This document shows, in pieces, positions 1 through 64,000 of a DNA stretch of 64,000 nt. How positions within the stretch are numbered: the first letter of the stretch is position 1; the number at the start of each line of letters is the position of its first letter. Position numbers and translations under genes: made by a program. The notes beneath the pieces were generated by a model, which saw nothing but the letters and a program-made list of their open reading frames with translations, ran no database searches and was not told where the DNA came from. The stretch spans positions 6,166,709 through 6,230,708 of the forward strand of contig CP043547.1 in assembly GCA_009664345.1 (NCBI GenBank), given 5' to 3'. This DNA comes from Planctomycetales bacterium 10988. Its GTDB lineage: Bacteria > Planctomycetota > Planctomycetia > Pirellulales > Pb10988.

Positions 1-1152
1 TTCTTCAAATAGGGAAAGCCCACGCGCGATCGTACGATAGAAGTCTTCTTCTTCCGTACGAATGGTCTTTTCGATAAAGGTTTGTTTCTCCTTCAACTCT
101 GGGAAGGCATCGCCCATCTCTGTAACGAGCGTTGGAACGAGCTTATAAACAAAGGGTTCTCGTTGTTCGAATTGCTGATAGCAAAAACGGACCGAACGAC
201 GCAAAACACTTCGTAAGGATGAACCTGACCCTTGATTATCTGGCATCGCTCCATCGGCAATCGCGAAAGACGCCATGCGAACGTGATCGGCAATCACGCG
301 GAACGCAATGTCCTTCGAATCATCCATCTTTCGCCCATATTTCAAGCCGCTGAGTTGTTCAATCGCAGTCAGCAACGGAGTGAAAATATCGGTGTCGTAG
401 TTGCTTTTCTTCCCTTGGAGAGCCGCCACTACCCGTTCGAAGCCCATTCCGGTATCGACGTGTTTCGAAGGAAGCGTTGTCAGTTTGCCATCTTCGGACT
501 GATTATATTGTATAAAGACGAGATTCCAGATCTCGACGACGCGGGGATCATCTTTATTGACGAGACTCCCACCACTTTTATTTTCAGTCAGGTCGATGTG
601 GATTTCGCTACAAGGTCCACACGGCCCGGTGTCGCCCATGGTCCAGAAGTTGTCTTTCTTCCCACAATGAAGAATATGACCTTCGGGAATATCGGTGACT
701 TTCTTCCAAAGTTCCTCCGCCTCGGTATCCGCTTCTAAGCCGAGTTCTTTGTCGCCACCGAAGATCGTCGCGTGAAGGCGATCCTTTTCAATGCCCCAAA
801 CTTCGGTCAACAACGTCCAGGCCCATTCAATCGCTTCCGCTTTGTAATAGTCGCCAAAGGACCAATTGCCCAGCATTTCGAAGAAGGTGTGGTGATAGGT
901 GTCGCGGCCGACTTCTTCCAAGTCATTATGTTTTCCACTGACGCGGATGCACTTCTGTGAGTTGACCGCCCGAGAGTACGGGCGAGAACCTTGACCGAGG
1001 AACACATCCTTAAATTGATTCATCCCGGCATTGGTAAAATTCAATGAAGGATCGCCGTGCGGAATCACACTCGACGAAGGGACAAACGTATGTCCGTGTT
1101 TCTCGACGAAATAATCGATGAATTGTTGACGAATTTCCTTAGCAGTCGGCAT
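1..1152 (-). CDS. alaS: Alanyl-tRNA synthetase, N-terminal 384 residues (3' end beyond window)
   Basis: Charges tRNA-Ala with alanine in the cytoplasm. The frame is open from the ATG at 1152 to the window edge, so no stop is seen. The translation begins [15 protein letters not shown] and carries the class II AlaRS signatures: [15 protein letters not shown], then [20 protein letters not shown] and [18 protein letters not shown] (motif 2 region), within the first 110 residues. AlaRS is usually about 870 residues, so less than half is present; the editing and C-Ala domains lie outside. A Shine-Dalgarno AGGAG sits 7-11 nt upstream of the ATG. It is transcribed divergently from nusA across an 800-nt intergenic region. 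Nothing unusual is visible in the part present. Confidence 0.96.
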
Positions 1153-1951
1153 GAACGCGGCTCCTGCGCGAATAGTTGTTATCGCTTTCAATTCCCACTT
1201 TGTGGCAGGGAGATTGATTCACTGGTGTTGTATTGGGTTTCTCTCAGGGGCATCCTCTGCGGAGTGCCTCCCTTATAAGGAGAGATAAGAAGTTAATTTA
1301 GCTCGCATCTAGTTGAGAAAAAAGGGGTAGAGCATCGAAAGTGGTGCGAGGGGAACGACTTGATACCTTGAAAGGCAGGACCGTCTGACAAGAAGATCAC
1401 TGAGTATCGGCACTTGCCAGAACAAGTTATCCCCCGACTACGTAAAATAGGGAGGTCTTGTAAAACCCGCAAACTTTCCAGCCGCCCCCCTCGGGGGAAT
1501 GGTTTAATTTTCCAGGGTCGCTTGTCTTTTCCTAGTAACTAGTTAGGATAGTTAAGACGAACACAGAACCTGGAAGGTAATTGAAGCTCTGACATAACTG
1601 ATGTGAAAAAGTCTAAAACACTAGAACGCTGGTGATTTTGCTTTCAATCTGAAGGTTTTGTCCGAGCTACTTGGATACCTTGGAAACTCTGGTGGGTATG
1701 GACTTCGCAGCCGCGATGGGGAGGGTCGTTTAGATCCATTTCGTTGCTTAACGATGGAATCTTTCACGTTGCGGCCGGCTATTCGACCGTAACCACCGAC
1801 TACTCAATTTGCTATGATTAACCCTGTATAAAAAGTTGTGTGGCCGACTCTGGAAAGAGACGGAGTTGGAACTTGCCAAGAAATCACTTGGCACCATCAC
1901 GACCGAATACAACTTAAAATAATAGCGCGGATCTTAGGGAGTTTGTACTGC
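1153..1951. other. Divergent alaS-nusA intergenic region with structured elements
   Basis: About 800 nt without a convincing gene. It should hold the promoters of alaS (minus) and nusA (plus). Three things stand out: a C5/G5 hairpin-like run near 1484-1498; a ~97-nt element at 1583-1680 that recurs after infB (listed separately); and a perfect 7-bp inverted repeat TGCCAAG-N6-CTTGGCA at 1874-1893, about 60 nt before the nusA start. No rimP gene lies upstream of nusA, although rimP is its usual partner. The longest reading frame of nusA runs 38 codons into this leader, but that extension has no family resemblance. Confidence 0.6.
1583..1680 (+). repeat. Copy 1 of a ~97-nt duplicated, possibly structured element (nusA leader)
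   Basis: Aligns by eye over its whole length with 6708-6802. Shared blocks are GAAGCTCTGACA, AACTGAT, TGAA, CTAAAACACT, ACG, GATTTTGC, GGTTTTGT, GAGC and ACCT, in the same order with near-constant spacing. Segments between the blocks differ. Flanks of the CTAAAACA and GAGC blocks can pair in both copies, as AAGU-CU with AG-ACUU here and GUGGCU with AGCCAC in copy 2, which looks like compensatory change. It ends about 270 nt before the nusA ATG. Cis-regulatory RNA is the first guess; a small RNA or a MITE-like repeat are alternatives. Confidence 0.6.
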
Positions 1952-3259
1952 ATGAATCCCGCCGAATTGCTGCGGCTCGTCGACGCCATCCATCGTGACA
2001 AACACATCGACAAAGAGATCGTCTTTCAAGGAATTGAATCGGCGCTCCTCTCGGCTGCGCGTCGCCACTATGGTGAAATCGAAGAGATCGTAGTGACGAT
2101 TGATCGTGAAACCGGAATGATCTCCGGCCATCATGGCGAAGAAGAACTCGATCCCGAAGTCATCGGCCGTATCGGGGCTCAGACCGCCAAGCAAGTCATG
2201 ATTCAAAAGATTCGCGAAGCCGAACGCGATACCTTGTTTGATGAATATATTGGTCTGCAAGGTCAACTCATTAATGGAACCGTCACCCGCTTTGAAGGCG
2301 GGAAGGCGATTGTCAGCCTCGGTCCCAAGCTGGAAGCGTTGCTCCCTCGCCGCGAACAGATTCCTCACGAATCGTTTCATCCTGGAGATCGGGTCAAAGC
2401 CACCATTGCCGAAGTCCGCAAAGCCGGCAGTCGTGTACAGATTATCCTAAGTCGTACGCGAAATGATTTGGTGCAACGGCTTTTCGAGCAAGAGATTCCC
2501 GAAATCGCCGAAGGTGTGATTCAAATTAAATCGATCGCCCGAGAAGTTGGCTATCGTTCGAAACTCGCTGTTCATAGTGTCGATCAACGCGTGGATTGTG
2601 TCGGTGCCTGTGTCGGAGTGCGGGGAAATCGGATTAAAAATATTGTCGATGAACTCGGCGGCGAACGGATTGATATTGTTCGTTGGAACGATTCTTTGCA
2701 ACCGTTAATTGCGAATGCCTTGCAGCCGGCGGAGGTCGAAGAGTCCATCCTTTGCCAAATGCTGGGTCGGGCCATTGTGCTGGTTCGCGAAGATCAGCTT
2801 TCTTTGGCCATTGGTCGAAAAGGCCAAAATGTCCGGCTTGCCAGTAAATTGGTGGGTTGGGATATCGAAGTCATGACCCGTGATGAGCTTGATGAACAAA
2901 TCGAGCAAGCAATTACCGGCTATTGCGAGATTGATGGAGTCGATCAAGCCCTTTCCGAACAACTTGTCGGAGAAGGTTTTCTCTCCTATGATGATCTATC
3001 CATTATTGAACCTGAAGATTTAATGGAAATGGGCGAACTCACCGAAGAACAGGTCAACGCCATTGTGGAAGACGCCGAAGAACGGGCCGAAGAGGCCGAG
3101 CGTGCTGCGATCGAAGCTCGTCGGAAACGCCGGGAAGAATCACAATCTCAGCAGTTGACCCCGCAGGCAGCTGCCACTTCCGAGGCGTCTGTCGCTAGTG
3201 AAGAGGGTGATTCAGGGGCGGGTTCTTCCGATTCCGCGGACTCTAGTGCGGCAGAATAA
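1952..3259 (+). CDS. nusA: Transcription termination/antitermination factor NusA (435 aa)
   Basis: Binds RNA polymerase and nascent RNA, modulating pausing, termination and antitermination. The N-terminal RNAP-binding domain ([17 protein letters not shown]) is followed by an S1 domain (about residues 130-200, with [16 protein letters not shown]) and two KH domains (about 225-345, with [18 protein letters not shown] and [21 protein letters not shown]). The tail (about 360-415) resembles the acidic helix-hairpin-helix repeats of longer NusA proteins and ends in Ser/Ala/Glu-rich sequence. The start was set at 1952 because family homology begins there and AGGGAG precedes it; a GTG-initiated frame from 1838 adds unrelated residues. 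It is first in the nusA-infB-rbfA block, without rimP. Confidence 0.96.
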
Positions 3260-3885
3260 TTCCTAGGATTGGAAGAAATAATTTTCTTGATTGCCAAATA
3301 GCGGCGATAGTATATTATCTAAACCCATAAGTCAGCATTGATTGAAAAGTTCTTTAAAAAGAAGTCTTTTCTTTGTTGAATTTTCACAACCCTTTGTCTA
3401 GACTTTAGTTCTTCAAGATTGAAGCGGGGTTTGTTCGGTTCGACGAACGTCTTGTGGGCATCCAATCTGGGAAATCGGTCCTTTCTCCCAAGAAAGAAGA
3501 CTAGCCAGAATCCGTTTTTGCCGATAAGATAAAAGCTTTACGATAGGTAACTTCTATAGCCTCCGGTAATCTATAGCGGTTTTTTCTACTACCGGGTCCA
3601 TTCTCTCGGGTGAGTGTTACCCCGAGATATTGTCCTCGACTTCCCTCCTCTTAGGGAGTGTGGTTGGCAGCCATCGTCCTATGGATGGTCCACTCCCTCC
3701 TCGTGTGTGATGAAGTTGAGAGAACGATTTCCCGAGAACCCCTCCAAGTTTGTCGGTAATGGATTTCCCATCACGGCAGTTGGAGCATTGGGAGGAACTT
3801 TTTTTATGGAATAAGTGTACAGATCGCAGAGCATCCCGAAGAGGGTTCTTCCGGTCGACTCTGCCATTTCACGGGAGTAGCGAGT
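3260..3885 (+). promoter_or_regulatory. Long structured leader upstream of infB
   Basis: A 626-nt gap separates nusA from infB, which are normally close together. No gene-like frame was found. It contains at least two clear stem-loops near the infB end: CTCGGG at 3605-3610 pairing with CCCGAG at 3621-3626, and GGGAGTG at 3654-3660 pairing with CACTCCC at 3691-3697. The second has a nested CCATC/GATGG stem. The first ~200 nt are AT-rich and could carry a promoter. It may therefore be an independent 5' UTR that regulates IF-2 synthesis. No known riboswitch class was recognised. Confidence 0.45.
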
Positions 3886-6690
3886 TTGAGCATTCGCATA
3901 TATAAATTAGCGAAAGAACTTAAGTTAGATAGCAAACGTCTAGTCGAGGTCTGTCCGAAAGTTGGCATTACAGGAAAAGGCTCAGCGTTGGCAAGCTTGA
4001 CTGAGGAAGAAGCGGATAAGGTTAAATCTTACATTGGGGGGAAACCCTCGTCTGAAGGAGGACAAGGAGTGCAAGTTGCTCCGGCACCTAAAAAGTCGGC
4101 CGCGAAAGAAGAAGAAACATCGCGTTCGCAACCAGAGATAAATACAACCCAAGAAGCTTCCTCTACAGCGGAAAGTGTCGCTGAAGCCTCTGCGTCAGAA
4201 ACAAAACAATCCGAGGGCAGCAAAAGCTCGTCGGCTAAGGTAGCTCCACGACGTGGAAAATCTTCCAAAGCCCCTGAGCCGGCTCCCTTGCGTCGAGAAG
4301 ATTACATCGCCCCCGGTGGTGCTCCGCTGCGACGTCCTTCCATGGGGAATCAACCGGCAGCCGCTAGCAAAAAGCCGGTGACTTCGAGCAGCGAAACAGC
4401 CTCTAAGAAGAAAGCTCCCGCGCCCAAACCTACGGTGCGGATGGCTCCGATGCCTGCTGCTCCCAAGCAGAAGCCCCCGAAGAAGACCAAAGAGCCGGAA
4501 CCCCAAAAACCGGAATTGCGACTTCCTCCGGACATGCTGAAAAAACGCGCTCAACAAAGCGCTGCCGGCGGGGCAACCGCTGATCCAGGTTCTGGAAGTC
4601 GCGGTCTTTCCGATCGCATTCGCAAGTCGAAATCCGATTCCGGGTCTTCGAAAAAATCCGAAGCCAAGGGATTTGAAGACTTCAGCGGAGATACCTCCGG
4701 TCGCGTCAAACGTGGTGGTGGCGGTGGGGGATTGCTCGGGGGTCGTGAAGAACGCCAACTTGCTCGCCAACAGAAGAAGAAAAAGGATACTCCGCGGCGT
4801 GGGTCGCGGAATCGTCTGAATATGGACGATGATGTACCTGCTTCTCGCGGCCGTTCAGGACGTCGAAAATTGGTCCGACAACGCAATTCGGGTAGTACGG
4901 CTGCTCCACGAAAAGGGAGCATTGCGATTCAGATGCCTTGTACGGTTCGGAGTTTTTCCGAAGCGATTGGGGTATCGGTCGCTCAAGTTCTGCGAAAATT
5001 AATGCAGCTTGGCTCGACCCGAGCGAATATCAATGCCGAGCTTGATTTTGAAACCGCTGAGTTGCTTGCAGCTGAAATGGAAGTCGATATTGAGTTGAAG
5101 CAACCGATGTCGGCAGAAGATGAACTCTTCACCAAAGTCAAACAGATGGAGGAAGAGTCCACCGATCTGAAGCCGCGTGCTCCGGTCATTACCTTCCTCG
5201 GCCACGTTGATCACGGGAAGACTTCGCTTCTCGACCGAATCATCGGAATCGATGTCGTCAGTGGGGAAAGTGGCGGGATTACCCAACATATTCGGGCTTA
5301 TCACCTGAAGAAGAATGGCAATCCCTTTACCTTTGTCGATACGCCGGGTCACGAAGCCTTCACTGAAATGCGGGCTCGTGGAGCGGATGTGACCGACATT
5401 GCGGTCTTGGTTGTCGCTGCCGACGACGGCGTCATGCCGCAAACGGAAGAAGCGATCAGCCATGCTCGGGCTGCCAATGTCCCGATCATCGTGGCACTCA
5501 ATAAAATCGACTTGCAAGGCGTCGATCCACAAAAGGTCATGCACCAACTTGCAATGAACGAACTACAACCGAGTGAATGGGGGGGCGATGTCGAAGTCGT
5601 TCCCACCAGTGCCATCACCGGCGAAGGGATCGACGACCTCTTGGAAATGATTTCAACCATTGCTGAACTTCATGAGTTGAAAGCTCCTGCCGAGGAACCG
5701 GTTTACGGGACTTGTCTGGAAGCCGAATTGCATGAAGGTCGCGGGGTCGTCGCCAAGATGATTTTGCAAAGTGGAACCCTCCGACAAGGCGATGCGATCG
5801 TCTGTGGCACAGGTTACGGCAAAGTCAAATCGATGTACGATACCCTAAAACCAAGCAAGATTTATCAGGAAGTTGGCCCTTCCTTCACGATTAACTTGAC
5901 CGGGTTGGATGAAGCCCCGCAAGCCGGCGAAAAATTTTATCGGGTGGATGATATCACCAAAGCCCGTGAAATTGCCGAAACGCGGCGGACTCGTCGACAA
6001 GCCGAGACCCAAGCGGATACGCCTTCGCCGAAGGTTACCTTGGAAAGCTTGGCCGATGCCCTCGAAGCGAAAACGCTTGATACCCTTAACTTGATCCTGC
6101 GTGCCGATACTCGCGGCTCCATCGAAGCGATCAAGAAAGAGTTGGGCAAACTCCACAACGACGAAGTTCAAGTGCGAATTCTCCAGGCAACCGTCGGAGG
6201 AATCACAGAAGCAGACGTTTACTTAGGCGATGCTTCCAACGCGATCATCGTTGGTTTTAATGTCGTGGAAGATGATGCCGCTCGGAACCTGGCCAAAACC
6301 CGTGGGGTTCAAATTCGCCGCTACGATGTGATTTATGAAATCACCGAGCACATCAAACAAGCCCTCGAACGCAAGCTGAAACCAGAAGAGAAGACTGTCG
6401 AATTGGGCCGAGCTTTGGTTCAAAAGACCTTCTCCATCAGCCGCGTTGGAACGATTGCTGGTTGCCTGGTGCTGACCGGAATTATTCAACGCGATGGCCG
6501 AGCCCGCTTGATTCGTGATTCTCGCGTGATTGGAGATTATCCCTTGGATTCGCTCCGTCGTGTCAAAGACGATGCCCGCGAAGTCAAACAAGGGCTGGAA
6601 TGTGGGATTCGACTCGGAGGTTACAACGATATCAAAGAGGGTGATGTCCTCGAAGTGTATCGAACCGAAGAGGTCGCCCGTACGCTTTAA
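3886..6690 (+). CDS. infB: Translation initiation factor IF-2 (934 aa)
   Basis: GTPase that places fMet-tRNA on the 30S subunit and promotes subunit joining. An IF2_N domain (about residues 1-50) opens with [16 protein letters not shown] long Pro/Lys/Ser/Ala-rich linker (about 55-340) follows, then a second IF2_N domain (about 347-405), then the G domain. The G domain shows [12 protein letters not shown] (P-loop, near 440), [14 protein letters not shown] and NKID; beta-barrel and C-terminal tRNA-binding domains complete it. The start is TTG, preceded by GGGAG; the frame before it lacks family resemblance and the family N-terminus fits exactly. A rare start codon plus the long hairpin-rich leader suggests translational control (inference). 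A duplicated element and an intrinsic terminator follow. Confidence 0.97.
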
Positions 6691-6707
6691 GGTTCTGCTG
6701 ATCGGTA

Positions 6708-6802
6708 GAAGCTCTGACAAAACTGATTTGAAGTGGCTAAAACACTCAAACGTAAGAGATTTTGCCCTGAACAATGAGGTTTTGTTTGAGCCACAAGAAC
6801 CT
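6708..6802 (+). ncRNA. Copy 2 of the duplicated element; possible small RNA or attenuator before rbfA
   Basis: Begins 18 nt after the infB stop and shares nine ordered sequence blocks with 1583-1680. A closing helix GUGGCU(A)AAACA with UGUUU(G)AGCCAC can form at about 6734-6797. An intrinsic terminator follows 24 nt later (6826-6863). Element plus terminator would make a discrete ~160-nt transcript, or a 3' UTR of infB, or an attenuator for rbfA, whose ATG is 111 nt downstream. Which of these applies cannot be decided from sequence. Confidence 0.45.
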
Positions 6803-6825
6803 AGAACGACCACAATAATAAGCAT

Positions 6826-6863
6826 AGGGCGGTCGGGCAACTCGCTAGACCGCCCTTTCTTAT
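6826..6863 (+). terminator. Intrinsic terminator after infB
   Basis: Perfect 9-bp GC-rich stem AGGGCGGTC (6826-6834) with GACCGCCCT (6848-6856), a 13-nt loop, then TTCTTATT. It separates infB and the duplicated element from rbfA, so rbfA needs read-through or its own promoter. Confidence 0.8.
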
Positions 6864-6913
6864 TGGATTTGATGTCAATATTTCATTAACTTTTCCGAAG
6901 GATTTCGTTTTCC

Positions 6914-7360
6914 ATGACCTCTCGCCGTCTCTTGAAAATGGGCGAAGCCGTCCGAAAAGCGGTCGGTTCCGCCATTTATCAGGAAGTTCAAGACCCTCGG
7001 GTCCGCAATGTGACCATCACCAAGGTGGAGGTCGCTCCCGATATGCGTACCGCCAAAGTCCATGTTTCGATCATGGGGGATGAGCAGCAAGAACAGCGTT
7101 GCTTGCAAGGGTTGAAAAATGCCGCCGGTTTCCTTCAGAGTAAAATTGCTCGACAAGTAGAAACCCGGTACACCCCGCGGTTAGAATTTGTGCTGGATAA
7201 AGGGATCAAGAATTCCCTGGAAGTCGCGAAAATTCTTCGCGAAGTGCTTCCCCAGGGCGAAACTTCCTCGGAAAATGATCCAGAGCCCTCAGAAGAGGGA
7301 ACCCTTTCGGAAGAACCAAGTTCGGACCTTTCCGATCCCGAAACAACTTCCGACGACTAG
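6914..7360 (+). CDS. rbfA: 30S ribosome-binding factor RbfA (148 aa)
   Basis: Small KH-like protein that binds 16S rRNA during late 30S maturation. The first ~110 residues match the family: TSRRLLKMGEAVRKAVGSAI, then DPRVRNVTITKVEVAPDMR, and the typical end of the domain, YTPRLEFVLDKGIKNSLEV. The last ~35 residues are acidic, Ser/Glu/Pro-rich and likely disordered, which makes it a little longer than the usual 120. GAAGGA lies 12 nt before the ATG. It follows infB as in most bacteria, but after a terminator. Confidence 0.95.
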   Translation: MTSRRLLKMGEAVRKAVGSAIYQEVQDPRVRNVTITKVEVAPDMRTAKVHVSIMGDEQQEQRCLQGLKNAAGFLQSKIARQVETRYTPRLEFVLDKGIKNSLEVAKILREVLPQGETSSENDPEPSEEGTLSEEPSSDLSDPETTSDD

Positions 7361-7535
7361 CTCCAGCCATCAACGAACACGCATAGAAATCAATCAAGAA
7401 AAGGTTTTCGCGAAGTTTCGTTTAGACTTTGTATATTCTCACCAACGACGACCCGCACCTTTGTAATTCTTCGGGGCAGTCATTTTCCTATAAAAGACTC
7501 CCCTTCTTTCACTCTTTGGAATGAAATAGCTTGGC

Positions 7536-8342
7536 ATGGCGACTTCCCAGCGTGCTGCCCTACTCAGCCGAACCCACAGTGTCCTGAAAAAACACTATAA
7601 ACCTTATCTGCCAGAGGATCGGCCTCTGTTGGAGCAATTAATTTACGCCAGCTGCTTGGAAAATGCTTCTTACTCCCAAGCGGAAGCTGCCTATGATCAA
7701 TTAAGGCGTGAATTCTTTGACTGGAATGAGGTCCGCGTCTGTACGATCCGCGATCTGAAATTCTCCCTGGAAATGCTTCCTGATCCAGAAGGGGTCGGAG
7801 AACGTATCCGCCAGATCTTGCAAAATGTCTTCGAACGTACGTATGCTTATGATTTAGAGGGTTATCGAAAGTTAAATCTCGGCAAGGCAACGAGTTCCCT
7901 TGAAGAACTGCAAGGGGTTACCCCGTTCACGGTCGCCTTTGTGACGCAGGTTTCCTTAGGAGGCCATTCGATTCCCGTCGATAAAGCCGCATTGGATGTG
8001 ATTCTTCGCCTGGGAATTGCCAATCCGGAAGACATCAAAGGGGGCTCCGTTCCTGGCATCGAGCGAGCGATTTCGAAAAGTAAAGGGCCCGAGTTTGGCT
8101 CCCTTTTGCATCAGTTTGCCGCGGATCACTTTGCTCGACCGAATGATACGACTATTCTAGGAATATTGCAGGAGATTGCTCCTGAGGGAAATTTCTTACC
8201 CGATGAGAAAACCGCTCCCAAGCGAACGCGGAAGAAAGCGACCAAAGGAGCGACGAAGAAAGCCCCTGCAAAGAAGAAAGTGACCGCGGCCAAAAAGCCA
8301 ACGAAAAAGAAAGCTCCCGTTAGCAAACGAAAACCCCGTTAA
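7536..8342 (+). CDS. HhH-GPD (endonuclease III-like) protein with histone-H1-like basic tail (268 aa)
   Basis: Residues about 20-200 resemble the HhH-GPD fold of base-excision glycosylases such as Nth. The hairpin segment reads LQGVTPFTVAFV and is followed by PVDKAALDVILRLGI, which keeps the catalytic-Asp position of the Nth VDTH segment. The Nth catalytic lysine position (in LPGVGRKTA) appears to be Phe here, and no C-terminal 4Fe-4S cysteine set is present. The last ~45 residues are Lys/Ala/Pro repeats (KKAPAKKK type) like histone H1 tails, so tight nonspecific DNA binding is likely. It could be a monofunctional glycosylase or a structural DNA-binding relative; substrate unknown. Confidence 0.7.
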   Translation: MATSQRAALLSRTHSVLKKHYKPYLPEDRPLLEQLIYASCLENASYSQAEAAYDQLRREFFDWNEVRVCTIRDLKFSLEMLPDPEGVGERIRQILQNVFERTYAYDLEGYRKLNLGKATSSLEELQGVTPFTVAFVTQVSLGGHSIPVDKAALDVILRLGIANPEDIKGGSVPGIERAISKSKGPEFGSLLHQFAADHFARPNDTTILGILQEIAPEGNFLPDEKTAPKRTRKKATKGATKKAPAKKKVTAAKKPTKKKAPVSKRKPR

Positions 8343-8369
8343 GGGATAGAACTCGAAGCGGTGGAATCC

Positions 8370-8410
8370 ATAGAAGCGACACGCTCGCGAAGGTGGCGTC
8401 GCTTCTTCTT
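8370..8410 (+). terminator. Probable terminator after the HhH-GPD gene
   Basis: GAAGCGAC (8373-8380) pairs with GTCGCTTC (8398-8405) around a 17-nt loop, followed by a pyrimidine-rich TTCTTCC rather than a pure T run. It lies between the HhH-GPD gene and the TPR gene. Confidence 0.5.
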
Positions 8411-8454
8411 CCGCTTCATAGATCGCTTCTTAAGACTGAGGAGGTAAGGGACTT

Positions 8455-10788
8455 ATGAACTCCCGACTAGATATGATTCTCTCTCGTTTCTTGCTTTTCA
8501 GTCTCCTAGGCGTTGGCCTGCTGTACCTGCCTGTTTCTGCCCAAATGCCGGAAACGCAGGAAGAAAATACCAAAGAGGATAGCCCTGGTCCTTTGGTGCT
8601 GGAAGAACCGCCAAAGCCGCTGGAGCCTGTTCATCCTCGCACCAAACAGCAGCAAGACCTTCTCGAAGCGACTGCCCTCTTTGCAACCGGGCGTCGCTAT
8701 GAACAACGCGAGCAATACGCGAAAGCCTTGCAATTCTATAAACGAGCCCTCCGCTTCGAACCGGATAGCATTGTGATTCTCAATCAAATCTATCCGCTTG
8801 CTTTGGAACTCAAGCGAACGGAAGAGGCGTTGCGGTACGCCCTCAAAGTGGCTCAGCTAGACCCTAGCAATCATCAACTTGTCCGGCAAGTCGGCTATGA
8901 ACTGATCAATCAAGGGGATTGGAAGCAGGCACTTTCCCTTTTTGAAAAAACAGTGCAAAGCGACGAAATCGACAAGGAATCTCCGACCTATGTCATTCTT
9001 CGCTCGCAGATGGGCGATTTGTACTTTGTCAATGAACAGTATGGCAAAGCCGCCGAAAGCTATGCGATTGTTCGCGATGCTCTTGATGAACCGGAGAAAT
9101 TCAAACTTCCCGCTCGTTTCCAACGCTTGTTACGCGGCGACACTGGCCGTTTTCACGAACGGATGGGGGTCTCGTATCTAAAAAGTGGCGAGCCCAAAAA
9201 GGCGATCAAAGCCTTTCAAAAAGCCCGCGACGAAGAACCGAACACTGGCCGCATGGCCTTCCGTTTGGCCCAAGTCTATTTTCAAACGAATCGGCCTGAT
9301 GAAGCCTTGGCCGAAATGGAAATCTACTTGCAGCATGCCGTTCAACCAGAAGACACCGAGCCTTATGAACTCTTGAAATCGATCTACACTGCCTTAAACA
9401 AGCAAAAAGATTTGATTCCTCGCTTGGAAAGAGAAGCGACAGCAAACGCCCAAAATTTTCCTTTGCAGATGTATCTAGCGGAACTTTATCAAGATCGGCA
9501 GCAAACCGGCAAAGCCTTGGCGATTTATCGTAAACTCATCCAGGTAAATCCTGCTGGGAATGAGAAGGCTGCTGATTACATCCAAGAGGCTTTCCTAGGC
9601 TTGTTGGAAATCCAATTGCAACAAAAGAAGTTTGCGCCTGCCATTCAAATGCTAGGAAGATCCGTGCAATCTGATCGCAGTGGACAACTCATGGCCCGTG
9701 TCTTGCAAGGGTTGGAAGATTATTTCGTCACGGAAGCAACCGATCATCGCCTTGCAGAAGAAGACCTAGAGCTAAGTGACGAGGAAGAGGAAAAGATTGA
9801 TTCTCTTCGCCAGGAGACTTATCAAAAACTCCTGGGTGCCGGCAATCGGCTGAAGTCGAATCGCCCCGAAAACCTGGGTTATGGAGTGCGACTTGCCGCC
9901 GCTTTCCTTTCTTTGGAACTGCAAGACTGGGACAAGGCGGAAGAGTGGTTCCGCTTTACCTTGGAGACGAAACCTGAGAATCCGTTGCGTCTCTATCAGC
10001 AATGGGGTCTTGGCCTATTATTGGAAGATGAAAATGAACGGGCGGTCGCCGTCTTTGAGGAAATCCTTGAAAAAGGCCTCAATGATACCAACGATCCTTT
10101 GATTCATTATCACCTCGCTGGTGCGTTGGAGATGGCCGGGCATACCGATCGGGCGATCGAAATTGCCAAGGAAGCGGTTGCGATGCGTGGGGATTTGGCC
10201 TTGCTCCATCAACGCGTTGCCTGGATTTACTACCATGCTCAGCGTTGGCCGGATGCGATCGAAGCCTATAAAAGTATCACCACTTCTTTCCCCGGAACGG
10301 ATGCGGCCAAACAGGCCCGTTCGATTTTGTCCAGCATCGAGGTGATTCGGAAAAATTTCCCAGAAGCCGAACGGTGGTTGGAAGAGGTTCTCGACGAATA
10401 TCCCGATGATCCCTCGGCAAGCAATGACTTAGGCTATTTGCTGGCGGATCAAGATAAACAACTCCAGCGTGCCTTTCGTTTGGTTAAGATCGCCATTCGG
10501 AGTGAGCCAGACAATGCCGCTTATCTCGATAGTTACGCCTGGACGCTCTTCCGTTTAGGCCAGTTCGAGGAGGCTCTAGAATATCAAACCAAAGCGGTTA
10601 AGCTGGAAGGGGATGATCCGGACGGCGTGTTGCTTGATCACCTTGGCGATATCTATCAAGCCTTGGATCGAAAAAACGAGGCCGTGAATTATTGGAAGCA
10701 GTCTTTGAAATCGCTCAAAGATGCCACCATTCCTGATCCAGAACGCGAACAAAAATTACAACAAAAAATCGAAGCAAACAGCGAGTAA
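8455..10788 (+). CDS. Secreted/periplasmic TPR-repeat protein (777 aa)
   Basis: An N-terminal signal peptide (hydrophobic FLLFSLLGVGLLYLPVSAQ, cleavage near residue 30) is followed by an acidic Pro-rich linker. Tetratricopeptide repeats then fill nearly the whole protein: a group at about 75-175, another at 190-300, and an uninterrupted C-terminal group at about 480-765, with typical A..Y..A....P spacing (e.g. AKALQFYKRALRFEPDS). TPR superhelices are protein-protein scaffolds; no catalytic domain is visible. GAGGAGG lies upstream of the ATG. It sits alone between a probable terminator and yebC. Its role, perhaps in envelope assembly, is unknown. Confidence 0.85.
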   Translation: MNSRLDMILSRFLLFSLLGVGLLYLPVSAQMPETQEENTKEDSPGPLVLEEPPKPLEPVHPRTKQQQDLLEATALFATGRRYEQREQYAKALQFYKRALRFEPDSIVILNQIYPLALELKRTEEALRYALKVAQLDPSNHQLVRQVGYELINQGDWKQALSLFEKTVQSDEIDKESPTYVILRSQMGDLYFVNEQYGKAAESYAIVRDALDEPEKFKLPARFQRLLRGDTGRFHERMGVSYLKSGEPKKAIKAFQKARDEEPNTGRMAFRLAQVYFQTNRPDEALAEMEIYLQHAVQPEDTEPYELLKSIYTALNKQKDLIPRLEREATANAQNFPLQMYLAELYQDRQQTGKALAIYRKLIQVNPAGNEKAADYIQEAFLGLLEIQLQQKKFAPAIQMLGRSVQSDRSGQLMARVLQGLEDYFVTEATDHRLAEEDLELSDEEEEKIDSLRQETYQKLLGAGNRLKSNRPENLGYGVRLAAAFLSLELQDWDKAEEWFRFTLETKPENPLRLYQQWGLGLLLEDENERAVAVFEEILEKGLNDTNDPLIHYHLAGALEMAGHTDRAIEIAKEAVAMRGDLALLHQRVAWIYYHAQRWPDAIEAYKSITTSFPGTDAAKQARSILSSIEVIRKNFPEAERWLEEVLDEYPDDPSASNDLGYLLADQDKQLQRAFRLVKIAIRSEPDNAAYLDSYAWTLFRLGQFEEALEYQTKAVKLEGDDPDGVLLDHLGDIYQALDRKNEAVNYWKQSLKSLKDATIPDPEREQKLQQKIEANSE

Positions 10789-10857
10789 CCCTTTTGTATT
10801 CTCTTTGTTTGCTTAGTCTTTACTTCTATTTTTTCAGCTAGTTAGAGGAGGAAGCCC

Positions 10858-11616
10858 ATGGCAGGGCATTCTCATTGGGCGGGGATTAAACACAAAAAAG
10901 CCGCCGCAGATGCCAAACGTGGAAAGCTTTGGAGCAAACTCTCCAAGCTCATTATCGTCGCTGCCCGCACCGGAGGGGGCGATCCGGCGACGAATCTACG
11001 GCTTCGTTATGCCATCGATGACGCCCGCGCGGTCAGTATGCCGAAGGATAATATCACTCGGGCGATTAAAAAAGGGACCGGCGAACTCGATGGCGGGAAC
11101 TTGGAAGAGGTGATCTACGAAGGCTATGGACCCAGTGGGACGGCTGTTCTCTGTGAGGTTCTCACCGATAACCGCAATCGAACCGCCCCAGAAATCCGCA
11201 AGATTTTTGAGATGCACGGGGGCAATCTCGGCACGACAGGTTGTGTCGCCTGGATGTTCGATACGCGAGGGCTTTTCTTGATTCCCCGCGATAAAGTAAG
11301 CGAGAATCATCTTTTTGAAACCGCTCTGGAAGCAGGAGCCGAAGACGTTCAAAAGCGGGGCGAACATTACGAAGTCGTCTGCGAAACGGATGTCTACGAA
11401 GAGGTGAAAGCCAGCTTTGAAGAGGAAAAGTTCCCTCTTGAAGTCGCGGAAGTCACGAAGATTCCACAAAACACCATCGAACTCGGTGCCGAGGATGGAC
11501 AATCCGTTTTGAGCTTGATGGAAAAACTTGACGACCACGACGACATTCAAAATGTCTACTCGAACTATGATATTCCTGATGAAGTGATGGAAGAGATCGC
11601 CGCCGAAGAAGTTTAA
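10858..11616 (+). CDS. yebC: YebC/PmpR-family protein (252 aa)
   Basis: Matches the YebC/TACO1 family over its full length: MAGHSHWAGIKHKKAAADAK at the N-terminus, where most members have SHWANIKH; then DNITRAIKKGTGELDG and YGPSGTAVLCEVLTDN in the middle; and IPQNTIELGAEDGQSVLSLM near the end. Family members are described as DNA-binding regulators and, more recently, as ribosome-associated factors that help translate difficult motifs. A very strong ribosome binding site (AGAGGAGG) precedes the ATG. Its stop overlaps the stop of the convergent gene in a shared TTAA at 11613-11616. Confidence 0.95.
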   Translation: MAGHSHWAGIKHKKAAADAKRGKLWSKLSKLIIVAARTGGGDPATNLRLRYAIDDARAVSMPKDNITRAIKKGTGELDGGNLEEVIYEGYGPSGTAVLCEVLTDNRNRTAPEIRKIFEMHGGNLGTTGCVAWMFDTRGLFLIPRDKVSENHLFETALEAGAEDVQKRGEHYEVVCETDVYEEVKASFEEEKFPLEVAEVTKIPQNTIELGAEDGQSVLSLMEKLDDHDDIQNVYSNYDIPDEVMEEIAAEEV

Positions 11617-12065
11617 TTCTGTAGCCGCTTCTTCTCAACCTCAACAGCGTGACAAAGTTCATCCGGCGAGACAAGCTGGCCAAACCGGCTTAAGATTTTT
11701 CCATTCACCAACACGGTCGGCAGGGAGAAGATTTGAAAGATGACTAAGAGACTCTCATTAAGAGAACGCCGATAAACCCAGGCATCATGCCATAGTTTGG
11801 GTATCAAATAGAGTTGATTTTTTGGGTCGATCGTAGTGATGACTACTTTCGGCCCATTTTGCTGCGCTGCGTAAAGCTTTCGGGCGGTTTCCCCCAAGAC
11901 AGCAAAATGTTTCTCATAAGAAGTTGTCTTGGACGGTGCTTTCAAGGAAGTCGCCGCTGCCTGCATTCCCCGAGCTGCATTTCCCGAACAACACCCCGCC
12001 GAGCCATCCAACCGCTCAGAGGCATAAATAAAGAGGATCGAGATTTCCTCAGGTGGCTTCTTCAT
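11613..12065 (-). CDS. Thioredoxin-fold-like small protein (150 aa)
   Basis: Not a firmly recognised family. Two features suggest a thioredoxin-like fold: a beta-strand followed by a Cys-Cys pair (LFIYASERLDGSAGCCSGNA, about 10-29) at the position of a redox motif, and a C-terminal LPTVLVNGKILSRFGQLVSP resembling the cis-Pro strand and following segment of thioredoxins (PTVVVNGK). A disulfide or metal-binding role is possible. It lies 16 nt downstream of the bPH membrane gene on the same strand, suggesting an operon. Its stop shares TTAA with the yebC stop. Confidence 0.6.
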   Translation of the reverse strand: MKKPPEEISILFIYASERLDGSAGCCSGNAARGMQAAATSLKAPSKTTSYEKHFAVLGETARKLYAAQQNGPKVVITTIDPKNQLYLIPKLWHDAWVYRRSLNESLLVIFQIFSLPTVLVNGKILSRFGQLVSPDELCHAVEVEKKRLQN

Positions 12066-12081
12066 AAGCGAATGAACAGTG

Positions 12082-12642
12082 TTAGGTTTTCAAGGTCGAT
12101 CGTTCTGTCGTTGGGCTTTGAAGCGTTTCTGCCTGACGCAACGCCCGAAAGGCTTGATAGGTCCGTTGGGCATCCAGACAGTTCTTGGCAAAATTTCGAT
12201 GTCGAGCAACGCCAGAGAAACGAAATGTTTCGATTCCATCCAGCCGAAAAATAATTTCTCCGCACGGATACCAAGATTGTCCCGGCAAAACAACACTCGT
12301 ATCGACCGTATCAAAACGATGCAACGGAATGGAAACACGTTCTTTTTTAGAGAAGGGATGAAAAATCACCAAGCGGCGGTTCGTCAGCTTATACATCTGA
12401 GCAATGCCGGGCAGGACGGAGACGATCGTCAGCAGGGCCGCCAAAGGGAGCGTGGCGATCATTACCAGATTCCGCGCGGTCAGAATAAATCCGGGGCCTT
12501 TATGAGGAACAATTTCGTAAATTCTTCCCAGCATTCGACCTAAGACAAAGGCTCCAATGGTGGGACGAATCGTACGCAACGTTGTCTCCCCGAAAGCGGA
12601 AGGACAAATCCCCGGAATCGCATGTTGGAAGCTTGTCGTCAT
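12082..12642 (-). CDS. Membrane protein with bacterial PH (bPH2-like) domain (186 aa)
   Basis: Residues about 35-85 contain hydrophobic segments (FVLGRMLG and LVMIATLPLAALLTIVSVLP) likely to lie in the membrane. The segment MYKLTNRRLVIFHPFSKKER followed by VSIPLHRFDTVDT is the hallmark start of bPH2/YdbT-like domains (Y.LT..R..... then ..IPL..I..V). The C-terminal ~40 residues look soluble. Function of these domains is mostly unknown; they are common in membrane stress proteins. The downstream thioredoxin-like gene follows after 16 nt. Confidence 0.65.
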   Translation of the reverse strand: MTTSFQHAIPGICPSAFGETTLRTIRPTIGAFVLGRMLGRIYEIVPHKGPGFILTARNLVMIATLPLAALLTIVSVLPGIAQMYKLTNRRLVIFHPFSKKERVSIPLHRFDTVDTSVVLPGQSWYPCGEIIFRLDGIETFRFSGVARHRNFAKNCLDAQRTYQAFRALRQAETLQSPTTERSTLKT

Positions 12643-13243
12643 CAGTCGATCATTTCCTCTTAAAACAACTACGAAATGGCCTACTTACAGAGTATCAGAG
12701 GAACGGAAATTTGGAAACTAGGACTCTAGCCAATTCTCCCGAACCAGAAATCTTTGGGAAAAGTGCTTGATTCAGCACTTCAAGAATGTATTTTATCGGA
12801 AAAGTATCCTTTGGTAAAAAAAGTAGACTTTTTCTTCCGTCGGCCAGAAATCTCTTTTTACAAGTTCTAATTGGTGAAGTAAACTTAGTTAAAACAGGGC
12901 GAGAAATTGGATTACGCTTCATCTACGGTTGTGGATTCGTACCAAGGGCCTTAGTGGGCTGCTCCGTCAGGGGAGTGATGCCATTTTCTGACGAAAGTCC
13001 GCCGTTTTTCTCTCTTTACGATTAATCCATTGGAAACGGTTGTTCGTTCTTCCCTCCGTAGGTCGATAAGCGTTCTATAAACGTGGGTGAATCGTCTTTG
13101 AATCGATGGGTCACCATCTTATTCGGCTTGAAACTCCTTTCGGCTTCAAATGCTGAATGACTAGAACTTTAGAAGATTAGTCACCACCTGCATTTCTAAG
13201 GTTCGCCATGCTATTTATTGAGGATTTTGAAGAGGAATCAATT
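12643..13243. other. Intergenic region before the CSLREC protein
   Basis: About 600 nt, AT-rich in the first half. It contains a 7-bp hairpin AAGTGCT-N6-AGCACTT near 12759-12778 and a GTCAG/CTGAC pair around 12968-12995. No gene-like frame, tRNA or recognised riboswitch was seen. Promoters for the divergent neighbours are expected here. Confidence 0.4.
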
Positions 13244-16036
13244 ATGAAATGGTCTCGTCACCGTCATCCTCTTGGCCTCCGGCAGCTTGCCAATCTTGCC
13301 CGTTCCCCTCGTGAGCGAACGGCTCAGCATTGTTCGTTGCAACTCGATCAGTTAGAAGACCGATCGATGTTGGCGACGTTTGCCGTCGATAGCATGGTGG
13401 ATTTACCGGATAACAATGTCGGCGATGGTATCTGCATGACGGCAGCCGGGGATTGTACCCTGCGAGCCGCTGTTCAAACCGCCAATGAGACCGCTGTTAG
13501 TGACACGATTACTCTGGGAGTTGGGACCTTCATTCTCGATCAGGTCGGGGTTGCACCCGATGACGATACCATTGGGGATTTAGACATTGTTCATGATTTG
13601 GTCATCGAAGGGTCCGGCATTGGACAGACCATCATCGATGCTTCGGCTTTGAGCGACCGAATCTTCCAGCTTGGCTCCGGGGTGAATCTTACTTTACGAA
13701 ATTTGACTCTCCAGAATGGGACCGCTGTCGAGAAAGGTGGAGCAATTTTTAGTGAGGGGTTTCTCCAAATCGAGAATGTGGAATTTCTCAATAATACGGC
13801 CGAAGGCGTGGATGGCGAAAGGATCGGAGAGTCTGGCTCCGACGCCTTTGGGGGGGCCATTTATCATCTCGGTTCCGGTTCGGTCACGATTTCAGGTAGC
13901 CGCTTTGTCAATAATCAGGCCCTGGGCGGGGACGCCTTTCCGGACTTTGCCTCTTCTGAAAACTCCCCCGGTCGTGGCGGTTGGGCTTATGGAGGAGCGA
14001 TTTATGCAGAATTCTCAGACGATATTATCATCGAATCGACGGAATTTTTACAGAATATCGCACAAGGGGGTATCGCGGAACTTGCTGATCGAGCAGAGCC
14101 GAGCGGATCGGCCTTTGGCGGAGCAATCTCGCTTCTCTCGACGGTTTCCTTGACCGTTCAACAAAGCTTTCTCTTTCAGAACCAAGCCATCGGAGGACAG
14201 GCCCCGGTTCAATCGACGGATACGCTTGATATCCCTTTGGCTGGAGATGCTTTTGGAGGGGGGATTTCCGCACTTTCCGTCGAAGGGTTGATCATTCTAG
14301 AAACAACCTTGGCTGAGAATGTGGCTCAAGGTGGTGGTGGCAATCAACTCCCCTCAGGCTTTTCACCGGGTGGGATCGGTTTCGGGGGAGGACTTCACTA
14401 CGAGGCCGATTTTTTTAGTTCTGCGTTTTCAACCTCTGCATTGATCGGCAACAGTACCTTTTCCGCAAATCAAGCTATTGGAGGATCAGGCGGCGGTGTC
14501 GAGGGCGTGGGAACCGCGAAGGGTGGCGGGATCTACAGTGCCGCCGGTGAGTTCTCCTTGGTTCATACCACGATTGTTCTCAACTCCGCTGAAAGTGGGA
14601 TGGTAGGGACTCTCGGAGGCGATTCGACAGGGATTGCAAGAGGCGGTGGATTTTATCGCGAAGAGGCTTCCCCATTTGGTACGGTTCCAGGAATCGTCAG
14701 TGTGATCAACACCATTCTGGCCGAAAATACCGTTTCCGGAGATACCGCTGAGGGACCAGATGCCTTTGGAGAATTGAACGAAGGCGGTGGCGATGTCTTG
14801 AATAATCTCCTAGGTATTGGCGATGGGGCGACGGGTATCTCAGATGGAGTGGATGGAAACTTGGTAGGCACCGCGGGTTCTCCTATCGATCCTCAATTAG
14901 GGCCGCTCCAGATTAATCTTGGCCCAACCCCTACCCATAAACCTGAGGAGACAAGCCCCGCGGTGGATGCCGGAACAGATGTCCTGATCGCCATGTTTGA
15001 CAGTGATCAACAGCTTGAGATGCGCCCACAAGGAGACGCACCGGAGATCGGAGCCGTGGAAATTACTCCGGAAGACGACCCAGGTGATGATCCCGGAGAC
15101 GACCCAGGTGATGATCCGGGGGATGACCCAGGAGACGATCCCGGCGATGATCCAGGAGATGACCCAGGCGATGATGATCCTGGGGACGATCCAACGGATG
15201 TTCCTCAAGATGTGCCTCTTGATGAGATCCCTCCGATTGATCCAGGGGACCTGTATACGCCGGAATTCCCGCAGACCACCCCCGTTCCTGTGCCTCCGAC
15301 CGCGTTCGAATTCCCTCTCTTTGAAACACAGAATACGTTCACGACGCGGAACGATTACCCGGGGATGTTGAATATTCCCATGAACTCCGGAGAGGTCGTA
15401 AATTATGCACAACTTAAACTGTATGTGGTCGAACAAGGTGAGCTTGAGTTGATTTGGACTTTGACCATTAGTCGAAATAATTTGGGAGAAGTGAAGACAG
15501 GCGTGGGCTTCTTTACTCGCATCTTGGCTGGGTTGGAAGATGGCTTGTACCGAATCACGTTGACACGAAATTTAGAGGAATCCCTTGTTTGGGAAGGAGA
15601 AGTGCCACTTGTGCAAAGTGCGATTCTCGAATTGCAGCGAGAGTTTGAGCGAAAGGTAATCGACCCACTGCAAGGAATTCGCCGCAATTTGGAAGACGAG
15701 ATCACGTTCGATTTTGAAGAACGCTACCCCTATGATCCGGCGGTGTGGGCCAAGGAATCCTTCTGGGCGGATTGGCTTAAGAAGCAGGAAGAAGAACGCT
15801 TCCAAGAAGCCGGCTATCCGACACCCTCTTCGAATCGATTTGTGGGAAGTGATGAACCCTCGGGGCAAACCGAATCAAATCCAGTAGAGATTCTCGGAGG
15901 GATTGAGGAGGCGGGTGCTGCCACGCTCTTGTTGGCAACCGTATTGGCTCCTTGGGCACGACAACGGCAGAAAAAGAAGGCCTGTTGGAACTCTTCGGTC
16001 GAGTCGCTGATGCAAAAGCTTTCCGAAGAAGGGTAG
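13244..16036 (+). CDS. Secreted CSLREC-domain parallel beta-helix surface protein (930 aa)
   Basis: The N-terminus is basic and then carries LEDRSMLA, the short motif common at the export end of planctomycete giant surface proteins. A CSLREC domain follows (about 50-90): GDGICMTAAGDCTLRAAVQT. A Gly/Asn-rich right-handed beta-helix (about 100-560) has repeated GGAI and NNTA/NNQA turns, as in pectate-lyase-like polymorphic outer-membrane proteins. Next are about eight tandem GDDP units (about 612-650), an all-beta domain, and a C-terminal hydrophobic stretch with basic residues (LLLATVLAPWARQRQKKK) that may anchor it. The start at 13244 was preferred over 13208 because GAGGAA lies 7 nt upstream. 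Likely adhesin or surface structural role. Confidence 0.8.
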   Translation: MKWSRHRHPLGLRQLANLARSPRERTAQHCSLQLDQLEDRSMLATFAVDSMVDLPDNNVGDGICMTAAGDCTLRAAVQTANETAVSDTITLGVGTFILDQVGVAPDDDTIGDLDIVHDLVIEGSGIGQTIIDASALSDRIFQLGSGVNLTLRNLTLQNGTAVEKGGAIFSEGFLQIENVEFLNNTAEGVDGERIGESGSDAFGGAIYHLGSGSVTISGSRFVNNQALGGDAFPDFASSENSPGRGGWAYGGAIYAEFSDDIIIESTEFLQNIAQGGIAELADRAEPSGSAFGGAISLLSTVSLTVQQSFLFQNQAIGGQAPVQSTDTLDIPLAGDAFGGGISALSVEGLIILETTLAENVAQGGGGNQLPSGFSPGGIGFGGGLHYEADFFSSAFSTSALIGNSTFSANQAIGGSGGGVEGVGTAKGGGIYSAAGEFSLVHTTIVLNSAESGMVGTLGGDSTGIARGGGFYREEASPFGTVPGIVSVINTILAENTVSGDTAEGPDAFGELNEGGGDVLNNLLGIGDGATGISDGVDGNLVGTAGSPIDPQLGPLQINLGPTPTHKPEETSPAVDAGTDVLIAMFDSDQQLEMRPQGDAPEIGAVEITPEDDPGDDPGDDPGDDPGDDPGDDPGDDPGDDPGDDDPGDDPTDVPQDVPLDEIPPIDPGDLYTPEFPQTTPVPVPPTAFEFPLFETQNTFTTRNDYPGMLNIPMNSGEVVNYAQLKLYVVEQGELELIWTLTISRNNLGEVKTGVGFFTRILAGLEDGLYRITLTRNLEESLVWEGEVPLVQSAILELQREFERKVIDPLQGIRRNLEDEITFDFEERYPYDPAVWAKESFWADWLKKQEEERFQEAGYPTPSSNRFVGSDEPSGQTESNPVEILGGIEEAGAATLLLATVLAPWARQRQKKKACWNSSVESLMQKLSEEG
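15073..15190 (+). repeat. In-frame 12-nt tandem repeat coding GDDP
   Basis: About nine degenerate copies of a 12-nt unit (GGTGATGATCCC-like, synonymous changes between units), one with a 3-nt insertion giving an extra Asp. Encodes a (Gly-Asp-Asp-Pro)n acidic spacer, possibly calcium-binding or a stalk. Not a CRISPR array: there are no spacers. Confidence 0.85.
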
Positions 16037-16082
16037 CTACGGCAGAAGACTGTGAGTTCAAATGCCAGGAATTTGTGAACTT

Positions 16083-17189
16083 TTAATGTGGGATCAATTC
16101 GCCGTTCCAATAATCTTCCCAGGAAGTAACCTCACCTTGTTTGGAATAGTAGAGCCACTGATTATGTTTTCGGCCGAGACGATAAAGACCATGCATGCGA
16201 AGGGTTCCGTTAGGATACCATGATTTCCAGGTGCCTTCTCGCATTCCGCCGGAATATCCCCCTTGGGCGATCTTATTTCCTTCCTGATCCCAACGAATCC
16301 AATTGCCTTCTTTCAAGTCGTTCCGATAGGCCCCTTTTTTAGCCATTTGGCCGTTTTCATACCAACTGGCCCATTCACCAAGCTTTTCGCCTTGGTGATA
16401 ATCTCCTTCGGCGGAGAGCGTTCCATTTTCGAACCAAGTTTGCCAAGGTCCTTCATGCTTGCCGGCTTCAAAGGCTCCGGATCGTTGCAATTGACCATTG
16501 GGATACCAACTCTCCCAAAGTCCGGTGCGTCGGCCGTTAGCGTCGAATTCTCCGGTTTGGGCTTTCAACTTGGGGGTATGCCAAAGCGTCCACTTCCCCT
16601 GAGATTTAAACAAATCGACAGGAATTGCCGCTGGCCAGAGCGTTCGGGGATCAAACGAGATTTGCTCTAGAATGGCATCTTCGAGCAGGGCACCGATTAA
16701 ATTGGTTCCCTTCAAAGTTGCTCCACTGAGGTCTGCTCCCCGCAGGTCAGCAAAACTAAAATTCGCATCCGTCAGATTTGCATTACGTAAGTTGCCATAG
16801 CCGAAATCCGCTTCGACACAAGAGGAACGGAGAAGCTCAGCCGACTCTAGATTGGCTTCATAGAGATGAGAACCTTGCAGAACGGCATCGTGAAGGTCGA
16901 TTCGTTCCATTCTTGCCCGAGAGAAAAATGCGTGCTTCGCTTGCAAACCGGCTAAATCCGCATCTCGTAAATCGCTCCCGACGAGATTAATCTCGTAGTC
17001 GGTACGGGGATCAAGTTTGAGATCATGAAGAATCTTCCCGTCCGTTTTACGGCGGATCATGAGGTGATTTTGCGAACGAATCGAGCCAGGTTCTTCGTTA
17101 TGTGCTGCAAGTTGCACGGAACTATCCGAAGGAGAGGGATAGGAAGATTCCTCGGAAGAGTGGATGGAGGAAGCACCAGGGTCTGACAT
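16083..17189 (-). CDS. Pentapeptide-repeat / MORN-variant repeat protein (368 aa)
   Basis: Two repeat domains in one chain. Residues about 70-185 are pentapeptide repeats A(D/N)LXX, e.g. LRNANLTDANFSFADLRGA, forming a quadrilateral beta-helix. Residues about 205-365 hold about six MORN-2 (YwqK-type) repeats of the form G.W..WYPNGQL...G.Y. The first ~45 residues are Ser/Pro/Glu-rich and lack a signal peptide. Both modules are usually protein-interaction scaffolds; MORN-2 repeats also occur next to toxin systems, but no toxin is near. The start at 17189 has TTTGGAG 7-13 nt upstream; the longer frame to 17258 does not. Confidence 0.8.
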   Translation of the reverse strand: MSDPGASSIHSSEESSYPSPSDSSVQLAAHNEEPGSIRSQNHLMIRRKTDGKILHDLKLDPRTDYEINLVGSDLRDADLAGLQAKHAFFSRARMERIDLHDAVLQGSHLYEANLESAELLRSSCVEADFGYGNLRNANLTDANFSFADLRGADLSGATLKGTNLIGALLEDAILEQISFDPRTLWPAAIPVDLFKSQGKWTLWHTPKLKAQTGEFDANGRRTGLWESWYPNGQLQRSGAFEAGKHEGPWQTWFENGTLSAEGDYHQGEKLGEWASWYENGQMAKKGAYRNDLKEGNWIRWDQEGNKIAQGGYSGGMREGTWKSWYPNGTLRMHGLYRLGRKHNQWLYYSKQGEVTSWEDYWNGELIPH

Positions 17190-17831
17190 TGATCGTCTCC
17201 AAACTGAACCGTAGCGGAATTTTACTTCGGTCGGCTCTTGTAGATCTAAGAAGAGCATGGATAGGAACGTATCGTAATTCTACCACATACATTCGTTACT
17301 GAAGGTGTCAATAGAGTACATCGAACTCTATAGGTGTCTTTTTAAGTTATCTATCTAAACATCTCAGCGAGACAACGACTCGCTCTTAGCCCGAAAATGG
17401 GGTACTTCAATAAAAGAAGTAAGCTATAAAGTATTTGATATTAAATACTTATGGAATTCATTCCCTTTAGAAACTTACAGGAAATTTACTTCAACACTCA
17501 ATGATACAAAAAAAGTGTAAACTTTTTCAACCATTTTCTTCAAATATCCCCCATTTTTTGGGTGTATAGTGCAATATTTATTTGATCTCCGCAGAAGAAA
17601 GCCTAGGATTTTCATAAATCACTTTTTCGGATTAATACCTAGAAGATGCTTCTCCCTCTCTAGAGGGAATAGGTATCTGAATTCTCCTAATCGCCCTAAG
17701 CGGTAGGAATTACGAAAAATTTGGTTTTGATCTGGTGATCCTTCAAAAATAGAGTGTTGAACGCAGGGATGCCTAACTAAAATGAAAGAGGAATCACTTG
17801 TTCTTCCGTTCACTTATGGGGAGGTCATCCC
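17190..17831. other. AT-rich intergenic region
   Basis: About 640 nt between divergent genes, with several short hairpins: TAGAGT/ACTCTA near 17314-17332, TACTTC/GAAGTA near 17403-17421, and AAGTATTT-N6-AAATACTT near 17430-17451. None has a clear terminator T-run on the expected side. A 64-codon minus-strand frame at 17619-17813 has no ribosome binding site or recognisable composition. No gene called. Confidence 0.4.
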
Positions 17832-18536
17832 ATGCATTCTGCGATCGGTCCTCTGCTAGCGACAGCAATGCTAGGAATTGATGTTGGTTGGCAACCCAAC
17901 GAAGAGGGCGTGATGGAATATATCATTCAGGTCGAACCTGAGATTATTCCTACTTTGGAAAAAGGCCAAGATTTGACAGGCTCGATCCCTGCCGATTTGC
18001 CCCCCATTCGACTCTTTCGAGTGACGTTGGGAGATGGTCCGGTCATCCGAGAGGTGCCAACCCAAGAGAATTCAGATCCAGAAACGCATACCACCGCGAA
18101 GCCGCTCAGCCCCCAACCAAAGATTCCTCAACAAACGTTGATGAAGCCTTCCTTGGATCGTTCCATGCTTCCCCCGGCGATTCCTGATCCTCTCAAGCTT
18201 TCGAAAGAGGGCAAATCGTTAGAGACGCCCATTCAAAAGTGGGAATATACTCCCGAGCCTAAGAGCGAAGAGAGTTCGAAAGAGACAGAAGAGACCGCGA
18301 CTTCAGAAGTCAGCCAGGAGACGGAGTCAGGAGAAGTTGAAAACCCTTCGGTCTCTGCCGATATGCTAGGTGATCTTCAAGCGAAGACTTCAAATTTCTT
18401 ACATTGGACGATGGAAAGCCCTTCTCGCATCGGCACTGTCGGGGTAATTGGACTTTCTCTCTTTGGCAATCTCTTGCTGGGAGTCACGGTGCTAGGCCAG
18501 CGAAGAATACTGCGTCTTCGCAAGCAAGAATCTTGA
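17832..18536 (+). CDS. Conserved-looking hypothetical protein with C-terminal membrane anchor (234 aa)
   Basis: Not recognised. A strong GGGGAGG precedes the ATG. The N-terminal ~75 residues look folded (DVGWQPNEEGVMEYIIQVEP, then LPPIRLFRVTLGDGPV). A Pro/Ser/Glu-rich linker (about 75-175) likely is disordered. The C-terminus carries one transmembrane helix (GVIGLSLFGNLLLGVTVLG) ending in a basic cluster (RRILRLRK), so the bulk is probably held at the inner membrane with the basic tail in the cytoplasm. It converges with the 624-aa gene, their stops 6 nt apart. Confidence 0.65.
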   Translation: MHSAIGPLLATAMLGIDVGWQPNEEGVMEYIIQVEPEIIPTLEKGQDLTGSIPADLPPIRLFRVTLGDGPVIREVPTQENSDPETHTTAKPLSPQPKIPQQTLMKPSLDRSMLPPAIPDPLKLSKEGKSLETPIQKWEYTPEPKSEESSKETEETATSEVSQETESGEVENPSVSADMLGDLQAKTSNFLHWTMESPSRIGTVGVIGLSLFGNLLLGVTVLGQRRILRLRKQES

Positions 18537-18541
18537 ATTCG

Positions 18542-20416
18542 TTAAATCTTTCGAATGTACTGCGCGGCATAGCTCCGTACGTGATGCCCGTTCAAGACAT
18601 GCATGATCCGTAATTGGGCAATCATCGCTTGATTAAAGGAATGAAGCGGAACATGAACGAACCGCTTTCCGTAGCGTTTGGCCAATTGTTTCCAATGTAG
18701 CGTTGGGCGTTGAGCAGATAAGAGGGCAATATTTCGGCTTTCACTATATTTAGAAGCGGCCGCGATCAGCCGATCTTCCAGCGTATCGGCAAAGTCAAAT
18801 TCTCGATTGCTCCAGATATCCGGAATTCGCTGAGGCGGAAACAGAAAAAGGGCTCCACCATACTTGGCTACTGCGATTCCAGGACCAACCATCTCATCAA
18901 AGTGCGTTCCAAAGAAACAGAGTGTCGATTCGTTCTGATGTTCCGCGTACCACGTTGTTCGCCAAGGATATTCTCGCGGATCAGCCGGAGTATCAAAGAG
19001 CATCACGACGGCATTTAAATGGCCTCGCGTCGGGGGTAATTCCTTGACATAGAGTTCCCCGGTATGCCAATTCCGGAGCGTCTCCCGCATATCCAAACCA
19101 TCTTTGAGGCTGGCGGAGAACTTTTCCGTCTTAGCCAGATCGATTCCCAAACTCGCTTGAGCACGCATTTGCACCGCCGTGCGGAAACGTTCGATCAGAT
19201 CATCTTCCGGTGGCCAACTGCATTGCCCATAGCGGTTCCAACGATATGCCCATCGCTGCTGCTCCCGCCGCTCAGGCCGTTTTTGCAACGCCAAAGATTG
19301 CCAAACGACAGGCGGTCCAGCCAGCCGACTCGTGAGCCGAAGCATCTCCCCATCGGGCATTCGTCCCTGGTCGATCCCGAGCACCATCTTCTCTTCGGGA
19401 ACTTCAGGAGTGGAAAGATATTCCTGGGAAGTTTCTAAAACATGTTGGGCAAAAGTATCGCCAGCCATCTGCTGAGCAGCGACAACCAAACTGTAGAGCG
19501 AAGGGGTCAGCCGATTTTCAATTAGCGAAAGATTTCGAACATACTTCAAAAGCAACTTGAGGAGATGAGGGGAAATCGTTCGAGCATATTGACCATGTTG
19601 ATCGAGATAGCGTTTGCGAGCGGTGACGAATAATTCCTTGATCCCATCGATAGAAAGATTTTCATCTGGCTCCAATTCAACCCTTGCCCGTTCATAAATA
19701 GCCGTGAGAAAGGGCAATTCTCCCAACAGAAACTGATAGGTTTTAGGATCAGGAGCCAAAGTTCGAGGGAGATCAACTTCGTCATTTTCTACGGGAGGAA
19801 ATGCTTCATGGTAGGCTTGCCGCAACCAAGGCCAATCGCAGAGCGAGCAAAGGCAAAGGATGGAGTTGTACCGCTTTTCCAAAGTCCGCAACCGATTCGC
19901 CATGGTCGCGATTCGTTCCTCTGGCTGACCCGAAGGCAAAGGGCGAATCGTGGGCAACACCGCTGCCAAATACTTTTCCAACGCCACATTCTTCAAGGCA
20001 TAAGGATCAGGTGCGTAAGAAGGGTAAGCCTCGTAGTGATTGGTTTCGAGATCAATAAAGTAGCGTTTGATCCGTTCTTGCATGGCGATCCGCACCCCCA
20101 TGATGATGCCTTGGCAGGGATCAATCGGCACATAACTCGCGTGGGGTAGGTCCTCCGCTTTCGATTCTTCAGGCGACCACTCGGTCGAAAAAGTAGGACG
20201 TTCACGCTGAAGCACAATCATCGGGCGAGGAAGCCTCAAAATGGCCCGTTCAACAGACGGCTGAAAGGAAGCGGGTAAAGGAACCGCCAAACAGTCAAAA
20301 GATTGATTGAGCATCAATCGGCGTACTTCAAGCGCGAAGTCTCCACTGCCATGAACCACCGGCAGCAGCGTTACTTTTGAACTGAGCCGCAGCACCTCTT
20401 TGAGATAGGTCTTCAC
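18542..20416 (-). CDS. Large uncharacterised soluble protein (624 aa)
   Basis: Function not recognised. No signal peptide or transmembrane segment is apparent. The N-terminus (VTLLPVVHGSGDFALEVRRL, then DCLAVPLP and RPMIVLQRE) alternates strand and helix and faintly recalls ChaN/TraB/PrgY-type proteins, but the match is too weak to claim. Conserved-looking segments elsewhere include YVPIDPCQGIIMGVRIAMQER (about 95), LCLCSLCDWPW (Cys-rich, about 190) and KYGGALFLFPPQRIPDIW near the end. The C-terminal ~80 residues are basic. Start is GTG with a purine-rich GGCGAAGAA before it. It stands alone on the minus strand after a 630-nt intergenic region. Confidence 0.65.
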   Translation of the reverse strand: MKTYLKEVLRLSSKVTLLPVVHGSGDFALEVRRLMLNQSFDCLAVPLPASFQPSVERAILRLPRPMIVLQRERPTFSTEWSPEESKAEDLPHASYVPIDPCQGIIMGVRIAMQERIKRYFIDLETNHYEAYPSYAPDPYALKNVALEKYLAAVLPTIRPLPSGQPEERIATMANRLRTLEKRYNSILCLCSLCDWPWLRQAYHEAFPPVENDEVDLPRTLAPDPKTYQFLLGELPFLTAIYERARVELEPDENLSIDGIKELFVTARKRYLDQHGQYARTISPHLLKLLLKYVRNLSLIENRLTPSLYSLVVAAQQMAGDTFAQHVLETSQEYLSTPEVPEEKMVLGIDQGRMPDGEMLRLTSRLAGPPVVWQSLALQKRPERREQQRWAYRWNRYGQCSWPPEDDLIERFRTAVQMRAQASLGIDLAKTEKFSASLKDGLDMRETLRNWHTGELYVKELPPTRGHLNAVVMLFDTPADPREYPWRTTWYAEHQNESTLCFFGTHFDEMVGPGIAVAKYGGALFLFPPQRIPDIWSNREFDFADTLEDRLIAAASKYSESRNIALLSAQRPTLHWKQLAKRYGKRFVHVPLHSFNQAMIAQLRIMHVLNGHHVRSYAAQYIRKI

Positions 20417-21049
20417 TTCTTCGCCCCCTGTCTTTCCTCGAAATATCTATCTTTCACTCAATTTTACCAGGTTGCCGGGCAGAGAATATAGGCCGAACGG
20501 TTTTTGTTTTTGAGTTGATGGTATCGAATATTCTGATTATCTGGCTTTCTGTGAAAAAAAGAATGAATATCTGATCCTACTATTCCGATTATTCAGATTA
20601 GAAGAACCTGAGAGCCAGAGGTCAGAACCCACCGTAACGAATTGAGCCTTGGAAAAGATGGCTCTCAAGGAACCTCCAACAGCTATCCTTTTGGCTGGCT
20701 GCCTACCAAATAGGAATCGATTGAAAAAACAAAGTGGAGACACTGTGAAGACAGTTCTCCCTAAGTGTCAGAATCTGAATCCATAGAAGTCTTAAAAGAA
20801 TAAACAAAACTTAGTAACACGATAACCTATGTTTCTAGGTATTGGACCAACAAGTTTAAGACGACCTACCTAGCGAGATGATTCGCTATTTAAAAAGTCT
20901 TGGTTGAAGACTTGTGTAATAGAAATAAACGCCTATTCAATGCGTAGCACGACTTAACATTGTCGAGCCTTCATCGAAAATGAATAGGCATCTCTATAAA
21001 AATGAAACACAACGCATTGTTTAAAATATTCAATAAAGGGGCTAAACAG
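20417..21049. other. Intergenic region upstream of the PEP-CTERM-like gene
   Basis: About 630 nt, AT-rich, without a gene-like frame. A perfect 9-bp inverted repeat GCCTATTCA (20931-20939) / TGAATAGGC (20981-20989) lies 60-120 nt before the downstream start. With a 41-nt spacer it could be a long-loop stem in the 5' UTR or a pair of operator half-sites. Confidence 0.4.
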
Positions 21050-21787
21050 ATGAAAGTCTTTCTCAGTTTATTTACCTTACCTGTTCTCATACTTGGGATG
21101 AGTACAACCGGCTTTGCAGCGATTGAAATCGATGTGATGGTTTCCGCTCGCAGCAACATTGGCTTCGCCGGAACGTCGCAAGCGGATGTCCTTTCGACCT
21201 TGCCGCCTACCAGCATGCCTGGCGATCCCGCGAGTTCGACGAATTATTATCAAGATGCTCACACTGCCGGGACTTGGCCGGTTTTTGTGGATATCACGGG
21301 GTTTGGCTCGGATATTTCAATCAGTGCCGTCGGACTTTGGTATAGCAACCCTGGGGCTTTACCTAGTGGACCGGATGGATTTGCCAGCGTTACTTCAACC
21401 GATGGAATTTATGATAACTTCGGCATCAGTGGTTTAACCGCGAATTTAAATTCTTTGATCGGAGTCTTTGTTGATGATTCTGGACCCGATGCGATGAGCA
21501 CTCCGGCTTGGCTTACACAAGGAATCGACGACATGACGATGCCATTGTTAAATCAAGCCTTTGTCATCGGCTCGCTGTTGGAACATCTGCAAGTACCCGT
21601 CGGTGCGACCAAGCTTTATTTAGGCTTGCATGAAAATCGTCAATGGAGCCACAATGGAGGTTCGGTGGTAGCGACCATTCAAGCCAATACGGTTCCTGTT
21701 CCATCCAGCCTTGTCATCTGGGGAGTGTTAAGTGGATGTGCAGCCGGCTTTCATTTCCGCAATCAACGTAAGAATAAACAAAAATAA
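21050..21787 (+). CDS. PEP-CTERM-like exported protein (245 aa)
   Basis: A signal peptide (KVFLSLFTLPVLILGMSTTGFA) leads into a beta-rich Gly/Ser/Asp-rich body. The C-terminus has the three-part PEP-CTERM layout: a proline motif (VPVPSSLVIWG, here VPVP rather than VPEP), a hydrophobic helix (VLSGCAAGFHF) and a basic tail (RNQRKNKQK). Such proteins are recognised by an exosortase and displayed at the surface or in matrix; no exosortase is in the window. The start at 21050 was chosen because AAGGGG lies 8 nt upstream and the signal peptide begins there. A strong terminator follows. Confidence 0.75.
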   Translation: MKVFLSLFTLPVLILGMSTTGFAAIEIDVMVSARSNIGFAGTSQADVLSTLPPTSMPGDPASSTNYYQDAHTAGTWPVFVDITGFGSDISISAVGLWYSNPGALPSGPDGFASVTSTDGIYDNFGISGLTANLNSLIGVFVDDSGPDAMSTPAWLTQGIDDMTMPLLNQAFVIGSLLEHLQVPVGATKLYLGLHENRQWSHNGGSVVATIQANTVPVPSSLVIWGVLSGCAAGFHFRNQRKNKQK

Positions 21788-21834
21788 TTTCGCTTGAAAT
21801 CTGACACTATTTTATGATGAATATTAAGAACAAA

Positions 21835-21870
21835 GCCTCTAGAAACACAAATAGGATCTAGAGGCTTTTT
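21835..21870 (+). terminator. Intrinsic terminator after the PEP-CTERM-like gene
   Basis: Perfect 9-bp stem GCCTCTAGA (21835-21843) / TCTAGAGGC (21857-21865) followed by TTTTT. It lies between convergent genes and could also slow transcription arriving from the FAD oxidoreductase gene on the other strand. Confidence 0.85.
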
Positions 21871-21904
21871 ATATTGAATGATGTAACACTTTAAAAGTTT
21901 AATT

Positions 21905-23170
21905 TCAAGCTTTGGATGTCATTTTAGAGGAGTCCATATTTTCGTCGGTGCTTTGTTTTTCAAGCCAAGTTTCCATATCTACAAAGACTTGTTCCAATCC
22001 TGGTCGGAAAACACGACCTACCAAGAGATCAACAAGGTTTCCTTTATGTTGAGGAAATTCACGGATGAAATGGCCGAAGTTGAATTTTTCATTATAGAAA
22101 GCATAAACAAGTTGGCGAATCAGACCCATGCCATGCATGAATTCTGGTGCCCAACCACCTAGTTGCTCTTTGGAAAGGTCATTCTTTTCTAGTCCTGCGT
22201 GAATGGCATCGGCAGCCATTTCGCCACTTTTCAAAGCTAGAAACACACCAGAAGAATAAATCGGGTCGAGGAATCCCAGGGCATCGCCAACCAAAACCCA
22301 ACCATTTCCCGCTGGTTCTTTCGCGGAATAAGAGAAATCGCGGCAAACTTTGAAATCACCTTCCCGCATTCCATTTTCAATTCGCCACTTCATGGCAGGG
22401 CAGCGTTTCAGTTCTTCTTCAAACGCTTCTTGAGGACGTACCCCGCGACGCAAGAGGTAATCATTTTCCGAGACGACGCCGACGCTGACTAAATCGTCTT
22501 TCAGAGGGATGTACCAAAACCAGCTCTTCCGATCACTTGTATAGAGGATAATGGTCGCCCCTTCGTCTTTCCCTTCGTCGCGGTGGGCACCTTTATAATA
22601 AGTCCAAATCGCGGCATTGCGGAGGTCTTGATAGTTCTCTTTAAGATCGAATTTACTCGCCAAAAGCGAAGATTGCCCGGTTCCATCGACAACGACTTTA
22701 CTTTCAAAGGTGAACTCTTCCCCGTCGGCATGTTTGGCTTTCACTCCACAGACACGATCGCCATCGAGAAGCACATCGGTCACGCGCATTTGATCGCGGC
22801 AATCGGCCCCTTTTTCTGCGGCATTTTCAAAGAGCAGCTGATCGAACTCTCCCCGTTCGACTTGCCAAGTGACCGAGGCTTCCTCGTCGCGGTGCTGGAG
22901 GAAATAGAAAGGTGCCGATTCACGCCCAGACTGGCCGACGAATTGGACACTATATTTTCGGATGAAGCCACGATCTTTCAACTTTTCAACAACACCTAGC
23001 CGTTCCAAAGTGAAGAACGTATCCGGCATAAGCGATTCCCCGACGTGGTAACGAGGAAATTTTGCCCGTTCGAGCAACAAAGTTTTATGCCCCTGTTCGG
23101 CAACTAGGGCTGCAGTCGTCGAGCCGGCAGGGCCGCCACCGAGGACAATACAATCAAACGCTGTAGACAT
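21905..23170 (-). CDS. FAD-dependent oxidoreductase of the flavin-halogenase / geranylgeranyl-reductase type (421 aa)
   Basis: Single-component flavoprotein. The FAD-binding Rossmann motif GGGPAG lies near residue 11; RAKFPRYHVGESLMP (about 36-50) is the PR..VGES signature of halogenase-like monooxygenases. WFWYIP (about 217-222) satisfies the WxWxIP motif used to spot flavin-dependent halogenases. GWVLVGDALGFLDPIYSSG (about 290) is the second FAD motif. The motifs favour a halogenase-like enzyme, but many family members only hydroxylate or reduce, so chlorination is not claimed. It is the last gene of the 21.9-36.6 kb minus-strand cluster, separated from its upstream neighbour by 242 nt, so it may have its own promoter. 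Confidence 0.85.
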   Translation of the reverse strand: MSTAFDCIVLGGGPAGSTTAALVAEQGHKTLLLERAKFPRYHVGESLMPDTFFTLERLGVVEKLKDRGFIRKYSVQFVGQSGRESAPFYFLQHRDEEASVTWQVERGEFDQLLFENAAEKGADCRDQMRVTDVLLDGDRVCGVKAKHADGEEFTFESKVVVDGTGQSSLLASKFDLKENYQDLRNAAIWTYYKGAHRDEGKDEGATIILYTSDRKSWFWYIPLKDDLVSVGVVSENDYLLRRGVRPQEAFEEELKRCPAMKWRIENGMREGDFKVCRDFSYSAKEPAGNGWVLVGDALGFLDPIYSSGVFLALKSGEMAADAIHAGLEKNDLSKEQLGGWAPEFMHGMGLIRQLVYAFYNEKFNFGHFIREFPQHKGNLVDLLVGRVFRPGLEQVFVDMETWLEKQSTDENMDSSKMTSKA

Positions 23171-23412
23171 ATTTTTCTCACTTCCACTCTACCAAGGGTA
23201 GCTACAAATATTGCTTACATTTGAGAAGCGGGATCGACCGCTGGCTCTTTTCTTCACCCTCATAATTGAGTAGCAAAAGGTTGATGGTTCAACTTTTTCT
23301 AACAATAGAAAGTTATCAAATGAAACCGCAAAGGCTCCAGTTCCTTAACGGGAAGCAGCTCAGTTTTTGCATGCTTTACTCCATAATATAGAAAGTAGCA
23401 TCAAAGGGCTTA

Positions 23413-23964
23413 TTATAAGTTTAGTACAGTCGAGCCAGGCGTCACGATTTCGATTAATTCGATGGCAGGTTGATGATTGCATTCAATAATGGCGGTTCTG
23501 CCATAGACAGGGTTCGGGCAGTTTTCGAACCATTCATTCAGTTCGGGGCCGGGCTCAACTTGCCAAAGATTGAGAAGGTGAATACTCCGCAACACGTTGT
23601 GTTCAATCAAGATACGTCCGAGAGGGGTCTCTTCTGCTCGAATCCGTTCCGCGACTTCCTCCGCGACTTGGCTCAGATCGATCCGCATGATCCCCCATTG
23701 AACGACTTCTTGATTATCCTGGCGAACGAGTAAAATCCGGCGAGCATAATGATTTTCCGAAACATTCTTCTCCAAGACTTTTACATCGACAAGGGACCGA
23801 TGAAACGCCTCGACGGTCACCGTCATGTGGTGCTCATGAGCCAAGAGATGACGATACGGCTCGGGCACCTCGGTTGATTGCACGTGCGAGAATGTCCCTA
23901 ATTCCTTGGGGTCGGAAAAAAAGAGGCGGATCAACTCCTCCAAGCGTTTGGTCATAAGCTTCAT
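23413..23964 (-). CDS. Chorismate-lyase-like (UbiC/DUF98-type) protein (183 aa)
   Basis: The pattern fits the chorismate pyruvate-lyase fold. A central strand pair ARRILLVRQDNQEVVQWGIM (UbiC has an R.v.L.g.g.pv.ar segment) is followed by EETPLGRILIEHNVLRS, matching the PLG..LF...R stretch, and by a C-terminal GRTAIIECN..PAIELIEIVTP, where the Glu sits at the UbiC catalytic-Glu position (R....gkPl...E.flP). If active, it would release pyruvate from chorismate to give 4-hydroxybenzoate. It lies 51 nt upstream-side of the prenyl synthase stop, inside the lipid-like cluster; chorismate plus a prenyl donor suggests an aromatic-isoprenoid product (inference). Divergent from E. coli UbiC. Confidence 0.6.
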   Translation of the reverse strand: MKLMTKRLEELIRLFFSDPKELGTFSHVQSTEVPEPYRHLLAHEHHMTVTVEAFHRSLVDVKVLEKNVSENHYARRILLVRQDNQEVVQWGIMRIDLSQVAEEVAERIRAEETPLGRILIEHNVLRSIHLLNLWQVEPGPELNEWFENCPNPVYGRTAIIECNHQPAIELIEIVTPGSTVLNL

Positions 23965-24015
23965 CCATTCAATAGTCGCAGGAAATCCGACTTCCTTTTG
24001 ATTGTCGGATTGAGA

Positions 24016-25863
24016 TCACTGGCTCTTCGGCATCGAAAGTGAAACCATGTTTTGTGCAGGCTGATCAATGGTCAATCCCGAGCGATCGAGGATCGAATCC
24101 ACCAGATAATAGAAGAGTCGGCGTAAGGCCTCCGGCTCTAGTTCATCGGCGATTGCCTCGGCTCGTTGTTGATATTTATCTACCAAGCGACCTGCTTTTT
24201 GGAAAACATTGGCCTTTAAATACAAAGCACGAACTTGAGGCAGATCGGCTGGTTTGCGGGGATTTCGCGACATGATCTCCAAAAGCGTTTTTTGATCTTT
24301 TTCGGGAAGTCCCTCAAGTGCCAAGGCCCACAAGACGGTCGGACGGCCCCCGAGAATATCTCCGCCGGCCGAAAGTTTGTTGTCTTCGTCACCATTCCAG
24401 TCTTTCAAATCGTTGAGAATTTGGAAGGCGATGCCTAGATGCTTGGCGAAGTTGCTGAATTTCTCTTGATAGTCGCTGACCTCCCCTGCGAGGCGTGCCC
24501 CGCAATAGAGGGCGGCTTCGAAGGCCGGAGCGGTTTTCAAAGCATAAATCTTCAAGGCATCAAGGGGACGCAGTTGCTTATCCATCGCATCTCGCCACAT
24601 CAATTCCGCCCCTTGTCCTTCGCTCAAGCGGGTGTGGGCTTCGGCGAGTTTATCCAAAATATCCGCAGCGACATCCGGGCCGAGACTTGCTGCTTCTCGG
24701 CTGACGAGGCGATACCCTAGTCCAACGAGATAATCCCCGACGTTGATGGCCGTTGGAATTCCCCAGCGGCGATGCATTGTTTCATTTCCATAACGATACT
24801 GGTCATCGTCTTCAATATCGTCGTGGACGAGCGACGCTTTATGGAAAACTTCAATCGACATTGCGGTCCGCAAAACGGAATCGGGGAGGTTCTCGGCGGC
24901 TTCTTGCCCGTTATGTTCCGTCGCTTCCGCCCCAGTGAGGGCATCGTAAACCGCCAGGGTTCCGAACGGACGGAAATGCTTTCCTCCTTGTGCGAGAAAG
25001 TCGTAAGCCAGAATCTCCGTGCCGGCGACCGGGTCAAGCTTGACATTTTCATCAAGAGTCGGAATCGGTTCGGGGTGCCGAACTCGGGGGGCAAGTTGGT
25101 TGAGCTTGTTTGGCTCAAAGATATTCGCCGCCGCCCGCATCAGGTGAAGATAAGTTCGTGTTTGTGTTTTCGGAGGTTGATGCTCGATCTTGATCATGTC
25201 CATGACCAAGTCTTCATCGACCGAAGTATTGCGGCAATCGCTGGAGAGGAGCGGCACAGCCATGCAAGGGATGCCAGCCAACAGGAGTTTATCAATCGCT
25301 TTTTCCAGCACATTGAGGCAAGCGACCCCAACAATCGCATCGACATGCCCACTGACAATGATCTTCAATACGATCGGAGTTCCTTCCGATACCAGGACCT
25401 TATAGCCCATATCTTCGGCGGTTCCCCGGAAGTCAGCGATCGAGCAGGCCCCGCATTGGCGACAATCGAGACCGAACTCATCATAATCCGCCGGACAACC
25501 AGAGGGATTTTTCAAACAGTGCGGCATCAAGAAAAGACGACGCTGCGGGGGAATCGCGGCGATATGATCTCGCCAAAACTCCGAAGCAAGCGAAACCATT
25601 GTCCAGCCGACATAGCCTTCGGAAAGATTCATCTGTTCCAAAATCGTCCGGGCGTGGGACTCCATCTCGTCTTTGTTGAGAGGGTTCGATTTGTCGAGGG
25701 TAGCGGCATACTCTCGACATTTGGCAATCATCGTATCCCGCATGGCCCGAGTTTCAGGAACCAACTTTAGATGGCGGGTGCTGCGACGCTTGCGACTTTT
25801 CCCGGCGGGAGCAGCGGCATTCTCAGCATCAGTCGTCGTATTGGAAGCAGGAACAGTAGCCAA
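24016..25863 (-). CDS. DUF116-polyprenyl diphosphate synthase fusion (615 aa)
   Basis: Two domains. Residues about 40-245 are a DUF116 domain with its cysteine pattern (MPHCLKNPSGCPADYDEF, then DCRQCGACSI, and further conserved Cys), suggesting iron-sulfur binding. Residues about 285-600 are a trans-isoprenyl diphosphate synthase: GGKHFRP, the first Asp-rich motif HDDIEDDD near 352, and a second Asp-rich motif written NDLKD near 485 instead of the usual DDxxD. It should elongate allylic diphosphates with IPP; chain length cannot be read safely. The start is TTG with AGAGG before it; the first in-frame ATG would cut into the conserved region. It follows the terpene cyclase gene by 80 nt. Confidence 0.85.
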   Translation of the reverse strand: MATVPASNTTTDAENAAAPAGKSRKRRSTRHLKLVPETRAMRDTMIAKCREYAATLDKSNPLNKDEMESHARTILEQMNLSEGYVGWTMVSLASEFWRDHIAAIPPQRRLFLMPHCLKNPSGCPADYDEFGLDCRQCGACSIADFRGTAEDMGYKVLVSEGTPIVLKIIVSGHVDAIVGVACLNVLEKAIDKLLLAGIPCMAVPLLSSDCRNTSVDEDLVMDMIKIEHQPPKTQTRTYLHLMRAAANIFEPNKLNQLAPRVRHPEPIPTLDENVKLDPVAGTEILAYDFLAQGGKHFRPFGTLAVYDALTGAEATEHNGQEAAENLPDSVLRTAMSIEVFHKASLVHDDIEDDDQYRYGNETMHRRWGIPTAINVGDYLVGLGYRLVSREAASLGPDVAADILDKLAEAHTRLSEGQGAELMWRDAMDKQLRPLDALKIYALKTAPAFEAALYCGARLAGEVSDYQEKFSNFAKHLGIAFQILNDLKDWNGDEDNKLSAGGDILGGRPTVLWALALEGLPEKDQKTLLEIMSRNPRKPADLPQVRALYLKANVFQKAGRLVDKYQQRAEAIADELEPEALRRLFYYLVDSILDRSGLTIDQPAQNMVSLSMPKSQ

Positions 25864-25943
25864 GGGTCAACCTCTTTATTTTCAGAAGGCGCTAAATGCC
25901 AAAAGACATTCATCTTTTCCCAGGGAGGGACAGATGTTGTCTC

Positions 25944-27836
25944 TTAATTCGAAGAAGCAGTCGAACAAAGCAAATCGTCGGGGATGGAAATCGCTCGTTC
26001 GCGGCAAGCGGTCGCCACCGCTGAGAGCGTCATCACCAACGGATAAAGCTTTTCATAATACCATAATTTAGCGAAGTAAAATCCGATTGGCGAGCATCGT
26101 CGATAGCAGCCGGATTCAATTTGCTGCAACAACCAGTCGAGTCCTCGATCGATCGCAGCCCGTCGTTCGTCCGTTTGTGTTTTCTCAAAAGCCAGCAAAG
26201 CCTCAAGTGCCAAAGCCGTCTCTTCGATGCTTGATTGCGGAGCGAAATTCGTTTCGTTCTTGTAAGTGGCGATCTGTTCGGAAACGGGAGCATTCCCCCA
26301 ACCGCCATCGATTTGTTGTTGCGAAAGAAGCCAATCCCGGGCCTGGGTGGCCGTTTCACATGCCAACTTTCCAGCATCGCGGTAGGCAAGCAACACCTTG
26401 GAAGTTCCATAAATGGGGTTGGCTTCTTCAACATGAAACTGATTGCCAAACCAGAGCGGGAACCACGAACCATCCTCTTTTTGTTGCTTGGCGAGATACT
26501 TCCAACCAGCGGTGATGGCCAGTTCAATGCGGTCCAAGATGGCGACATGCTGGGCGAGATTCTCTTGAAAATGCGTTTGCCAAACGAGCATCGCCCTGAT
26601 TGCGTGAGCAGTAATATCGGTGCTGCTGCGGTCAAAAGGGAGAGTTCCCCAACCACGGCAAAATGTTGGCCAGCCGCCATCGCGATTTTGCAGATTCAAT
26701 AACCATTGAATTCCGAGCAAAGCCGATTGTTCGTTCTTCGCGAGAATCTCCGGCGTCGCTTGGTCTTGCAGGCAAGATTCGTGGGCAAGCGCCAGCAAGG
26801 CTCCGGAAGTATCATCTGCATCCGGCACGCCGCCACTGAGGTCCGTCCAAGCCCAACCGCCAGGGGCCGCTCCGGTGTAAGGATGAACGGCCAAATGTTG
26901 ACAAGAGCGAACCCAATCCCACAGCGTTTCGTCGTTGCATTCGGCGGATTCCGGGGCATGAATGGCCAAGGCATTCACGGAAAGCGTCGTGACCCAAGTG
27001 GCCAAATTCGTATCAATCGGCCAAGAACCATCTTCACGAATGGAGTCTCTGAGAAAATCCGCACATCGTTCGGTAACAGGGTGTTCGGCCCGACCGGCTC
27101 CGACCAAACTCATCGCTACGAAACTTGTCAGCGGGGTGGCTTCTAGAAATCCTCCACTTGTCGGTTGAATTTCGACGAGCTTCGCCAAGGCTTTTTGCAT
27201 CGCTTGATTACGAATGATCCGAGTGATGGGATTGAGCGGTTGTCCTTTTTCATGTCTGACAAGACCGATCGCGATCAAAGCAGGCAGGGCGTAGCTGACC
27301 ACCGGAAGTTGAAGCGGACCGAGCCAAGATTGCGGCAAGCAAGCCATCTCAAAAGGCAGACGCGAAACTTCTTTCCAATCCACCAGACCCGCGAGAGCTG
27401 CATTGGTGAGGATCGGTACCGCGAAGGTTTTGTCCTTGCCGTATCGCTTGCGAATGCCCTCCACTCCGCCTTGTTTCGCGAGATAGGAATCCAAGGTGTT
27501 TAGCAATTCGGGATAGCGATCTTCGACTTCGGCCAATCGCAAGGCCGACTTCACCAACATACTCGTGGCAATATTTGACAAATTCCGGTCGGTATCGCCG
27601 AAGCCGCCATCAGGATTTTGTTGCTTTGTGAGCCAAGTCAAACCCCGTTCGATCAACTCGTGATCTTCGGTGGAGGAGGTCGCTTTACCTAAAATCGACA
27701 AGGCACTAATGGCCGTCGCGGTCGAGAGTGCGGAGGCGGAGAGTTTGCCCTCCCAGTGACCTTCACTCTTTTTTTCCGCCAAGAGATCACTTCGAACGCG
27801 GAGAAACGCTGCTTGCAGCGCGGCATCGGTCGGCAT
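25944..27836 (-). CDS. Class II terpene cyclase, squalene-hopene-cyclase-like (630 aa)
   Basis: An alpha-alpha barrel protein with many QW-type repeats (e.g. GLTWLTKQQNPDGGFGDTD, LLNLQNRDGGWPTFCRGWG). It keeps the class II protonation motif as PDADDTSG near residue 337, equivalent to the DXDD of squalene-hopene cyclase, and ends with the family-typical LWYYEKLYPLVMTLSA. Length (630) equals bacterial squalene-hopene cyclases. Substrate is unknown; adjacency to a prenyl synthase rather than squalene synthase suggests a prenyl chain or prenylated compound (inference). The start at 27836 has AAGGAG upstream; the longer frame to 28028 overlaps the ferredoxin gene and lacks resemblance. Confidence 0.88.
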   Translation of the reverse strand: MPTDAALQAAFLRVRSDLLAEKKSEGHWEGKLSASALSTATAISALSILGKATSSTEDHELIERGLTWLTKQQNPDGGFGDTDRNLSNIATSMLVKSALRLAEVEDRYPELLNTLDSYLAKQGGVEGIRKRYGKDKTFAVPILTNAALAGLVDWKEVSRLPFEMACLPQSWLGPLQLPVVSYALPALIAIGLVRHEKGQPLNPITRIIRNQAMQKALAKLVEIQPTSGGFLEATPLTSFVAMSLVGAGRAEHPVTERCADFLRDSIREDGSWPIDTNLATWVTTLSVNALAIHAPESAECNDETLWDWVRSCQHLAVHPYTGAAPGGWAWTDLSGGVPDADDTSGALLALAHESCLQDQATPEILAKNEQSALLGIQWLLNLQNRDGGWPTFCRGWGTLPFDRSSTDITAHAIRAMLVWQTHFQENLAQHVAILDRIELAITAGWKYLAKQQKEDGSWFPLWFGNQFHVEEANPIYGTSKVLLAYRDAGKLACETATQARDWLLSQQQIDGGWGNAPVSEQIATYKNETNFAPQSSIEETALALEALLAFEKTQTDERRAAIDRGLDWLLQQIESGCYRRCSPIGFYFAKLWYYEKLYPLVMTLSAVATACRERAISIPDDLLCSTASSN

Positions 27837-27906
27837 GGCGTTTCTCCTTTCTATTGGCAAGTGAGTTGTTTTGTGAAGTTGGTTGGTTTCAAGAACACAT
27901 GGTGAA

Positions 27907-29022
27907 TTAAAGGTCGATGGAGTCGAGTTCGTCGATGAGGTCATCAAGTTCATCTTTAGGTTCGTCTTGCCGATTTTCTTGACGTTTGGGAACTCCGACG
28001 GTTGCCCCGACGGCTTCGCGTCCATCAAGCATCAATTCGCGATCCCGTTCTTTCACCGCGGTATCGAGTGCCGAGCCTTCCGGGGCACCGAAGAGTTTTG
28101 AAAGATCGATCTTCAGGCCGCCAGCTTCTCCCATGGGACTTCCGGCGATGGCAGGGGTTTTGTGTTGCGGGAAGATGATGGCATTTTCAGGACAGACACG
28201 ACTGCAAGCAGGGCAGCCTTTGCGGCAATTGTCGGGTTGCTCAACGAGAATCGAATCGACTTTATCGACGCCATAAACCCCGAAAAGACAGAAGTCGAGG
28301 CATTCCAAACAATTCGTACAGCGGCTGAAGTCGATGACCGGATACCAGCGGCGTTTAGTTTGTTCTTCAATGCGGATCGGTTCGACGGTCTCGGGGCTGG
28401 CCTCCTCCGACCCATTTGTTAAAGGAGGAGTTCCATTCTTCGCGGCAACCTCTCCGAGAATCGGCAGGCTCGCTGGCTTCCCATTTCCATTTCGTTTGCC
28501 AGGCTCTTCCGCATTGAGATAGCGGTCCATTTGCTCCGGCTTCGGCTTTCCTTTGATCCAATCATTCAAGGAAAGCTGCACAAGCGGGGTCGATGCCTCT
28601 TTGACAATTCGACGGATTTCTTCCAGATAATCGTCGACATTTTTGGAAGCTTTCAAGTTGAGATGAAAGATCGTTCGCTTTGAGTTGGATTCCTCAGGAG
28701 GCGGCGCTTGTTCGGTTTCTTCCTCTTCTTCCCCATCGGAAACCAGGGCGGACTTGCCAAATTTCCCTTCAATCCCATTGCGATGCAAAATCCAATGCGC
28801 GGCACGGGGGAACAGCCAACTCCCAATGATAAACGTTCCCGAGAGATTTTTCAGGCAGAGCATGCCGGTTCCATCGGGCTTGAGGTCGTAAAGATGAGGA
28901 ACGACCGTCGCTTCCATATTCGGTTCCATCATCACCGCGGTAATGAGGTCTTCCTCAAAACGACGTTTGACGGGGCTATTGCTTTGACCTTGTGAGAGTA
29001 CCACCGTGATTTTCGGGGCCAT
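27907..29022 (-). CDS. Multidomain protein with a 2[4Fe-4S] ferredoxin module (about 371 aa)
   Basis: Residues about 1-90 are folded but unrecognised (APKITVVLSQGQSNSPVKRR); a charged linker follows. The ferredoxin module near 230-285 has CTNCLECLDFC (CxxCxxCxxxC) and CRKGCPACSRVCP (CxxxCxxCxxxC), so two [4Fe-4S] clusters are expected, the second with one extra residue. The C-terminus is acidic (DELDDLIDELDSIDL). An electron donor for cluster partners (radical SAM enzyme, DUF116 fusion, reductase) is plausible. The start is ATG 29022, or a TTG three codons earlier at 29031. Downstream is the terpene cyclase after 70 nt. Confidence 0.8.
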   Translation of the reverse strand: MAPKITVVLSQGQSNSPVKRRFEEDLITAVMMEPNMEATVVPHLYDLKPDGTGMLCLKNLSGTFIIGSWLFPRAAHWILHRNGIEGKFGKSALVSDGEEEEETEQAPPPEESNSKRTIFHLNLKASKNVDDYLEEIRRIVKEASTPLVQLSLNDWIKGKPKPEQMDRYLNAEEPGKRNGNGKPASLPILGEVAAKNGTPPLTNGSEEASPETVEPIRIEEQTKRRWYPVIDFSRCTNCLECLDFCLFGVYGVDKVDSILVEQPDNCRKGCPACSRVCPENAIIFPQHKTPAIAGSPMGEAGGLKIDLSKLFGAPEGSALDTAVKERDRELMLDGREAVGATVGVPKRQENRQDEPKDELDDLIDELDSIDL

Positions 29023-29203
29023 GGGGTTCAACTCATTTCAGGGGGGTGAGAGAAGGGAATGGTCCACAGAAAGTAAAGGCATTATTTTAATCGCCTACGA
29101 GTCGGAATGCGAGAGAGTCGAAGCAAAACAAAGCATTTTAAGGAAGGTTTGTTTTCAACTGTTTACAAAATCGTGGCTTGATCTTCATACGTAATAAGAG
29201 TCT

Positions 29204-29656
29204 CTAATACACTTGGCCTTTAATGGTTCGTTGAGCAACTTCCCAACTAGACTCCAAGTGTTGTAAATATTCATCGATGGAAAGGAGTGGCTCACCGCTG
29301 CCTTCAATTTCAAAGAGCCATCCCTTGTCATATTTGTCTACATTAATTGCCGACGGATCGGAAAGCAATGCTTCATTAAAGATGGTCAACGTTCCCGAGA
29401 TCGGGGAATAGAGCCCGCTTTCCGCTTTGGAACTTTCTATATCTCCGATCTCTTGACGTTGTTGCACGGGACTTTGTTCATCCACATGCCATTCTAAAAA
29501 ATAAACATCTTGTAAAAGCCGTACCGCATACGCAGAAAAACCAAAGCGGAAACCCTTTTCGATTGGTAAGGCCCACATATGATTTTTTGAATAGTTGCGA
29601 TCTGTGGGAAAGTGAGCTTCATACTTTCCCATCATGAAAGTTTTGACATCGCTCAC
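29204..29656 (-). CDS. Glycine-cleavage H-protein-like carrier protein (150 aa)
   Basis: Resembles GcvH: the lipoyl-lysine loop appears as GDIESSKAESGLYSPISGTL (family: G.ESVKA.SD.YSPVSG), with the modified Lys conserved near residue 76, followed by GWLFEIEGSG (family GWL.K). The N-terminal ~35 residues are non-standard. No T-, P- or L-protein gene is nearby, so a role in glycine cleavage is unlikely; it may be a dedicated lipoylated carrier, as H-like proteins are in other specialised pathways. It starts with GTG in a 4-nt overlap (GTGA) with the stop of the radical SAM gene, showing translational coupling. Confidence 0.8.
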   Translation of the reverse strand: MSDVKTFMMGKYEAHFPTDRNYSKNHMWALPIEKGFRFGFSAYAVRLLQDVYFLEWHVDEQSPVQQRQEIGDIESSKAESGLYSPISGTLTIFNEALLSDPSAINVDKYDKGWLFEIEGSGEPLLSIDEYLQHLESSWEVAQRTIKGQVY

Positions 29657-30960
29657 GTATAGCGTATCCCTTGGTGTTCGGCTTCAAAAAAGGCGGGAAG
29701 TAGCCCATCCACACGCAATAAACCTTCACGGGTTAATTGAATTCGATCCGGCTCATAACTTAACCAACCTTCTTCTTTATATTTATCCCATTCGGCCTGC
29801 CATTCGGAGAGAATATTGACCCCGAATTTGTTTTGAAAATATTGAACGTCGAGCCAACCTTTTTTCATTTGCAAAATCATTTCACGCACCAATAGTTGAT
29901 GCTCGGTTGGTCGGAAGGCTCGTCCTAAAGGAAGTTCTCCTTTTTCGGTCAAGGTTTCCATATAACCTTTCCAATCAGGAAGGTTTTGATAATGGACGCC
30001 TGACACATGACCAAAACTTGCAATCCCGGTGGCAAGTAAATCGGAACCTTTCCACAAATGATCACGGTAAGAAAACTTTACATTCTTGCTTTTCTTCACC
30101 ATGGTGTAAGCCGAGGAAACTTCATAACCAACGGCTTCCAATTCTGCAAAGGCATAGTCAACCCATTCGCGTTTCAACGTCCAATCAGCAACGGGAATCG
30201 GTTTGCCTTCATGAAGAACCCCTTGTGAAATCACGGTATTAAAGGGAAGTTCCATTTGATAGATCGTGACACTATCCGGAGACATCTCGATCGTTTTACG
30301 AATGTTTTCTTTCCAATTGTCCCATGTTTCTCCCACCATGCCGGCGATCAAGTCGATGTTGACACTGTCAAAGTTGGCTTCAACGATTGAATCCCACGCT
30401 TTATACACTTCACCACTTAAATGGGCGCGGCCGTTTTCTTCTAAAATTCCATCGTGAAAGTTTTCTACCCCGAGACTCAATCGGGTGATGCCGATTTCTT
30501 TTAATGTCTTTACTTTCCGCGGAGTCAACGTACCGGGTTCACATTCAAACGTCACTTCTTCCGCTTGATCCCAACTGATATTTTTTCGCAAACTGTCAAC
30601 AACGGCTTCCAATTGTCGCGGAGCCAAGAACGAAGGCGTTCCTCCCCCAAAATAAACAAAGCGGAAAGGACGCCCTCCCATCACGGGAAGTTTACTAACA
30701 AGTTCAATTTCTTTATCGAGCGCGGCTAAATAATCGCGAACTTCCGATTGACGTTTATCAGTAAAGACTCGGAAGTAACAAAATTTACAACGCTTGCGAC
30801 AGAACGGGATATGTAAATAAAGACCCAGCGGAACTTCTGCCGGCGGGGCCTGCATCACGGAGGTCACTTCTTGCAACGATTCCGACTTCCACGCAGAGTA
30901 AGGCGGATAGTTCGAGATAAAATAGCTGCCGACTTCCGTTTTTTTTGTTTCGGTAGCCAT
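29653..30960 (-). CDS. HemW-like radical SAM protein (435 aa)
   Basis: Radical SAM TIM-barrel enzyme of the coproporphyrinogen-III-oxidase-like (HemW/HemN) group. LGLYLHIPFCRKRCKFCYF near residues 45-64 gives the CxxxCxxC cluster motif in the family's usual HIPFC context; FVYFGGGTPSFL follows about 60 residues later and LSLGVENFHDGIL is the typical later segment. The C-terminal domain (MILQMKKGWLDVQYFQNKFG) also matches HemW-like proteins. Authentic HemW is a haem chaperone, but coupling to an H-like carrier suggests a specialised role. Start at 30960 (GAGGAA upstream); the frame to 30999 is less likely. Confidence 0.88.
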   Translation of the reverse strand: MATETKKTEVGSYFISNYPPYSAWKSESLQEVTSVMQAPPAEVPLGLYLHIPFCRKRCKFCYFRVFTDKRQSEVRDYLAALDKEIELVSKLPVMGGRPFRFVYFGGGTPSFLAPRQLEAVVDSLRKNISWDQAEEVTFECEPGTLTPRKVKTLKEIGITRLSLGVENFHDGILEENGRAHLSGEVYKAWDSIVEANFDSVNIDLIAGMVGETWDNWKENIRKTIEMSPDSVTIYQMELPFNTVISQGVLHEGKPIPVADWTLKREWVDYAFAELEAVGYEVSSAYTMVKKSKNVKFSYRDHLWKGSDLLATGIASFGHVSGVHYQNLPDWKGYMETLTEKGELPLGRAFRPTEHQLLVREMILQMKKGWLDVQYFQNKFGVNILSEWQAEWDKYKEEGWLSYEPDRIQLTREGLLRVDGLLPAFFEAEHQGIRYT

Positions 30961-31089
30961 AAGGCATTCCTCAATGAGTGTTGCTTGTTGTTTCAACAAA
31001 AGAAAGATTCAAATTCAATAGAAAATAAAAAGTTGAATCGAGTCTTTTGTTAATTTTAAAATTTATTGAGTGGGGATGAAAGTTTTTGT

Positions 31090-32295
31090 TTATTCTCCAG
31101 CAAAACAGAGAACTTCCCCATTTCCGTTGGCAATAACAAGGGCATTCTCCGCGATGGCAGGCGAACCGAGAAAATCGCCACCGGCTTCATATTCCCAAAC
31201 GGCTTCTCCACTTTTGGCATCCAGGGCATAAACTGTACCGCGAGGGGAGCCGAAATAAACACGACTTCCTGCAATCACCGGCGAGCCATCAATGCCGCGA
31301 CGCACTGGAAAGGACCAAAGTAACTCGGAGCTTTTCGGATGAATCGCTTTTAGCAATCGATCGCGACCTCCGACAAAGATTGCCTCTTTCGAGATCGCCG
31401 CGGAACTTCGATACGGGAGCGAACGCTCAGGGTTGCGGAATTCCCAAACAATGGAAAGTTCTCGCCAATTCACACAATAAAAAGTATCGACCAAATTACC
31501 GACGTATAATAAATCCCCACTGACCGCCGGGGTCGCTGCCGCCTGCCCGCCGATTTGAATATGCCCGATTTCTTTGCCTTCGTTCAGATTCACGACGCGG
31601 AGAAGTTCATCACAGCCAGCAATGAAAGCCCGATCTTCAACCACGGTAATCGAAGCATGGACGGGGCCATCGGTCTCCAACTTCCAGGCGACTTCGCCAC
31701 TTTCTCGCGTGACACAATAGAAACATTGATCATAAGAACCGAAGAGAACTTTATCTTGATAGAAATTGGCACTCGAAATAATTTCCGCATCGGTTTCGAT
31801 TCGCCAAAGCTCGGTTCCTTTATTACGATCCAGCGCATAAAAAATCCCATCGGAATCCCCGATATAAACTTGATCGTCTTTTACGGCAGCAGCGGCCTGG
31901 AAACCGCCTTCTACCTGAAAACTCCACTTCTCTTTGCCTGTTTTCAAGTCAATGGCATAGAGTTTACCATCCGGAGCCAAGCCACCAACATAGACAACTC
32001 CCTCGACAATCACCGGGGTCGATTCAAAGGAGGCTTCCAGATCGGCGAATTTCCAGCGAACCGCAAGTTCATCCGGCAACGGATTCTGGGCAACTCCGGT
32101 AGATTGGGCATTTCCGCGAAAGACGGGCCATTCCTGAGAGGTTTGAATGGAAGACTCTAGCGAAGCGGTTTCTTCGGCGGTGACAAAATTATCAACGCAA
32201 AACAAGGAAATGGCGAGCACTGTCGCGAAGTGAAGTGCCGTCCGCGTTTTCTTCCTTGTCGAGGTTGATTGTTGAGTGGCGTAGGTTGGTTCCAT
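31090..32295 (-). CDS. Exported PQQ-type beta-propeller protein (401 aa)
   Basis: An N-terminal basic stretch and hydrophobic segment (ALHFATVLAISLFCVDNFVTA) form a probable signal peptide. The rest is seven or eight PQQ-like blades with recurring G.lYALD...G...W....., e.g. GKLYAIDLKTGKEKWSFQVE and GTVYALDAKSGEAVWEYE. No quinoprotein dehydrogenase catalytic motifs are visible, so it is more likely a scaffold like BamB or a sensor-type propeller. It sits on the cluster strand between the radical SAM and alcohol dehydrogenase genes, with gaps of 130-240 nt; its link to the pathway is positional only. Confidence 0.85.
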   Translation of the reverse strand: MEPTYATQQSTSTRKKTRTALHFATVLAISLFCVDNFVTAEETASLESSIQTSQEWPVFRGNAQSTGVAQNPLPDELAVRWKFADLEASFESTPVIVEGVVYVGGLAPDGKLYAIDLKTGKEKWSFQVEGGFQAAAAVKDDQVYIGDSDGIFYALDRNKGTELWRIETDAEIISSANFYQDKVLFGSYDQCFYCVTRESGEVAWKLETDGPVHASITVVEDRAFIAGCDELLRVVNLNEGKEIGHIQIGGQAAATPAVSGDLLYVGNLVDTFYCVNWRELSIVWEFRNPERSLPYRSSAAISKEAIFVGGRDRLLKAIHPKSSELLWSFPVRRGIDGSPVIAGSRVYFGSPRGTVYALDAKSGEAVWEYEAGGDFLGSPAIAENALVIANGNGEVLCFAGE

Positions 32296-32534
32296 TGGTG
32301 TTCCGACCTCAATTTAGTGCTGTGTTGCCCGTCTCTGGCTGAAATTCTTCTTTGTATTATAGGGGCGAAGTCCAGTTCGTCGCGAATGATTCTCTAGCAT
32401 CTAACCTAAAGATAGTGAGAGAGTTTCTCAATTCTTAGCATATTCAAACAAATATTATTATAGTAATTCAAAAATTCAATCGATCCAATGGCTTTGATCA
32501 AGAAACCGGATTTCGCCTCCTGTCTTCGTTCTGA

Positions 32535-33689
32535 TTAATAGATCGATTCGTAAATCGTTTGAAAATCGTCCTTCTTCACCGGGCGAGGATTAAAAGTACC
32601 CGTCCATTGCTTCGCGGCGTCTTCCGAAAGTTGATCGAGCACGTCGAGTGGGATCGAGCAATCTCGCAGCTTCGTAAATAACTTGGCGGAATGGGCTTGT
32701 TCGGTTACCCAATTTGCCAAAACCTCCGCAGCGATCTCATTTTTTTCATCGAAAGGAATTTCAGAAACTTCTAAAAGCTCTTCATACCAACCGTTGATTT
32801 TGGGGTCTTCGCCATTGAAGCGAATGACGCCGGGCAAGGTCAGCGCGATCGCTTGACCGTGAATGATATTAAAACGGGCTGTCAAAGGATTCGCACAGGC
32901 ATGCGCGGCCCCGAGCATCGAATTTTCAATCGCCATGCCCGCCCAACTTGCTCCCAAAAGCATCGTGCCTCGGGCTTCCAGATGAAGCGGTTCCGCCAAG
33001 ATTTTCGGAAAGCTCGCATGGAGATATTTCCAGGCTTGCCGACTGTACATCAAGGAGACGGCGTTTCGCGGCTTGGTAACATAAGTTTCCAACGCATGGG
33101 AGATCGCGTCAATCCCCGTAACAGACGTAACCGTAGAAGGTTGTGTCAAAGTTAGAGCTGGGTCGAGTAGGGCCATCACACAAGCGGCCTTCTTATCTCC
33201 ACAGGCCATTTTTACGTGAGTTTCCTCATCGGAAATGAGGGCAAACGATTGCGTTTCGCTCCCGGTTCCAGCGGTGGTGGGAATGGCAATCATGGGGAGC
33301 ATCGGCTTGGTCGCCTTATCTTTTCCCCAATAATCTTGCATTTTTCCGCCATTGGTATAGATGAAATTGAGCCCTTTGGCACAATCCATCGAACTTCCGC
33401 CCCCGATGCCAATTAGCAGATCGGGCCGGAACTCGTTCGCAACTTCCAGGGCTTGTTGCACGGTGGCCGTTGAGGGATTTTCCTCGACTCCGTCAAAAAT
33501 CTCCCATTCTAAAGAAGGATTCGCTAAGGCATTGGTCGCACGGCCGATATGACCTGCTTTCAAAATGCCAGGGTCAGTGACTAATAAGATACGTTTGGCT
33601 TTGAGTTGGCTGACGTAATCCCCTAAATGATCAAGTTGGTTGGCACCAAAAATGATCCGCGTCCTCGGTTGAAAATCAAAAGCATCCAT
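32535..33689 (-). CDS. Iron-containing (group III) alcohol dehydrogenase (384 aa)
   Basis: NAD(P)-dependent aldehyde/alcohol oxidoreductase. GIGGGSSMDCAKG (about 93-105) binds the dinucleotide, and PTTAGTGSETQ (about 137-147) is the family motif. Metal ligands are visible as Asp in LDPALT (about 193) and His in GIDAISHALE, GAAHACANPL and NIIHGQAIAL. Length 384 is typical. In context with the acyl adenylase and acyl reductase upstream, it would reduce the aldehyde to an alcohol (inference). A terminator lies between it and the ALDH-like gene, so it is likely on a separate transcript. Confidence 0.92.
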   Translation of the reverse strand: MDAFDFQPRTRIIFGANQLDHLGDYVSQLKAKRILLVTDPGILKAGHIGRATNALANPSLEWEIFDGVEENPSTATVQQALEVANEFRPDLLIGIGGGSSMDCAKGLNFIYTNGGKMQDYWGKDKATKPMLPMIAIPTTAGTGSETQSFALISDEETHVKMACGDKKAACVMALLDPALTLTQPSTVTSVTGIDAISHALETYVTKPRNAVSLMYSRQAWKYLHASFPKILAEPLHLEARGTMLLGASWAGMAIENSMLGAAHACANPLTARFNIIHGQAIALTLPGVIRFNGEDPKINGWYEELLEVSEIPFDEKNEIAAEVLANWVTEQAHSAKLFTKLRDCSIPLDVLDQLSEDAAKQWTGTFNPRPVKKDDFQTIYESIY

Positions 33690-33803
33690 GAACAGATTTC
33701 ATTCCACTTGCTCGATGAGAGAGCGGGGAAACCCAAAAGGTTTATTAATCAAACCTTGAGGGCGAAACAATACGAGGAAACAATAACGCCCACAACAATT
33801 TCA

Positions 33804-33853
33804 TAAAAAACCGGCTGGCAACAAGGCAAGACACTCGCGCCAACCGGTTTTTA
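33804..33853 (-). terminator. Intrinsic terminator after the acyl-CoA reductase gene
   Basis: On the minus strand AAAAACCGGTTGG pairs with CCAGCCGGTTTTT (13 bp with one G-U pair) around a 21-nt loop, ending in a T run. It sits 13 nt past the stop of the reductase gene and splits the acid-activation pair from the alcohol dehydrogenase. Confidence 0.85.
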
Positions 33854-33865
33854 TTCGGTCGAGAC

Positions 33866-35308
33866 TTACGCCATGGCGGCGGTTAATTTTTCTTCCGGCA
33901 TTTGGAAGGCACGTGCGCGGAAAAGGAAGTCGATGATATTGCCTTCGTGCGGTTGCAGCCAATCGAGTTTGATCGTCGGGATCGGACCGAGATTCAAGCG
34001 GTCGATATTCGTGGCACTGATCAAGTTCGATTGAAACTGAGTATCGTTGGTAATCGCGGAGCAAACGAGGGTGTATCCCATTCGCTCGATCATTTGATCT
34101 TGCGGGCATTCGACCACGGAGACAAAGGGGAACATGAATTCCTTCGAGGCAATGGCCGCTTCCGGCGAATCACAATGGGCGACGACCGGGCGGAGATAAC
34201 CGTATCGTTCTTCTTCAATGAAGCGAGTCCCATACGATTCGGTCATGTGGGTCACGCCTTCTTGCTCCATATCTTTTTCGAGCATTCCCCAAATCGCTTC
34301 CGCAGCACCAGGAACCGTAAAGGCAGCCAAGGCCGCATCGGGATCGGAAGGCGGTTTGACTTCGATGGGGCCAATGCGTTCGGCGATGGCGGCGGCGATC
34401 TCTTTGGTGTGTCGCGGTGCCCAAATCCCCGAGCAATTGATGCAACCACGTCCACTGTTGAGATAGACGCTATCGACCATCATGTCGAGGTATTGTTCCC
34501 AGTTATCGACTTCATCTTCGCCGAGAATGATTTTGCTGAAGCCAGGACCATGGACCTGAATGCGGGGATCGCCTTTATATTTTTCGATCGTATTCGTTCC
34601 GCCAAAGATCATAGAACGATCGCAGTGGGTCATTACCGCGGCCCCCATGTCCGTCTTGCCGGGATAGATCGAAATCGCTTCCCGCGGAATTCCGGCGGCA
34701 AAGAAAGCTTCGGCCATCCGGAAAGGCGTCCAAATCTCTTGCGAACCCGGTTTGATAATCAGACCGATTTGCAACGGAATGACGGGTAGCCACAGCGTAT
34801 GAACCCCCGGCGAGTTCGAAGGCAGAACCATTCCCAAGGCATTTGTTTGAGCTTGATAACTGACGGTGACGCCACGATCTTCTCGGCCAAACCCCCGGCT
34901 GAGGATATTCAGATCAAGTCCCCGCGTGAGGGCATCGAGAATCTTATCCATATTGTGCAAGACGAAATGATTCTTCGTCATATTCCCTTTGCACAAGTGT
35001 TCGGGAAGTCCGGTCGTGGCCGATTGTTGTTTAACAAAATCTTCCGGGGTTTGCTCCGCTTCGCCGATCGGCAAGGTCGCATTGAGGTACAAATCCCCGG
35101 CTTTTTTCATCATCTCGATCAAGTCGGAGATCGGAATCTTGCGGAGGGCTTCGCGGGCCTTGAAAGATTTTCGAATATCACGACCGAGCAAACCGCCATT
35201 GGCTTGGCTGACTTCCGCGATCGGTTCGCCTGTCGCGAAGTGGACGATTTCCTGTTTTTCCAGACTTTTATAAGGCTTTCCCCAGCGAAGGGCAGGAATA
35301 TGAAACAT
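33866..35308 (-). CDS. ALDH-superfamily acyl-CoA/acyl reductase, LuxC-like (480 aa)
   Basis: Aldehyde dehydrogenase fold: a nucleotide-binding region with MVLPSNSPGVHTLWLPVIPL and IIKPGSQEIWTPFRMAEAF, a GGTNTIEKY loop, and a catalytic-cysteine segment NSGRGCINCSGIW near residues 290-300. The N-terminal ~120 residues are long for a simple ALDH and resemble LuxC-type acyl reductases. It should reduce an activated acyl or aroyl group to the aldehyde. The adenylase gene lies 150 nt upstream on the same strand and a terminator follows directly, so these two form a compact unit. Start ATG 35308 preferred over GTG 35314, with CGGAGC upstream. Confidence 0.82.
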   Translation of the reverse strand: MFHIPALRWGKPYKSLEKQEIVHFATGEPIAEVSQANGGLLGRDIRKSFKAREALRKIPISDLIEMMKKAGDLYLNATLPIGEAEQTPEDFVKQQSATTGLPEHLCKGNMTKNHFVLHNMDKILDALTRGLDLNILSRGFGREDRGVTVSYQAQTNALGMVLPSNSPGVHTLWLPVIPLQIGLIIKPGSQEIWTPFRMAEAFFAAGIPREAISIYPGKTDMGAAVMTHCDRSMIFGGTNTIEKYKGDPRIQVHGPGFSKIILGEDEVDNWEQYLDMMVDSVYLNSGRGCINCSGIWAPRHTKEIAAAIAERIGPIEVKPPSDPDAALAAFTVPGAAEAIWGMLEKDMEQEGVTHMTESYGTRFIEEERYGYLRPVVAHCDSPEAAIASKEFMFPFVSVVECPQDQMIERMGYTLVCSAITNDTQFQSNLISATNIDRLNLGPIPTIKLDWLQPHEGNIIDFLFRARAFQMPEEKLTAAMA

Positions 35309-35458
35309 GAACACGCTCCGTATTGTCGGTAAAATGAAATTCAGGTCGCGACCGCTTTTTACAGGTCGGATCGGACTCGTATTGTATGTTGTTTCTACTT
35401 ATCTACGACCGCAGCCGCGATTTTATGGACATCGTAGCAATTTGTTGGACGCCGCCGA

Positions 35459-36607
35459 TTAATAAACCCCGACGGTGGTTCCTCCCGCGAGTTTCGAGAA
35501 AGGACGCACGCCGCTGATTCCATCCCAGGGGTATTTTTCATAAGGCAATTCGCGTTCGCCTTCGTCGCGTTCCAGAAATCCGGGGATGAAAACCTCTTTA
35601 GTAAAGGTATAGAGCTTTGCCCGACCGGTGTCCCCGTAATCGACGACATCTTTATGACTATCGGGATCGACAACCTCCACGACCGCCCGAGGTTGCGGGG
35701 CATAATAAGCGATCGTGAAATCTTCTTCTTCCGTCACAGGTCGGGAGCAAGCCAGCCCCATCAGGGTGTTTCCATAAGTCGGCGTCATATAAACCCCACT
35801 CTCTTCGGCAGGGCCACCGAAATACTCTTCAATACAGAAGCGAGTCCATTGCGGAGTAAATTCCGTCCCGCCGGAGAAAATCCCGGTGATGCCAGAATCT
35901 GGAATGCTACTTCCTTTTTTCTCTAACGCTTCAGCAAGATTTTCGAGAAGTTTCGGAGTCGTAAACATGCACTTGATATCATGATTGGCACCGAGAATCG
36001 TCATGGCCTGATCGATGACGTGTTGCTTGTAGGCTTCGAGGTGTTCCATCCACCCTTTTTTGATCAGCTTCACCACCCAACGCGGATCGAGGTCCACGCA
36101 GAAGCAAATCCCTCCGCGGTATTGGCAAAGATGTTCCACGGCAAGTCGTAAACGACGCGGACCGGAAGGCCCGAGCATCAGCCAGTTCGAACCCTTGGGA
36201 AAGTACTCGTCCGGCAAGGTATGGCTAAACATTTCATAGTCAATGCGAAAGTCATCGACCACCACCCGCGATTTTGGGACTCCGGTGGTTCCGCCGGTTT
36301 CAAAAACATAGGTCGGCTTCCCTTCGAGACCTTTCGGAATCCAACGCTCGACCGGACCACCCCGCAACCAATCATCTTCAAAGAGGGGGAATTTTTTCAC
36401 ATCTTCAAAGCAGTTCACCTCCTTCAAAGGATCGAAATCAAGCGTCTCCGCCTTTTTCAACCAAAAAGGAGAACCTGTCTCAGGATTGAAGTGCCATTGC
36501 ACGGTCTCGCGGACGTGGGCATCGAGTTCTTCTTTTGCTTGCGAGGCCTTGGAGGCGAGTTCTGCCGAAAGCATAGAGTCAGTCACCGGGGGGATACTCC
36601 TTGACAT
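35459..36607 (-). CDS. AMP-forming acyl ligase, LuxE / phenylacetate-CoA-ligase-like (382 aa)
   Basis: ANL superfamily member: VFETGGTTGVPKSRVVVDDF (about 108-127) is the nucleotide-binding loop, MTPTYGNTLMGLACS (about 268) the A5-like (Y..T) motif, and DYGDTGRAKLYTFT (about 318) the A7-like motif. The C-terminal subdomain is short, as in LuxE acyl-protein synthetases; PaaK proteins are usually about 430. It would activate a carboxylic acid as acyl-adenylate for the neighbouring reductase. Substrate could be a fatty acid (LuxE analogy) or an aromatic acid (PaaK analogy, with a chorismate-lyase-like gene in the cluster). It is the first gene of the minus-strand block; a GTG at codon 8 is a possible alternative start. 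Confidence 0.78.
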   Translation of the reverse strand: MSRSIPPVTDSMLSAELASKASQAKEELDAHVRETVQWHFNPETGSPFWLKKAETLDFDPLKEVNCFEDVKKFPLFEDDWLRGGPVERWIPKGLEGKPTYVFETGGTTGVPKSRVVVDDFRIDYEMFSHTLPDEYFPKGSNWLMLGPSGPRRLRLAVEHLCQYRGGICFCVDLDPRWVVKLIKKGWMEHLEAYKQHVIDQAMTILGANHDIKCMFTTPKLLENLAEALEKKGSSIPDSGITGIFSGGTEFTPQWTRFCIEEYFGGPAEESGVYMTPTYGNTLMGLACSRPVTEEEDFTIAYYAPQPRAVVEVVDPDSHKDVVDYGDTGRAKLYTFTKEVFIPGFLERDEGERELPYEKYPWDGISGVRPFSKLAGGTTVGVY

Positions 36608-37264
36608 ACCAACAACGAAGGGTCAAAGATGCGGATTCGGATCGAGTCCTAGGGGTTCAGGGGGATCATTTCCATAAGGAAACCATCTACTCAGGGAGGA
36701 TTCTCCGGCTTCTCAGCAGAGATTCGATCGCGAACTCTTAACGCATCAACAATAACGTATATGATGATGAGAAGCAACCATCAGGCACTGTGCTTAACCG
36801 GGAGGAGAAACCGAAATCCAACTCGATTTCCTTACTTCTCTTATTATGGACAAAACCAGAGCGATTCCAACCCACTCGGCGACAGAAAACTTTAGCTATC
36901 AATAAATGAGTAAAAAAGTTTTAGGGCGAACGTCCTTCCCCTCTAGATTACTCCATTCATGGATTTGAAGAAAGAGAGCGAGGCAGAAACCCCCGAAATT
37001 CCTTTTCAATGGCGCCGAGCCTCACCGAAGACATGAATCACGACCCACTATCGAAATGCCCTTGGAATCAGGTGGTCAGAATTATTTAAAAAGTACTTTT
37101 AGAAATAAACCACTTTAGGCAGCCGTTGAACACCACGACAACTTCCTCTTTTATTTTCCGTCTTATTTGATGAATACTATCCCTCCGGTAAAATTTATGC
37201 CCACTTTGAATCAACTTGTGATCGTTACAAAAAGTTGGGTGAATGGGGAAACCGATATCTTCTA
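36608..37264. other. Divergent intergenic region upstream of the cluster
   Basis: About 650 nt between the acyl ligase (minus) and the FG-GAP gene (plus); promoters for both, including the head of the 21.9-36.6 kb cluster, should be here. A 12-bp palindrome AAAAGTACTTTT lies at 37089-37100. No gene-like frame, tRNA or known riboswitch was recognised. Confidence 0.4.
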
Positions 37265-38527
37265 ATGAGAAAGCAAATTATGCGCTATTTTATCACTACA
37301 AAAGTATCAATCGGTTACAGGGTAACTCCCTTGTTAGTTTGTTGCTTCTTTTTGATAACCGTTTCGCTTGCTGCCCAAACCATCGACAACGGATGGCCCA
37401 GACATACCATTGACAAGACTGGACGCGGAGCTGATGGCGTTCGACTTTATGATGTAGACCAAGATGGTCGAGAAGACATCGTGACAGGCTGGGAGCAATC
37501 AGGACATGTTTGTATCTATTTTTGCCCTGAACCCACAAAGACGAAGGAGCCCTGGCCGAGAGTTGTGGTCGGTCAGCGGACCTCGGTTGAAGATGCGGTT
37601 GCGATCGATACGAATGAGGATGGCATCGCTGAGATTATTAGCTGCCATGAGGGTGGTCAGCAATGCGTCTTGGTACACCGCTTCCAAAGAACTGGGAATT
37701 CACCGTCTCGCGAAGAGTTGTTGGATTCCAGAAATTGGGAAACAACGGAAATCGCCAGTTGCCACAAACAAACTCGTTGGATGTTCGCAGCCCCCATTTT
37801 TCGAGCCAATGCTTTGCAAGGGATTCTTCTTGGGTCCAAGAATACGAACGGACAAGTCGCCTTGCTCGCCCCTCCTGCCGACCCGCTGACCGAGGCTGTT
37901 CCCATCGAATCCTGGTCTCTCATTCCGCTTCAGCCTGCTGGTTGGATCATGTCGATCTTTCCTTATGATATGGATAATGATGGGGATGACGATGTTGTGA
38001 TCAGTGACCGAAAAGGTTCGTTGAGAGGAGTCTACTGGCTAGAGCATCCAGACGAGTCACAATTGACCACGCCTGGAGCATGGCGTCGGCACGAAGTGGT
38101 CGGGAATACCTATGAAGTCATGTTCTTAGATGTCGGCGATAATCAGATCACTACCGCTACCCGAGATGGAGTGATCTTAAAAAGTACTTTTGAAGAGAGT
38201 AGGGAGTGGACCACGATAGCGATCGAGAATCCACTTCAAATTCTCAACGGGAAGGCCGTCCGAAGGTTAGGGTTACAAGCATCTGAAACGTTCGTTCTGA
38301 CGACGAACACCGGAACAAATGCTGCGGACCGCAAGAAGCCGGGTGTATATTTGTTTGATCTCTCTACGCCTGATCGTGCAATCAATGTCAGTGGTCCAGA
38401 AGGCAAAAAGTTTGATTGCATTGAAGTCCAAGACCTCGACAACGATGGAGACCTTGACATCATCACATGTGAAGAACGTGATAATCTCGGGGTCTTCTGG
38501 TACGAGAACCCTGGTAAAAAAGAGTGA
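37265..38527 (+). CDS. Exported FG-GAP/VCBS-repeat propeller protein (about 420 aa)
   Basis: The signal peptide is VTPLLVCCFFLITVSLAAQ after a basic N-terminus. Calcium-binding FG-GAP/VCBS blades are clear: DVDQDGREDIVTGWEQSG (about 58), IDTNEDGIAEIIS, YDMDNDGDDDVVISD (about 235) and DLDNDGDLDIITCEE near the end, all with the DxDxDGxxD layout. Likely extracellular, seven-bladed, with an unknown ligand. The start is uncertain: TTG 37235, ATG 37265 or ATG 37280 all precede the signal peptide and none has a strong ribosome binding site. The ADP-ribosylglycohydrolase gene follows after 18 nt, so the two are probably co-transcribed. Confidence 0.85.
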   Translation: MRKQIMRYFITTKVSIGYRVTPLLVCCFFLITVSLAAQTIDNGWPRHTIDKTGRGADGVRLYDVDQDGREDIVTGWEQSGHVCIYFCPEPTKTKEPWPRVVVGQRTSVEDAVAIDTNEDGIAEIISCHEGGQQCVLVHRFQRTGNSPSREELLDSRNWETTEIASCHKQTRWMFAAPIFRANALQGILLGSKNTNGQVALLAPPADPLTEAVPIESWSLIPLQPAGWIMSIFPYDMDNDGDDDVVISDRKGSLRGVYWLEHPDESQLTTPGAWRRHEVVGNTYEVMFLDVGDNQITTATRDGVILKSTFEESREWTTIAIENPLQILNGKAVRRLGLQASETFVLTTNTGTNAADRKKPGVYLFDLSTPDRAINVSGPEGKKFDCIEVQDLDNDGDLDIITCEERDNLGVFWYENPGKKE

Positions 38528-38545
38528 AAGTGTAGTACATCGTCA

Positions 38546-39604
38546 ATGCCAAATCAAAAAGCAATTTTAGGATCAATGTTCGGCACAGCGGTCGGAGATG
38601 CCCTTGGTTTGCCTTACGAAGGGCTTTCGAAACGGCGTGCTCCTCGCCTACTCGGACCTCCAGATCGATACCGGTTCCTCCCTCGAACAGGCATGGTTTC
38701 TGATGATACGGAACACACTTGCATGGTGGCAGAGGCGTTGATCCTAGCAGGGGATGATTCCGATCGCTTCGGGAAGGAACTTGCCCGCCGCTTTCGTTGG
38801 TGGCTAGCTTCGCTTCCGGCAGGCATCGGGAAGGCCACAGCCATTTCGATTTTCAAACTTTGGCTTGGCTTCCCGACGGACAAAAGTGGGGTCTTCTCTG
38901 CCGGGAACGGACCTGCCATGCGGAGTGCGATCTTAGGTGCGGCGGTTGAAGACCTTTCGCTGTTGCGTTCGCTCGTCAAGGTCTCCTCTCAGATGACCCA
39001 CCGCGATCCCAAAGCGGAATACGGAGCTTGGGCAGTCGCGCTCGCTGCCCGGCTGGCAAGCACCTCGGAAACGATTGACTCTCAAAACTATCTAGAAAAC
39101 TTGCAGCAGACGCTTTCCGATGACCCGGCGGAAGAGTTTTTGGAACTCGTAGGGCGGGCCGTTGCCAGTGTGGAACGGGGCGAGTCGACCCCCGATTTCG
39201 GAATCTCGCTCGGACTCGAGAAAGGGGTGAGCGGCTATACCTATCATACGGTTCCCATGGCATTGCACGCTTGGTTGAGTACTCCCGATGACTATCAAGA
39301 GGCTGTGCAGCAGATCATTCTTTGTGGGGGAGACGCGGATTCCACGGCCGCGATCGTTGGGGGAATCGTGGGTTGCTCGGTTGGAAAAGAAGGTATTCCC
39401 GAGGCGTGGGTTTCCGGTCTTCGTGAATGGCCCAGATCGACTTCATGGATGCAAACTCTCGGCGAAACACTCTATCAAGCACGTTCTTCGAAGGAGAGTC
39501 GAACTCCACCTCGCTACTTAAAAATCGGGGTCCTCCCTCGTAATCTCTTCTTTCTTGCCGTTGTCCTTGGCCATGGTTTTCGAAGGCTCTTGCCGCCGTA
39601 CTGA
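38546..39604 (+). CDS. ADP-ribosylglycohydrolase family protein (352 aa)
   Basis: DraG/ARH-type hydrolase that removes ADP-ribose from targets using two metal ions. The N-terminus LGSMFGTAVGDALGLPYEG is the family opening; SDDTEHTCM (about 51-59) is the (T/S)DDT metal motif and CGGDADSTAAIVGG (about 250) the GGDxDST motif. The last ~45 residues go beyond the core and include a hydrophobic, basic segment (LPRNLFFLAVVLGHGFRRLLPP) that could be a membrane-associating tail. It follows the FG-GAP gene by 18 nt. No ADP-ribosyltransferase is seen nearby, so its substrate is unknown. Confidence 0.9.
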   Translation: MPNQKAILGSMFGTAVGDALGLPYEGLSKRRAPRLLGPPDRYRFLPRTGMVSDDTEHTCMVAEALILAGDDSDRFGKELARRFRWWLASLPAGIGKATAISIFKLWLGFPTDKSGVFSAGNGPAMRSAILGAAVEDLSLLRSLVKVSSQMTHRDPKAEYGAWAVALAARLASTSETIDSQNYLENLQQTLSDDPAEEFLELVGRAVASVERGESTPDFGISLGLEKGVSGYTYHTVPMALHAWLSTPDDYQEAVQQIILCGGDADSTAAIVGGIVGCSVGKEGIPEAWVSGLREWPRSTSWMQTLGETLYQARSSKESRTPPRYLKIGVLPRNLFFLAVVLGHGFRRLLPPY

Positions 39605-39668
39605 CCGTTTCAAATTTTCTACATGTCAGGTTATTTCAATAAATCCAAAAAGTGCTTTTCGCAAAAAT

Positions 39669-40292
39669 TTATTGAGGCACGACGAAACTCGATTTGAGAG
39701 AAGCGACAGAATCATAAAATTCACAGCCTGCCAGATGGTCGTTCACTAGGCCCATCGCCTGCATGAAGGCATAGCAAGTGGTTGGACCAACGAAGCTCCA
39801 CCCTCGTTTTTTGAGGTCTTTGCTGAGCGCGACCGATTCGGGGATGGTGGCAACGACCTCTGACTTCGAGGTGATTTTTGGTTGGCTTTGCGGTTCGAAT
39901 TGCCAGAAGTATGCGGCCAAGGTGCCGAATTCCTTTTGCAACGTAATCGCCCTGCTTGCATTATTAATGGTGGAATTGATCTTCCCTCGATGACGGACGA
40001 TGCCTGCATTTCCCACGAGCTGTTCAATTTTTTCCTCGTTGAAATTAGCCACACGATGAAAATCGAACTCTTCGAATGCTTCACGAAAGGCCGGTCGTTT
40101 TCGTAAAATCGTGAGCCAACTCAACCCCGCTTGAAACCCTTCCAAACAGATCTTTTCAAACAAAACCTGATCGTCTGCTACAGGACGGCCCCATTCCTCA
40201 TCGTGATATCGGAGATACTCGGGGTCGCTGCCACACCACCAGCATCGCTTTTTCTTATCACTCCCTCGTATCAGGTCTTGATCTTCCGACAT
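39669..40292 (-). CDS. tag: DNA-3-methyladenine glycosylase I (207 aa)
   Basis: Removes 3-methyladenine from alkylated DNA (base-excision repair). KRCWWCGSDPEYLRYHDEEW opens the domain with the family's Zn-binding Cys and the HD.EWG segment. FEKICLEGFQAGLSWLTIL (about 53-71) holds the substrate-pocket Glu, FVGPTTCYAFMQAMG (about 165) is the HhH region, and DHLAGC (about 183) supplies the remaining Zn ligands. Start at 40292, preceded by GGAGG; the longest frame to 40739 lies antiphase inside the upstream gene and is spurious. The first 35 nt overlap the 3' end of the upstream propeller-like gene, so translation may be coupled. Confidence 0.94.
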   Translation of the reverse strand: MSEDQDLIRGSDKKKRCWWCGSDPEYLRYHDEEWGRPVADDQVLFEKICLEGFQAGLSWLTILRKRPAFREAFEEFDFHRVANFNEEKIEQLVGNAGIVRHRGKINSTINNASRAITLQKEFGTLAAYFWQFEPQSQPKITSKSEVVATIPESVALSKDLKKRGWSFVGPTTCYAFMQAMGLVNDHLAGCEFYDSVASLKSSFVVPQ

Positions 40293-41682
40293 TGACGGGC
40301 CTCCTTTCAGACCAAAATTGCTCGACAAGCTCATCAAGATCAAGCCGATAAAGAACCTGATTATAATCGTAGCGAGGAGTAGCCGTTGGTGCGTTTGAAA
40401 ACATTTTCGAATACGTACCTTCAAAAAGTAGTATTGGAGAGTTCGATGGGGAAAAGTCTTGATGGAGTCGCGGGTTATAAAAAGTATAGTTCGCGTGAGA
40501 GAGAACTTTGATTGTAGGCCCCCAGGGACCCGTCGGTTCTTCCGCTTCGGCATACCAAACTTCTCCAAGCGGCGAAGGCTTTCCATAAAGCTGAGTAAAA
40601 ATACAGACCCACTTTTGACGGTATTCATTCCATGCGATGGACCCGCGGTGAGGAGAAATTTCCTCATCCCCCGAGATTGTAGGGACTTTGGGTTGCGGTG
40701 TGAGTGGTTCCCACGCCTTTGGATTTTGCCAAGCTTCAAAGGTTGCCGGAAACTTCAACCGTGGGAACGGGTCGCCATACAAAATCCACTTTTTGCCTTT
40801 TGCATTCGTCCAAAAGATTGGATGGCCATCGGGCATCAATGGGGGTTCTGGCTCGTGATCGGATTTAGTCCAAAGCGTTCGCTCATGAATGAATTTGTTT
40901 TGTGCTTCATCCCAAACACAAAGCCCACCCTCATACGCGGTCATAGGCGGCTTTACCTTGATGTAGCAGCCTACTAAATGTTGGACGCCAGCCTTATCAG
41001 GAAGACTTACAAACCCACTAATCCACGTTGGGCCGACACCGGGCATCTCTCCAACGACGCGTGGCTTTCCGGACTCATTCGTGAAATACCGATACCGCAA
41101 CCGAACAGGTGGTTCGAAACTTGATAAGGGCTGCAAATCCGTGGTCGCTCCTAACATATGAAAAAGCCCCAACGGATAGTCAGCCAGCGAAGTATCCCCC
41201 CATGCCCAGTAAAGTTGGCCCCGATGGACAGCGATTTGGACACTATCACAGCCAAGAATTCCCTGCTCTTGCCAATCACTTTCCAAATCCAGTTTTTGGC
41301 TTTCAGCGAAGAGGCCAGCTCCGGTAATTCGGCCCAAGCGTTTCGCCGGAAATTTCCTCTGAACTTTAATCGTTAAATGACCACCAGGCTGCGGAGTAAG
41401 TCGAACACCGCGATAGCCAAACCCGTCCTTTGGCACCTCATAGCCGTTTCCTTCAACGAAAAACCAAGTCTCAACTCCCATCAATTCCGGAGCATCGAAA
41501 GCGATTACGCCCCGGTTATCGGAAACGAAGGTCAAATGATGTACTGTGCGTAGCTCAACTAAAGGGACCGGCCAGCCACTTTCCTCTTCGATGATATCAA
41601 TCCGACAAGGCTCGAAAGCCATGAGATTCCCGGGGAGGACCAAGATTAGAACGGGGAAGAGACAAAGCCATGAGGGGTTCAT
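40258..41682 (-). CDS. Exported propeller-like protein of unknown function (474 aa)
   Basis: A signal peptide (LCLFPVLILVLPGNLMAFEP) precedes an N-terminal ~110-residue beta domain (DIIEEESGWPVPLVELRT). A region of repeated W..GD/P.L...-type strands follows (RGQLYWAWGDTSLADYPLG, GKKWILYGDPFPRLKFP, HRGSIAWNEYRQKWVCIF), reminiscent of five-bladed glycoside-hydrolase-like propellers (GH43/DUF4185-type). Catalytic residues were not identified. The start at 41682 has AAGGTG upstream. Its 3' end overlaps tag by 35 nt in another frame. Probably a secreted carbohydrate-active or binding protein. Confidence 0.7.
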   Translation of the reverse strand: MNPSWLCLFPVLILVLPGNLMAFEPCRIDIIEEESGWPVPLVELRTVHHLTFVSDNRGVIAFDAPELMGVETWFFVEGNGYEVPKDGFGYRGVRLTPQPGGHLTIKVQRKFPAKRLGRITGAGLFAESQKLDLESDWQEQGILGCDSVQIAVHRGQLYWAWGDTSLADYPLGLFHMLGATTDLQPLSSFEPPVRLRYRYFTNESGKPRVVGEMPGVGPTWISGFVSLPDKAGVQHLVGCYIKVKPPMTAYEGGLCVWDEAQNKFIHERTLWTKSDHEPEPPLMPDGHPIFWTNAKGKKWILYGDPFPRLKFPATFEAWQNPKAWEPLTPQPKVPTISGDEEISPHRGSIAWNEYRQKWVCIFTQLYGKPSPLGEVWYAEAEEPTGPWGPTIKVLSHANYTFYNPRLHQDFSPSNSPILLFEGTYSKMFSNAPTATPRYDYNQVLYRLDLDELVEQFWSERRPVNVGRSRPDTRE

Positions 41683-41728
41683 CGTGCGCACCTTCAATGT
41701 AAAAAACACTTTTTGTTTTAAAATAGAA

Positions 41729-41742
41729 AAAGCGCTTTTTAA
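41729..41742. repeat. Perfect 14-bp palindrome at a gene boundary
   Basis: AAAAAGCGCTTTTT, self-complementary, overlaps the stop of the 140-aa gene and lies 47 nt upstream of the propeller-like gene start. A candidate operator; similar but shorter AAAAGTACTTTT palindromes occur at 37089 and inside the FG-GAP gene near 38181. Confidence 0.3.
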
Positions 41743-42161
41743 AGACTATTCCAAAGATACATCGTTTTGCCAGTCGCCTTTGCACGGCGCGCTAGATTGG
41801 AAAGTTCCGTGATGATGGCAACAAAAGCAAAGGGAGGCCATTCTAATTCTTCATAGGTCGCTTGCGAAAATTTCTCGGCTAAGCCCGGCACCTCTGATTC
41901 TTCAACCTGAGCTAGCAAGTCAACCATCTCGGTAGGGACTTGCATTGTCCAGTCTTCGGCATCCTCCGCGGTCACAAGCCGGAATTCCCCAACCTTTTTG
42001 GGATTGTAATCTTCGTTGCGCAGCACTGCCCAGAATTGCTCGCCTTGCAGAGGAGAGATATCCCGAAATTGACAAACCTCTTCGCTTGGGAAACCAACTC
42101 CCCCATCGTATTCAGGGATATTTGAGCCTTCCGCCAAAAAGAAATCGCTGCTTAGTCCCAT
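41739..42161 (-). CDS. Small uncharacterised protein, MGLSSDFFLA-type (140 aa)
   Basis: No family recognised. Composition is acidic with aromatic residues (MGLSSDFFLAEGSNIPEYDG; CQFRDISPLQGEQFWAVLRN); no signal peptide or transmembrane segment. The second half is helical (TEMVDLLAQVEESEVPGLAE). The start at 42161 was chosen because GGAAG precedes it and because the extended frame to 42218 begins with basic low-complexity residues. It precedes the exported propeller gene by 57 nt and may be its operon partner. Immunity-like or housekeeping roles are both possible. Confidence 0.6.
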   Translation of the reverse strand: MGLSSDFFLAEGSNIPEYDGGVGFPSEEVCQFRDISPLQGEQFWAVLRNEDYNPKKVGEFRLVTAEDAEDWTMQVPTEMVDLLAQVEESEVPGLAEKFSQATYEELEWPPFAFVAIITELSNLARRAKATGKTMYLWNSL

Positions 42162-42303
42162 TTTTTTCTTCCAAAGCTCAATAGAAAAGAGTGGCTTCTG
42201 AGAGTGCCTAGCACCCACAGGATTATTCCGAATTCGCTATCATAAGGGAACTGGCAGAGAAACTTCAACTGTTTTCCGATGCGAACCGTAGGTGGTAGTT
42301 GCA

Positions 42304-42340
42304 CAAAAAAATCCGCCCCGAGAGTTGTCCGGGGCGGATG
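42304..42340 (-). terminator. Intrinsic terminator downstream of the small basic protein gene
   Basis: Perfect 10-bp stem ATCCGCCCCG (42311-42320) / CGGGGCGGAT (42330-42339). On the minus strand it is followed by seven T residues (42304-42311), so it ends the transcript of the gene at 42379-42648. Confidence 0.9.
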
Positions 42341-42378
42341 ATTTAGAAATATTAAGACTTTGACTATTGTTATTTAAT

Positions 42379-42648
42379 CTAGGGTTTCTTCGAAGAGGGT
42401 CGTTTACGCGACCTCATTACATAGGGCATGGCTTCAGCCATCATTTCTTCTCGTTTTTCAGGAGTTAAGTATTCCATAAAAGCGATCCGAGCGGCATGAG
42501 CTGCTTGCCGTTTAGAAAGTCCTTTCGAGTCACAAAAGCGATTCCATTTTTTCAGAAATTCGCTATCGTACTCGATCGTCTCTTTTTTTGTGGTGGAAGA
42601 AGTTCCTTTAACTTCTTCATCAATCTCACCTTCTGATTTGTAATTCAT
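42379..42648 (-). CDS. Small hypothetical protein (89 aa)
   Basis: Charged, helical protein: an acidic Ser/Thr-rich N-terminus, then FLKKWNRFCDSKGLSKRQAA and HAARIAFMEYLTPEKREEMM, ending with a basic tail (RSRKRPSSKKP). The middle resembles a short helix-turn-helix or ribbon-helix-helix-like unit but is not diagnostic. AGGGA lies 7 nt before the ATG at 42648; an upstream extension to 42738 lacks a ribosome binding site. The strong terminator just downstream supports a real gene. Confidence 0.55.
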   Translation of the reverse strand: MNYKSEGEIDEEVKGTSSTTKKETIEYDSEFLKKWNRFCDSKGLSKRQAAHAARIAFMEYLTPEKREEMMAEAMPYVMRSRKRPSSKKP

Positions 42649-43436
42649 CGTTGAATCCCTCAATGTATATAGCAAGACTTCGTTGTTCTTTCTTAGAGTT
42701 TCTAAGAGTTTGTGGCCAAAAAAATCTTTGAAAGCCACGCTTTCTAAGTGCCGAACCGTGTCCGACGGGCTTTGGCCACTGATTGTAAAACCTCCTCCTG
42801 GCTCCCAGAGTTAAAATTTCGTTTAACTACAGGAATTCCCAGCCAGAAGCAAGTTCTGGAATGTTTTGCAAACAATGGGCCAGTTCTTAGCAAAATTTAA
42901 TATTTCTACCAATCGACCATGAAATATCTTTGGTTTTTTTCAAGTCCCCCCAAAGAGGTGGTTTTGGGACAAGTCAAAGCTTGGATTTACCTAAGTTATC
43001 CATTGTCAGGGGCTTGTGTAAAACAAATGCTGCTTGTCACGAGCTCTGTTCTGAAGAAGTCTCTAAGGGTTATTTCAATTATTCAGAAGTCAAAATGTTA
43101 GGAAAATTTGAAGTTCCTCGGGAATGCTGAATCAAGGGAGGATTGATAAGCTGCAAGGTAGATGACCTTTCTGTCTGAAAGCTGACCTGTCCATTCGGTC
43201 GTATGAATTCCACCCTGGATGTACATTTCTAAGAAATCAGCAACTCTTGATAGGAGTATGAACACCTAGATCAGAAATTCTGATAGTGAGAATCAATCTC
43301 AAACTTAAATTTATCAAAGAGTTACGTCAATTTTTTCTGAGAAAATCATCTAGACGCAGCCGTCCAGATCCTTACAATAATGGATACGAATAAATTCAAT
43401 TCAATATCCACTAGTTCGTAGGGAGCCCTGTTCACG
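42649..43436. other. Long intergenic region upstream of the ferritin-like gene
   Basis: About 790 nt. Contains a candidate Fur box (listed separately) and, overlapping its edge, a TCAGAA-A-TTCTGA palindrome at 43271-43283. Two overlapping ~60-codon frames at 42919-43130 have no ribosome binding site or plausible composition. No RNA gene recognised. Confidence 0.4.
43282..43300 (+). promoter_or_regulatory. Candidate Fur box
   Basis: GATAGTGAGAATCAATCTC matches the 19-bp Fur consensus (GATAATGATAATCATTATC) at 15 of 19 positions, and contains a TGAGA-N5-TCTCA inverted repeat. It lies 137 nt upstream of a ferritin-like iron-storage gene, a usual kind of Fur target. Function is inferred. Confidence 0.45.
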
Positions 43437-43901
43437 ATGAGCAACCAAGCAATCATCGATCATCTGAATGAAATTCTCAAATGGGAATGGAAAGGCGTTC
43501 GCCAATACTCACAAATGGCCTTTATCGTTAAAGGTTTATGGCGTGAAACATACGGAGAGATGTTCCTCGATTCTGCCAAAGAATCCTTCAAACATGCTGA
43601 AATCATCGGGCAAAAGATCGCCGCCATGGGTGGTGTTCCAACTGTCGAACGTGCTGATGTCGAACAGGCACACGATATTGAAACGATGCTCGAAATCGGT
43701 TTGGCTTTTGAAGCAAACGCCGTGAAACTGTACGGTCAAGCTATCGAGATGGCGGACGGCCATGAGTATATTGCCCTCCGCAGCATGCTGGAAGATATCA
43801 TCATCGAAGAACAAGACGGGGTCGATCACCTCAGCAAGATTCTTGAAAAGCACGCTTATGCAGGTGCTGAATTCGATTCGACCTCCGAAAAAGCAGGCTA
43901 G
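43437..43901 (+). CDS. Bacterioferritin/ferritin-like four-helix protein (154 aa)
   Basis: Four-helix-bundle protein close to bacterioferritin: helix A ends at IIDHLNEILKWEWKGVRQYS, helix B carries ESFKHAEIIGQKIAAMGGVP (the last residues are typical of Bfr/rubrerythrin), helix C has EIGLAFEANAVKLYGQAIEM, and helix D has IIIEEQDGVDHLSKILE. The di-iron pattern is not textbook: ESFKH has one residue more than ExxH, and EEQDGVDH spaces its Glu and His differently, so ferroxidase activity should be doubted or may use shifted ligands. AGGGAG precedes the ATG. A candidate Fur box lies upstream and a strong terminator downstream, so it is monocistronic. Confidence 0.8.
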   Translation: MSNQAIIDHLNEILKWEWKGVRQYSQMAFIVKGLWRETYGEMFLDSAKESFKHAEIIGQKIAAMGGVPTVERADVEQAHDIETMLEIGLAFEANAVKLYGQAIEMADGHEYIALRSMLEDIIIEEQDGVDHLSKILEKHAYAGAEFDSTSEKAG

Positions 43902-43942
43902 AACCGGTCGTTTGACTGCCGCTCTCAGCCCCTGGAATCAGA

Positions 43943-43976
43943 AAAGCCGTACCTTGCGATGGGTACGGCTTTTTTC
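43943..43976 (+). terminator. Intrinsic terminator after the ferritin-like gene
   Basis: Ten-bp stem AAGCCGTACC / GGTACGGCTT with an 8-nt loop, followed by a run of T (TTTTTCTTTT). Confidence 0.92.
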
Positions 43977-44017
43977 TTTTCTTGAATATTTTACTCAAAT
44001 GCTTTGATAAACATGGG

Positions 44018-44356
44018 TTAGGCAGAATACATTCGAAGGATACGCGGACCATCATCCGATGATCCCTCGGCAGTTTCCAAGGCGGGAGGCTGACAGTATG
44101 CACGGGTATGCGACGCCGCCGGGGCTCCCAAAGCAGAACGCAACATGCCAATTTGGTGGGATTCAAGCTCTACTTTTTGTTGACAATACCAACCAATCCC
44201 GGCTGCCCAAGTTTCTTGACGAAGCAAAACCCGGCTACTGGAAGTCTGTTGACCTTCTTCCGCTTGAGATTGTGCCAAGGAAATGACAACACGCTGCTTG
44301 GAAGAAGAACCAGGAAGTATGGCGAGAATTCCGCCCTCATTCGATTGTGGTTGCAT
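44018..44356 (-). CDS. Small conserved-looking hypothetical protein (112 aa)
   Basis: The central segment has a regular pattern, SRVLLRQETWAAGIGWYCQQ followed by KVELESHQIGMLRSALG, i.e. a strand-rich unit (VVISLAQ ... VLRQE.W....GW..Q..VEL) with a short C-terminal helix. I recall similar short planctomycete proteins with GWFTQSSVEL-type sequences, but this is memory rather than a search. The ~30-residue tail is low in order. No strong ribosome binding site precedes the ATG. Function unknown. Confidence 0.55.
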   Translation of the reverse strand: MQPQSNEGGILAILPGSSSKQRVVISLAQSQAEEGQQTSSSRVLLRQETWAAGIGWYCQQKVELESHQIGMLRSALGAPAASHTRAYCQPPALETAEGSSDDGPRILRMYSA

Positions 44357-44571
44357 AGGGGGAGAACCAATGGGGTAGTAGCTTGGATGAAGTACTATTG
44401 AGACAGATTCTCAATACGTGCTACATATTAAATGAGTTCGATGCGTTCGTCAAGAAGTTTTGACATTTTTGCATAAGAACTTGCGAAAAAAGAATCCCGC
44501 TCCCTCTCAGGCTCTAATTCCTTTAGAGTTCTCTGTTTACATCACTCAATACAGCGACACGAAACGTAGCA

Positions 44572-47367
44572 CTAACGATTATTTGGTAGAAAAGTGCTGG
44601 TGGAAGGTCGAGGGTTTCGCGAAAACCGAGGATCAGGAGATGCTTGGGGTGGGGTAATCGCGGTCACTTCTAAATCGTCGATCAAAAATTCTCCATATCC
44701 GTTGACTACAAAGGTTAAGGAAAAATTTCCTTGGTGCGGAACGGCTCTAAAAAGTGTGGTTTTCTCCCACTCCATTGTTTTGGCAAGTCGTATCCCTAGC
44801 GATTGTCCGGCGACAGAATCATAAAGGAAGAGGCCTTCGGAGGAAGGAGCTTGCCAAGATTGCTGCCGGGACCAAAGCGAAATTTTCAGAATCTGCCCCG
44901 GAGCCGCCATGATATGCCGAGTTGCCACCCATAAGGGAGGGGAATCAATCGAAGGCGGGGTCACGTCAGGTTCTGGTTGAACCACCAATCGCAAGGCCGA
45001 GCCGGTCGACCGAGGTTCGGCAGATGCAAGTTCCGCGAAGGATTGCACTTGGGGAATGGAACGATAAAACGGACTCCATCCGCTGGCCGTCAATCGCGAG
45101 AGCTGTTCACAGTCCCCTTCCGGCAAAAGGTTTTGTCCCCAAGGGGCAGCGGTCCATTCGTCCATCGCACTGAGATGTTCGTTCAGATATCGATCTGATA
45201 ACGCCCAAGGGCTACAGGCCGGTGAATCCAGCGTTTGCACTGTTTCTTCCCAGCGTAAGGAAGAGACAATCCGCATCCGTCGCATGGCTCGCTTACCATT
45301 GCGGATCGATTCGCCGAATTGGCCCTCTTTCAGGTTGGTCTGTTGCAATGACAGAAATCGCTCTATTTCTGGTTGCTGGGTTCGCCAGGCTTGCCAGGCT
45401 TGCCGCCAATTCGTCGGGGGTTGAGGATTCACCTTCCCCGCATCGCGATATTCGGTTGCCTTGAACTTTGCGATCTCGGACCAAAGGCCCGCAACTTCCG
45501 GCTGCAAGCGATCAATTTTCAATCTGGTCTGTTGATAGACACTTGGGTCTCTGGTCAGAAGAACCATGGCCTCGGTGTCAAACTCCGGCAGGAGAATCTG
45601 CACCCCGCCGGGCACGCGTTCCTTGCGAAGACGCTGAACTCCGCTACTTGCTAGGAGGTAGGCCTCTCGCGACTCAGAAACTCCCGGCACCACGAGTTTC
45701 AGATTATTCACCGAAGCTTGGCCAAGGACATATTGAGAATGTGCGCTGGTATCGTGAGCAATGACGAGATCGGCATGTCGCAAGGTTAGCTGGGCTGCCG
45801 TGACTTGGGGATGGGAGGTTGTCAAATACCCCATCCATTCTCCGGTGGCAACCCAAGGGGCGATCAACTCTAGTTCACGATTGAGTAAAGTAAGGCACTT
45901 CAGTTGATTTTTTGTACTTGGCGAATCCTGATCGAGACGATTTTGAGATTCAAACAACAGCCCCCGGCTACCTGCCGCAACGGCCGCAAAGGCATATAGC
46001 CTCACCATTTCTCCAGGGATCTCGGGAGAGAGCAGCGGGGAGGTGGGAAGTAAAGGACTGAGCAAACGCCACTGTTCCAAAATGGCCGGATCATATTCGG
46101 TCGGAAGCGAAGTCCAGATCGGCGTACCTGGCAAAGATTGCTGAATAAAGCCACGGTGGTATTGGCAATAATGAGACAATTCCAACGGAGTTCCGAAGGG
46201 GATTCGATCCGCAACCAAAATATCCGCCAAGCGACTATACGACTTCAATGACTCAATGGCCCCGGCTAGCAGAGGCCGGCTGAGCGAACGATCAGCATCA
46301 CGAACTTTTCGCATTTGCCTTTGAAAGGAATCTTTTTGCGAATCAAGGTAAGACCTTCCCAAATCCCAGGCGACGACACGATCATAGGCAGTACTGATGG
46401 CAGAGATCGTCGCGGTCGTTCCTTGGCGAGGGGCTCGTAACGGAGGAGGACAAATCAACCAAAGCCCTAGCTCTTCCGCTTCCGCCAAAAGATTCGCGCC
46501 CGGAGGGGCATCGAGAAGGATCGTGTTAAATCCAACCTGCTTCAAGAAACGAAGTGATTCCCCCCGGTGGCGAATGCCACGAATAAATTGCGGTTGTTGA
46601 TCGATTTGAAGCACATCTCCTCGCAGTTGCACGATGGCTGGATCATTCGTGGAGACGGTCGAGACCTCTGTATTCGAAACCGTAGTGATAGGGCTAATCC
46701 CCGAGCGAGGCACGAATCCGGCTAATTCCAAATCATCCAACAGAATGTCCGAGGCTCCTTGCCCGGCATAGACATTGATGAAGATGGTATCCAAATAAGC
46801 AAGGCGAGCATCGATTTGCTGGGACTCTCCTAAGCGTAATTGCAACCCTCGCAGCTGCTGATCGAGCAAATGACGGGGACGGTCAAGGGCTAGCTGCTGC
46901 CAATGCCCGGTCTCTGTATAGCTCATCCCTCGCAGTAGCACAGTGGCAGGGAGTTGTGTCTGGGGATCGATCGTTTGCGGAAGGACGGCTCTGGCCACCA
47001 TTTGCACGCCAGGACGACTTGCTTTCACCCAGATGGTAGGTCGTAGCTCTTCAATGATTTGTGTAGGACGGATTGCATGAGAAACATAGACGTAACTTCC
47101 ATGCCCAGCTTGAAGCGTCACATGGTCGCACCAATCCCCGGAGTGCACCTCGGATTGGCTTTTCTGAACTCGTAGTCGATAGATCGTATCGCCACCTGCG
47201 TCCTTAAAGCTCGGTTCGATCGATTCGAAACTATCTCGCCATGGACCTTGAGCTGGACTCGTTGAGATTGAAATCAGCGAGAGCAGCATCGACAGAACCC
47301 CTACAAAAAGGAGAGTTCTGCGGTGGTGATCTGTCGGATTGATGGGAATCGATCGGCCTTTGCACAT
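44572..47367 (-). CDS. Large exported protein with jelly-roll and TIM-barrel-like domains (931 aa)
   Basis: A signal peptide (TLLFVGVLSMLLSLISISTSPAQ) is followed by a carbohydrate-binding-module-like beta domain (about 40-210), ending AGQGASDILLDDLELAGF. A central region (about 245-620) resembles a glycoside-hydrolase barrel: IRHRGESLRFLKQVGFNTIL, then AEAEELGLWLICPPP; catalytic acids were not assigned. A second jelly-roll-like domain closes the protein (about 740-915), ending with YGEFLIDDLEVTAI, similar to the first, so the modules are related. The start at 47367 was preferred: GAGGAG lies 8 nt upstream, inside the longer frame to 47403. Probably a secreted carbohydrate-active or matrix protein. 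Confidence 0.72.
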   Translation of the reverse strand: MCKGRSIPINPTDHHRRTLLFVGVLSMLLSLISISTSPAQGPWRDSFESIEPSFKDAGGDTIYRLRVQKSQSEVHSGDWCDHVTLQAGHGSYVYVSHAIRPTQIIEELRPTIWVKASRPGVQMVARAVLPQTIDPQTQLPATVLLRGMSYTETGHWQQLALDRPRHLLDQQLRGLQLRLGESQQIDARLAYLDTIFINVYAGQGASDILLDDLELAGFVPRSGISPITTVSNTEVSTVSTNDPAIVQLRGDVLQIDQQPQFIRGIRHRGESLRFLKQVGFNTILLDAPPGANLLAEAEELGLWLICPPPLRAPRQGTTATISAISTAYDRVVAWDLGRSYLDSQKDSFQRQMRKVRDADRSLSRPLLAGAIESLKSYSRLADILVADRIPFGTPLELSHYCQYHRGFIQQSLPGTPIWTSLPTEYDPAILEQWRLLSPLLPTSPLLSPEIPGEMVRLYAFAAVAAGSRGLLFESQNRLDQDSPSTKNQLKCLTLLNRELELIAPWVATGEWMGYLTTSHPQVTAAQLTLRHADLVIAHDTSAHSQYVLGQASVNNLKLVVPGVSESREAYLLASSGVQRLRKERVPGGVQILLPEFDTEAMVLLTRDPSVYQQTRLKIDRLQPEVAGLWSEIAKFKATEYRDAGKVNPQPPTNWRQAWQAWRTQQPEIERFLSLQQTNLKEGQFGESIRNGKRAMRRMRIVSSLRWEETVQTLDSPACSPWALSDRYLNEHLSAMDEWTAAPWGQNLLPEGDCEQLSRLTASGWSPFYRSIPQVQSFAELASAEPRSTGSALRLVVQPEPDVTPPSIDSPPLWVATRHIMAAPGQILKISLWSRQQSWQAPSSEGLFLYDSVAGQSLGIRLAKTMEWEKTTLFRAVPHQGNFSLTFVVNGYGEFLIDDLEVTAITPPQASPDPRFSRNPRPSTSTFLPNNR

Positions 47368-47600
47368 GCAAGGCTCTCCTCTGAGAGTCGGCGTTTTAGG
47401 CATGATGGGATGAAGTGATGGCGTCCCGCAGAGGATCTAACAGTTTTCCCAAAATCCGTCTAGATCGACTTGCCTTTTCGATGGAATATTCTACCTCCTG
47501 GAACTTTTTACTCAGACGAACTTCCGCCCCTCTTCGGCCATTTCTCTATGCTAGACTTCCTGAGAACGCTTCGTAGAACTGTGTGTTGAAAGGTAGAAAC

Positions 47601-47897
47601 ATGTCCGGATCTTCTTCGTCCCGCTCCACTGAACCTTCGCTTGATTTGCTTCAAATTCCTCGTGAAATGGTCGCCTTGGGGAAGTGCTTGCAAGAGCTTC
47701 CCCATCCGCATCGAGGGGATGTGGTGGCTGCCTGGAACCAAGCCCTGCATGCCGCGCGTGAGCAACGGACCAAGCTTTTGGAAGTGCAGGAAAGCCTCCA
47801 TCAAATGCGAACGGACCTTCGGTATCTCTTCTTCGATCTGGAAGCGACAAGACGGGAACGAGACAAATTTCGCGAGGCTTTAGATTCGGCGGAATAG
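47601..47897 (+). CDS. Small coiled-coil-type hypothetical protein (98 aa)
   Basis: A Ser-rich N-terminus (MSGSSSSRSTEPS) is followed by long helices with heptad character: LLQIPREMVALGKCLQELPH and LLEVQESLHQMRTDLRYLFF, then LEATRRERDKFREALD. Likely a cytoplasmic coiled-coil dimer. AAAGG precedes the ATG at 47601. It converges with the hydrolase gene, stops 10 nt apart, and no competing frame is better. Function unknown. Confidence 0.6.
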   Translation: MSGSSSSRSTEPSLDLLQIPREMVALGKCLQELPHPHRGDVVAAWNQALHAAREQRTKLLEVQESLHQMRTDLRYLFFDLEATRRERDKFREALDSAE

Positions 47898-47907
47898 TAA
47901 AGGAGAC

Positions 47908-48927
47908 CTAAGAGGCAATCTCAGGAGTAGAGATCGGAGGGCTATTCGGGTCGGTTTTTTTATGGAGAGCTGGAGGGGCTGCCAGATGCTCATCGAAAAA
48001 TGATTTCAACAGTTCTTGATAATGCTCCGGAGACTTTAAATGCCCCTGATTATGCTTTGCCTTGGGGATGACTTCATAATCAACCAAATTAGGGAGACGA
48101 TCCGCCAAGGCTTTGCTGACCGAAAGCGGAATGTGTTTATCATCTCCCCCGTGGATCATGAGGGTTGGCTGTTTGATTTTGGGGGCAAGGGACTCCAAAC
48201 GAATGAAGCGGCAGGGCCGTTTTTTCTCAATGACTAGCAGTCCCCAGTAAAGATGCCACTTGATAAACCAAGTCGGAAGCATCAGGATTAGCGGGCCAAT
48301 CCCGGTGACGATGCGAACATAGCGACGCATCAAAAAGAGCAACATTTCCATGACACCAAAAGCCCCATCCGTAGCGACAGCATTGACTTTCTCGTGCGTT
48401 GCCGCTGCGGCCATCGCTGCCGAACCGCCTCGACTGATCCCTAACAGACCGATAGGCAACCCCGCACAGTCTTGACGATTGGCCACATAATCGACGGCCG
48501 CCTGAGCATCAAAAAGTTCAAACTCTCCGAGCCAGAACATCGGCTCGTAATCATTGAGCTTCTCACTATTTCCATGGTTGCGGAAGTCAAACACAAAGGC
48601 GTTGTATCCCTCTTTTCGTAAAGGCTCAATATAAGGACGGCTTGTCCAGCGATCCCCACTCAAACCATGACAGAAAATGATTGTCCCCTGAGGGGAGGTG
48701 GTAGCTTTGAGAAAACTCCCTTCGAGTTGAACCCCATCTCGGGAGAGGAAACTCACCGCTTCGGCATCGGCAATCGGTTCGTTACTTTCCGAAGCAAGCC
48801 AAGGGACTTCCGAAAATCCTCGGACACAAACAGGAATGTAGTAGATTCGGAAGATGATCAGCCACGCTGCTAAGATCGCGACCAAAATCCCCAGAACACC
48901 CAACACGATCAAACCGAAAGCAGACAT
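47908..48927 (-). CDS. Membrane-anchored alpha/beta hydrolase (339 aa)
   Basis: An N-terminal transmembrane helix (LIVLGVLGILVAILAAWLII) anchors a serine hydrolase domain. IIFCHGLSGDRWTSRPYIEP is the oxyanion-loop region, LLGISRGGSAAMAAAA (about 169) the nucleophile elbow GxSxG, and PTLMIHGGDDKHIPLS (about 260) the catalytic Asp segment; a His in AKHNQGH (about 290) completes the triad. A hydrophobic insertion (LFLMRRYVRIVTGIGPLILM) forms a lid. The family includes many esterases and lipases; the substrate is unknown. Its C-terminal tail is Pro/Ser-rich and disordered. Confidence 0.85.
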   Translation of the reverse strand: MSAFGLIVLGVLGILVAILAAWLIIFRIYYIPVCVRGFSEVPWLASESNEPIADAEAVSFLSRDGVQLEGSFLKATTSPQGTIIFCHGLSGDRWTSRPYIEPLRKEGYNAFVFDFRNHGNSEKLNDYEPMFWLGEFELFDAQAAVDYVANRQDCAGLPIGLLGISRGGSAAMAAAATHEKVNAVATDGAFGVMEMLLFLMRRYVRIVTGIGPLILMLPTWFIKWHLYWGLLVIEKKRPCRFIRLESLAPKIKQPTLMIHGGDDKHIPLSVSKALADRLPNLVDYEVIPKAKHNQGHLKSPEHYQELLKSFFDEHLAAPPALHKKTDPNSPPISTPEIAS

Positions 48928-49154
48928 AACTTAGCACTACGTAAAAGGAAACGAACCAAATCCCCGCTGTATCGGATTGATTTTGGCTTCGTGTAAGAAT
49001 GGTTTTGACGTCGACGGTTGATAACGTGCCAACAAAGGATTTGGAGCAAACCAACTTTGTGGCAACGTCACGGTGGAGGTTGCTGGGAATGAGCACTGAC
49101 ATGAACCAATTGGAAGCTAAAGCGAGTTTGGTTTGGCATGCAAACACATTTGCT

Positions 49155-51107
49155 CTAGTGGGGGGTATCCAAATAGGGGTCTTGACCCATTTGTAACTGC
49201 ATTTTCTTTCGTTCACGTTCGTGATAGAGCAAAATTTTCCGGTCGCGAAAGTGCCGCCGTTCGATTTTTCGCTGAGCCGCACGGAAGAGCCGAATCCGGC
49301 GATCCGCCGTGCCACGTGTCTTTTCACCTAATCGCTTAAATTTATCGGAACGCTTCGGGCCGAAGGCATTCTTGAGAATATCGTCATCAAGCGACATAAA
49401 GACACGATACGAGCCAGGGTCGCCTTGTCGAGCACAGCGCCCGACCAACTGCCGGTCAATTCGCCCCGAATCGTGCATTTCGGTACAAACGACATGCAAG
49501 CCGCCTGCCTCGCGAACCGAATCGTCCAGCTTAATATCGGTCCCCCGTCCGGCCATATTCGTGGAGACCGTGACTTTTCCGGGTTGTCCTGCTTGGGAGA
49601 CAATTTCCGCCTCTTCAGCGATCCGGTTCGCATTGAGTACTTGATGCTGAATATTCTCTTGTTGCAGAAGTTTACTCAGCCGCTCCGATTTGTCGATAGA
49701 TCGCGTCCCCACCAGGACACTTCTGCCAGCTTGAATCATCTCCTGAATTTCGGCGACGATTGCTTCCCACTTGGCTTGTTCCGAACCAAAGACATGTTCG
49801 CGAGAGCGTGAACGAATACAAGGGCGATTCGTCGGAATCACGACGACTTGTACACTATAGACTTTGCTGAATTCCCCTGCCGAAGTCACCGCGGTCCCGG
49901 TCATGCCGCAGAGAATTTCATATCGCAAAAAGAAATCTTGCACGGTGATCCGAGCGGCTTGCCCGGCATCGATAGTGATTTCGACATCTTCTTTCGCTTC
50001 AATTGCTTGATGAAGTCCATCCCGCCACTTGCGACCTTCCGCGGCCCGTCCGGTCGATTCGTCGATGATGACGATCTCCCCATCTTGAACCACATAGTGC
50101 GTTTCCAGGAAAAACTCTCGCCCAGCAAGAATCGCCCTTTCGATATATTCGTAGATCGATTGAAAATCGACGGTGTCCATCTTCTCCGGCTTCGGCAAGA
50201 CGCGAGCGAGCATCCGCCCCGCGGCCGTCAGTTCCGCTTGGCGTTTTTTATGATCCCAAGTGTAATGCTCTTTCTCACTGAATTTCTCTTGATTTTCCGC
50301 GGCCCAGCGGAAACTGGCAACCCGGGCCTCTTCGGCCTCTCCAGGAATTGCACTAATAATCAACGGCGTGCGGGCATCGTCGATCATCAGGCTGTCTGCT
50401 TCATCCACCAAAATAAAATGCGGTTCGCGTTGAACGGGTTCTTCATGACGAGCAGTGGATTGACCGAGCATTCTGGCGAGAACTTCGGAACTATCGCGTT
50501 TGATTCCTCGCAGAAGAAGCTGATCGCGGAGAAAATCAAAGCCGAATTCCTTCGCCGTGCCATAAGTGATATCGCAGGCGTAATTTTCTCGGCGTTGATC
50601 GCGACTCATCTGGGTTTGAATCGTTCCGACCTTTAGGCCCAGCATTTCGTAGAGCGGGCGAAGTTCATCGGCATCCCGTTGAGCCAAATAATCGTTCGCC
50701 GTAGCGACAACGACCCCGCGACCGCTAAGGGCATGAAGATATAAAGGAAGAGTAGCCGTCAAAGTTTTCCCTTCCCCGGTCTGCATTTCGGCAATACATT
50801 TATCGTGCATCGCCATTCCACCAAGGAGTTGGACATCGTAGTGACGCATCTTCAAGGTACGACTGGCAGCTTCTCGGACAAGTGCAAAAGCCTCCGGCAA
50901 CAGCTTATCGAGGGATTCCCCGCACTTGGCACGATAGCGAAGGGAAAGACTACGGCGGCGAAGCTCTCCATCCTTCAGATCTTGCAGTTCTTTATCGAAT
51001 GAATGAACTTGCTTGAGCAATAAGCGATAACGTGCCAATCGCCGGGAAGAAGGCCCCCCCACCCAGGAGACGACTCGATTCGGCATACTACCGATCATTC
51101 CAAACAT
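49155..51107 (-). CDS. secA: SecA-family protein, short second form (650 aa)
   Basis: SecA ATPase motor homologue. Walker A is AEMQTGEGKTLTATLPLYL (near 108), the DEAD-equivalent VDEADSLMIDDARTP (near 235), then TGTAVTSAGEF and GTRSIDKSERL, and motif VI TNMAGRGTDIKL. At 650 residues it is about 250 shorter than canonical SecA: a shortened helical wing/scaffold is followed by a basic tail (RKIERRHFRDRKILLYHERE), and no C-terminal Zn-binding cysteine motif is visible. It is therefore more like an accessory SecA2 than the housekeeping protein, which must be elsewhere. RecD2 is encoded 15 nt upstream, suggesting co-transcription. Confidence 0.9.
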   Translation of the reverse strand: MFGMIGSMPNRVVSWVGGPSSRRLARYRLLLKQVHSFDKELQDLKDGELRRRSLSLRYRAKCGESLDKLLPEAFALVREAASRTLKMRHYDVQLLGGMAMHDKCIAEMQTGEGKTLTATLPLYLHALSGRGVVVATANDYLAQRDADELRPLYEMLGLKVGTIQTQMSRDQRRENYACDITYGTAKEFGFDFLRDQLLLRGIKRDSSEVLARMLGQSTARHEEPVQREPHFILVDEADSLMIDDARTPLIISAIPGEAEEARVASFRWAAENQEKFSEKEHYTWDHKKRQAELTAAGRMLARVLPKPEKMDTVDFQSIYEYIERAILAGREFFLETHYVVQDGEIVIIDESTGRAAEGRKWRDGLHQAIEAKEDVEITIDAGQAARITVQDFFLRYEILCGMTGTAVTSAGEFSKVYSVQVVVIPTNRPCIRSRSREHVFGSEQAKWEAIVAEIQEMIQAGRSVLVGTRSIDKSERLSKLLQQENIQHQVLNANRIAEEAEIVSQAGQPGKVTVSTNMAGRGTDIKLDDSVREAGGLHVVCTEMHDSGRIDRQLVGRCARQGDPGSYRVFMSLDDDILKNAFGPKRSDKFKRLGEKTRGTADRRIRLFRAAQRKIERRHFRDRKILLYHERERKKMQLQMGQDPYLDTPH

Positions 51108-51122
51108 AAATAGGTTCCTGTA

Positions 51123-53360
51123 TTAACCAGGGATTAACTTTTGTAATCGTTCCGCCAGTCCGGTATATCTTCGATTTGAATCGGTCCTCGTAACGGCCAA
51201 CTCGACCGCTCTGGTAGAACCGATGATAATCACCAGACGTTTCCCCCGAGTGATCCCAGTATAAAGGAGATTACGTTGCAACATGGGAAAATGTTGTGTG
51301 TGAAGCGGTAAAATCACGCAAGGATATTCGCTACCTTGGCTTTTGTGAATCGTGATCGCATAGGCCAGGGTGATTTCGTCCAACTCTGAAAAGGAAAACA
51401 CAATCGACCGCTCTTCAAACTGAATGGTCATTTCCTGTTCAATTGTATCAATCCGACGGACAATTCCCAAATCCCCATTGAACACTTCTTTATTATAATT
51501 GTTTTGCCGCTGGAGGACTCGGTCCCCTACTCGATAGGTTTGCCCAAATCGGATGAATTCATCTTGTCCCTTGGGTGGATTGAGATGTTTTTGCAGCACT
51601 TCATTGAGATTTCTGGTGCCTAACAGCGAGCGATTCATCGGGGCCAAGACTTGAATATCTCGTTGAGGATGCATCTGAAAACGTTCGGGAATCCTGTGCT
51701 GAATCACCTGCAACATTTTTTGTACGATCTCTTCCGGCTCCGCGGCGGGAATGAAGTAGAAATCCTTCAGTGTTTCTTGAGAGCCTGCTGTCGGTAAGAT
51801 CGGTTCTCCTGCTTGAATTTGGTAGGCAGTTTTGACAATGTCACTTGCTTCTGCTTGGCGAAAGATTTCCGTCAATCGCACAACCGCGACCCTTTCAGAA
51901 GCAATGAAGTCGTGCAAAACATTCCCTGGCCCCACGGAAGGAAGTTGATCAATATCGCCCACCCAAACGACGCAAGCTTCCGGCGGAACGGCTTTGAGAA
52001 AGTTCGCAGCTAGTAGGGTATCCACCATCGAGGCCTCATCCACCACGAAGAGTTCACCTTCCAGAGGATTCTGGCGGTTCCGCAAAAAGTTTCCATGAAC
52101 AGGATCAAATTGCAGCAAACGGTGCAAGGTTTTCGCTTCATGACCGCTCGATTCAGAAAGTCGTTTCGCTGCCCGACCTGTTGGGGCTGCCAACACGGAC
52201 CGACATCCGCGTGCTTGAAAAAGAGCGATCAAACTCCGCACGAGAGTCGTTTTCCCAACGCCGGGACCTCCGGTGATCACAACCACTTTCGAATGAGAAC
52301 AAAGTTCCAAGGCCTCCCGCTGGGCCGGTGCGAGATTGATCTTCAAAGCTTCTTCAATTTCAGAGATACACACTTCGGCATCGAACGTCTTGGCATCAGA
52401 CAGTTTCGTAAAAGGATGCACCGTGGAGGTCAGCCCTTCGATTCCTTCCGCGATCGATTGTTCCGCAAATTGGAGTAAAGGCAGATAAATCCCTTCTTCG
52501 GATCGTTCGTTTTCAGGGTCGGATTCCGCCGAAGAACTTTTGCCTTGATTCAAGGGTTCTTGAATGAGTAACTTTTTTTCAATCGCCTCTTGAATCGTCT
52601 CCTCTAACAGAAGGGAATCGAGTTGTAAAAGGTCCGCCGTCCGCTGCTCCAGCCAAGTTCTTGGCAGTCCACAGTGCCCTTCTTGGGAGGCTTGCCAAAG
52701 AATATGCTCAATTGCCGCCTGCCGACGCGGAGCCGATTCTGGCTCGATCCCGGCACTTTGGGCGATCCGATCCGCCGTTTGAAACCCGATCCCGCGGACT
52801 TCTCGGGCGAGGCGATAAGGATTTTCTTTCAAAATATTAATCGCGTCGTTGCCATAATTTTTCCAAATGCGGGCAGCTTGAGCGGGTTGAATGCCCAAAT
52901 CGTGGAGAGAAAGAAGAATCTCGCGAATCCCGCGGTGTTCTTTCCAACTGGCACAAATTTTTTGTAGACGTTGTTTGCCGATGCCGCGGATGTGGCCCAA
53001 CATATCCGGGTGCTCATCCAAAATATCCAGCGAGCGTTCACCATAAAGCGAGACAATTTTCTCGGCGAGATGGGGGCCGATGCCTTGAATCACATTCGAG
53101 GAAAGGAAACGTTTGATCCCCTGAACCGAATGCGGTTTCGTGAGATGAATACTACTCGCGGCGAATTGCAGCCCATGCTCGCGATCGTTTCGCCAGGCCC
53201 CTTCTGCTTGAATCATTTCGCCAACGAAGACCTCCGCGAGTTTCCCGACGATCGTGACCAACTCCCCTCCATCTTCGGGCCGAACACGCAGCACCGAGAA
53301 ACCTGTCTCAGGACTATGAAACGTAATTCGCTCGATCGATCCGAAGAGTTGTTCGCTCAT
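51123..53360 (-). CDS. recD2: RecD2-type ATP-dependent helicase (745 aa)
   Basis: SF1B helicase not associated with RecBCD. The N-terminal region (about 1-330) has the RecD2-specific OB-like and helix-hairpin-helix repeats (FLSSNVIQGIGPHLAEKIVS; GHIRGIGKQRLQKICASW; REVRGIGFQTADRIAQSAG). The helicase core carries Walker A VVITGGPGVGKTTLVRSL (near 360), LAAPTGRAAKRL, FVVDEASMVDTLLAANF (motif II near 440), VWVGDIDQLPSVGPGNVL and, near the end, ITLAYAITIHKSQGSEYP. Length 745 is typical. RecD2 proteins unwind 5'-tailed DNA in repair. It lies directly upstream of the short secA, in the same direction. Confidence 0.93.
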   Translation of the reverse strand: MSEQLFGSIERITFHSPETGFSVLRVRPEDGGELVTIVGKLAEVFVGEMIQAEGAWRNDREHGLQFAASSIHLTKPHSVQGIKRFLSSNVIQGIGPHLAEKIVSLYGERSLDILDEHPDMLGHIRGIGKQRLQKICASWKEHRGIREILLSLHDLGIQPAQAARIWKNYGNDAINILKENPYRLAREVRGIGFQTADRIAQSAGIEPESAPRRQAAIEHILWQASQEGHCGLPRTWLEQRTADLLQLDSLLLEETIQEAIEKKLLIQEPLNQGKSSSAESDPENERSEEGIYLPLLQFAEQSIAEGIEGLTSTVHPFTKLSDAKTFDAEVCISEIEEALKINLAPAQREALELCSHSKVVVITGGPGVGKTTLVRSLIALFQARGCRSVLAAPTGRAAKRLSESSGHEAKTLHRLLQFDPVHGNFLRNRQNPLEGELFVVDEASMVDTLLAANFLKAVPPEACVVWVGDIDQLPSVGPGNVLHDFIASERVAVVRLTEIFRQAEASDIVKTAYQIQAGEPILPTAGSQETLKDFYFIPAAEPEEIVQKMLQVIQHRIPERFQMHPQRDIQVLAPMNRSLLGTRNLNEVLQKHLNPPKGQDEFIRFGQTYRVGDRVLQRQNNYNKEVFNGDLGIVRRIDTIEQEMTIQFEERSIVFSFSELDEITLAYAITIHKSQGSEYPCVILPLHTQHFPMLQRNLLYTGITRGKRLVIIIGSTRAVELAVTRTDSNRRYTGLAERLQKLIPG

Positions 53361-53529
53361 GAATCCAAATGGTCTCCAACTCTCTGAAATTGCCTGAAGC
53401 GAAAGAAATCGTCATACGGAGGATCAACAAGATTTCTCAAGTTTACGCGAACTTTTGACCGAGAATAGAGGTCTCGACTCTAAGAAACGACCGCAAAAGC
53501 CAACGCGATATAAATTTTACGGGAGGCAA

Positions 53530-53558
53530 TTGACAATCTTTCGTGAAGCTTTTAGAGT
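53530..53558 (+). promoter_or_regulatory. Sigma-70-type promoter of tRNA-Phe
   Basis: TTGACA at 53530-53535, a 17-nt spacer and TAGAGT at 53553-53558 (four of six positions of TATAAT). The expected start is about 30 nt before the tRNA at 53597. Confidence 0.6.
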
Positions 53559-53596
53559 AGTTGCTTCTTCGCCAGTGAAACTTGGTGAACGATTGA

Positions 53597-53669
53597 GGGC
53601 AGATAGCTCAGTTGGTAGAGCAATGGACTGAAAATCCATGTGTCGGCGGTTCGATCCCGCCTCTGCCCA
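53597..53669 (+). tRNA. tRNA-Phe (anticodon GAA)
   Basis: Cloverleaf is complete: acceptor GGGCAGA (53597-53603) pairs with TCTGCCC (53662-53668), D-arm with AGCTCAGTTGGTAGAGC, anticodon stem ATGGA/TCCAT around loop CTGAAAA (anticodon GAA), T-arm GGCGGTTCGATCCCGCC-like. Discriminator is A at 53669. CCA is not encoded. It lies alone between recD2 and the sigma-54 activator gene, with its own promoter. Confidence 0.97.
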
Positions 53670-54096
53670 CTCCTTTTTTACAACACATTTTTTCTTTCTC
53701 CGGCTAAGATTCAGACTTCGACCCAAACCTTCATGATTTTGGGTCTCTTTGAAGCACTTAGACCAACTACTTCTAGATTCTGCTAGAGACATATATTCTT
53801 CCTCCTCTCCATTTCGAAAAGCATCTATGCTTTTTCGTTAGGCAAATCTGTCTCTTCAGATCCTTGCCAACGTCTCTACCCATTCTTCTATAAGCTAAAT
53901 CGACGATTCGAAAACTTGGTATTTACATACTTCTCAATTCTATTTGCTTGAATTATCATACTCCCTATCTGACTTACCGAAATATCTTTTTTAATTGTAT
54001 CTGCGTTTCATGGTCAGCTTCCTCGACGTCTCTACAATAGATCATTGCGAGTATCTCTCTACTTCCCTTTCCCATTAAAGCAGAAAGTTGCCTCCT
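53670..54096. other. T-rich intergenic region after tRNA-Phe
   Basis: About 430 nt, T- and C-rich on the plus strand. A TCCTTTTTT run right after the tRNA may act as its terminator without a strong stem. No gene-like frame; a 91-codon minus-strand frame at 53517-53792 reads through the tRNA and is spurious. Confidence 0.4.
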
Positions 54097-55485
54097 ATGA
54101 GTGAGCCCCGAGTGTTAGTGGTCGATGATGATGAAGGCATTCGACGCTACTGCTCCAGTGCTCTGAAAGCCTTGGGCAGTTATGAGGTTTCTACCACGGA
54201 GAATGGGGAAACCGCACTGAAATTGGTTTCGGAACAAGATTTTGATATTGTCATGGCTGATGTTAATATGCCCAAGCTTGGCGGCCTTGACCTTCTGAAA
54301 GAGCTTCATCAACTCGACCCCGACTTGGTGGTACTCCTGATGACCGGAGAGCCCTCCGTGGATACCGCGGTTGATGCAATTCGTTTAGGGGCCTCGGATT
54401 ACATTCAAAAACCCTTCAGTCCCGAAGACTTAATCTCTCATATTCGTCTTGGTTTGGAAGGTCGCCAACTGCGGCGAGAAAACCAAGTTCTTCGCCGTCA
54501 CATCGAAAAATCGTATGCCTTCGATAATCTGATCGGAGAAAGTGATGCGATTAAAAAGGTCTATCACCTCATCCAGCAAATCTCCCAAACGGATGTCGAT
54601 GTTCTCATCAACGGAGAAACGGGAACCGGGAAAGAAATGGTTGCCCGCTCGTTGCACCGTTTGGGTTCGCGTGCGGAAGGCCCCTTTATTCCGGTGGACT
54701 GCGGGGCGATTCCCGAAAACTTGATGGAAAGCGAATTTTTCGGACATGAACGCGGAGCTTTCACCGGGGCCGATGCGAGAAGTATCGGTTTGATGGAACT
54801 TGCCCAGGAAGGAACCTTTTTTCTTGATGAAGTTGCGGAACTTCCTATCCTCTTACAGGCAAAGCTGTTACGTGCATTACAGGAACGGAAGATTCGCCGC
54901 GTCGGTGGGAAAGAATTCATCAATGCCAATGTCCGTGTGATTGCAGCAACCGGAAAAGACCTGGACGCGATGGTTCGAGAAAATCGATTCCGCCAAGACC
55001 TTTTCTTCCGAATCAATGTCGTTCGCGTCAATCTGCCCCCTCTTCGTGAGCGGGACGGAGATGTGGTTTTGCTGGCAAAATACTACCTCGACAAGTATAG
55101 CAAAGAGTGCAACAAAAAAGTCACACAGTTCAGTTCAGAAGCGTTGGAAGTATTGCAACGCTATCGCTGGCCGGGGAACGTTCGAGAGCTACAAAATGCC
55201 GTCCGTTTTGGCATTACGATGACACTCGATGAGGAAGTAGGCACCGATAATCTCCCTGATTCCGTGGTCTCCGAATCGGGAGCAGGCGGTGGACTCTCTC
55301 CAGATGCTGGTTTTTTTGAACTTCGGGACCAGCACATGGCCCAATTTGAGCAAGAATATCTCGCCCGACTTTTAGAAAATCATCGCGGAAATGTTACTCA
55401 AGCCGCTGAGGATGCCCAAATCCCCGTTGGAACCTATTATCGCCTGATGAAAAAATATGACCTTAAAGCGGGTAGTTTCCGCTAA
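54097..55485 (+). CDS. NtrC-family sigma-54-dependent response regulator (462 aa)
   Basis: Three-domain transcription activator. The receiver (about 5-120) starts PRVLVVDDDEGIRR, with phospho-acceptor Asp in MADVNMP near 53 and YIQKPFSPEDL near its end. The AAA+ sigma-54 domain has GETGTGKEMVARSLHR (Walker A, near 174), GAFTGADARS (the GAFTGA loop that contacts sigma-54, near 221), FLDEVAELP (Walker B) and RWPGNVREL. The Fis-type HTH at the C-terminus is NVTQAAEDAQIPVGTYYRLM. No histidine kinase is adjacent; it is an orphan. The first in-frame start would be TTG at 54088, but ATG 54097 begins the receiver. Confidence 0.95.
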   Translation: MSEPRVLVVDDDEGIRRYCSSALKALGSYEVSTTENGETALKLVSEQDFDIVMADVNMPKLGGLDLLKELHQLDPDLVVLLMTGEPSVDTAVDAIRLGASDYIQKPFSPEDLISHIRLGLEGRQLRRENQVLRRHIEKSYAFDNLIGESDAIKKVYHLIQQISQTDVDVLINGETGTGKEMVARSLHRLGSRAEGPFIPVDCGAIPENLMESEFFGHERGAFTGADARSIGLMELAQEGTFFLDEVAELPILLQAKLLRALQERKIRRVGGKEFINANVRVIAATGKDLDAMVRENRFRQDLFFRINVVRVNLPPLRERDGDVVLLAKYYLDKYSKECNKKVTQFSSEALEVLQRYRWPGNVRELQNAVRFGITMTLDEEVGTDNLPDSVVSESGAGGGLSPDAGFFELRDQHMAQFEQEYLARLLENHRGNVTQAAEDAQIPVGTYYRLMKKYDLKAGSFR

Positions 55486-55686
55486 AGGCATCCCCCTTTC
55501 TTCCCATCACCTCCAACCTCCACTTCACGACTACCAGTTTTCTCTGGTCTTTTTCTCTTTCCAATCTCGCTCTTTCTGCTTGAATTGAAAAAGTTTTGAA
55601 ACTTTTCTCGAAAAGGATGGGTAGCCATAGCGAGCCGATCCAGAGTAGGATCGAAGAAGATTTCACTGACTTTTCAGGAGGAGACA

Positions 55687-58086
55687 ATGGAACCGTTCTC
55701 CACCCCGAAGTGTCATGTACCGTTGTTAGGCAAGAGAAGGAGATTACGAACTACAATGTCTTTTGCACCATTTTGTTTTCGAATCGCGCTAGGGTGTCTG
55801 CTCTGTAGTGTTTTCTCGAATGGGGTCTGGGGAGAGGAATCCCGCCATCCTGAGCCGCTTCCCATCGGTACGAAGATCGAGAATTTCAAACTCTCCGATT
55901 ATCAAGGAAAACAGTTCTCGCTCTCGGAAGTGCCGCAGGGAAATATCGTCGTCGTCTCCTTTTTGGGAACGGAATGCCCGCTCGCGAAAATCTATGGAAA
56001 GCGGCTTTCCGATTTAGCTCAGAAATTTCAGAACAAGAGTGTCTCTTTCTTTGCGATCGATGCCAATCTTCAAGACTCGGTCGACGAGATGGCCGAATTT
56101 GCCGTCACCCACGGTCTCGGCTTTCCCTTTCTCAAAGATCATAACAATGTGATTGCCGATGCGTTTGGAGCGATTCGTACCCCGGAATTTTTCTTGCTCA
56201 ATGAAGAATTCAAGCTCGTTTATCGAGGGCGTTTCGATGATCAGTTCGGTGTCGGTTATCAACGACCCGAGGAAACGCACCAAGATTTAGAACAAGCGAT
56301 TGAAGAAGTCTTGTCCGGCAAAGAAGTGAGCAAGCCGATTACCGAGGTGATGGGTTGTTTTATTGGTCGCGTTCGTGAAGCAGATAAAAATAGCGAAATC
56401 ACCTACGCTTCGCATATCGCTGCCATCTTTAATAAACGCTGTGTGAATTGTCACCGCGAAGGCGAAGTCGCTCCTTTTTCGATGATTTCTTACGATGAAG
56501 TCGCTGGCTGGGGCGAAACGATTGCCGAAGTCATTCGCGATCAACGCATGCCTCCTTGGCACGCGAATCCTGAGTTTGGCTCTTTCATCAATGATGCTCG
56601 GATGCCCGAGCAAGAGAAAGAGATGGTCTATCACTGGGTTGAAGCCGGGATGCCGGCAGGGAATCTCGAAGAAACCCCGGAACTCCCTGAATTCACTGAA
56701 GGATGGAGAATCCCCGAACCTGATGCGGTTTATTATATGTCCGAAAAACCCTTCAAAGTGAAAGCGGAAGGGGAACTGAAATACCAGTACTTCGCCGTCG
56801 ATCCTGGTTTTACCGAAGATAAATATGTGCGAGCTGCCGAATGCCGACCGGGCAACCGTGCGGTCGTTCACCATATTATCGTCGGGGTGAAGCCACCTGG
56901 ACTCGACAAGAAGCCGAAATCCGCCCATGTCGATGTTGATAGCGAATTCCTGGCCGCGACGGCACCTGGAAGTCCTGCGACTCTCCTTCCCAACGGCATG
57001 GCTAAATTAGTACCTGCCGGTTCGCAACTTGTCTTCCAACTGCACTACACGCCCAACGGTTCCGTGCAAATGGATCGCAGTTCGGTCGGCCTGGTCTTTG
57101 CCGATCCGAAAGAAGTTCGCCATATCGTGGGTACCGACAAGGTCGCGAACCACCGTTTTGAGATTCCCCCCCATGATGGGAATCATCGCGTGGAGGCCAA
57201 GAAGCGATTGCATCAGGATGTTCTCATGCTCTCGATGTTCCCACACATGCACCTTCGTGGGAAGGCCTTCCGCATGGAGGCAAGATATCCCGATGGGACT
57301 GAAGAAGTTCTGCTCGATATTCCGAATTACGATTTCAACTGGCAAAATGGTTATGCCTTTCATAAGCCCCGTTTCTTCCCCAAAGGAACATTGATTCGAG
57401 GAATCGCCCATTTCGATAACTCGGAAAACAATCCCGCCAACCCTGATCCGAATTCGAAGGTCACCTGGGGAGATCAAACTTGGGAAGAGATGATGATCGG
57501 CTATTGGGATTACACCCATGCTGAACCGTTGGAAGAAGGTGCTCTCATTCAAGAAGAGGGTGAAGGGCTGAATTCGATCTATCAAGCCACCGTAGCCGCG
57601 ATCCGAGGACGTTGGGGTGAAGGGGCGGTCGAAATGTTGCAAACGGGTCTCGATTCCCCTCGAAACTTCCGCAAGCTAGGCGAAGGACTCCAGCATCAGA
57701 TTCCGAATCTTGATCGCGTTTGCCTCACTAGTTTCGATGGAGATGAAGTTAAGGTCGAATATACCTACTTCTCAAAAGCCAATGCCAAGCAACGGCGGTT
57801 GGCTCCGGCAGGGACGACGATGCCCCAAAAAGCTTCCAAGCTAGCCGATTTCAGTGAGAAGACTGGTCTTACGTTGATCAATCAATTGTCCGAAGAACCT
57901 GGGCAAGACCTCAAGCACATGAGTTCTGTCTATCAATCCAGTCTGCATGTGCCGGTCCATTTCAAAGGGAAGCCGGCGACGCTCAATCTTTGGAGTCAGA
58001 AAGAGAACGCTTTCCCAGAGATGGTCAAGTTCGCCCTGACGCATATTTCGATTTTCTGGAAACCGGATGCGAAAAAGATGCGTTAG
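55687..58086 (+). CDS. Exported redoxin / cytochrome c / copper monooxygenase-like fusion (799 aa)
   Basis: Three functional parts on one exported chain. After a signal peptide (FRIALGCLLCSVFSNGVWG), residues about 55-215 form a peroxiredoxin-like redoxin domain with GTECPLAKIYG (single Cys, CPxxK). A haem-binding CVNCH follows near 250, with the MPPWHA segment downstream. The C-terminal ~400 residues resemble copper type II ascorbate-dependent monooxygenases: VVHHIIVGVKPPG, FQLHYTPNGSVQMD and MFPHMHLRGKAFR provide HH, H and HxMH-type ligands. The arrangement is typical of secreted planctomycete oxidoreductases of unknown substrate. AGGAGGAG precedes the ATG. Confidence 0.85.
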   Translation: MEPFSTPKCHVPLLGKRRRLRTTMSFAPFCFRIALGCLLCSVFSNGVWGEESRHPEPLPIGTKIENFKLSDYQGKQFSLSEVPQGNIVVVSFLGTECPLAKIYGKRLSDLAQKFQNKSVSFFAIDANLQDSVDEMAEFAVTHGLGFPFLKDHNNVIADAFGAIRTPEFFLLNEEFKLVYRGRFDDQFGVGYQRPEETHQDLEQAIEEVLSGKEVSKPITEVMGCFIGRVREADKNSEITYASHIAAIFNKRCVNCHREGEVAPFSMISYDEVAGWGETIAEVIRDQRMPPWHANPEFGSFINDARMPEQEKEMVYHWVEAGMPAGNLEETPELPEFTEGWRIPEPDAVYYMSEKPFKVKAEGELKYQYFAVDPGFTEDKYVRAAECRPGNRAVVHHIIVGVKPPGLDKKPKSAHVDVDSEFLAATAPGSPATLLPNGMAKLVPAGSQLVFQLHYTPNGSVQMDRSSVGLVFADPKEVRHIVGTDKVANHRFEIPPHDGNHRVEAKKRLHQDVLMLSMFPHMHLRGKAFRMEARYPDGTEEVLLDIPNYDFNWQNGYAFHKPRFFPKGTLIRGIAHFDNSENNPANPDPNSKVTWGDQTWEEMMIGYWDYTHAEPLEEGALIQEEGEGLNSIYQATVAAIRGRWGEGAVEMLQTGLDSPRNFRKLGEGLQHQIPNLDRVCLTSFDGDEVKVEYTYFSKANAKQRRLAPAGTTMPQKASKLADFSEKTGLTLINQLSEEPGQDLKHMSSVYQSSLHVPVHFKGKPATLNLWSQKENAFPEMVKFALTHISIFWKPDAKKMR

Positions 58087-58117
58087 ACGCTGCTGAAAAC
58101 GTTTTCTTAAAAAACTG

Positions 58118-58157
58118 AAGCCCGCCTCGGAAAGTTTGTCCGAGGCGGGCTTTTTGT
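58118..58157. terminator. Bidirectional intrinsic terminator between convergent genes
   Basis: Perfect 13-bp stem AAGCCCGCCTCGG (58118-58130) / CCGAGGCGGGCTT (58140-58152) with a 9-nt loop and T run (TTTTTGTTT). It ends the redoxin fusion gene on the plus strand and, less strongly, the GH10-like gene on the minus strand. Confidence 0.93.
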
Positions 58158-58180
58158 TTGACTTGAGAATCAAGCGACCA

Positions 58181-59668
58181 TTATTTGAGATGATATTTTC
58201 GCATCGTTGCCAACGTCGCCAAAGCTGGCTTGGGCCGACCTTCGCTGTTGAAAAGCCCGCCATGGGGATATTCGTGAGGCTGGCCATCGGAGAGCTGATT
58301 CCAGAAGATCCCGTAAACATTTCGTTTGGCCAAGATCAAAGGAATGACCTTTTCCACCCAAGCTCGTTGGGAGATGGGACTCCACCCTTCATGCATTCCA
58401 TTCGGAATCGGTTTATCTTTGCCGTAGGCGTTTGGGTCTTCGGCATCCGAAGTGGGAAAGGTGAGGCTAATATACAGTGGCAAACCTAGAAAACCCCAGA
58501 GATCGAGCAACCGGCTCAGCTCCAACAAGTCACGCTGAGGAGAACCCCCAGGCAAGTAACCTACATTGATTTGGAGATTCACCCCGCTTAATCCGAGTTC
58601 CGCCCGAGCCAAAGCATCCGCAAAATGAATTGGAGAAAGCTCCCATTCATTGTTTTTCATGTACTCGGCCCACGGCTGATCGACCGTGATTAAGTACTCC
58701 GCATTCGGATCGACACGGCGAACGGTCTCGATTGCACGCACCGTAAGGCGGAGTCGCTGCTCTTCATTGAGGCCAAGTGCTTGGCTGACGTTCGTTTTTG
58801 CGGCACATTCCCACAGATTGATCCGATCTCGGAAGCGAGCCACGGTTGTTTCAATATAGTCACTGACGAACGTCATCAAGGTGCTGAAATCATCTTTCCA
58901 TTGCAGCAGCCAATCGGGCAAGCCACTTTCAGAAAGAAAGACCAGCGGTCCTCCCCAAATCGTCAGGCCATTTGTTTCGCCCCATTCCACTTGCTTGTCG
59001 GGAATGGCCCAGTCGTATTGGCCTTCTTGAGATTCAATCTGCCGCCAGTTGAAAGGAATGATGACCGAATTAAAGCTATTGCGGAACTGTCGGGCGGTAA
59101 AATCATCAACCAGATGATCTCCGAAATTGGCACCCAACAAGGTTCCCAATTGCTGATCCTGGCGATGTCTGGCCGCAAGAGCCTGATCGGCGAAGCAACT
59201 GGCCAGCAATTCGGTTGCTTCCAGGGCGATGACCAGAGCTTGATCGGCAGCTTCCACACAAACCTCAGGGTCATGCTGATTGGTGGCTGCCTTGGAGAAA
59301 AGGGTTACCGCACTTTTGATTCGTTCGGTCAAGCGATCCGGGACATGCAAACCGATCGATTGCCAATCGTAGGTTTGATTACGGACTTGATTGATTTTTC
59401 CACGCGCCAACTCAACATGCAAATTATAGGGGGCTTCCCGCTGGCGGAGGGTGGCGGTTCCAAGAATCAGTTCGCCAAACCCTTCAACATACCAGGGGAT
59501 ATAAAAATTTCCCGAGTCTTCGACAGGTCGTTTCATCACGACCATTTCCCCTGTCCAATACGTTTCACTTGGCCAGGGAACCCGATCGTGGCCCGACATG
59601 TAGGCTCGTTCAGCCTTCTCTTGGCTGATTGGTTGAGAGTCGTGGACCTTGAAACGGATCAGGCCCAT
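58181..59668 (-). CDS. GH10 xylanase-like protein with altered catalytic positions (495 aa)
   Basis: The second half (about 195-490) has the GH10/GH-A barrel layout: LLGANFGDHLVDDFTARQFR (strand 1), PFNWRQIESQEGQYDWAIPD (GH10 has ..FNW..I.P..G.Y.W....), HIWGGP-like TIWGGPLVFLSESGLPDW, and a Gln-rich later region. The strand-4 acid/base signature WDVVNE reads LWECAAKTN, and the strand-7 nucleophile signature TELDV reads ISLTFP, so both catalytic Glu residues appear to be missing. The first ~190 residues are a beta domain (MGLIRFKVHDSQPISQ). It may be a carbohydrate-binding pseudo-enzyme. Start at 59668: GAGGAA upstream; no signal peptide visible. Confidence 0.75.
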   Translation of the reverse strand: MGLIRFKVHDSQPISQEKAERAYMSGHDRVPWPSETYWTGEMVVMKRPVEDSGNFYIPWYVEGFGELILGTATLRQREAPYNLHVELARGKINQVRNQTYDWQSIGLHVPDRLTERIKSAVTLFSKAATNQHDPEVCVEAADQALVIALEATELLASCFADQALAARHRQDQQLGTLLGANFGDHLVDDFTARQFRNSFNSVIIPFNWRQIESQEGQYDWAIPDKQVEWGETNGLTIWGGPLVFLSESGLPDWLLQWKDDFSTLMTFVSDYIETTVARFRDRINLWECAAKTNVSQALGLNEEQRLRLTVRAIETVRRVDPNAEYLITVDQPWAEYMKNNEWELSPIHFADALARAELGLSGVNLQINVGYLPGGSPQRDLLELSRLLDLWGFLGLPLYISLTFPTSDAEDPNAYGKDKPIPNGMHEGWSPISQRAWVEKVIPLILAKRNVYGIFWNQLSDGQPHEYPHGGLFNSEGRPKPALATLATMRKYHLK

Positions 59669-60049
59669 AGGGCAAATTCCTCGAAGAGAGCTTTCAAAGA
59701 CGGATGAGCTGAGAGAAGAAAACCAAGAAATTACGATCGTAGGTTTTCCAATAAGGGTTTTCACTACACCCTATATGAACTTTCAATTTGCGAGTCTAGC
59801 CGAGAGACCCCTTAGGTTCAAGAGAGCAGCGGCTAGGTTTTATCGTCAACTTGCTTTCTACAACAAGGATTGTCACAAAATCCACTTTATAGGGAATAAA
59901 TGATGTGTTTTGATTCTCTGGTCGCTGATACCGAAATTTTCTTTTCGCTCTTTGCATAGCTTGGAAGTTCTTCTACGAGTGCATAAAAAAAGGCCAGCGC
60001 GAGGCTGACCTTGAATCGTTTCTCTATGATACTCCCGCCGGGGAAGAAA
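59669..60049. other. Intergenic region between GH10-like and PNPOx-like genes
   Basis: About 380 nt. The promoter of the GH10-like gene should lie here. Its far end holds the terminator of the PNPOx-like gene. No gene-like frame. Confidence 0.4.
59984..60012 (-). terminator. Intrinsic terminator after the PNPOx-like gene
   Basis: On the minus strand AAGGTCAGC pairs with GCTGGCCTT (one G-U pair) around a 5-nt loop and is followed by TTTTTTT. Confidence 0.88.
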
Positions 60050-60544
60050 CTAGATCGTAAGCTTCTTATTTTCCGCTCCGGTATAATCTTCTCCGGTCAT
60101 GTAACTTTTAGCTTTTCCAAAGAGTTGAACCATGCTGCTGGTTTCCACGTCCCAATACTCAGCCTGTGACATTTGCACTTGGATGAGGACAAGGTCTTCG
60201 GCATGAAGGTCCTTCGGACACCAGCGATCGAATTCATCTTTCCAAAGTTTTTGCTTGGCAGCATCATCTTCGATAAAGTGGATCGAGCCGGAGATAGAAA
60301 TATAAGTTTGCTTATCTGGACAAGCAAAACTCACATTTACTTGGGGGTTCGTCTCAAGTTCGTGAATCTTGGCGCTGTTGGGGTCCGAGAAAAAATAAAG
60401 AGCATCTTCCAGCTTTTCATTGGCAACTTGCATCGGTCGACTTCGCAATTGCCCCTGTTCATCCCGGGTGACCAGCATTCCTGTGCCAATTTCTTGAATG
60501 AGATCATTAAGTTTATTCAAGGATTCTTGGTGTGTATCCGTCAT
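60050..60544 (-). CDS. Pyridoxamine 5'-phosphate oxidase-like (general stress protein 26 type) protein (164 aa)
   Basis: Flavin-binding split beta-barrel protein. The N-terminal helix (TDTHQESLNKLNDLIQEIGT) is followed by GMLVTRDEQGQLRSRPMQV, which is the family's flavin-contact strand, then ALYFFSDPNSAKIHELETNP, VNVSFACPDKQTYISISGS and a C-terminal AEYWDVETSSMVQLFGKAKS, the usual end of general stress protein 26 relatives. Likely binds FMN or F420-like cofactor and acts as a small-molecule reductase; substrate unknown. AAGGGA lies 11 nt before the ATG. An inverted repeat in front of the gene may be its operator. Confidence 0.88.
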   Translation of the reverse strand: MTDTHQESLNKLNDLIQEIGTGMLVTRDEQGQLRSRPMQVANEKLEDALYFFSDPNSAKIHELETNPQVNVSFACPDKQTYISISGSIHFIEDDAAKQKLWKDEFDRWCPKDLHAEDLVLIQVQMSQAEYWDVETSSMVQLFGKAKSYMTGEDYTGAENKKLTI

Positions 60545-61148
60545 AAGTTGTATATTCCCTTCAAGTTCTGCGATTAAAATGTGTGAAATAATCAGTATCT
60601 ATCACACATCGTTTCGATTTATCATCAACTTTGAATATGCAAAGCGGATGCCTAGAGTTCTTTGGAGGGAAAACGGGGCCGAATTCTTCTCTTTGCCAGC
60701 CAAAATGTGAGACAAACGACGGTTTCGGGTCCACCTTGTTCAACGGACTACCGGTTCCCGAGCCTTTTCAGTCTCAGTACAACCCCCAAAATGATCATAA
60801 ATCGGGCCACGATCGGGATTTGTCCAATTGACAGAAAGTAACACTTTCGGCATGGTGGGTATTTACCTTGTTAGTCTTTAGACAAAATGAACTTAGGCAG
60901 TAATATAGCCCGGTAAATCCTTTGATCTACCTAGCGGCAAAATGGTAAACGGATGACAGAGTGTCATTCATTCGTTTTTATAGGGAGTAGACTCTCGGTT
61001 TAAAACAACCTAGAAGAGGCTCGGACAGAACTTCTAGATACGTGGAAAAGCCGCTCGCTTTGAGTGTTCCAGGTGATCTTGAATCCGTTTTGTGAGAGCT
61101 TCAAAGCAAACGAGAGCTACATTTTTTGCTATGTTGAGGAGCGACGGA
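60545..61148. other. Divergent intergenic region, PNPOx-like and flavodoxin genes
   Basis: About 600 nt. Contains the perfect inverted repeat TGTGTGA (60580-60586) / TCACACA (60602-60608) 36-64 nt upstream of the PNPOx-like start, and a GAAAGT-AAC-ACTTTC repeat near 60834-60848 just after a TTGACA on the flavodoxin side. Both genes encode flavin proteins, so a shared redox regulator is conceivable (inference). No gene-like frame. Confidence 0.4.
60580..60608. promoter_or_regulatory. Candidate operator: TGTGTGA-N15-TCACACA
   Basis: Perfect 7-bp dyad with half-sites resembling CRP/FNR-family TGTGA/TCACA, but the 15-nt spacing does not fit the usual N6 (within a site) arrangement. Could also be a hairpin in the 5' UTR. 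Position 36-64 nt before the PNPOx-like ATG suits a repressor or activator site. Confidence 0.35.
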
Positions 61149-61679
61149 ATGAAGTTAGCGATCTTCTATGGATCGACCACGGGAAATGTGGAAATGGCCG
61201 CGGAAATGATTCAGGAGCAATTGGGAGACATGGTCTCTCATTTTGCCGATGTGGCCAATTCCGAACCAAAGGAACTTGAAGAGTACGATGTCTTACTCTT
61301 GGGTCTCTCCACTTGGAACATCGGGGAGATGCAAGATGATTGGGCTGATTTCATTCCCAAAATGGATGGACTCAGCCTCAAGGGGAAGAAGATCGCCATG
61401 TTCGGCCAAGGCGATGCTGTCGGCTACCCCGACAATTACTTGGATGCCTTCGGGGAACTTTGGGACAAGTTGAAAGAATGTGGTGCCGATCCGCTGATTG
61501 GTCTCTGGCCCATTGATGAGTATGAATTCAACGAATCGCAAGGACTGACCGAGGATGGAAAGCATTTCCTCGGATTGGGACTTGATGAAGACAACGAACC
61601 CGATCTGACCGAAGAACGCATTCAACGTTGGTTGGTTCAAGTTCTCCAAGAAATCGGAATCGAATTGCCAAGCAGTTAA
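61149..61679 (+). CDS. Flavodoxin, long-chain type (176 aa)
   Basis: Small FMN electron carrier. MKLAIFYGSTTGNVEMAAEM contains the T.TGN phosphate-binding loop (GSTTGN, residues 8-13). LLLGLSTWNIGEMQDDWADF has the Trp contact loop (W near 57) and the long-chain insertion follows GQGDAVGYPDNY (near 88-99), the 90s loop. Length 176 and this insertion fit long-chain flavodoxins. Such proteins often replace ferredoxin under iron limitation. Start at 61149: GAGGAG upstream; the frame from 61092 is not supported. A strong terminator follows. Confidence 0.93.
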   Translation: MKLAIFYGSTTGNVEMAAEMIQEQLGDMVSHFADVANSEPKELEEYDVLLLGLSTWNIGEMQDDWADFIPKMDGLSLKGKKIAMFGQGDAVGYPDNYLDAFGELWDKLKECGADPLIGLWPIDEYEFNESQGLTEDGKHFLGLGLDEDNEPDLTEERIQRWLVQVLQEIGIELPSS

Positions 61680-61705
61680 TTGGCCGAATCCGACACCCAA
61701 AAAAC

Positions 61706-61744
61706 AAAGAACCCCGGAACTGTTCAAATTCCGGGGTTCTTTTT
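61706..61744. terminator. Bidirectional intrinsic terminator, flavodoxin and PPIase genes
   Basis: Perfect 14-bp stem AAAGAACCCCGGAA (61706-61719) / TTCCGGGGTTCTTT (61729-61742), 9-nt loop, T-rich on both outer sides (TTTTT plus; AAAAAAC gives T run on minus). Sits between convergent genes. Confidence 0.94.
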
Positions 61745-61764
61745 TATTGATGACGTTTGAATTA

Positions 61765-63630
61765 CTAGCGAGTTGGACCTTGAGGGGCTTTCTCGGTGAC
61801 CCGGTCGCCAGGAGCTGGCTTTTCAACATCCGGCGATTGGACGGTGCCGGCCAGTAAGTTGTCGATCGTCGCTTGAGAACGAATATGATCAAACTGCTCA
61901 GACATCGCGAGATTGAGCTTTTTGTCAAAAATCTCTTGATGGAGAATGTCTTTCACTTCTTCCAGCGAGACCTCGACAGGGCGAGTTTTCCCTAAGAAAT
62001 AGAGAATGACGTATTGCGGACCAATCTGCACCACCGGCGACAAGCGTCGGAGCGGATCGGGTTGACCTGCTTCGTTCACATCGCTGAGGGCAAAGGCTTC
62101 TTTCTCCAATTGGGGATTTCCACAATGTCGATGCAATGGCGGAACTTCCCCACCCAAGGCTCGCGTTTGCGGGTCTTCGGAATGTTGCTCGGCGAGTGCC
62201 CGCACATTTTCCTCGGTCGGTTCTCGCGAAATCATTCCCCAAACTTCTTGAGCACGACGCGGATTGTTGAAGAACAAAGCCAGCATACGGACGCGGGGGC
62301 CGTAGTTCGCTTCGAAACCTTTTTGCAAATCCTCCGGCTGCACGATCACCTGTTTTTCAACGAGCTTTCGCAAACCGACCGAAGGCCAGACGGTTTGTTG
62401 TAAAAAGAAATCGTAATTGATATCTCGTTCTTTGAGGATTTCTTCCACCCAAAGTCGCGGGTCTTGATAACCCATTTTCTCCGCCATATTGGCGACTTCT
62501 TGGTTCAGGTCTTGCGGGGTAATTTCAATCTGAGCTTTGGCAAGTTCTTGCGCAAGCAGCATGCGATTGATCATGCCATCCAAGACTTCTTTGCCATGAC
62601 GAAGCATACAAGTACTGGAAAGATGCGAAAGCATCACTGGTTGATTATTGACAAAGGCAGCCACTTCGGGGTGTTCTTGTCGAAGGGCCGGATTATTGAA
62701 AACATTAATAATGCGGGCGTTGTTTTGAATATCGGCAAAGATCGTTTGTCCAGCTTGGCTGAGCTTTTTCTCTTTGATTTGTTCGGACAAAAGTTCTTTG
62801 ACATTTTCCAACGGCACCGGACGTGGCGGATAATGGCGTTCACATTTCAAGACAACAAATTGCCCGGCGACTTGAATGACTTCCGAGATTTGCCCCGGTT
62901 GCAGCGTGAAAGCGGCGTGTTCAATCCCTTTATCCCCAACATGGAGACGGATTGGTTGAACCATCCCGCCGGCACTCGCCGAAGCGGTATCCTCGGAGAT
63001 TTCGATCGCCAAACGACCAAATTGCTCGGGAGCAGCCAAGGCTCGTTTGCGGGCTTCATCCGCATCTTCCTTCTTGGAAGTTACGATCATGCGGCACTGC
63101 ACCGCGGGTCCGTATTGCGTTTCATAAGCGAATTGCAATTCTTCCGGAGTGACTTTCAAATCGTTGGAAGCGAGTTTTCGCAGAGCCAACGTCGGCCAAA
63201 TGATATCGCGGGCGTATTCGCGCGGGGTGACATCTCTCTCTTGTTGCAACATGATCAACCATTGATCGCGAGGCAGGCCGAAACGTTGGGCGATTTTCGT
63301 GATCTCTTCTTGAACTTCTTGATCGGAGATCGTGATCCCCAGATCCTTGCAACGAATCTCAATCAATTTTCGATTGACAAGATTTTGCAGGACGGTTTTG
63401 CCGTGCATCCGCATCGACTCTTGGGCCAATTCCTCCCGCATGATTCGTTGGTTGTTGACCTTGGCGACGACCTTCGGACCAAGCTCATCGACCATCGCCT
63501 GGTTTGGCCCTTGCGGTGGTTCGGCCTGGGGTTGGGGTTGTTGAGCGGAAGTAATACTGACAAGAGCAAGCATTAAAAGGAGCGGAATGAGCAATCCTTG
63601 CCCTCGATGCTGTCGCCGGACCATCTCCAT
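61765..63630 (-). CDS. Duplicated SurA/PrsA-like peptidyl-prolyl isomerase (621 aa)
   Basis: Secreted or periplasmic folding factor. A signal peptide (LLIPLLLMLALVSITSAQ) precedes two related halves. Half one (about 45-330) has a SurA-type N-terminal helical segment (VVAKVNNQRIMREELAQESM) followed by a parvulin-like domain with LQPGQISEVIQVAGQFVVLK. Half two (about 340-580) repeats it with VAAFVNNQPVMLSHLSSTCM and a parvulin-like region ALGGEVPPLHRHCGN then YVILYFLG. The isomerase residues of parvulins are hard to assign by eye and could be partly degenerate, leaving chaperone activity. AGAGG lies before the ATG. It is monocistronic behind the shared terminator. Confidence 0.85.
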   Translation of the reverse strand: MEMVRRQHRGQGLLIPLLLMLALVSITSAQQPQPQAEPPQGPNQAMVDELGPKVVAKVNNQRIMREELAQESMRMHGKTVLQNLVNRKLIEIRCKDLGITISDQEVQEEITKIAQRFGLPRDQWLIMLQQERDVTPREYARDIIWPTLALRKLASNDLKVTPEELQFAYETQYGPAVQCRMIVTSKKEDADEARKRALAAPEQFGRLAIEISEDTASASAGGMVQPIRLHVGDKGIEHAAFTLQPGQISEVIQVAGQFVVLKCERHYPPRPVPLENVKELLSEQIKEKKLSQAGQTIFADIQNNARIINVFNNPALRQEHPEVAAFVNNQPVMLSHLSSTCMLRHGKEVLDGMINRMLLAQELAKAQIEITPQDLNQEVANMAEKMGYQDPRLWVEEILKERDINYDFFLQQTVWPSVGLRKLVEKQVIVQPEDLQKGFEANYGPRVRMLALFFNNPRRAQEVWGMISREPTEENVRALAEQHSEDPQTRALGGEVPPLHRHCGNPQLEKEAFALSDVNEAGQPDPLRRLSPVVQIGPQYVILYFLGKTRPVEVSLEEVKDILHQEIFDKKLNLAMSEQFDHIRSQATIDNLLAGTVQSPDVEKPAPGDRVTEKAPQGPTR

Positions 63631-63890
63631 GGGAATACCTCTTGAATGAAACGAACTAAGAGCCGGTGGTCAGAACCTTTCAGCGTCAGTTAGACACCTG
63701 TAAAAGGAAGGCTCAATTACCTCGACCACACTCTCTAAAATGTGCTAATCCATGCATCAGAGCCTGTCTCTAAGGACTCCGTATCGGTCGCGCTCTTTCA
63801 CGCAACGTGCGCAGGCAGCGTAAAACAGAACCTCAAATGCTGCAAGGTCAGTTCATAGCTCCATCCCTACATCAGAAGGCTAGTGCTGTG
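63631..63890. other. Short intergenic region before the IS630-type element
   Basis: About 260 nt. Holds the promoter of the PPIase gene (expected) and the end of the insertion element. TAGTGCTGTGTCAGGATT at 63881-63898 could be the element's terminal repeat beginning at a TA target; the other end is outside the window. Confidence 0.35.
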
Positions 63891-64000
63891 TCAGGATTTA
63901 CTTTTTGGGTAGAGCGACTTCAGTTTGATTCGGGCGTCTGTGACTTGGAATTGCCAGTCCACCGTGCGTTGTTTTTTATTGGAGGGGTCGGACCAGGCCT
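63891..64000 (-). mobile_element. IS630-type transposase, C-terminal 36 codons (5' end beyond window)
   Basis: Frame is open from the window edge to TGA at 63891-63893. It ends WSDPSNKKQRTVDWQFQVTD then ARIKLKSLYPKS, which matches the well-known C-terminal tail of a group of IS630-family DDE transposases (WSD..N...RTVDWQF..ADARIKL..LYP). The catalytic DDE residues are outside the window. A possible terminal repeat begins at 63881. Whether the element is intact cannot be judged. Confidence 0.8.

Follow-up and report, generated by a model that had tools for sequence, protein, structure and literature searches.

The window, a 64,000-nucleotide stretch of the single-contig, 6.65-Mb genome of Planctomycetales bacterium 10988, carries eleven minus-strand genes in one run from position 36607 down to 21905. 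Among them is an open reading frame for a chorismate-lyase-like protein (P0001, 23413-23964, minus strand, 183 aa, ATG start), which is the one match of its kind in the whole genome. A preliminary description of this DNA had placed the gene between a polyprenyl synthase and a flavoenzyme, and both neighbours were recovered. On one side lies a fusion protein of DUF116 and a polyprenyl diphosphate synthase (24016-25863, 615 aa; Pfam PF01976 and PF00348), and on the other a halogenase-like flavoprotein (P0003, 21905-23170, 421 aa) that scores 99 bits against Pfam Trp_halogenase and has a WFWYIP motif at residue 217. The run starts with an EhpF-like adenylate-forming enzyme (P0002, 35459-36607, 382 aa), which matches the EhpF structures 3hgu/3hgv over residues 11-375 (E 8e-40) and is directly followed by an aldehyde-dehydrogenase-family protein (33866-35314, 482 aa; Pfam Aldedh). 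Next come an iron-containing alcohol dehydrogenase (32535-33689, 384 aa) and a PQQ-type beta-propeller protein (31090-32295, 401 aa), both named from family annotation, a HemN/HutW-like radical SAM protein (29653-30999, 448 aa) with the PDB relatives HemN (1olt) and NocN (9p2u), and a GcvH-like (glycine cleavage H-type) protein (29204-29656, 150 aa; PF01597). A putative 4Fe-4S protein (27907-29031, 374 aa), named from weak Fer4 matches that are all below cut-off and with no family assigned to its N-terminal part, and a squalene-hopene-cyclase (SHC)-like protein (25944-28028, 694 aa as an open reading frame that overlaps the adjoining gene; PF13243/PF13249) complete the set. The latter resembles SHC weakly (87 bits); a much stronger match (341 bits) is encoded at C1:176590-177648, and the copy in the cluster may act on a different substrate. 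Elsewhere in the window, a plus-strand open reading frame of 942 aa (13208-16036) contains a run of D-P-G-D repeats.

The AlphaFold2 model of the lyase-like protein (pLDDT 92.4, pTM 0.88) has a chorismate-lyase fold, and superposition did not point to a different one. Its top fold match is AF1396/DUF98 (2nwi; Z 16.7, rmsd 2.0 over 144 residues), which Foldseek also detects (2nwi_B, E 9e-8). The chorismate lyase UbiC superposes with Z 11.7 and rmsd 3.4 over 146 residues (1g81), and Foldseek finds the product-bound E. coli enzyme (1jd3) at E 4.5e-6; identity to UbiC is about 18% across the aligned part. On the same model UTRA domains score Z 11.9, level with UbiC, so the fold by itself cannot assign a function. 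Family models capture the protein poorly. PF01947 (Rv2949c-like) is the sole Pfam family with E < 0.1, at 17.2 bits against a cut-off of 22 for the single sequence (E 0.005), and only 4 of 31 aligned relatives match it at E <= 1. Neither the Pfam UbiC family (Chor_lyase) nor any regulator or DNA-binding family is among the 13 families matched by these 31 sequences at E <= 1. NCBIfam models gave zero matches, and a PDB search with the single sequence returned no meaningful match and did not find AF1396. A profile of the 31 sequences placed AF1396 (2nwi) first (E 0.002), followed by an unrelated nucleoporin (0.014). Direct profile comparison gave a probability of 80% and E 1.4e-5 for UbiC versus 0.6% and E 0.1 for the UTRA protein PhnF, the one control used, which was not aligned over the domain. 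It was on this comparison that we dropped a UTRA regulator as the main reading, which the fold scores by themselves had left standing.

The conserved residues are more telling. Fourteen columns are invariant in the 31 aligned sequences, that of the window included (L41, H43, M47, T48, E52, R75, L79, G91, P114, G116, L119, G155, R156 and E172). When UbiC of E. coli K-12 was aligned with this set under three MAFFT settings, 12 of the 14 columns were identical in two of the runs, the exceptions being H43, which faces a gap, and G91, which faces a threonine of UbiC. In the third run E172 is shifted off the UbiC glutamate and 11 columns agree. R75 thus corresponds to UbiC R77 in all three alignments and E172 to UbiC E156 in two of them (numbering including the initial methionine); we take these to be the catalytic R76 and E155 of the literature numbering without methionine. 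The hhalign alignment with UbiC stops before E172. The catalytic Glu/Arg pair is kept in the homologues, with R75 and E172 invariant in 31/31 sequences, and as 12 of 14 columns are shared, this pair included, the residues favour UbiC over UTRA. The initial view of a chorismate-lyase-like protein is borne out by the UbiC-type fold together with the invariant Arg/Glu pair. The encoded protein is very probably distantly related to the enzyme that converts chorismate to 4-hydroxybenzoate, and this predicted enzymatic role is well supported by sequence and modelled structure.

Relatives of the lyase-like protein are widespread among planctomycetes and, with the invariant columns, show that the open reading frame is no product of chance. 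A single-sequence search of 294 phylum genomes, own included, found them in 43, the 42 positive genomes among the other 293 encoding relatives of 24-54% identity. With a profile search the number is 46 of 294, three of these marginal; the marginal matches, which we did not count (G070, G146 and G161; E 6e-5 to 1e-3), are partial and lie within long open reading frames. Within the window's class, relatives are encoded by 108 of 148 genomes, own included, a count that takes in a mere 25-residue piece at a contig start (G418). Among the matches listed for the phylum sample, nearer kin first, a relative is present in 16/16 genomes of family f4 and 3/3 of family f2, and one f3 genome is without; the 40 class genomes that lack it include at least three of f3 and at least 17 of f102. 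This spread across families argues for a standing gene of several families and against local acquisition. Its presence in most sampled members of the class suggests a shared, undescribed product built from 4-hydroxybenzoate. As far as the available parts of the searched literature extend, they describe neither a planctomycete chorismate lyase nor such a cluster, and name no product.

Gene order was compared in regions of at most 20 kb containing the lyase gene from 39 of the 42 other genomes (G110, G117 and G281 were left out). On the same strand and within 600 bp of the lyase gene, a radical SAM gene is found at 23 of the 39 loci, the flavoprotein gene at 21 and a prenyl synthase gene at five; at eight loci the lyase gene has none of the other cluster genes nearby. 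A fixed association with cyclase and prenyl synthase is rejected as a general rule, given the low count for the prenyl synthase and the lyase tree, on which its adjacency requires three changes, at least two of these changes being forced by well-supported branches. Cyclase, prenyl synthase and lyase are contiguous in five of nine further loci (L031-L035). In distant lineages (e.g., L077 and L078) the order begins with DUF3311, a sodium:solute symporter, the EhpF-like enzyme, aldehyde dehydrogenase, alcohol dehydrogenase, propeller and radical SAM protein, continues with the lyase, the flavoprotein, a GT4 glycosyltransferase, a 4HBT-type thioesterase and a membrane protein for which Pfam gives no reliable family, and ends with a PaaK-like CoA ligase, an ABC ATPase and a candidate FtsX-like permease, named by appearance. 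GcvH-like and iron-sulphur proteins accompany cyclase and prenyl synthase in a few lineages (3/39 loci). A second prenyltransferase/cyclase toroid protein of about 310 aa is encoded at L041:12601-13521 and also at L031, L032 and L035; this short toroid protein adjoins the thioesterase and ABC genes in lineages having the cyclase.

Genome-wide co-occurrence identified the steadiest partners. The EhpF-like enzyme is encoded in 82 of 294 phylum genomes, namely 43/43 with the lyase versus 39/251 without (Fisher P 4e-29, kinship ignored). For the PaaK-like CoA ligase, with a query taken from a lyase-bearing genome, the test set comprised every one of the 43 lyase genomes plus 17 of the 39 genomes that have an EhpF-like gene without the lyase. 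These 17 contain close EhpF-like relatives, the remaining 22 having EhpF-like proteins at 39% identity or less. A ligase of at least 200 bits is present in 43/43 lyase genomes, in G281 as a partial match of 220 bits, versus 4/17 EhpF-only genomes (P 5e-10, kinship ignored) and 5/59 genomes with neither gene, that is, in 9 of the 76 tested genomes that lack the lyase. The PaaK-like protein matches models of bagremycin/ferroverdin and flexirubin acid ligases, below cut-off. Within family f57, G107 has both lyase and ligase, and G071 (83% complete) has no lyase and a ligase match of 51 bits only. Nine clusters (L094-L097, L099, L102, L103, L105 and L106) keep the pathway core in genomes without a lyase profile match. 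In L094, L096 and L097, where the lyase is gone from the cluster, the ligase is gone from its place too; the genome of L096 (G203) has the ligase elsewhere. In nine genomes of the window's class (L114-L122) the ligase is encoded at a distance from the cluster, and the sole other cluster-type match in its surroundings is one weak GcvH match in G205. Lyase and CoA ligase track together while the core occurs without them, and so they look like a pair that feeds the aromatic part into a core that also exists without both. What is new beyond the preliminary description is how widely the gene occurs in the class, along with its EhpF-like and CoA-ligase partners. Family f45 (e.g., L110 and L111) contains a distant EhpF-like branch of 33-38% identity that is outside a cluster context in the two loci fetched.

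The two direct neighbours also occur in genomes without the lyase. The flavoprotein is present in all 60 tested genomes, 43 with the lyase and 17/17 without, and relatives of the DUF116/prenyl synthase (E <= 1e-60) in 48 of the 60, comprising 35/43 genomes with the lyase and 13/17 without. They occur in 20/20 tested genomes of families f1, f2 and f4, and in G140, G183 and G186, which lack the lyase, the DUF116/prenyl synthase gene is 4-6 kb from the flavoprotein gene. Among solved structures, those most closely related to the flavoprotein are named halogenases (8zop, 3e1t, 5bul, 5bva, 3i3l (CmlS) and PltA). The WxWxIP motif is kept in 29/29 copies, including that of the window and copies from lyase-free loci (the truncated L033 copy was left out). 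K72 faces a lysine in 8zop, 3e1t, 5bul and 3i3l, a position that is presumably that of the catalytic lysine of flavin-dependent halogenases, and this lysine is kept in 28 of the 29 copies, L068 being without it. Models of GG-reductase and QhpG/LodB also match, below cut-off. The halogenase-like neighbour of the preliminary description is thus supported as a resemblance only, and these relatives, the motif and the lysine make halogenation by this protein plausible.

If the lyase-like protein makes 4-hydroxybenzoate, respiratory quinone synthesis is not its obvious destination. Two proteins of the VitK2_biosynth family, which we take to be the family of MqnA and MqnD, are encoded in the genome and point to the futalosine route to menaquinone. 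To our knowledge, bacteria that make menaquinone by this route have no general need for 4-hydroxybenzoate. The pair of proteins agrees with the original expectation of menaquinone in planctomycetes, as does the available part of a survey of 1,294 proteomes, which lists its five planctomycetes as menaquinone (MK) producers with MqnA, MqnC and MqnD in five each, MenC in four and UbiC in none (PMC3914697). The same part reports no proteome with both the futalosine route and UbiC (PMC3914697), against which pattern a lyase-like gene in futalosine bacteria stands out, though it is not UbiC proper. A search for a UbiA-type prenyltransferase elsewhere in the genome had been suggested as a check. None of the genome's five UbiA matches is in the window, and four UbiA-family proteins pass the Pfam cut-off in a whole-genome search, none of them clearly dedicated to 4-hydroxybenzoate. 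L079 is a heme O synthase by cut-off, L081 resembles decaprenyl-phosphate phosphoribosyltransferase, below cut-off, and L082 (C1:1982418-1983071) is an EboC-like UbiA protein (192 bits against a cut-off of 250) that hints at an ebo-type cluster in the genome. L080 passes a general UbiA-like model and stays below cut-off on the specific ones, with 231 of 420 bits for MqnP and 266 of 364 and 223 of 392 bits for 4-hydroxybenzoate polyprenyltransferases. L080 is probably the menaquinone enzyme, and it could take 4-hydroxybenzoate; it and the EboC-like protein are the possible prenyltransferases for this acid.

We consider it probable that a divergent chorismate lyase feeds a conserved planctomycete pathway that uses 4-hydroxybenzoate for something other than ubiquinone. 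In this pathway, the lyase-like protein would split chorismate into 4-hydroxybenzoate and pyruvate, as its fold and active-site residues suggest, and the PaaK-like ligase encoded elsewhere in the genome would, judging from co-occurrence and family, probably form 4-hydroxybenzoyl-CoA. Reduction of a carboxylic acid in the pathway via the aldehyde to the alcohol could fall to the EhpF-like enzyme together with the aldehyde and iron alcohol dehydrogenases; the acid would be either 4-hydroxybenzoate or that of a partner chain. We did not adopt action of the EhpF-like enzyme on 4-hydroxybenzoate itself, as lyase-free clusters exist and the CoA ligase tracks the lyase better. The halogenase-like flavoprotein may oxidize or halogenate an intermediate, and in this lineage a terpenoid part may be joined on, as suggested by the prenyl synthase and the cyclase-like gene. 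More tentatively, and at somewhat less than an even chance in our estimation, chorismate lyases of a distinct branch would start a so far undescribed aromatic pathway that most members of the class have in common, in which CoA-activated 4-hydroxybenzoate would be joined to a reduced, possibly halogenated lipid or terpenoid chain to give a general cell constituent.

The lyase-like protein might instead bind chorismate in the same fold and catalyse another reaction, yielding another hydroxybenzoate isomer or acting on a different enolpyruvyl substrate. The low identity to UbiC would fit this, as would H43 and G91, which are invariant and yet unmatched in UbiC, so that the pocket may differ; UbiC's M-T, P-L-G, G-R and E motifs are all retained, as is the Arg/Glu pair, and we regard such a shift as unlikely. 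Less likely still, and the most improbable of the alternatives, is a non-catalytic UTRA-type protein that senses a metabolite of the pathway. The equal fold scores of UTRA and UbiC speak for such a sensor; the invariant catalytic residues, the Pfam matches without a DNA-binding family and the failure of PhnF, as the one control, in profile comparison speak against it.

Other alternatives concern the product. The prenylated aromatic compound suggested in the preliminary description, quinone-like or otherwise, fares poorly. A prenyl synthase adjoins the lyase gene and L080 has its sub-cut-off scores on 4-hydroxybenzoate polyprenyltransferase models, but the window is without UbiA, L080 scores about equally on MqnP models and is the only MqnP candidate for the futalosine route, and the other three UbiA proteins resemble different enzymes; we give prenylation of 4-hydroxybenzoate a small chance. 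A similarly small one falls to the gene set being the missing pathway for alichondrichlorin-type compounds. Alichondrichlorin, known from Alienimonas chondri, is an ester formed by 4-hydroxybenzoate with a chlorinated fatty acid, and the available text of one source gives the genes for it as unknown (PMC12078418). A likely source of 4-hydroxybenzoate, a PaaK-like CoA ligase and a halogenase-like enzyme would suit such a molecule, whereas occurrence in 108 of 148 class genomes is an unusual breadth for one such compound and the flavoprotein is also present in all 17 lyase-free genomes tested.

A lyase-like gene in so many genomes of the class, with steady partners, points to a shared product, and the cluster provides defined genes for finding it. 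If the more tentative reading of a 4-hydroxybenzoate pathway common to most of the class is correct, this product would be a general cell constituent as opposed to a rare secondary metabolite, and the bacteria that contain it would not require 4-hydroxybenzoate to make their quinone. The gene set is also a candidate for the alichondrichlorin genes and may bear on this planctomycete 4-hydroxybenzoate ester, as far as the available text on it allows (PMC12078418).

Compared with known systems, the lyase-like protein resembles E. coli UbiC in fold, in the Arg/Glu pair and in the M-T, P-L-G-R, G-R and E motifs, and differs from it in most of its sequence and in length (183 residues versus 165); in E. 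coli ubiA adjoins ubiC, whereas here no UbiA gene adjoins the lyase gene. It is closest in fold to the Rv2949c-like/DUF98 proteins (PF01947; AF1396), and unlike members of that family it scores below the Pfam cut-off. EhpF and EhpG reduce an aryl acid, and their arrangement in the griseoluteic acid (phenazine) operon is mirrored here by the aldehyde-dehydrogenase-family gene that comes directly after the one for an EhpF relative. The available excerpt of one report tabulates ehpF as AMP-binding and, next to it, ehpG as a member of the aldehyde dehydrogenase family (PMC11278526). In contrast to that operon, no phenazine gene is among the eleven annotated genes of the cluster. The flavoprotein shares the WxWxIP motif and the lysine position with flavin-dependent halogenases (8zop, 3e1t, 5bul, CmlS 3i3l and PltA) and differs from them in being related, below cut-off, also to the GG-reductase and QhpG/LodB models. 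Planctomycete strain 10988 is named in the accessible text of one source as producer of 3,5-dibromo-p-anisic acid (PMC12078418), a halogenated phenolic compound, as the product of the proposed pathway may also be.
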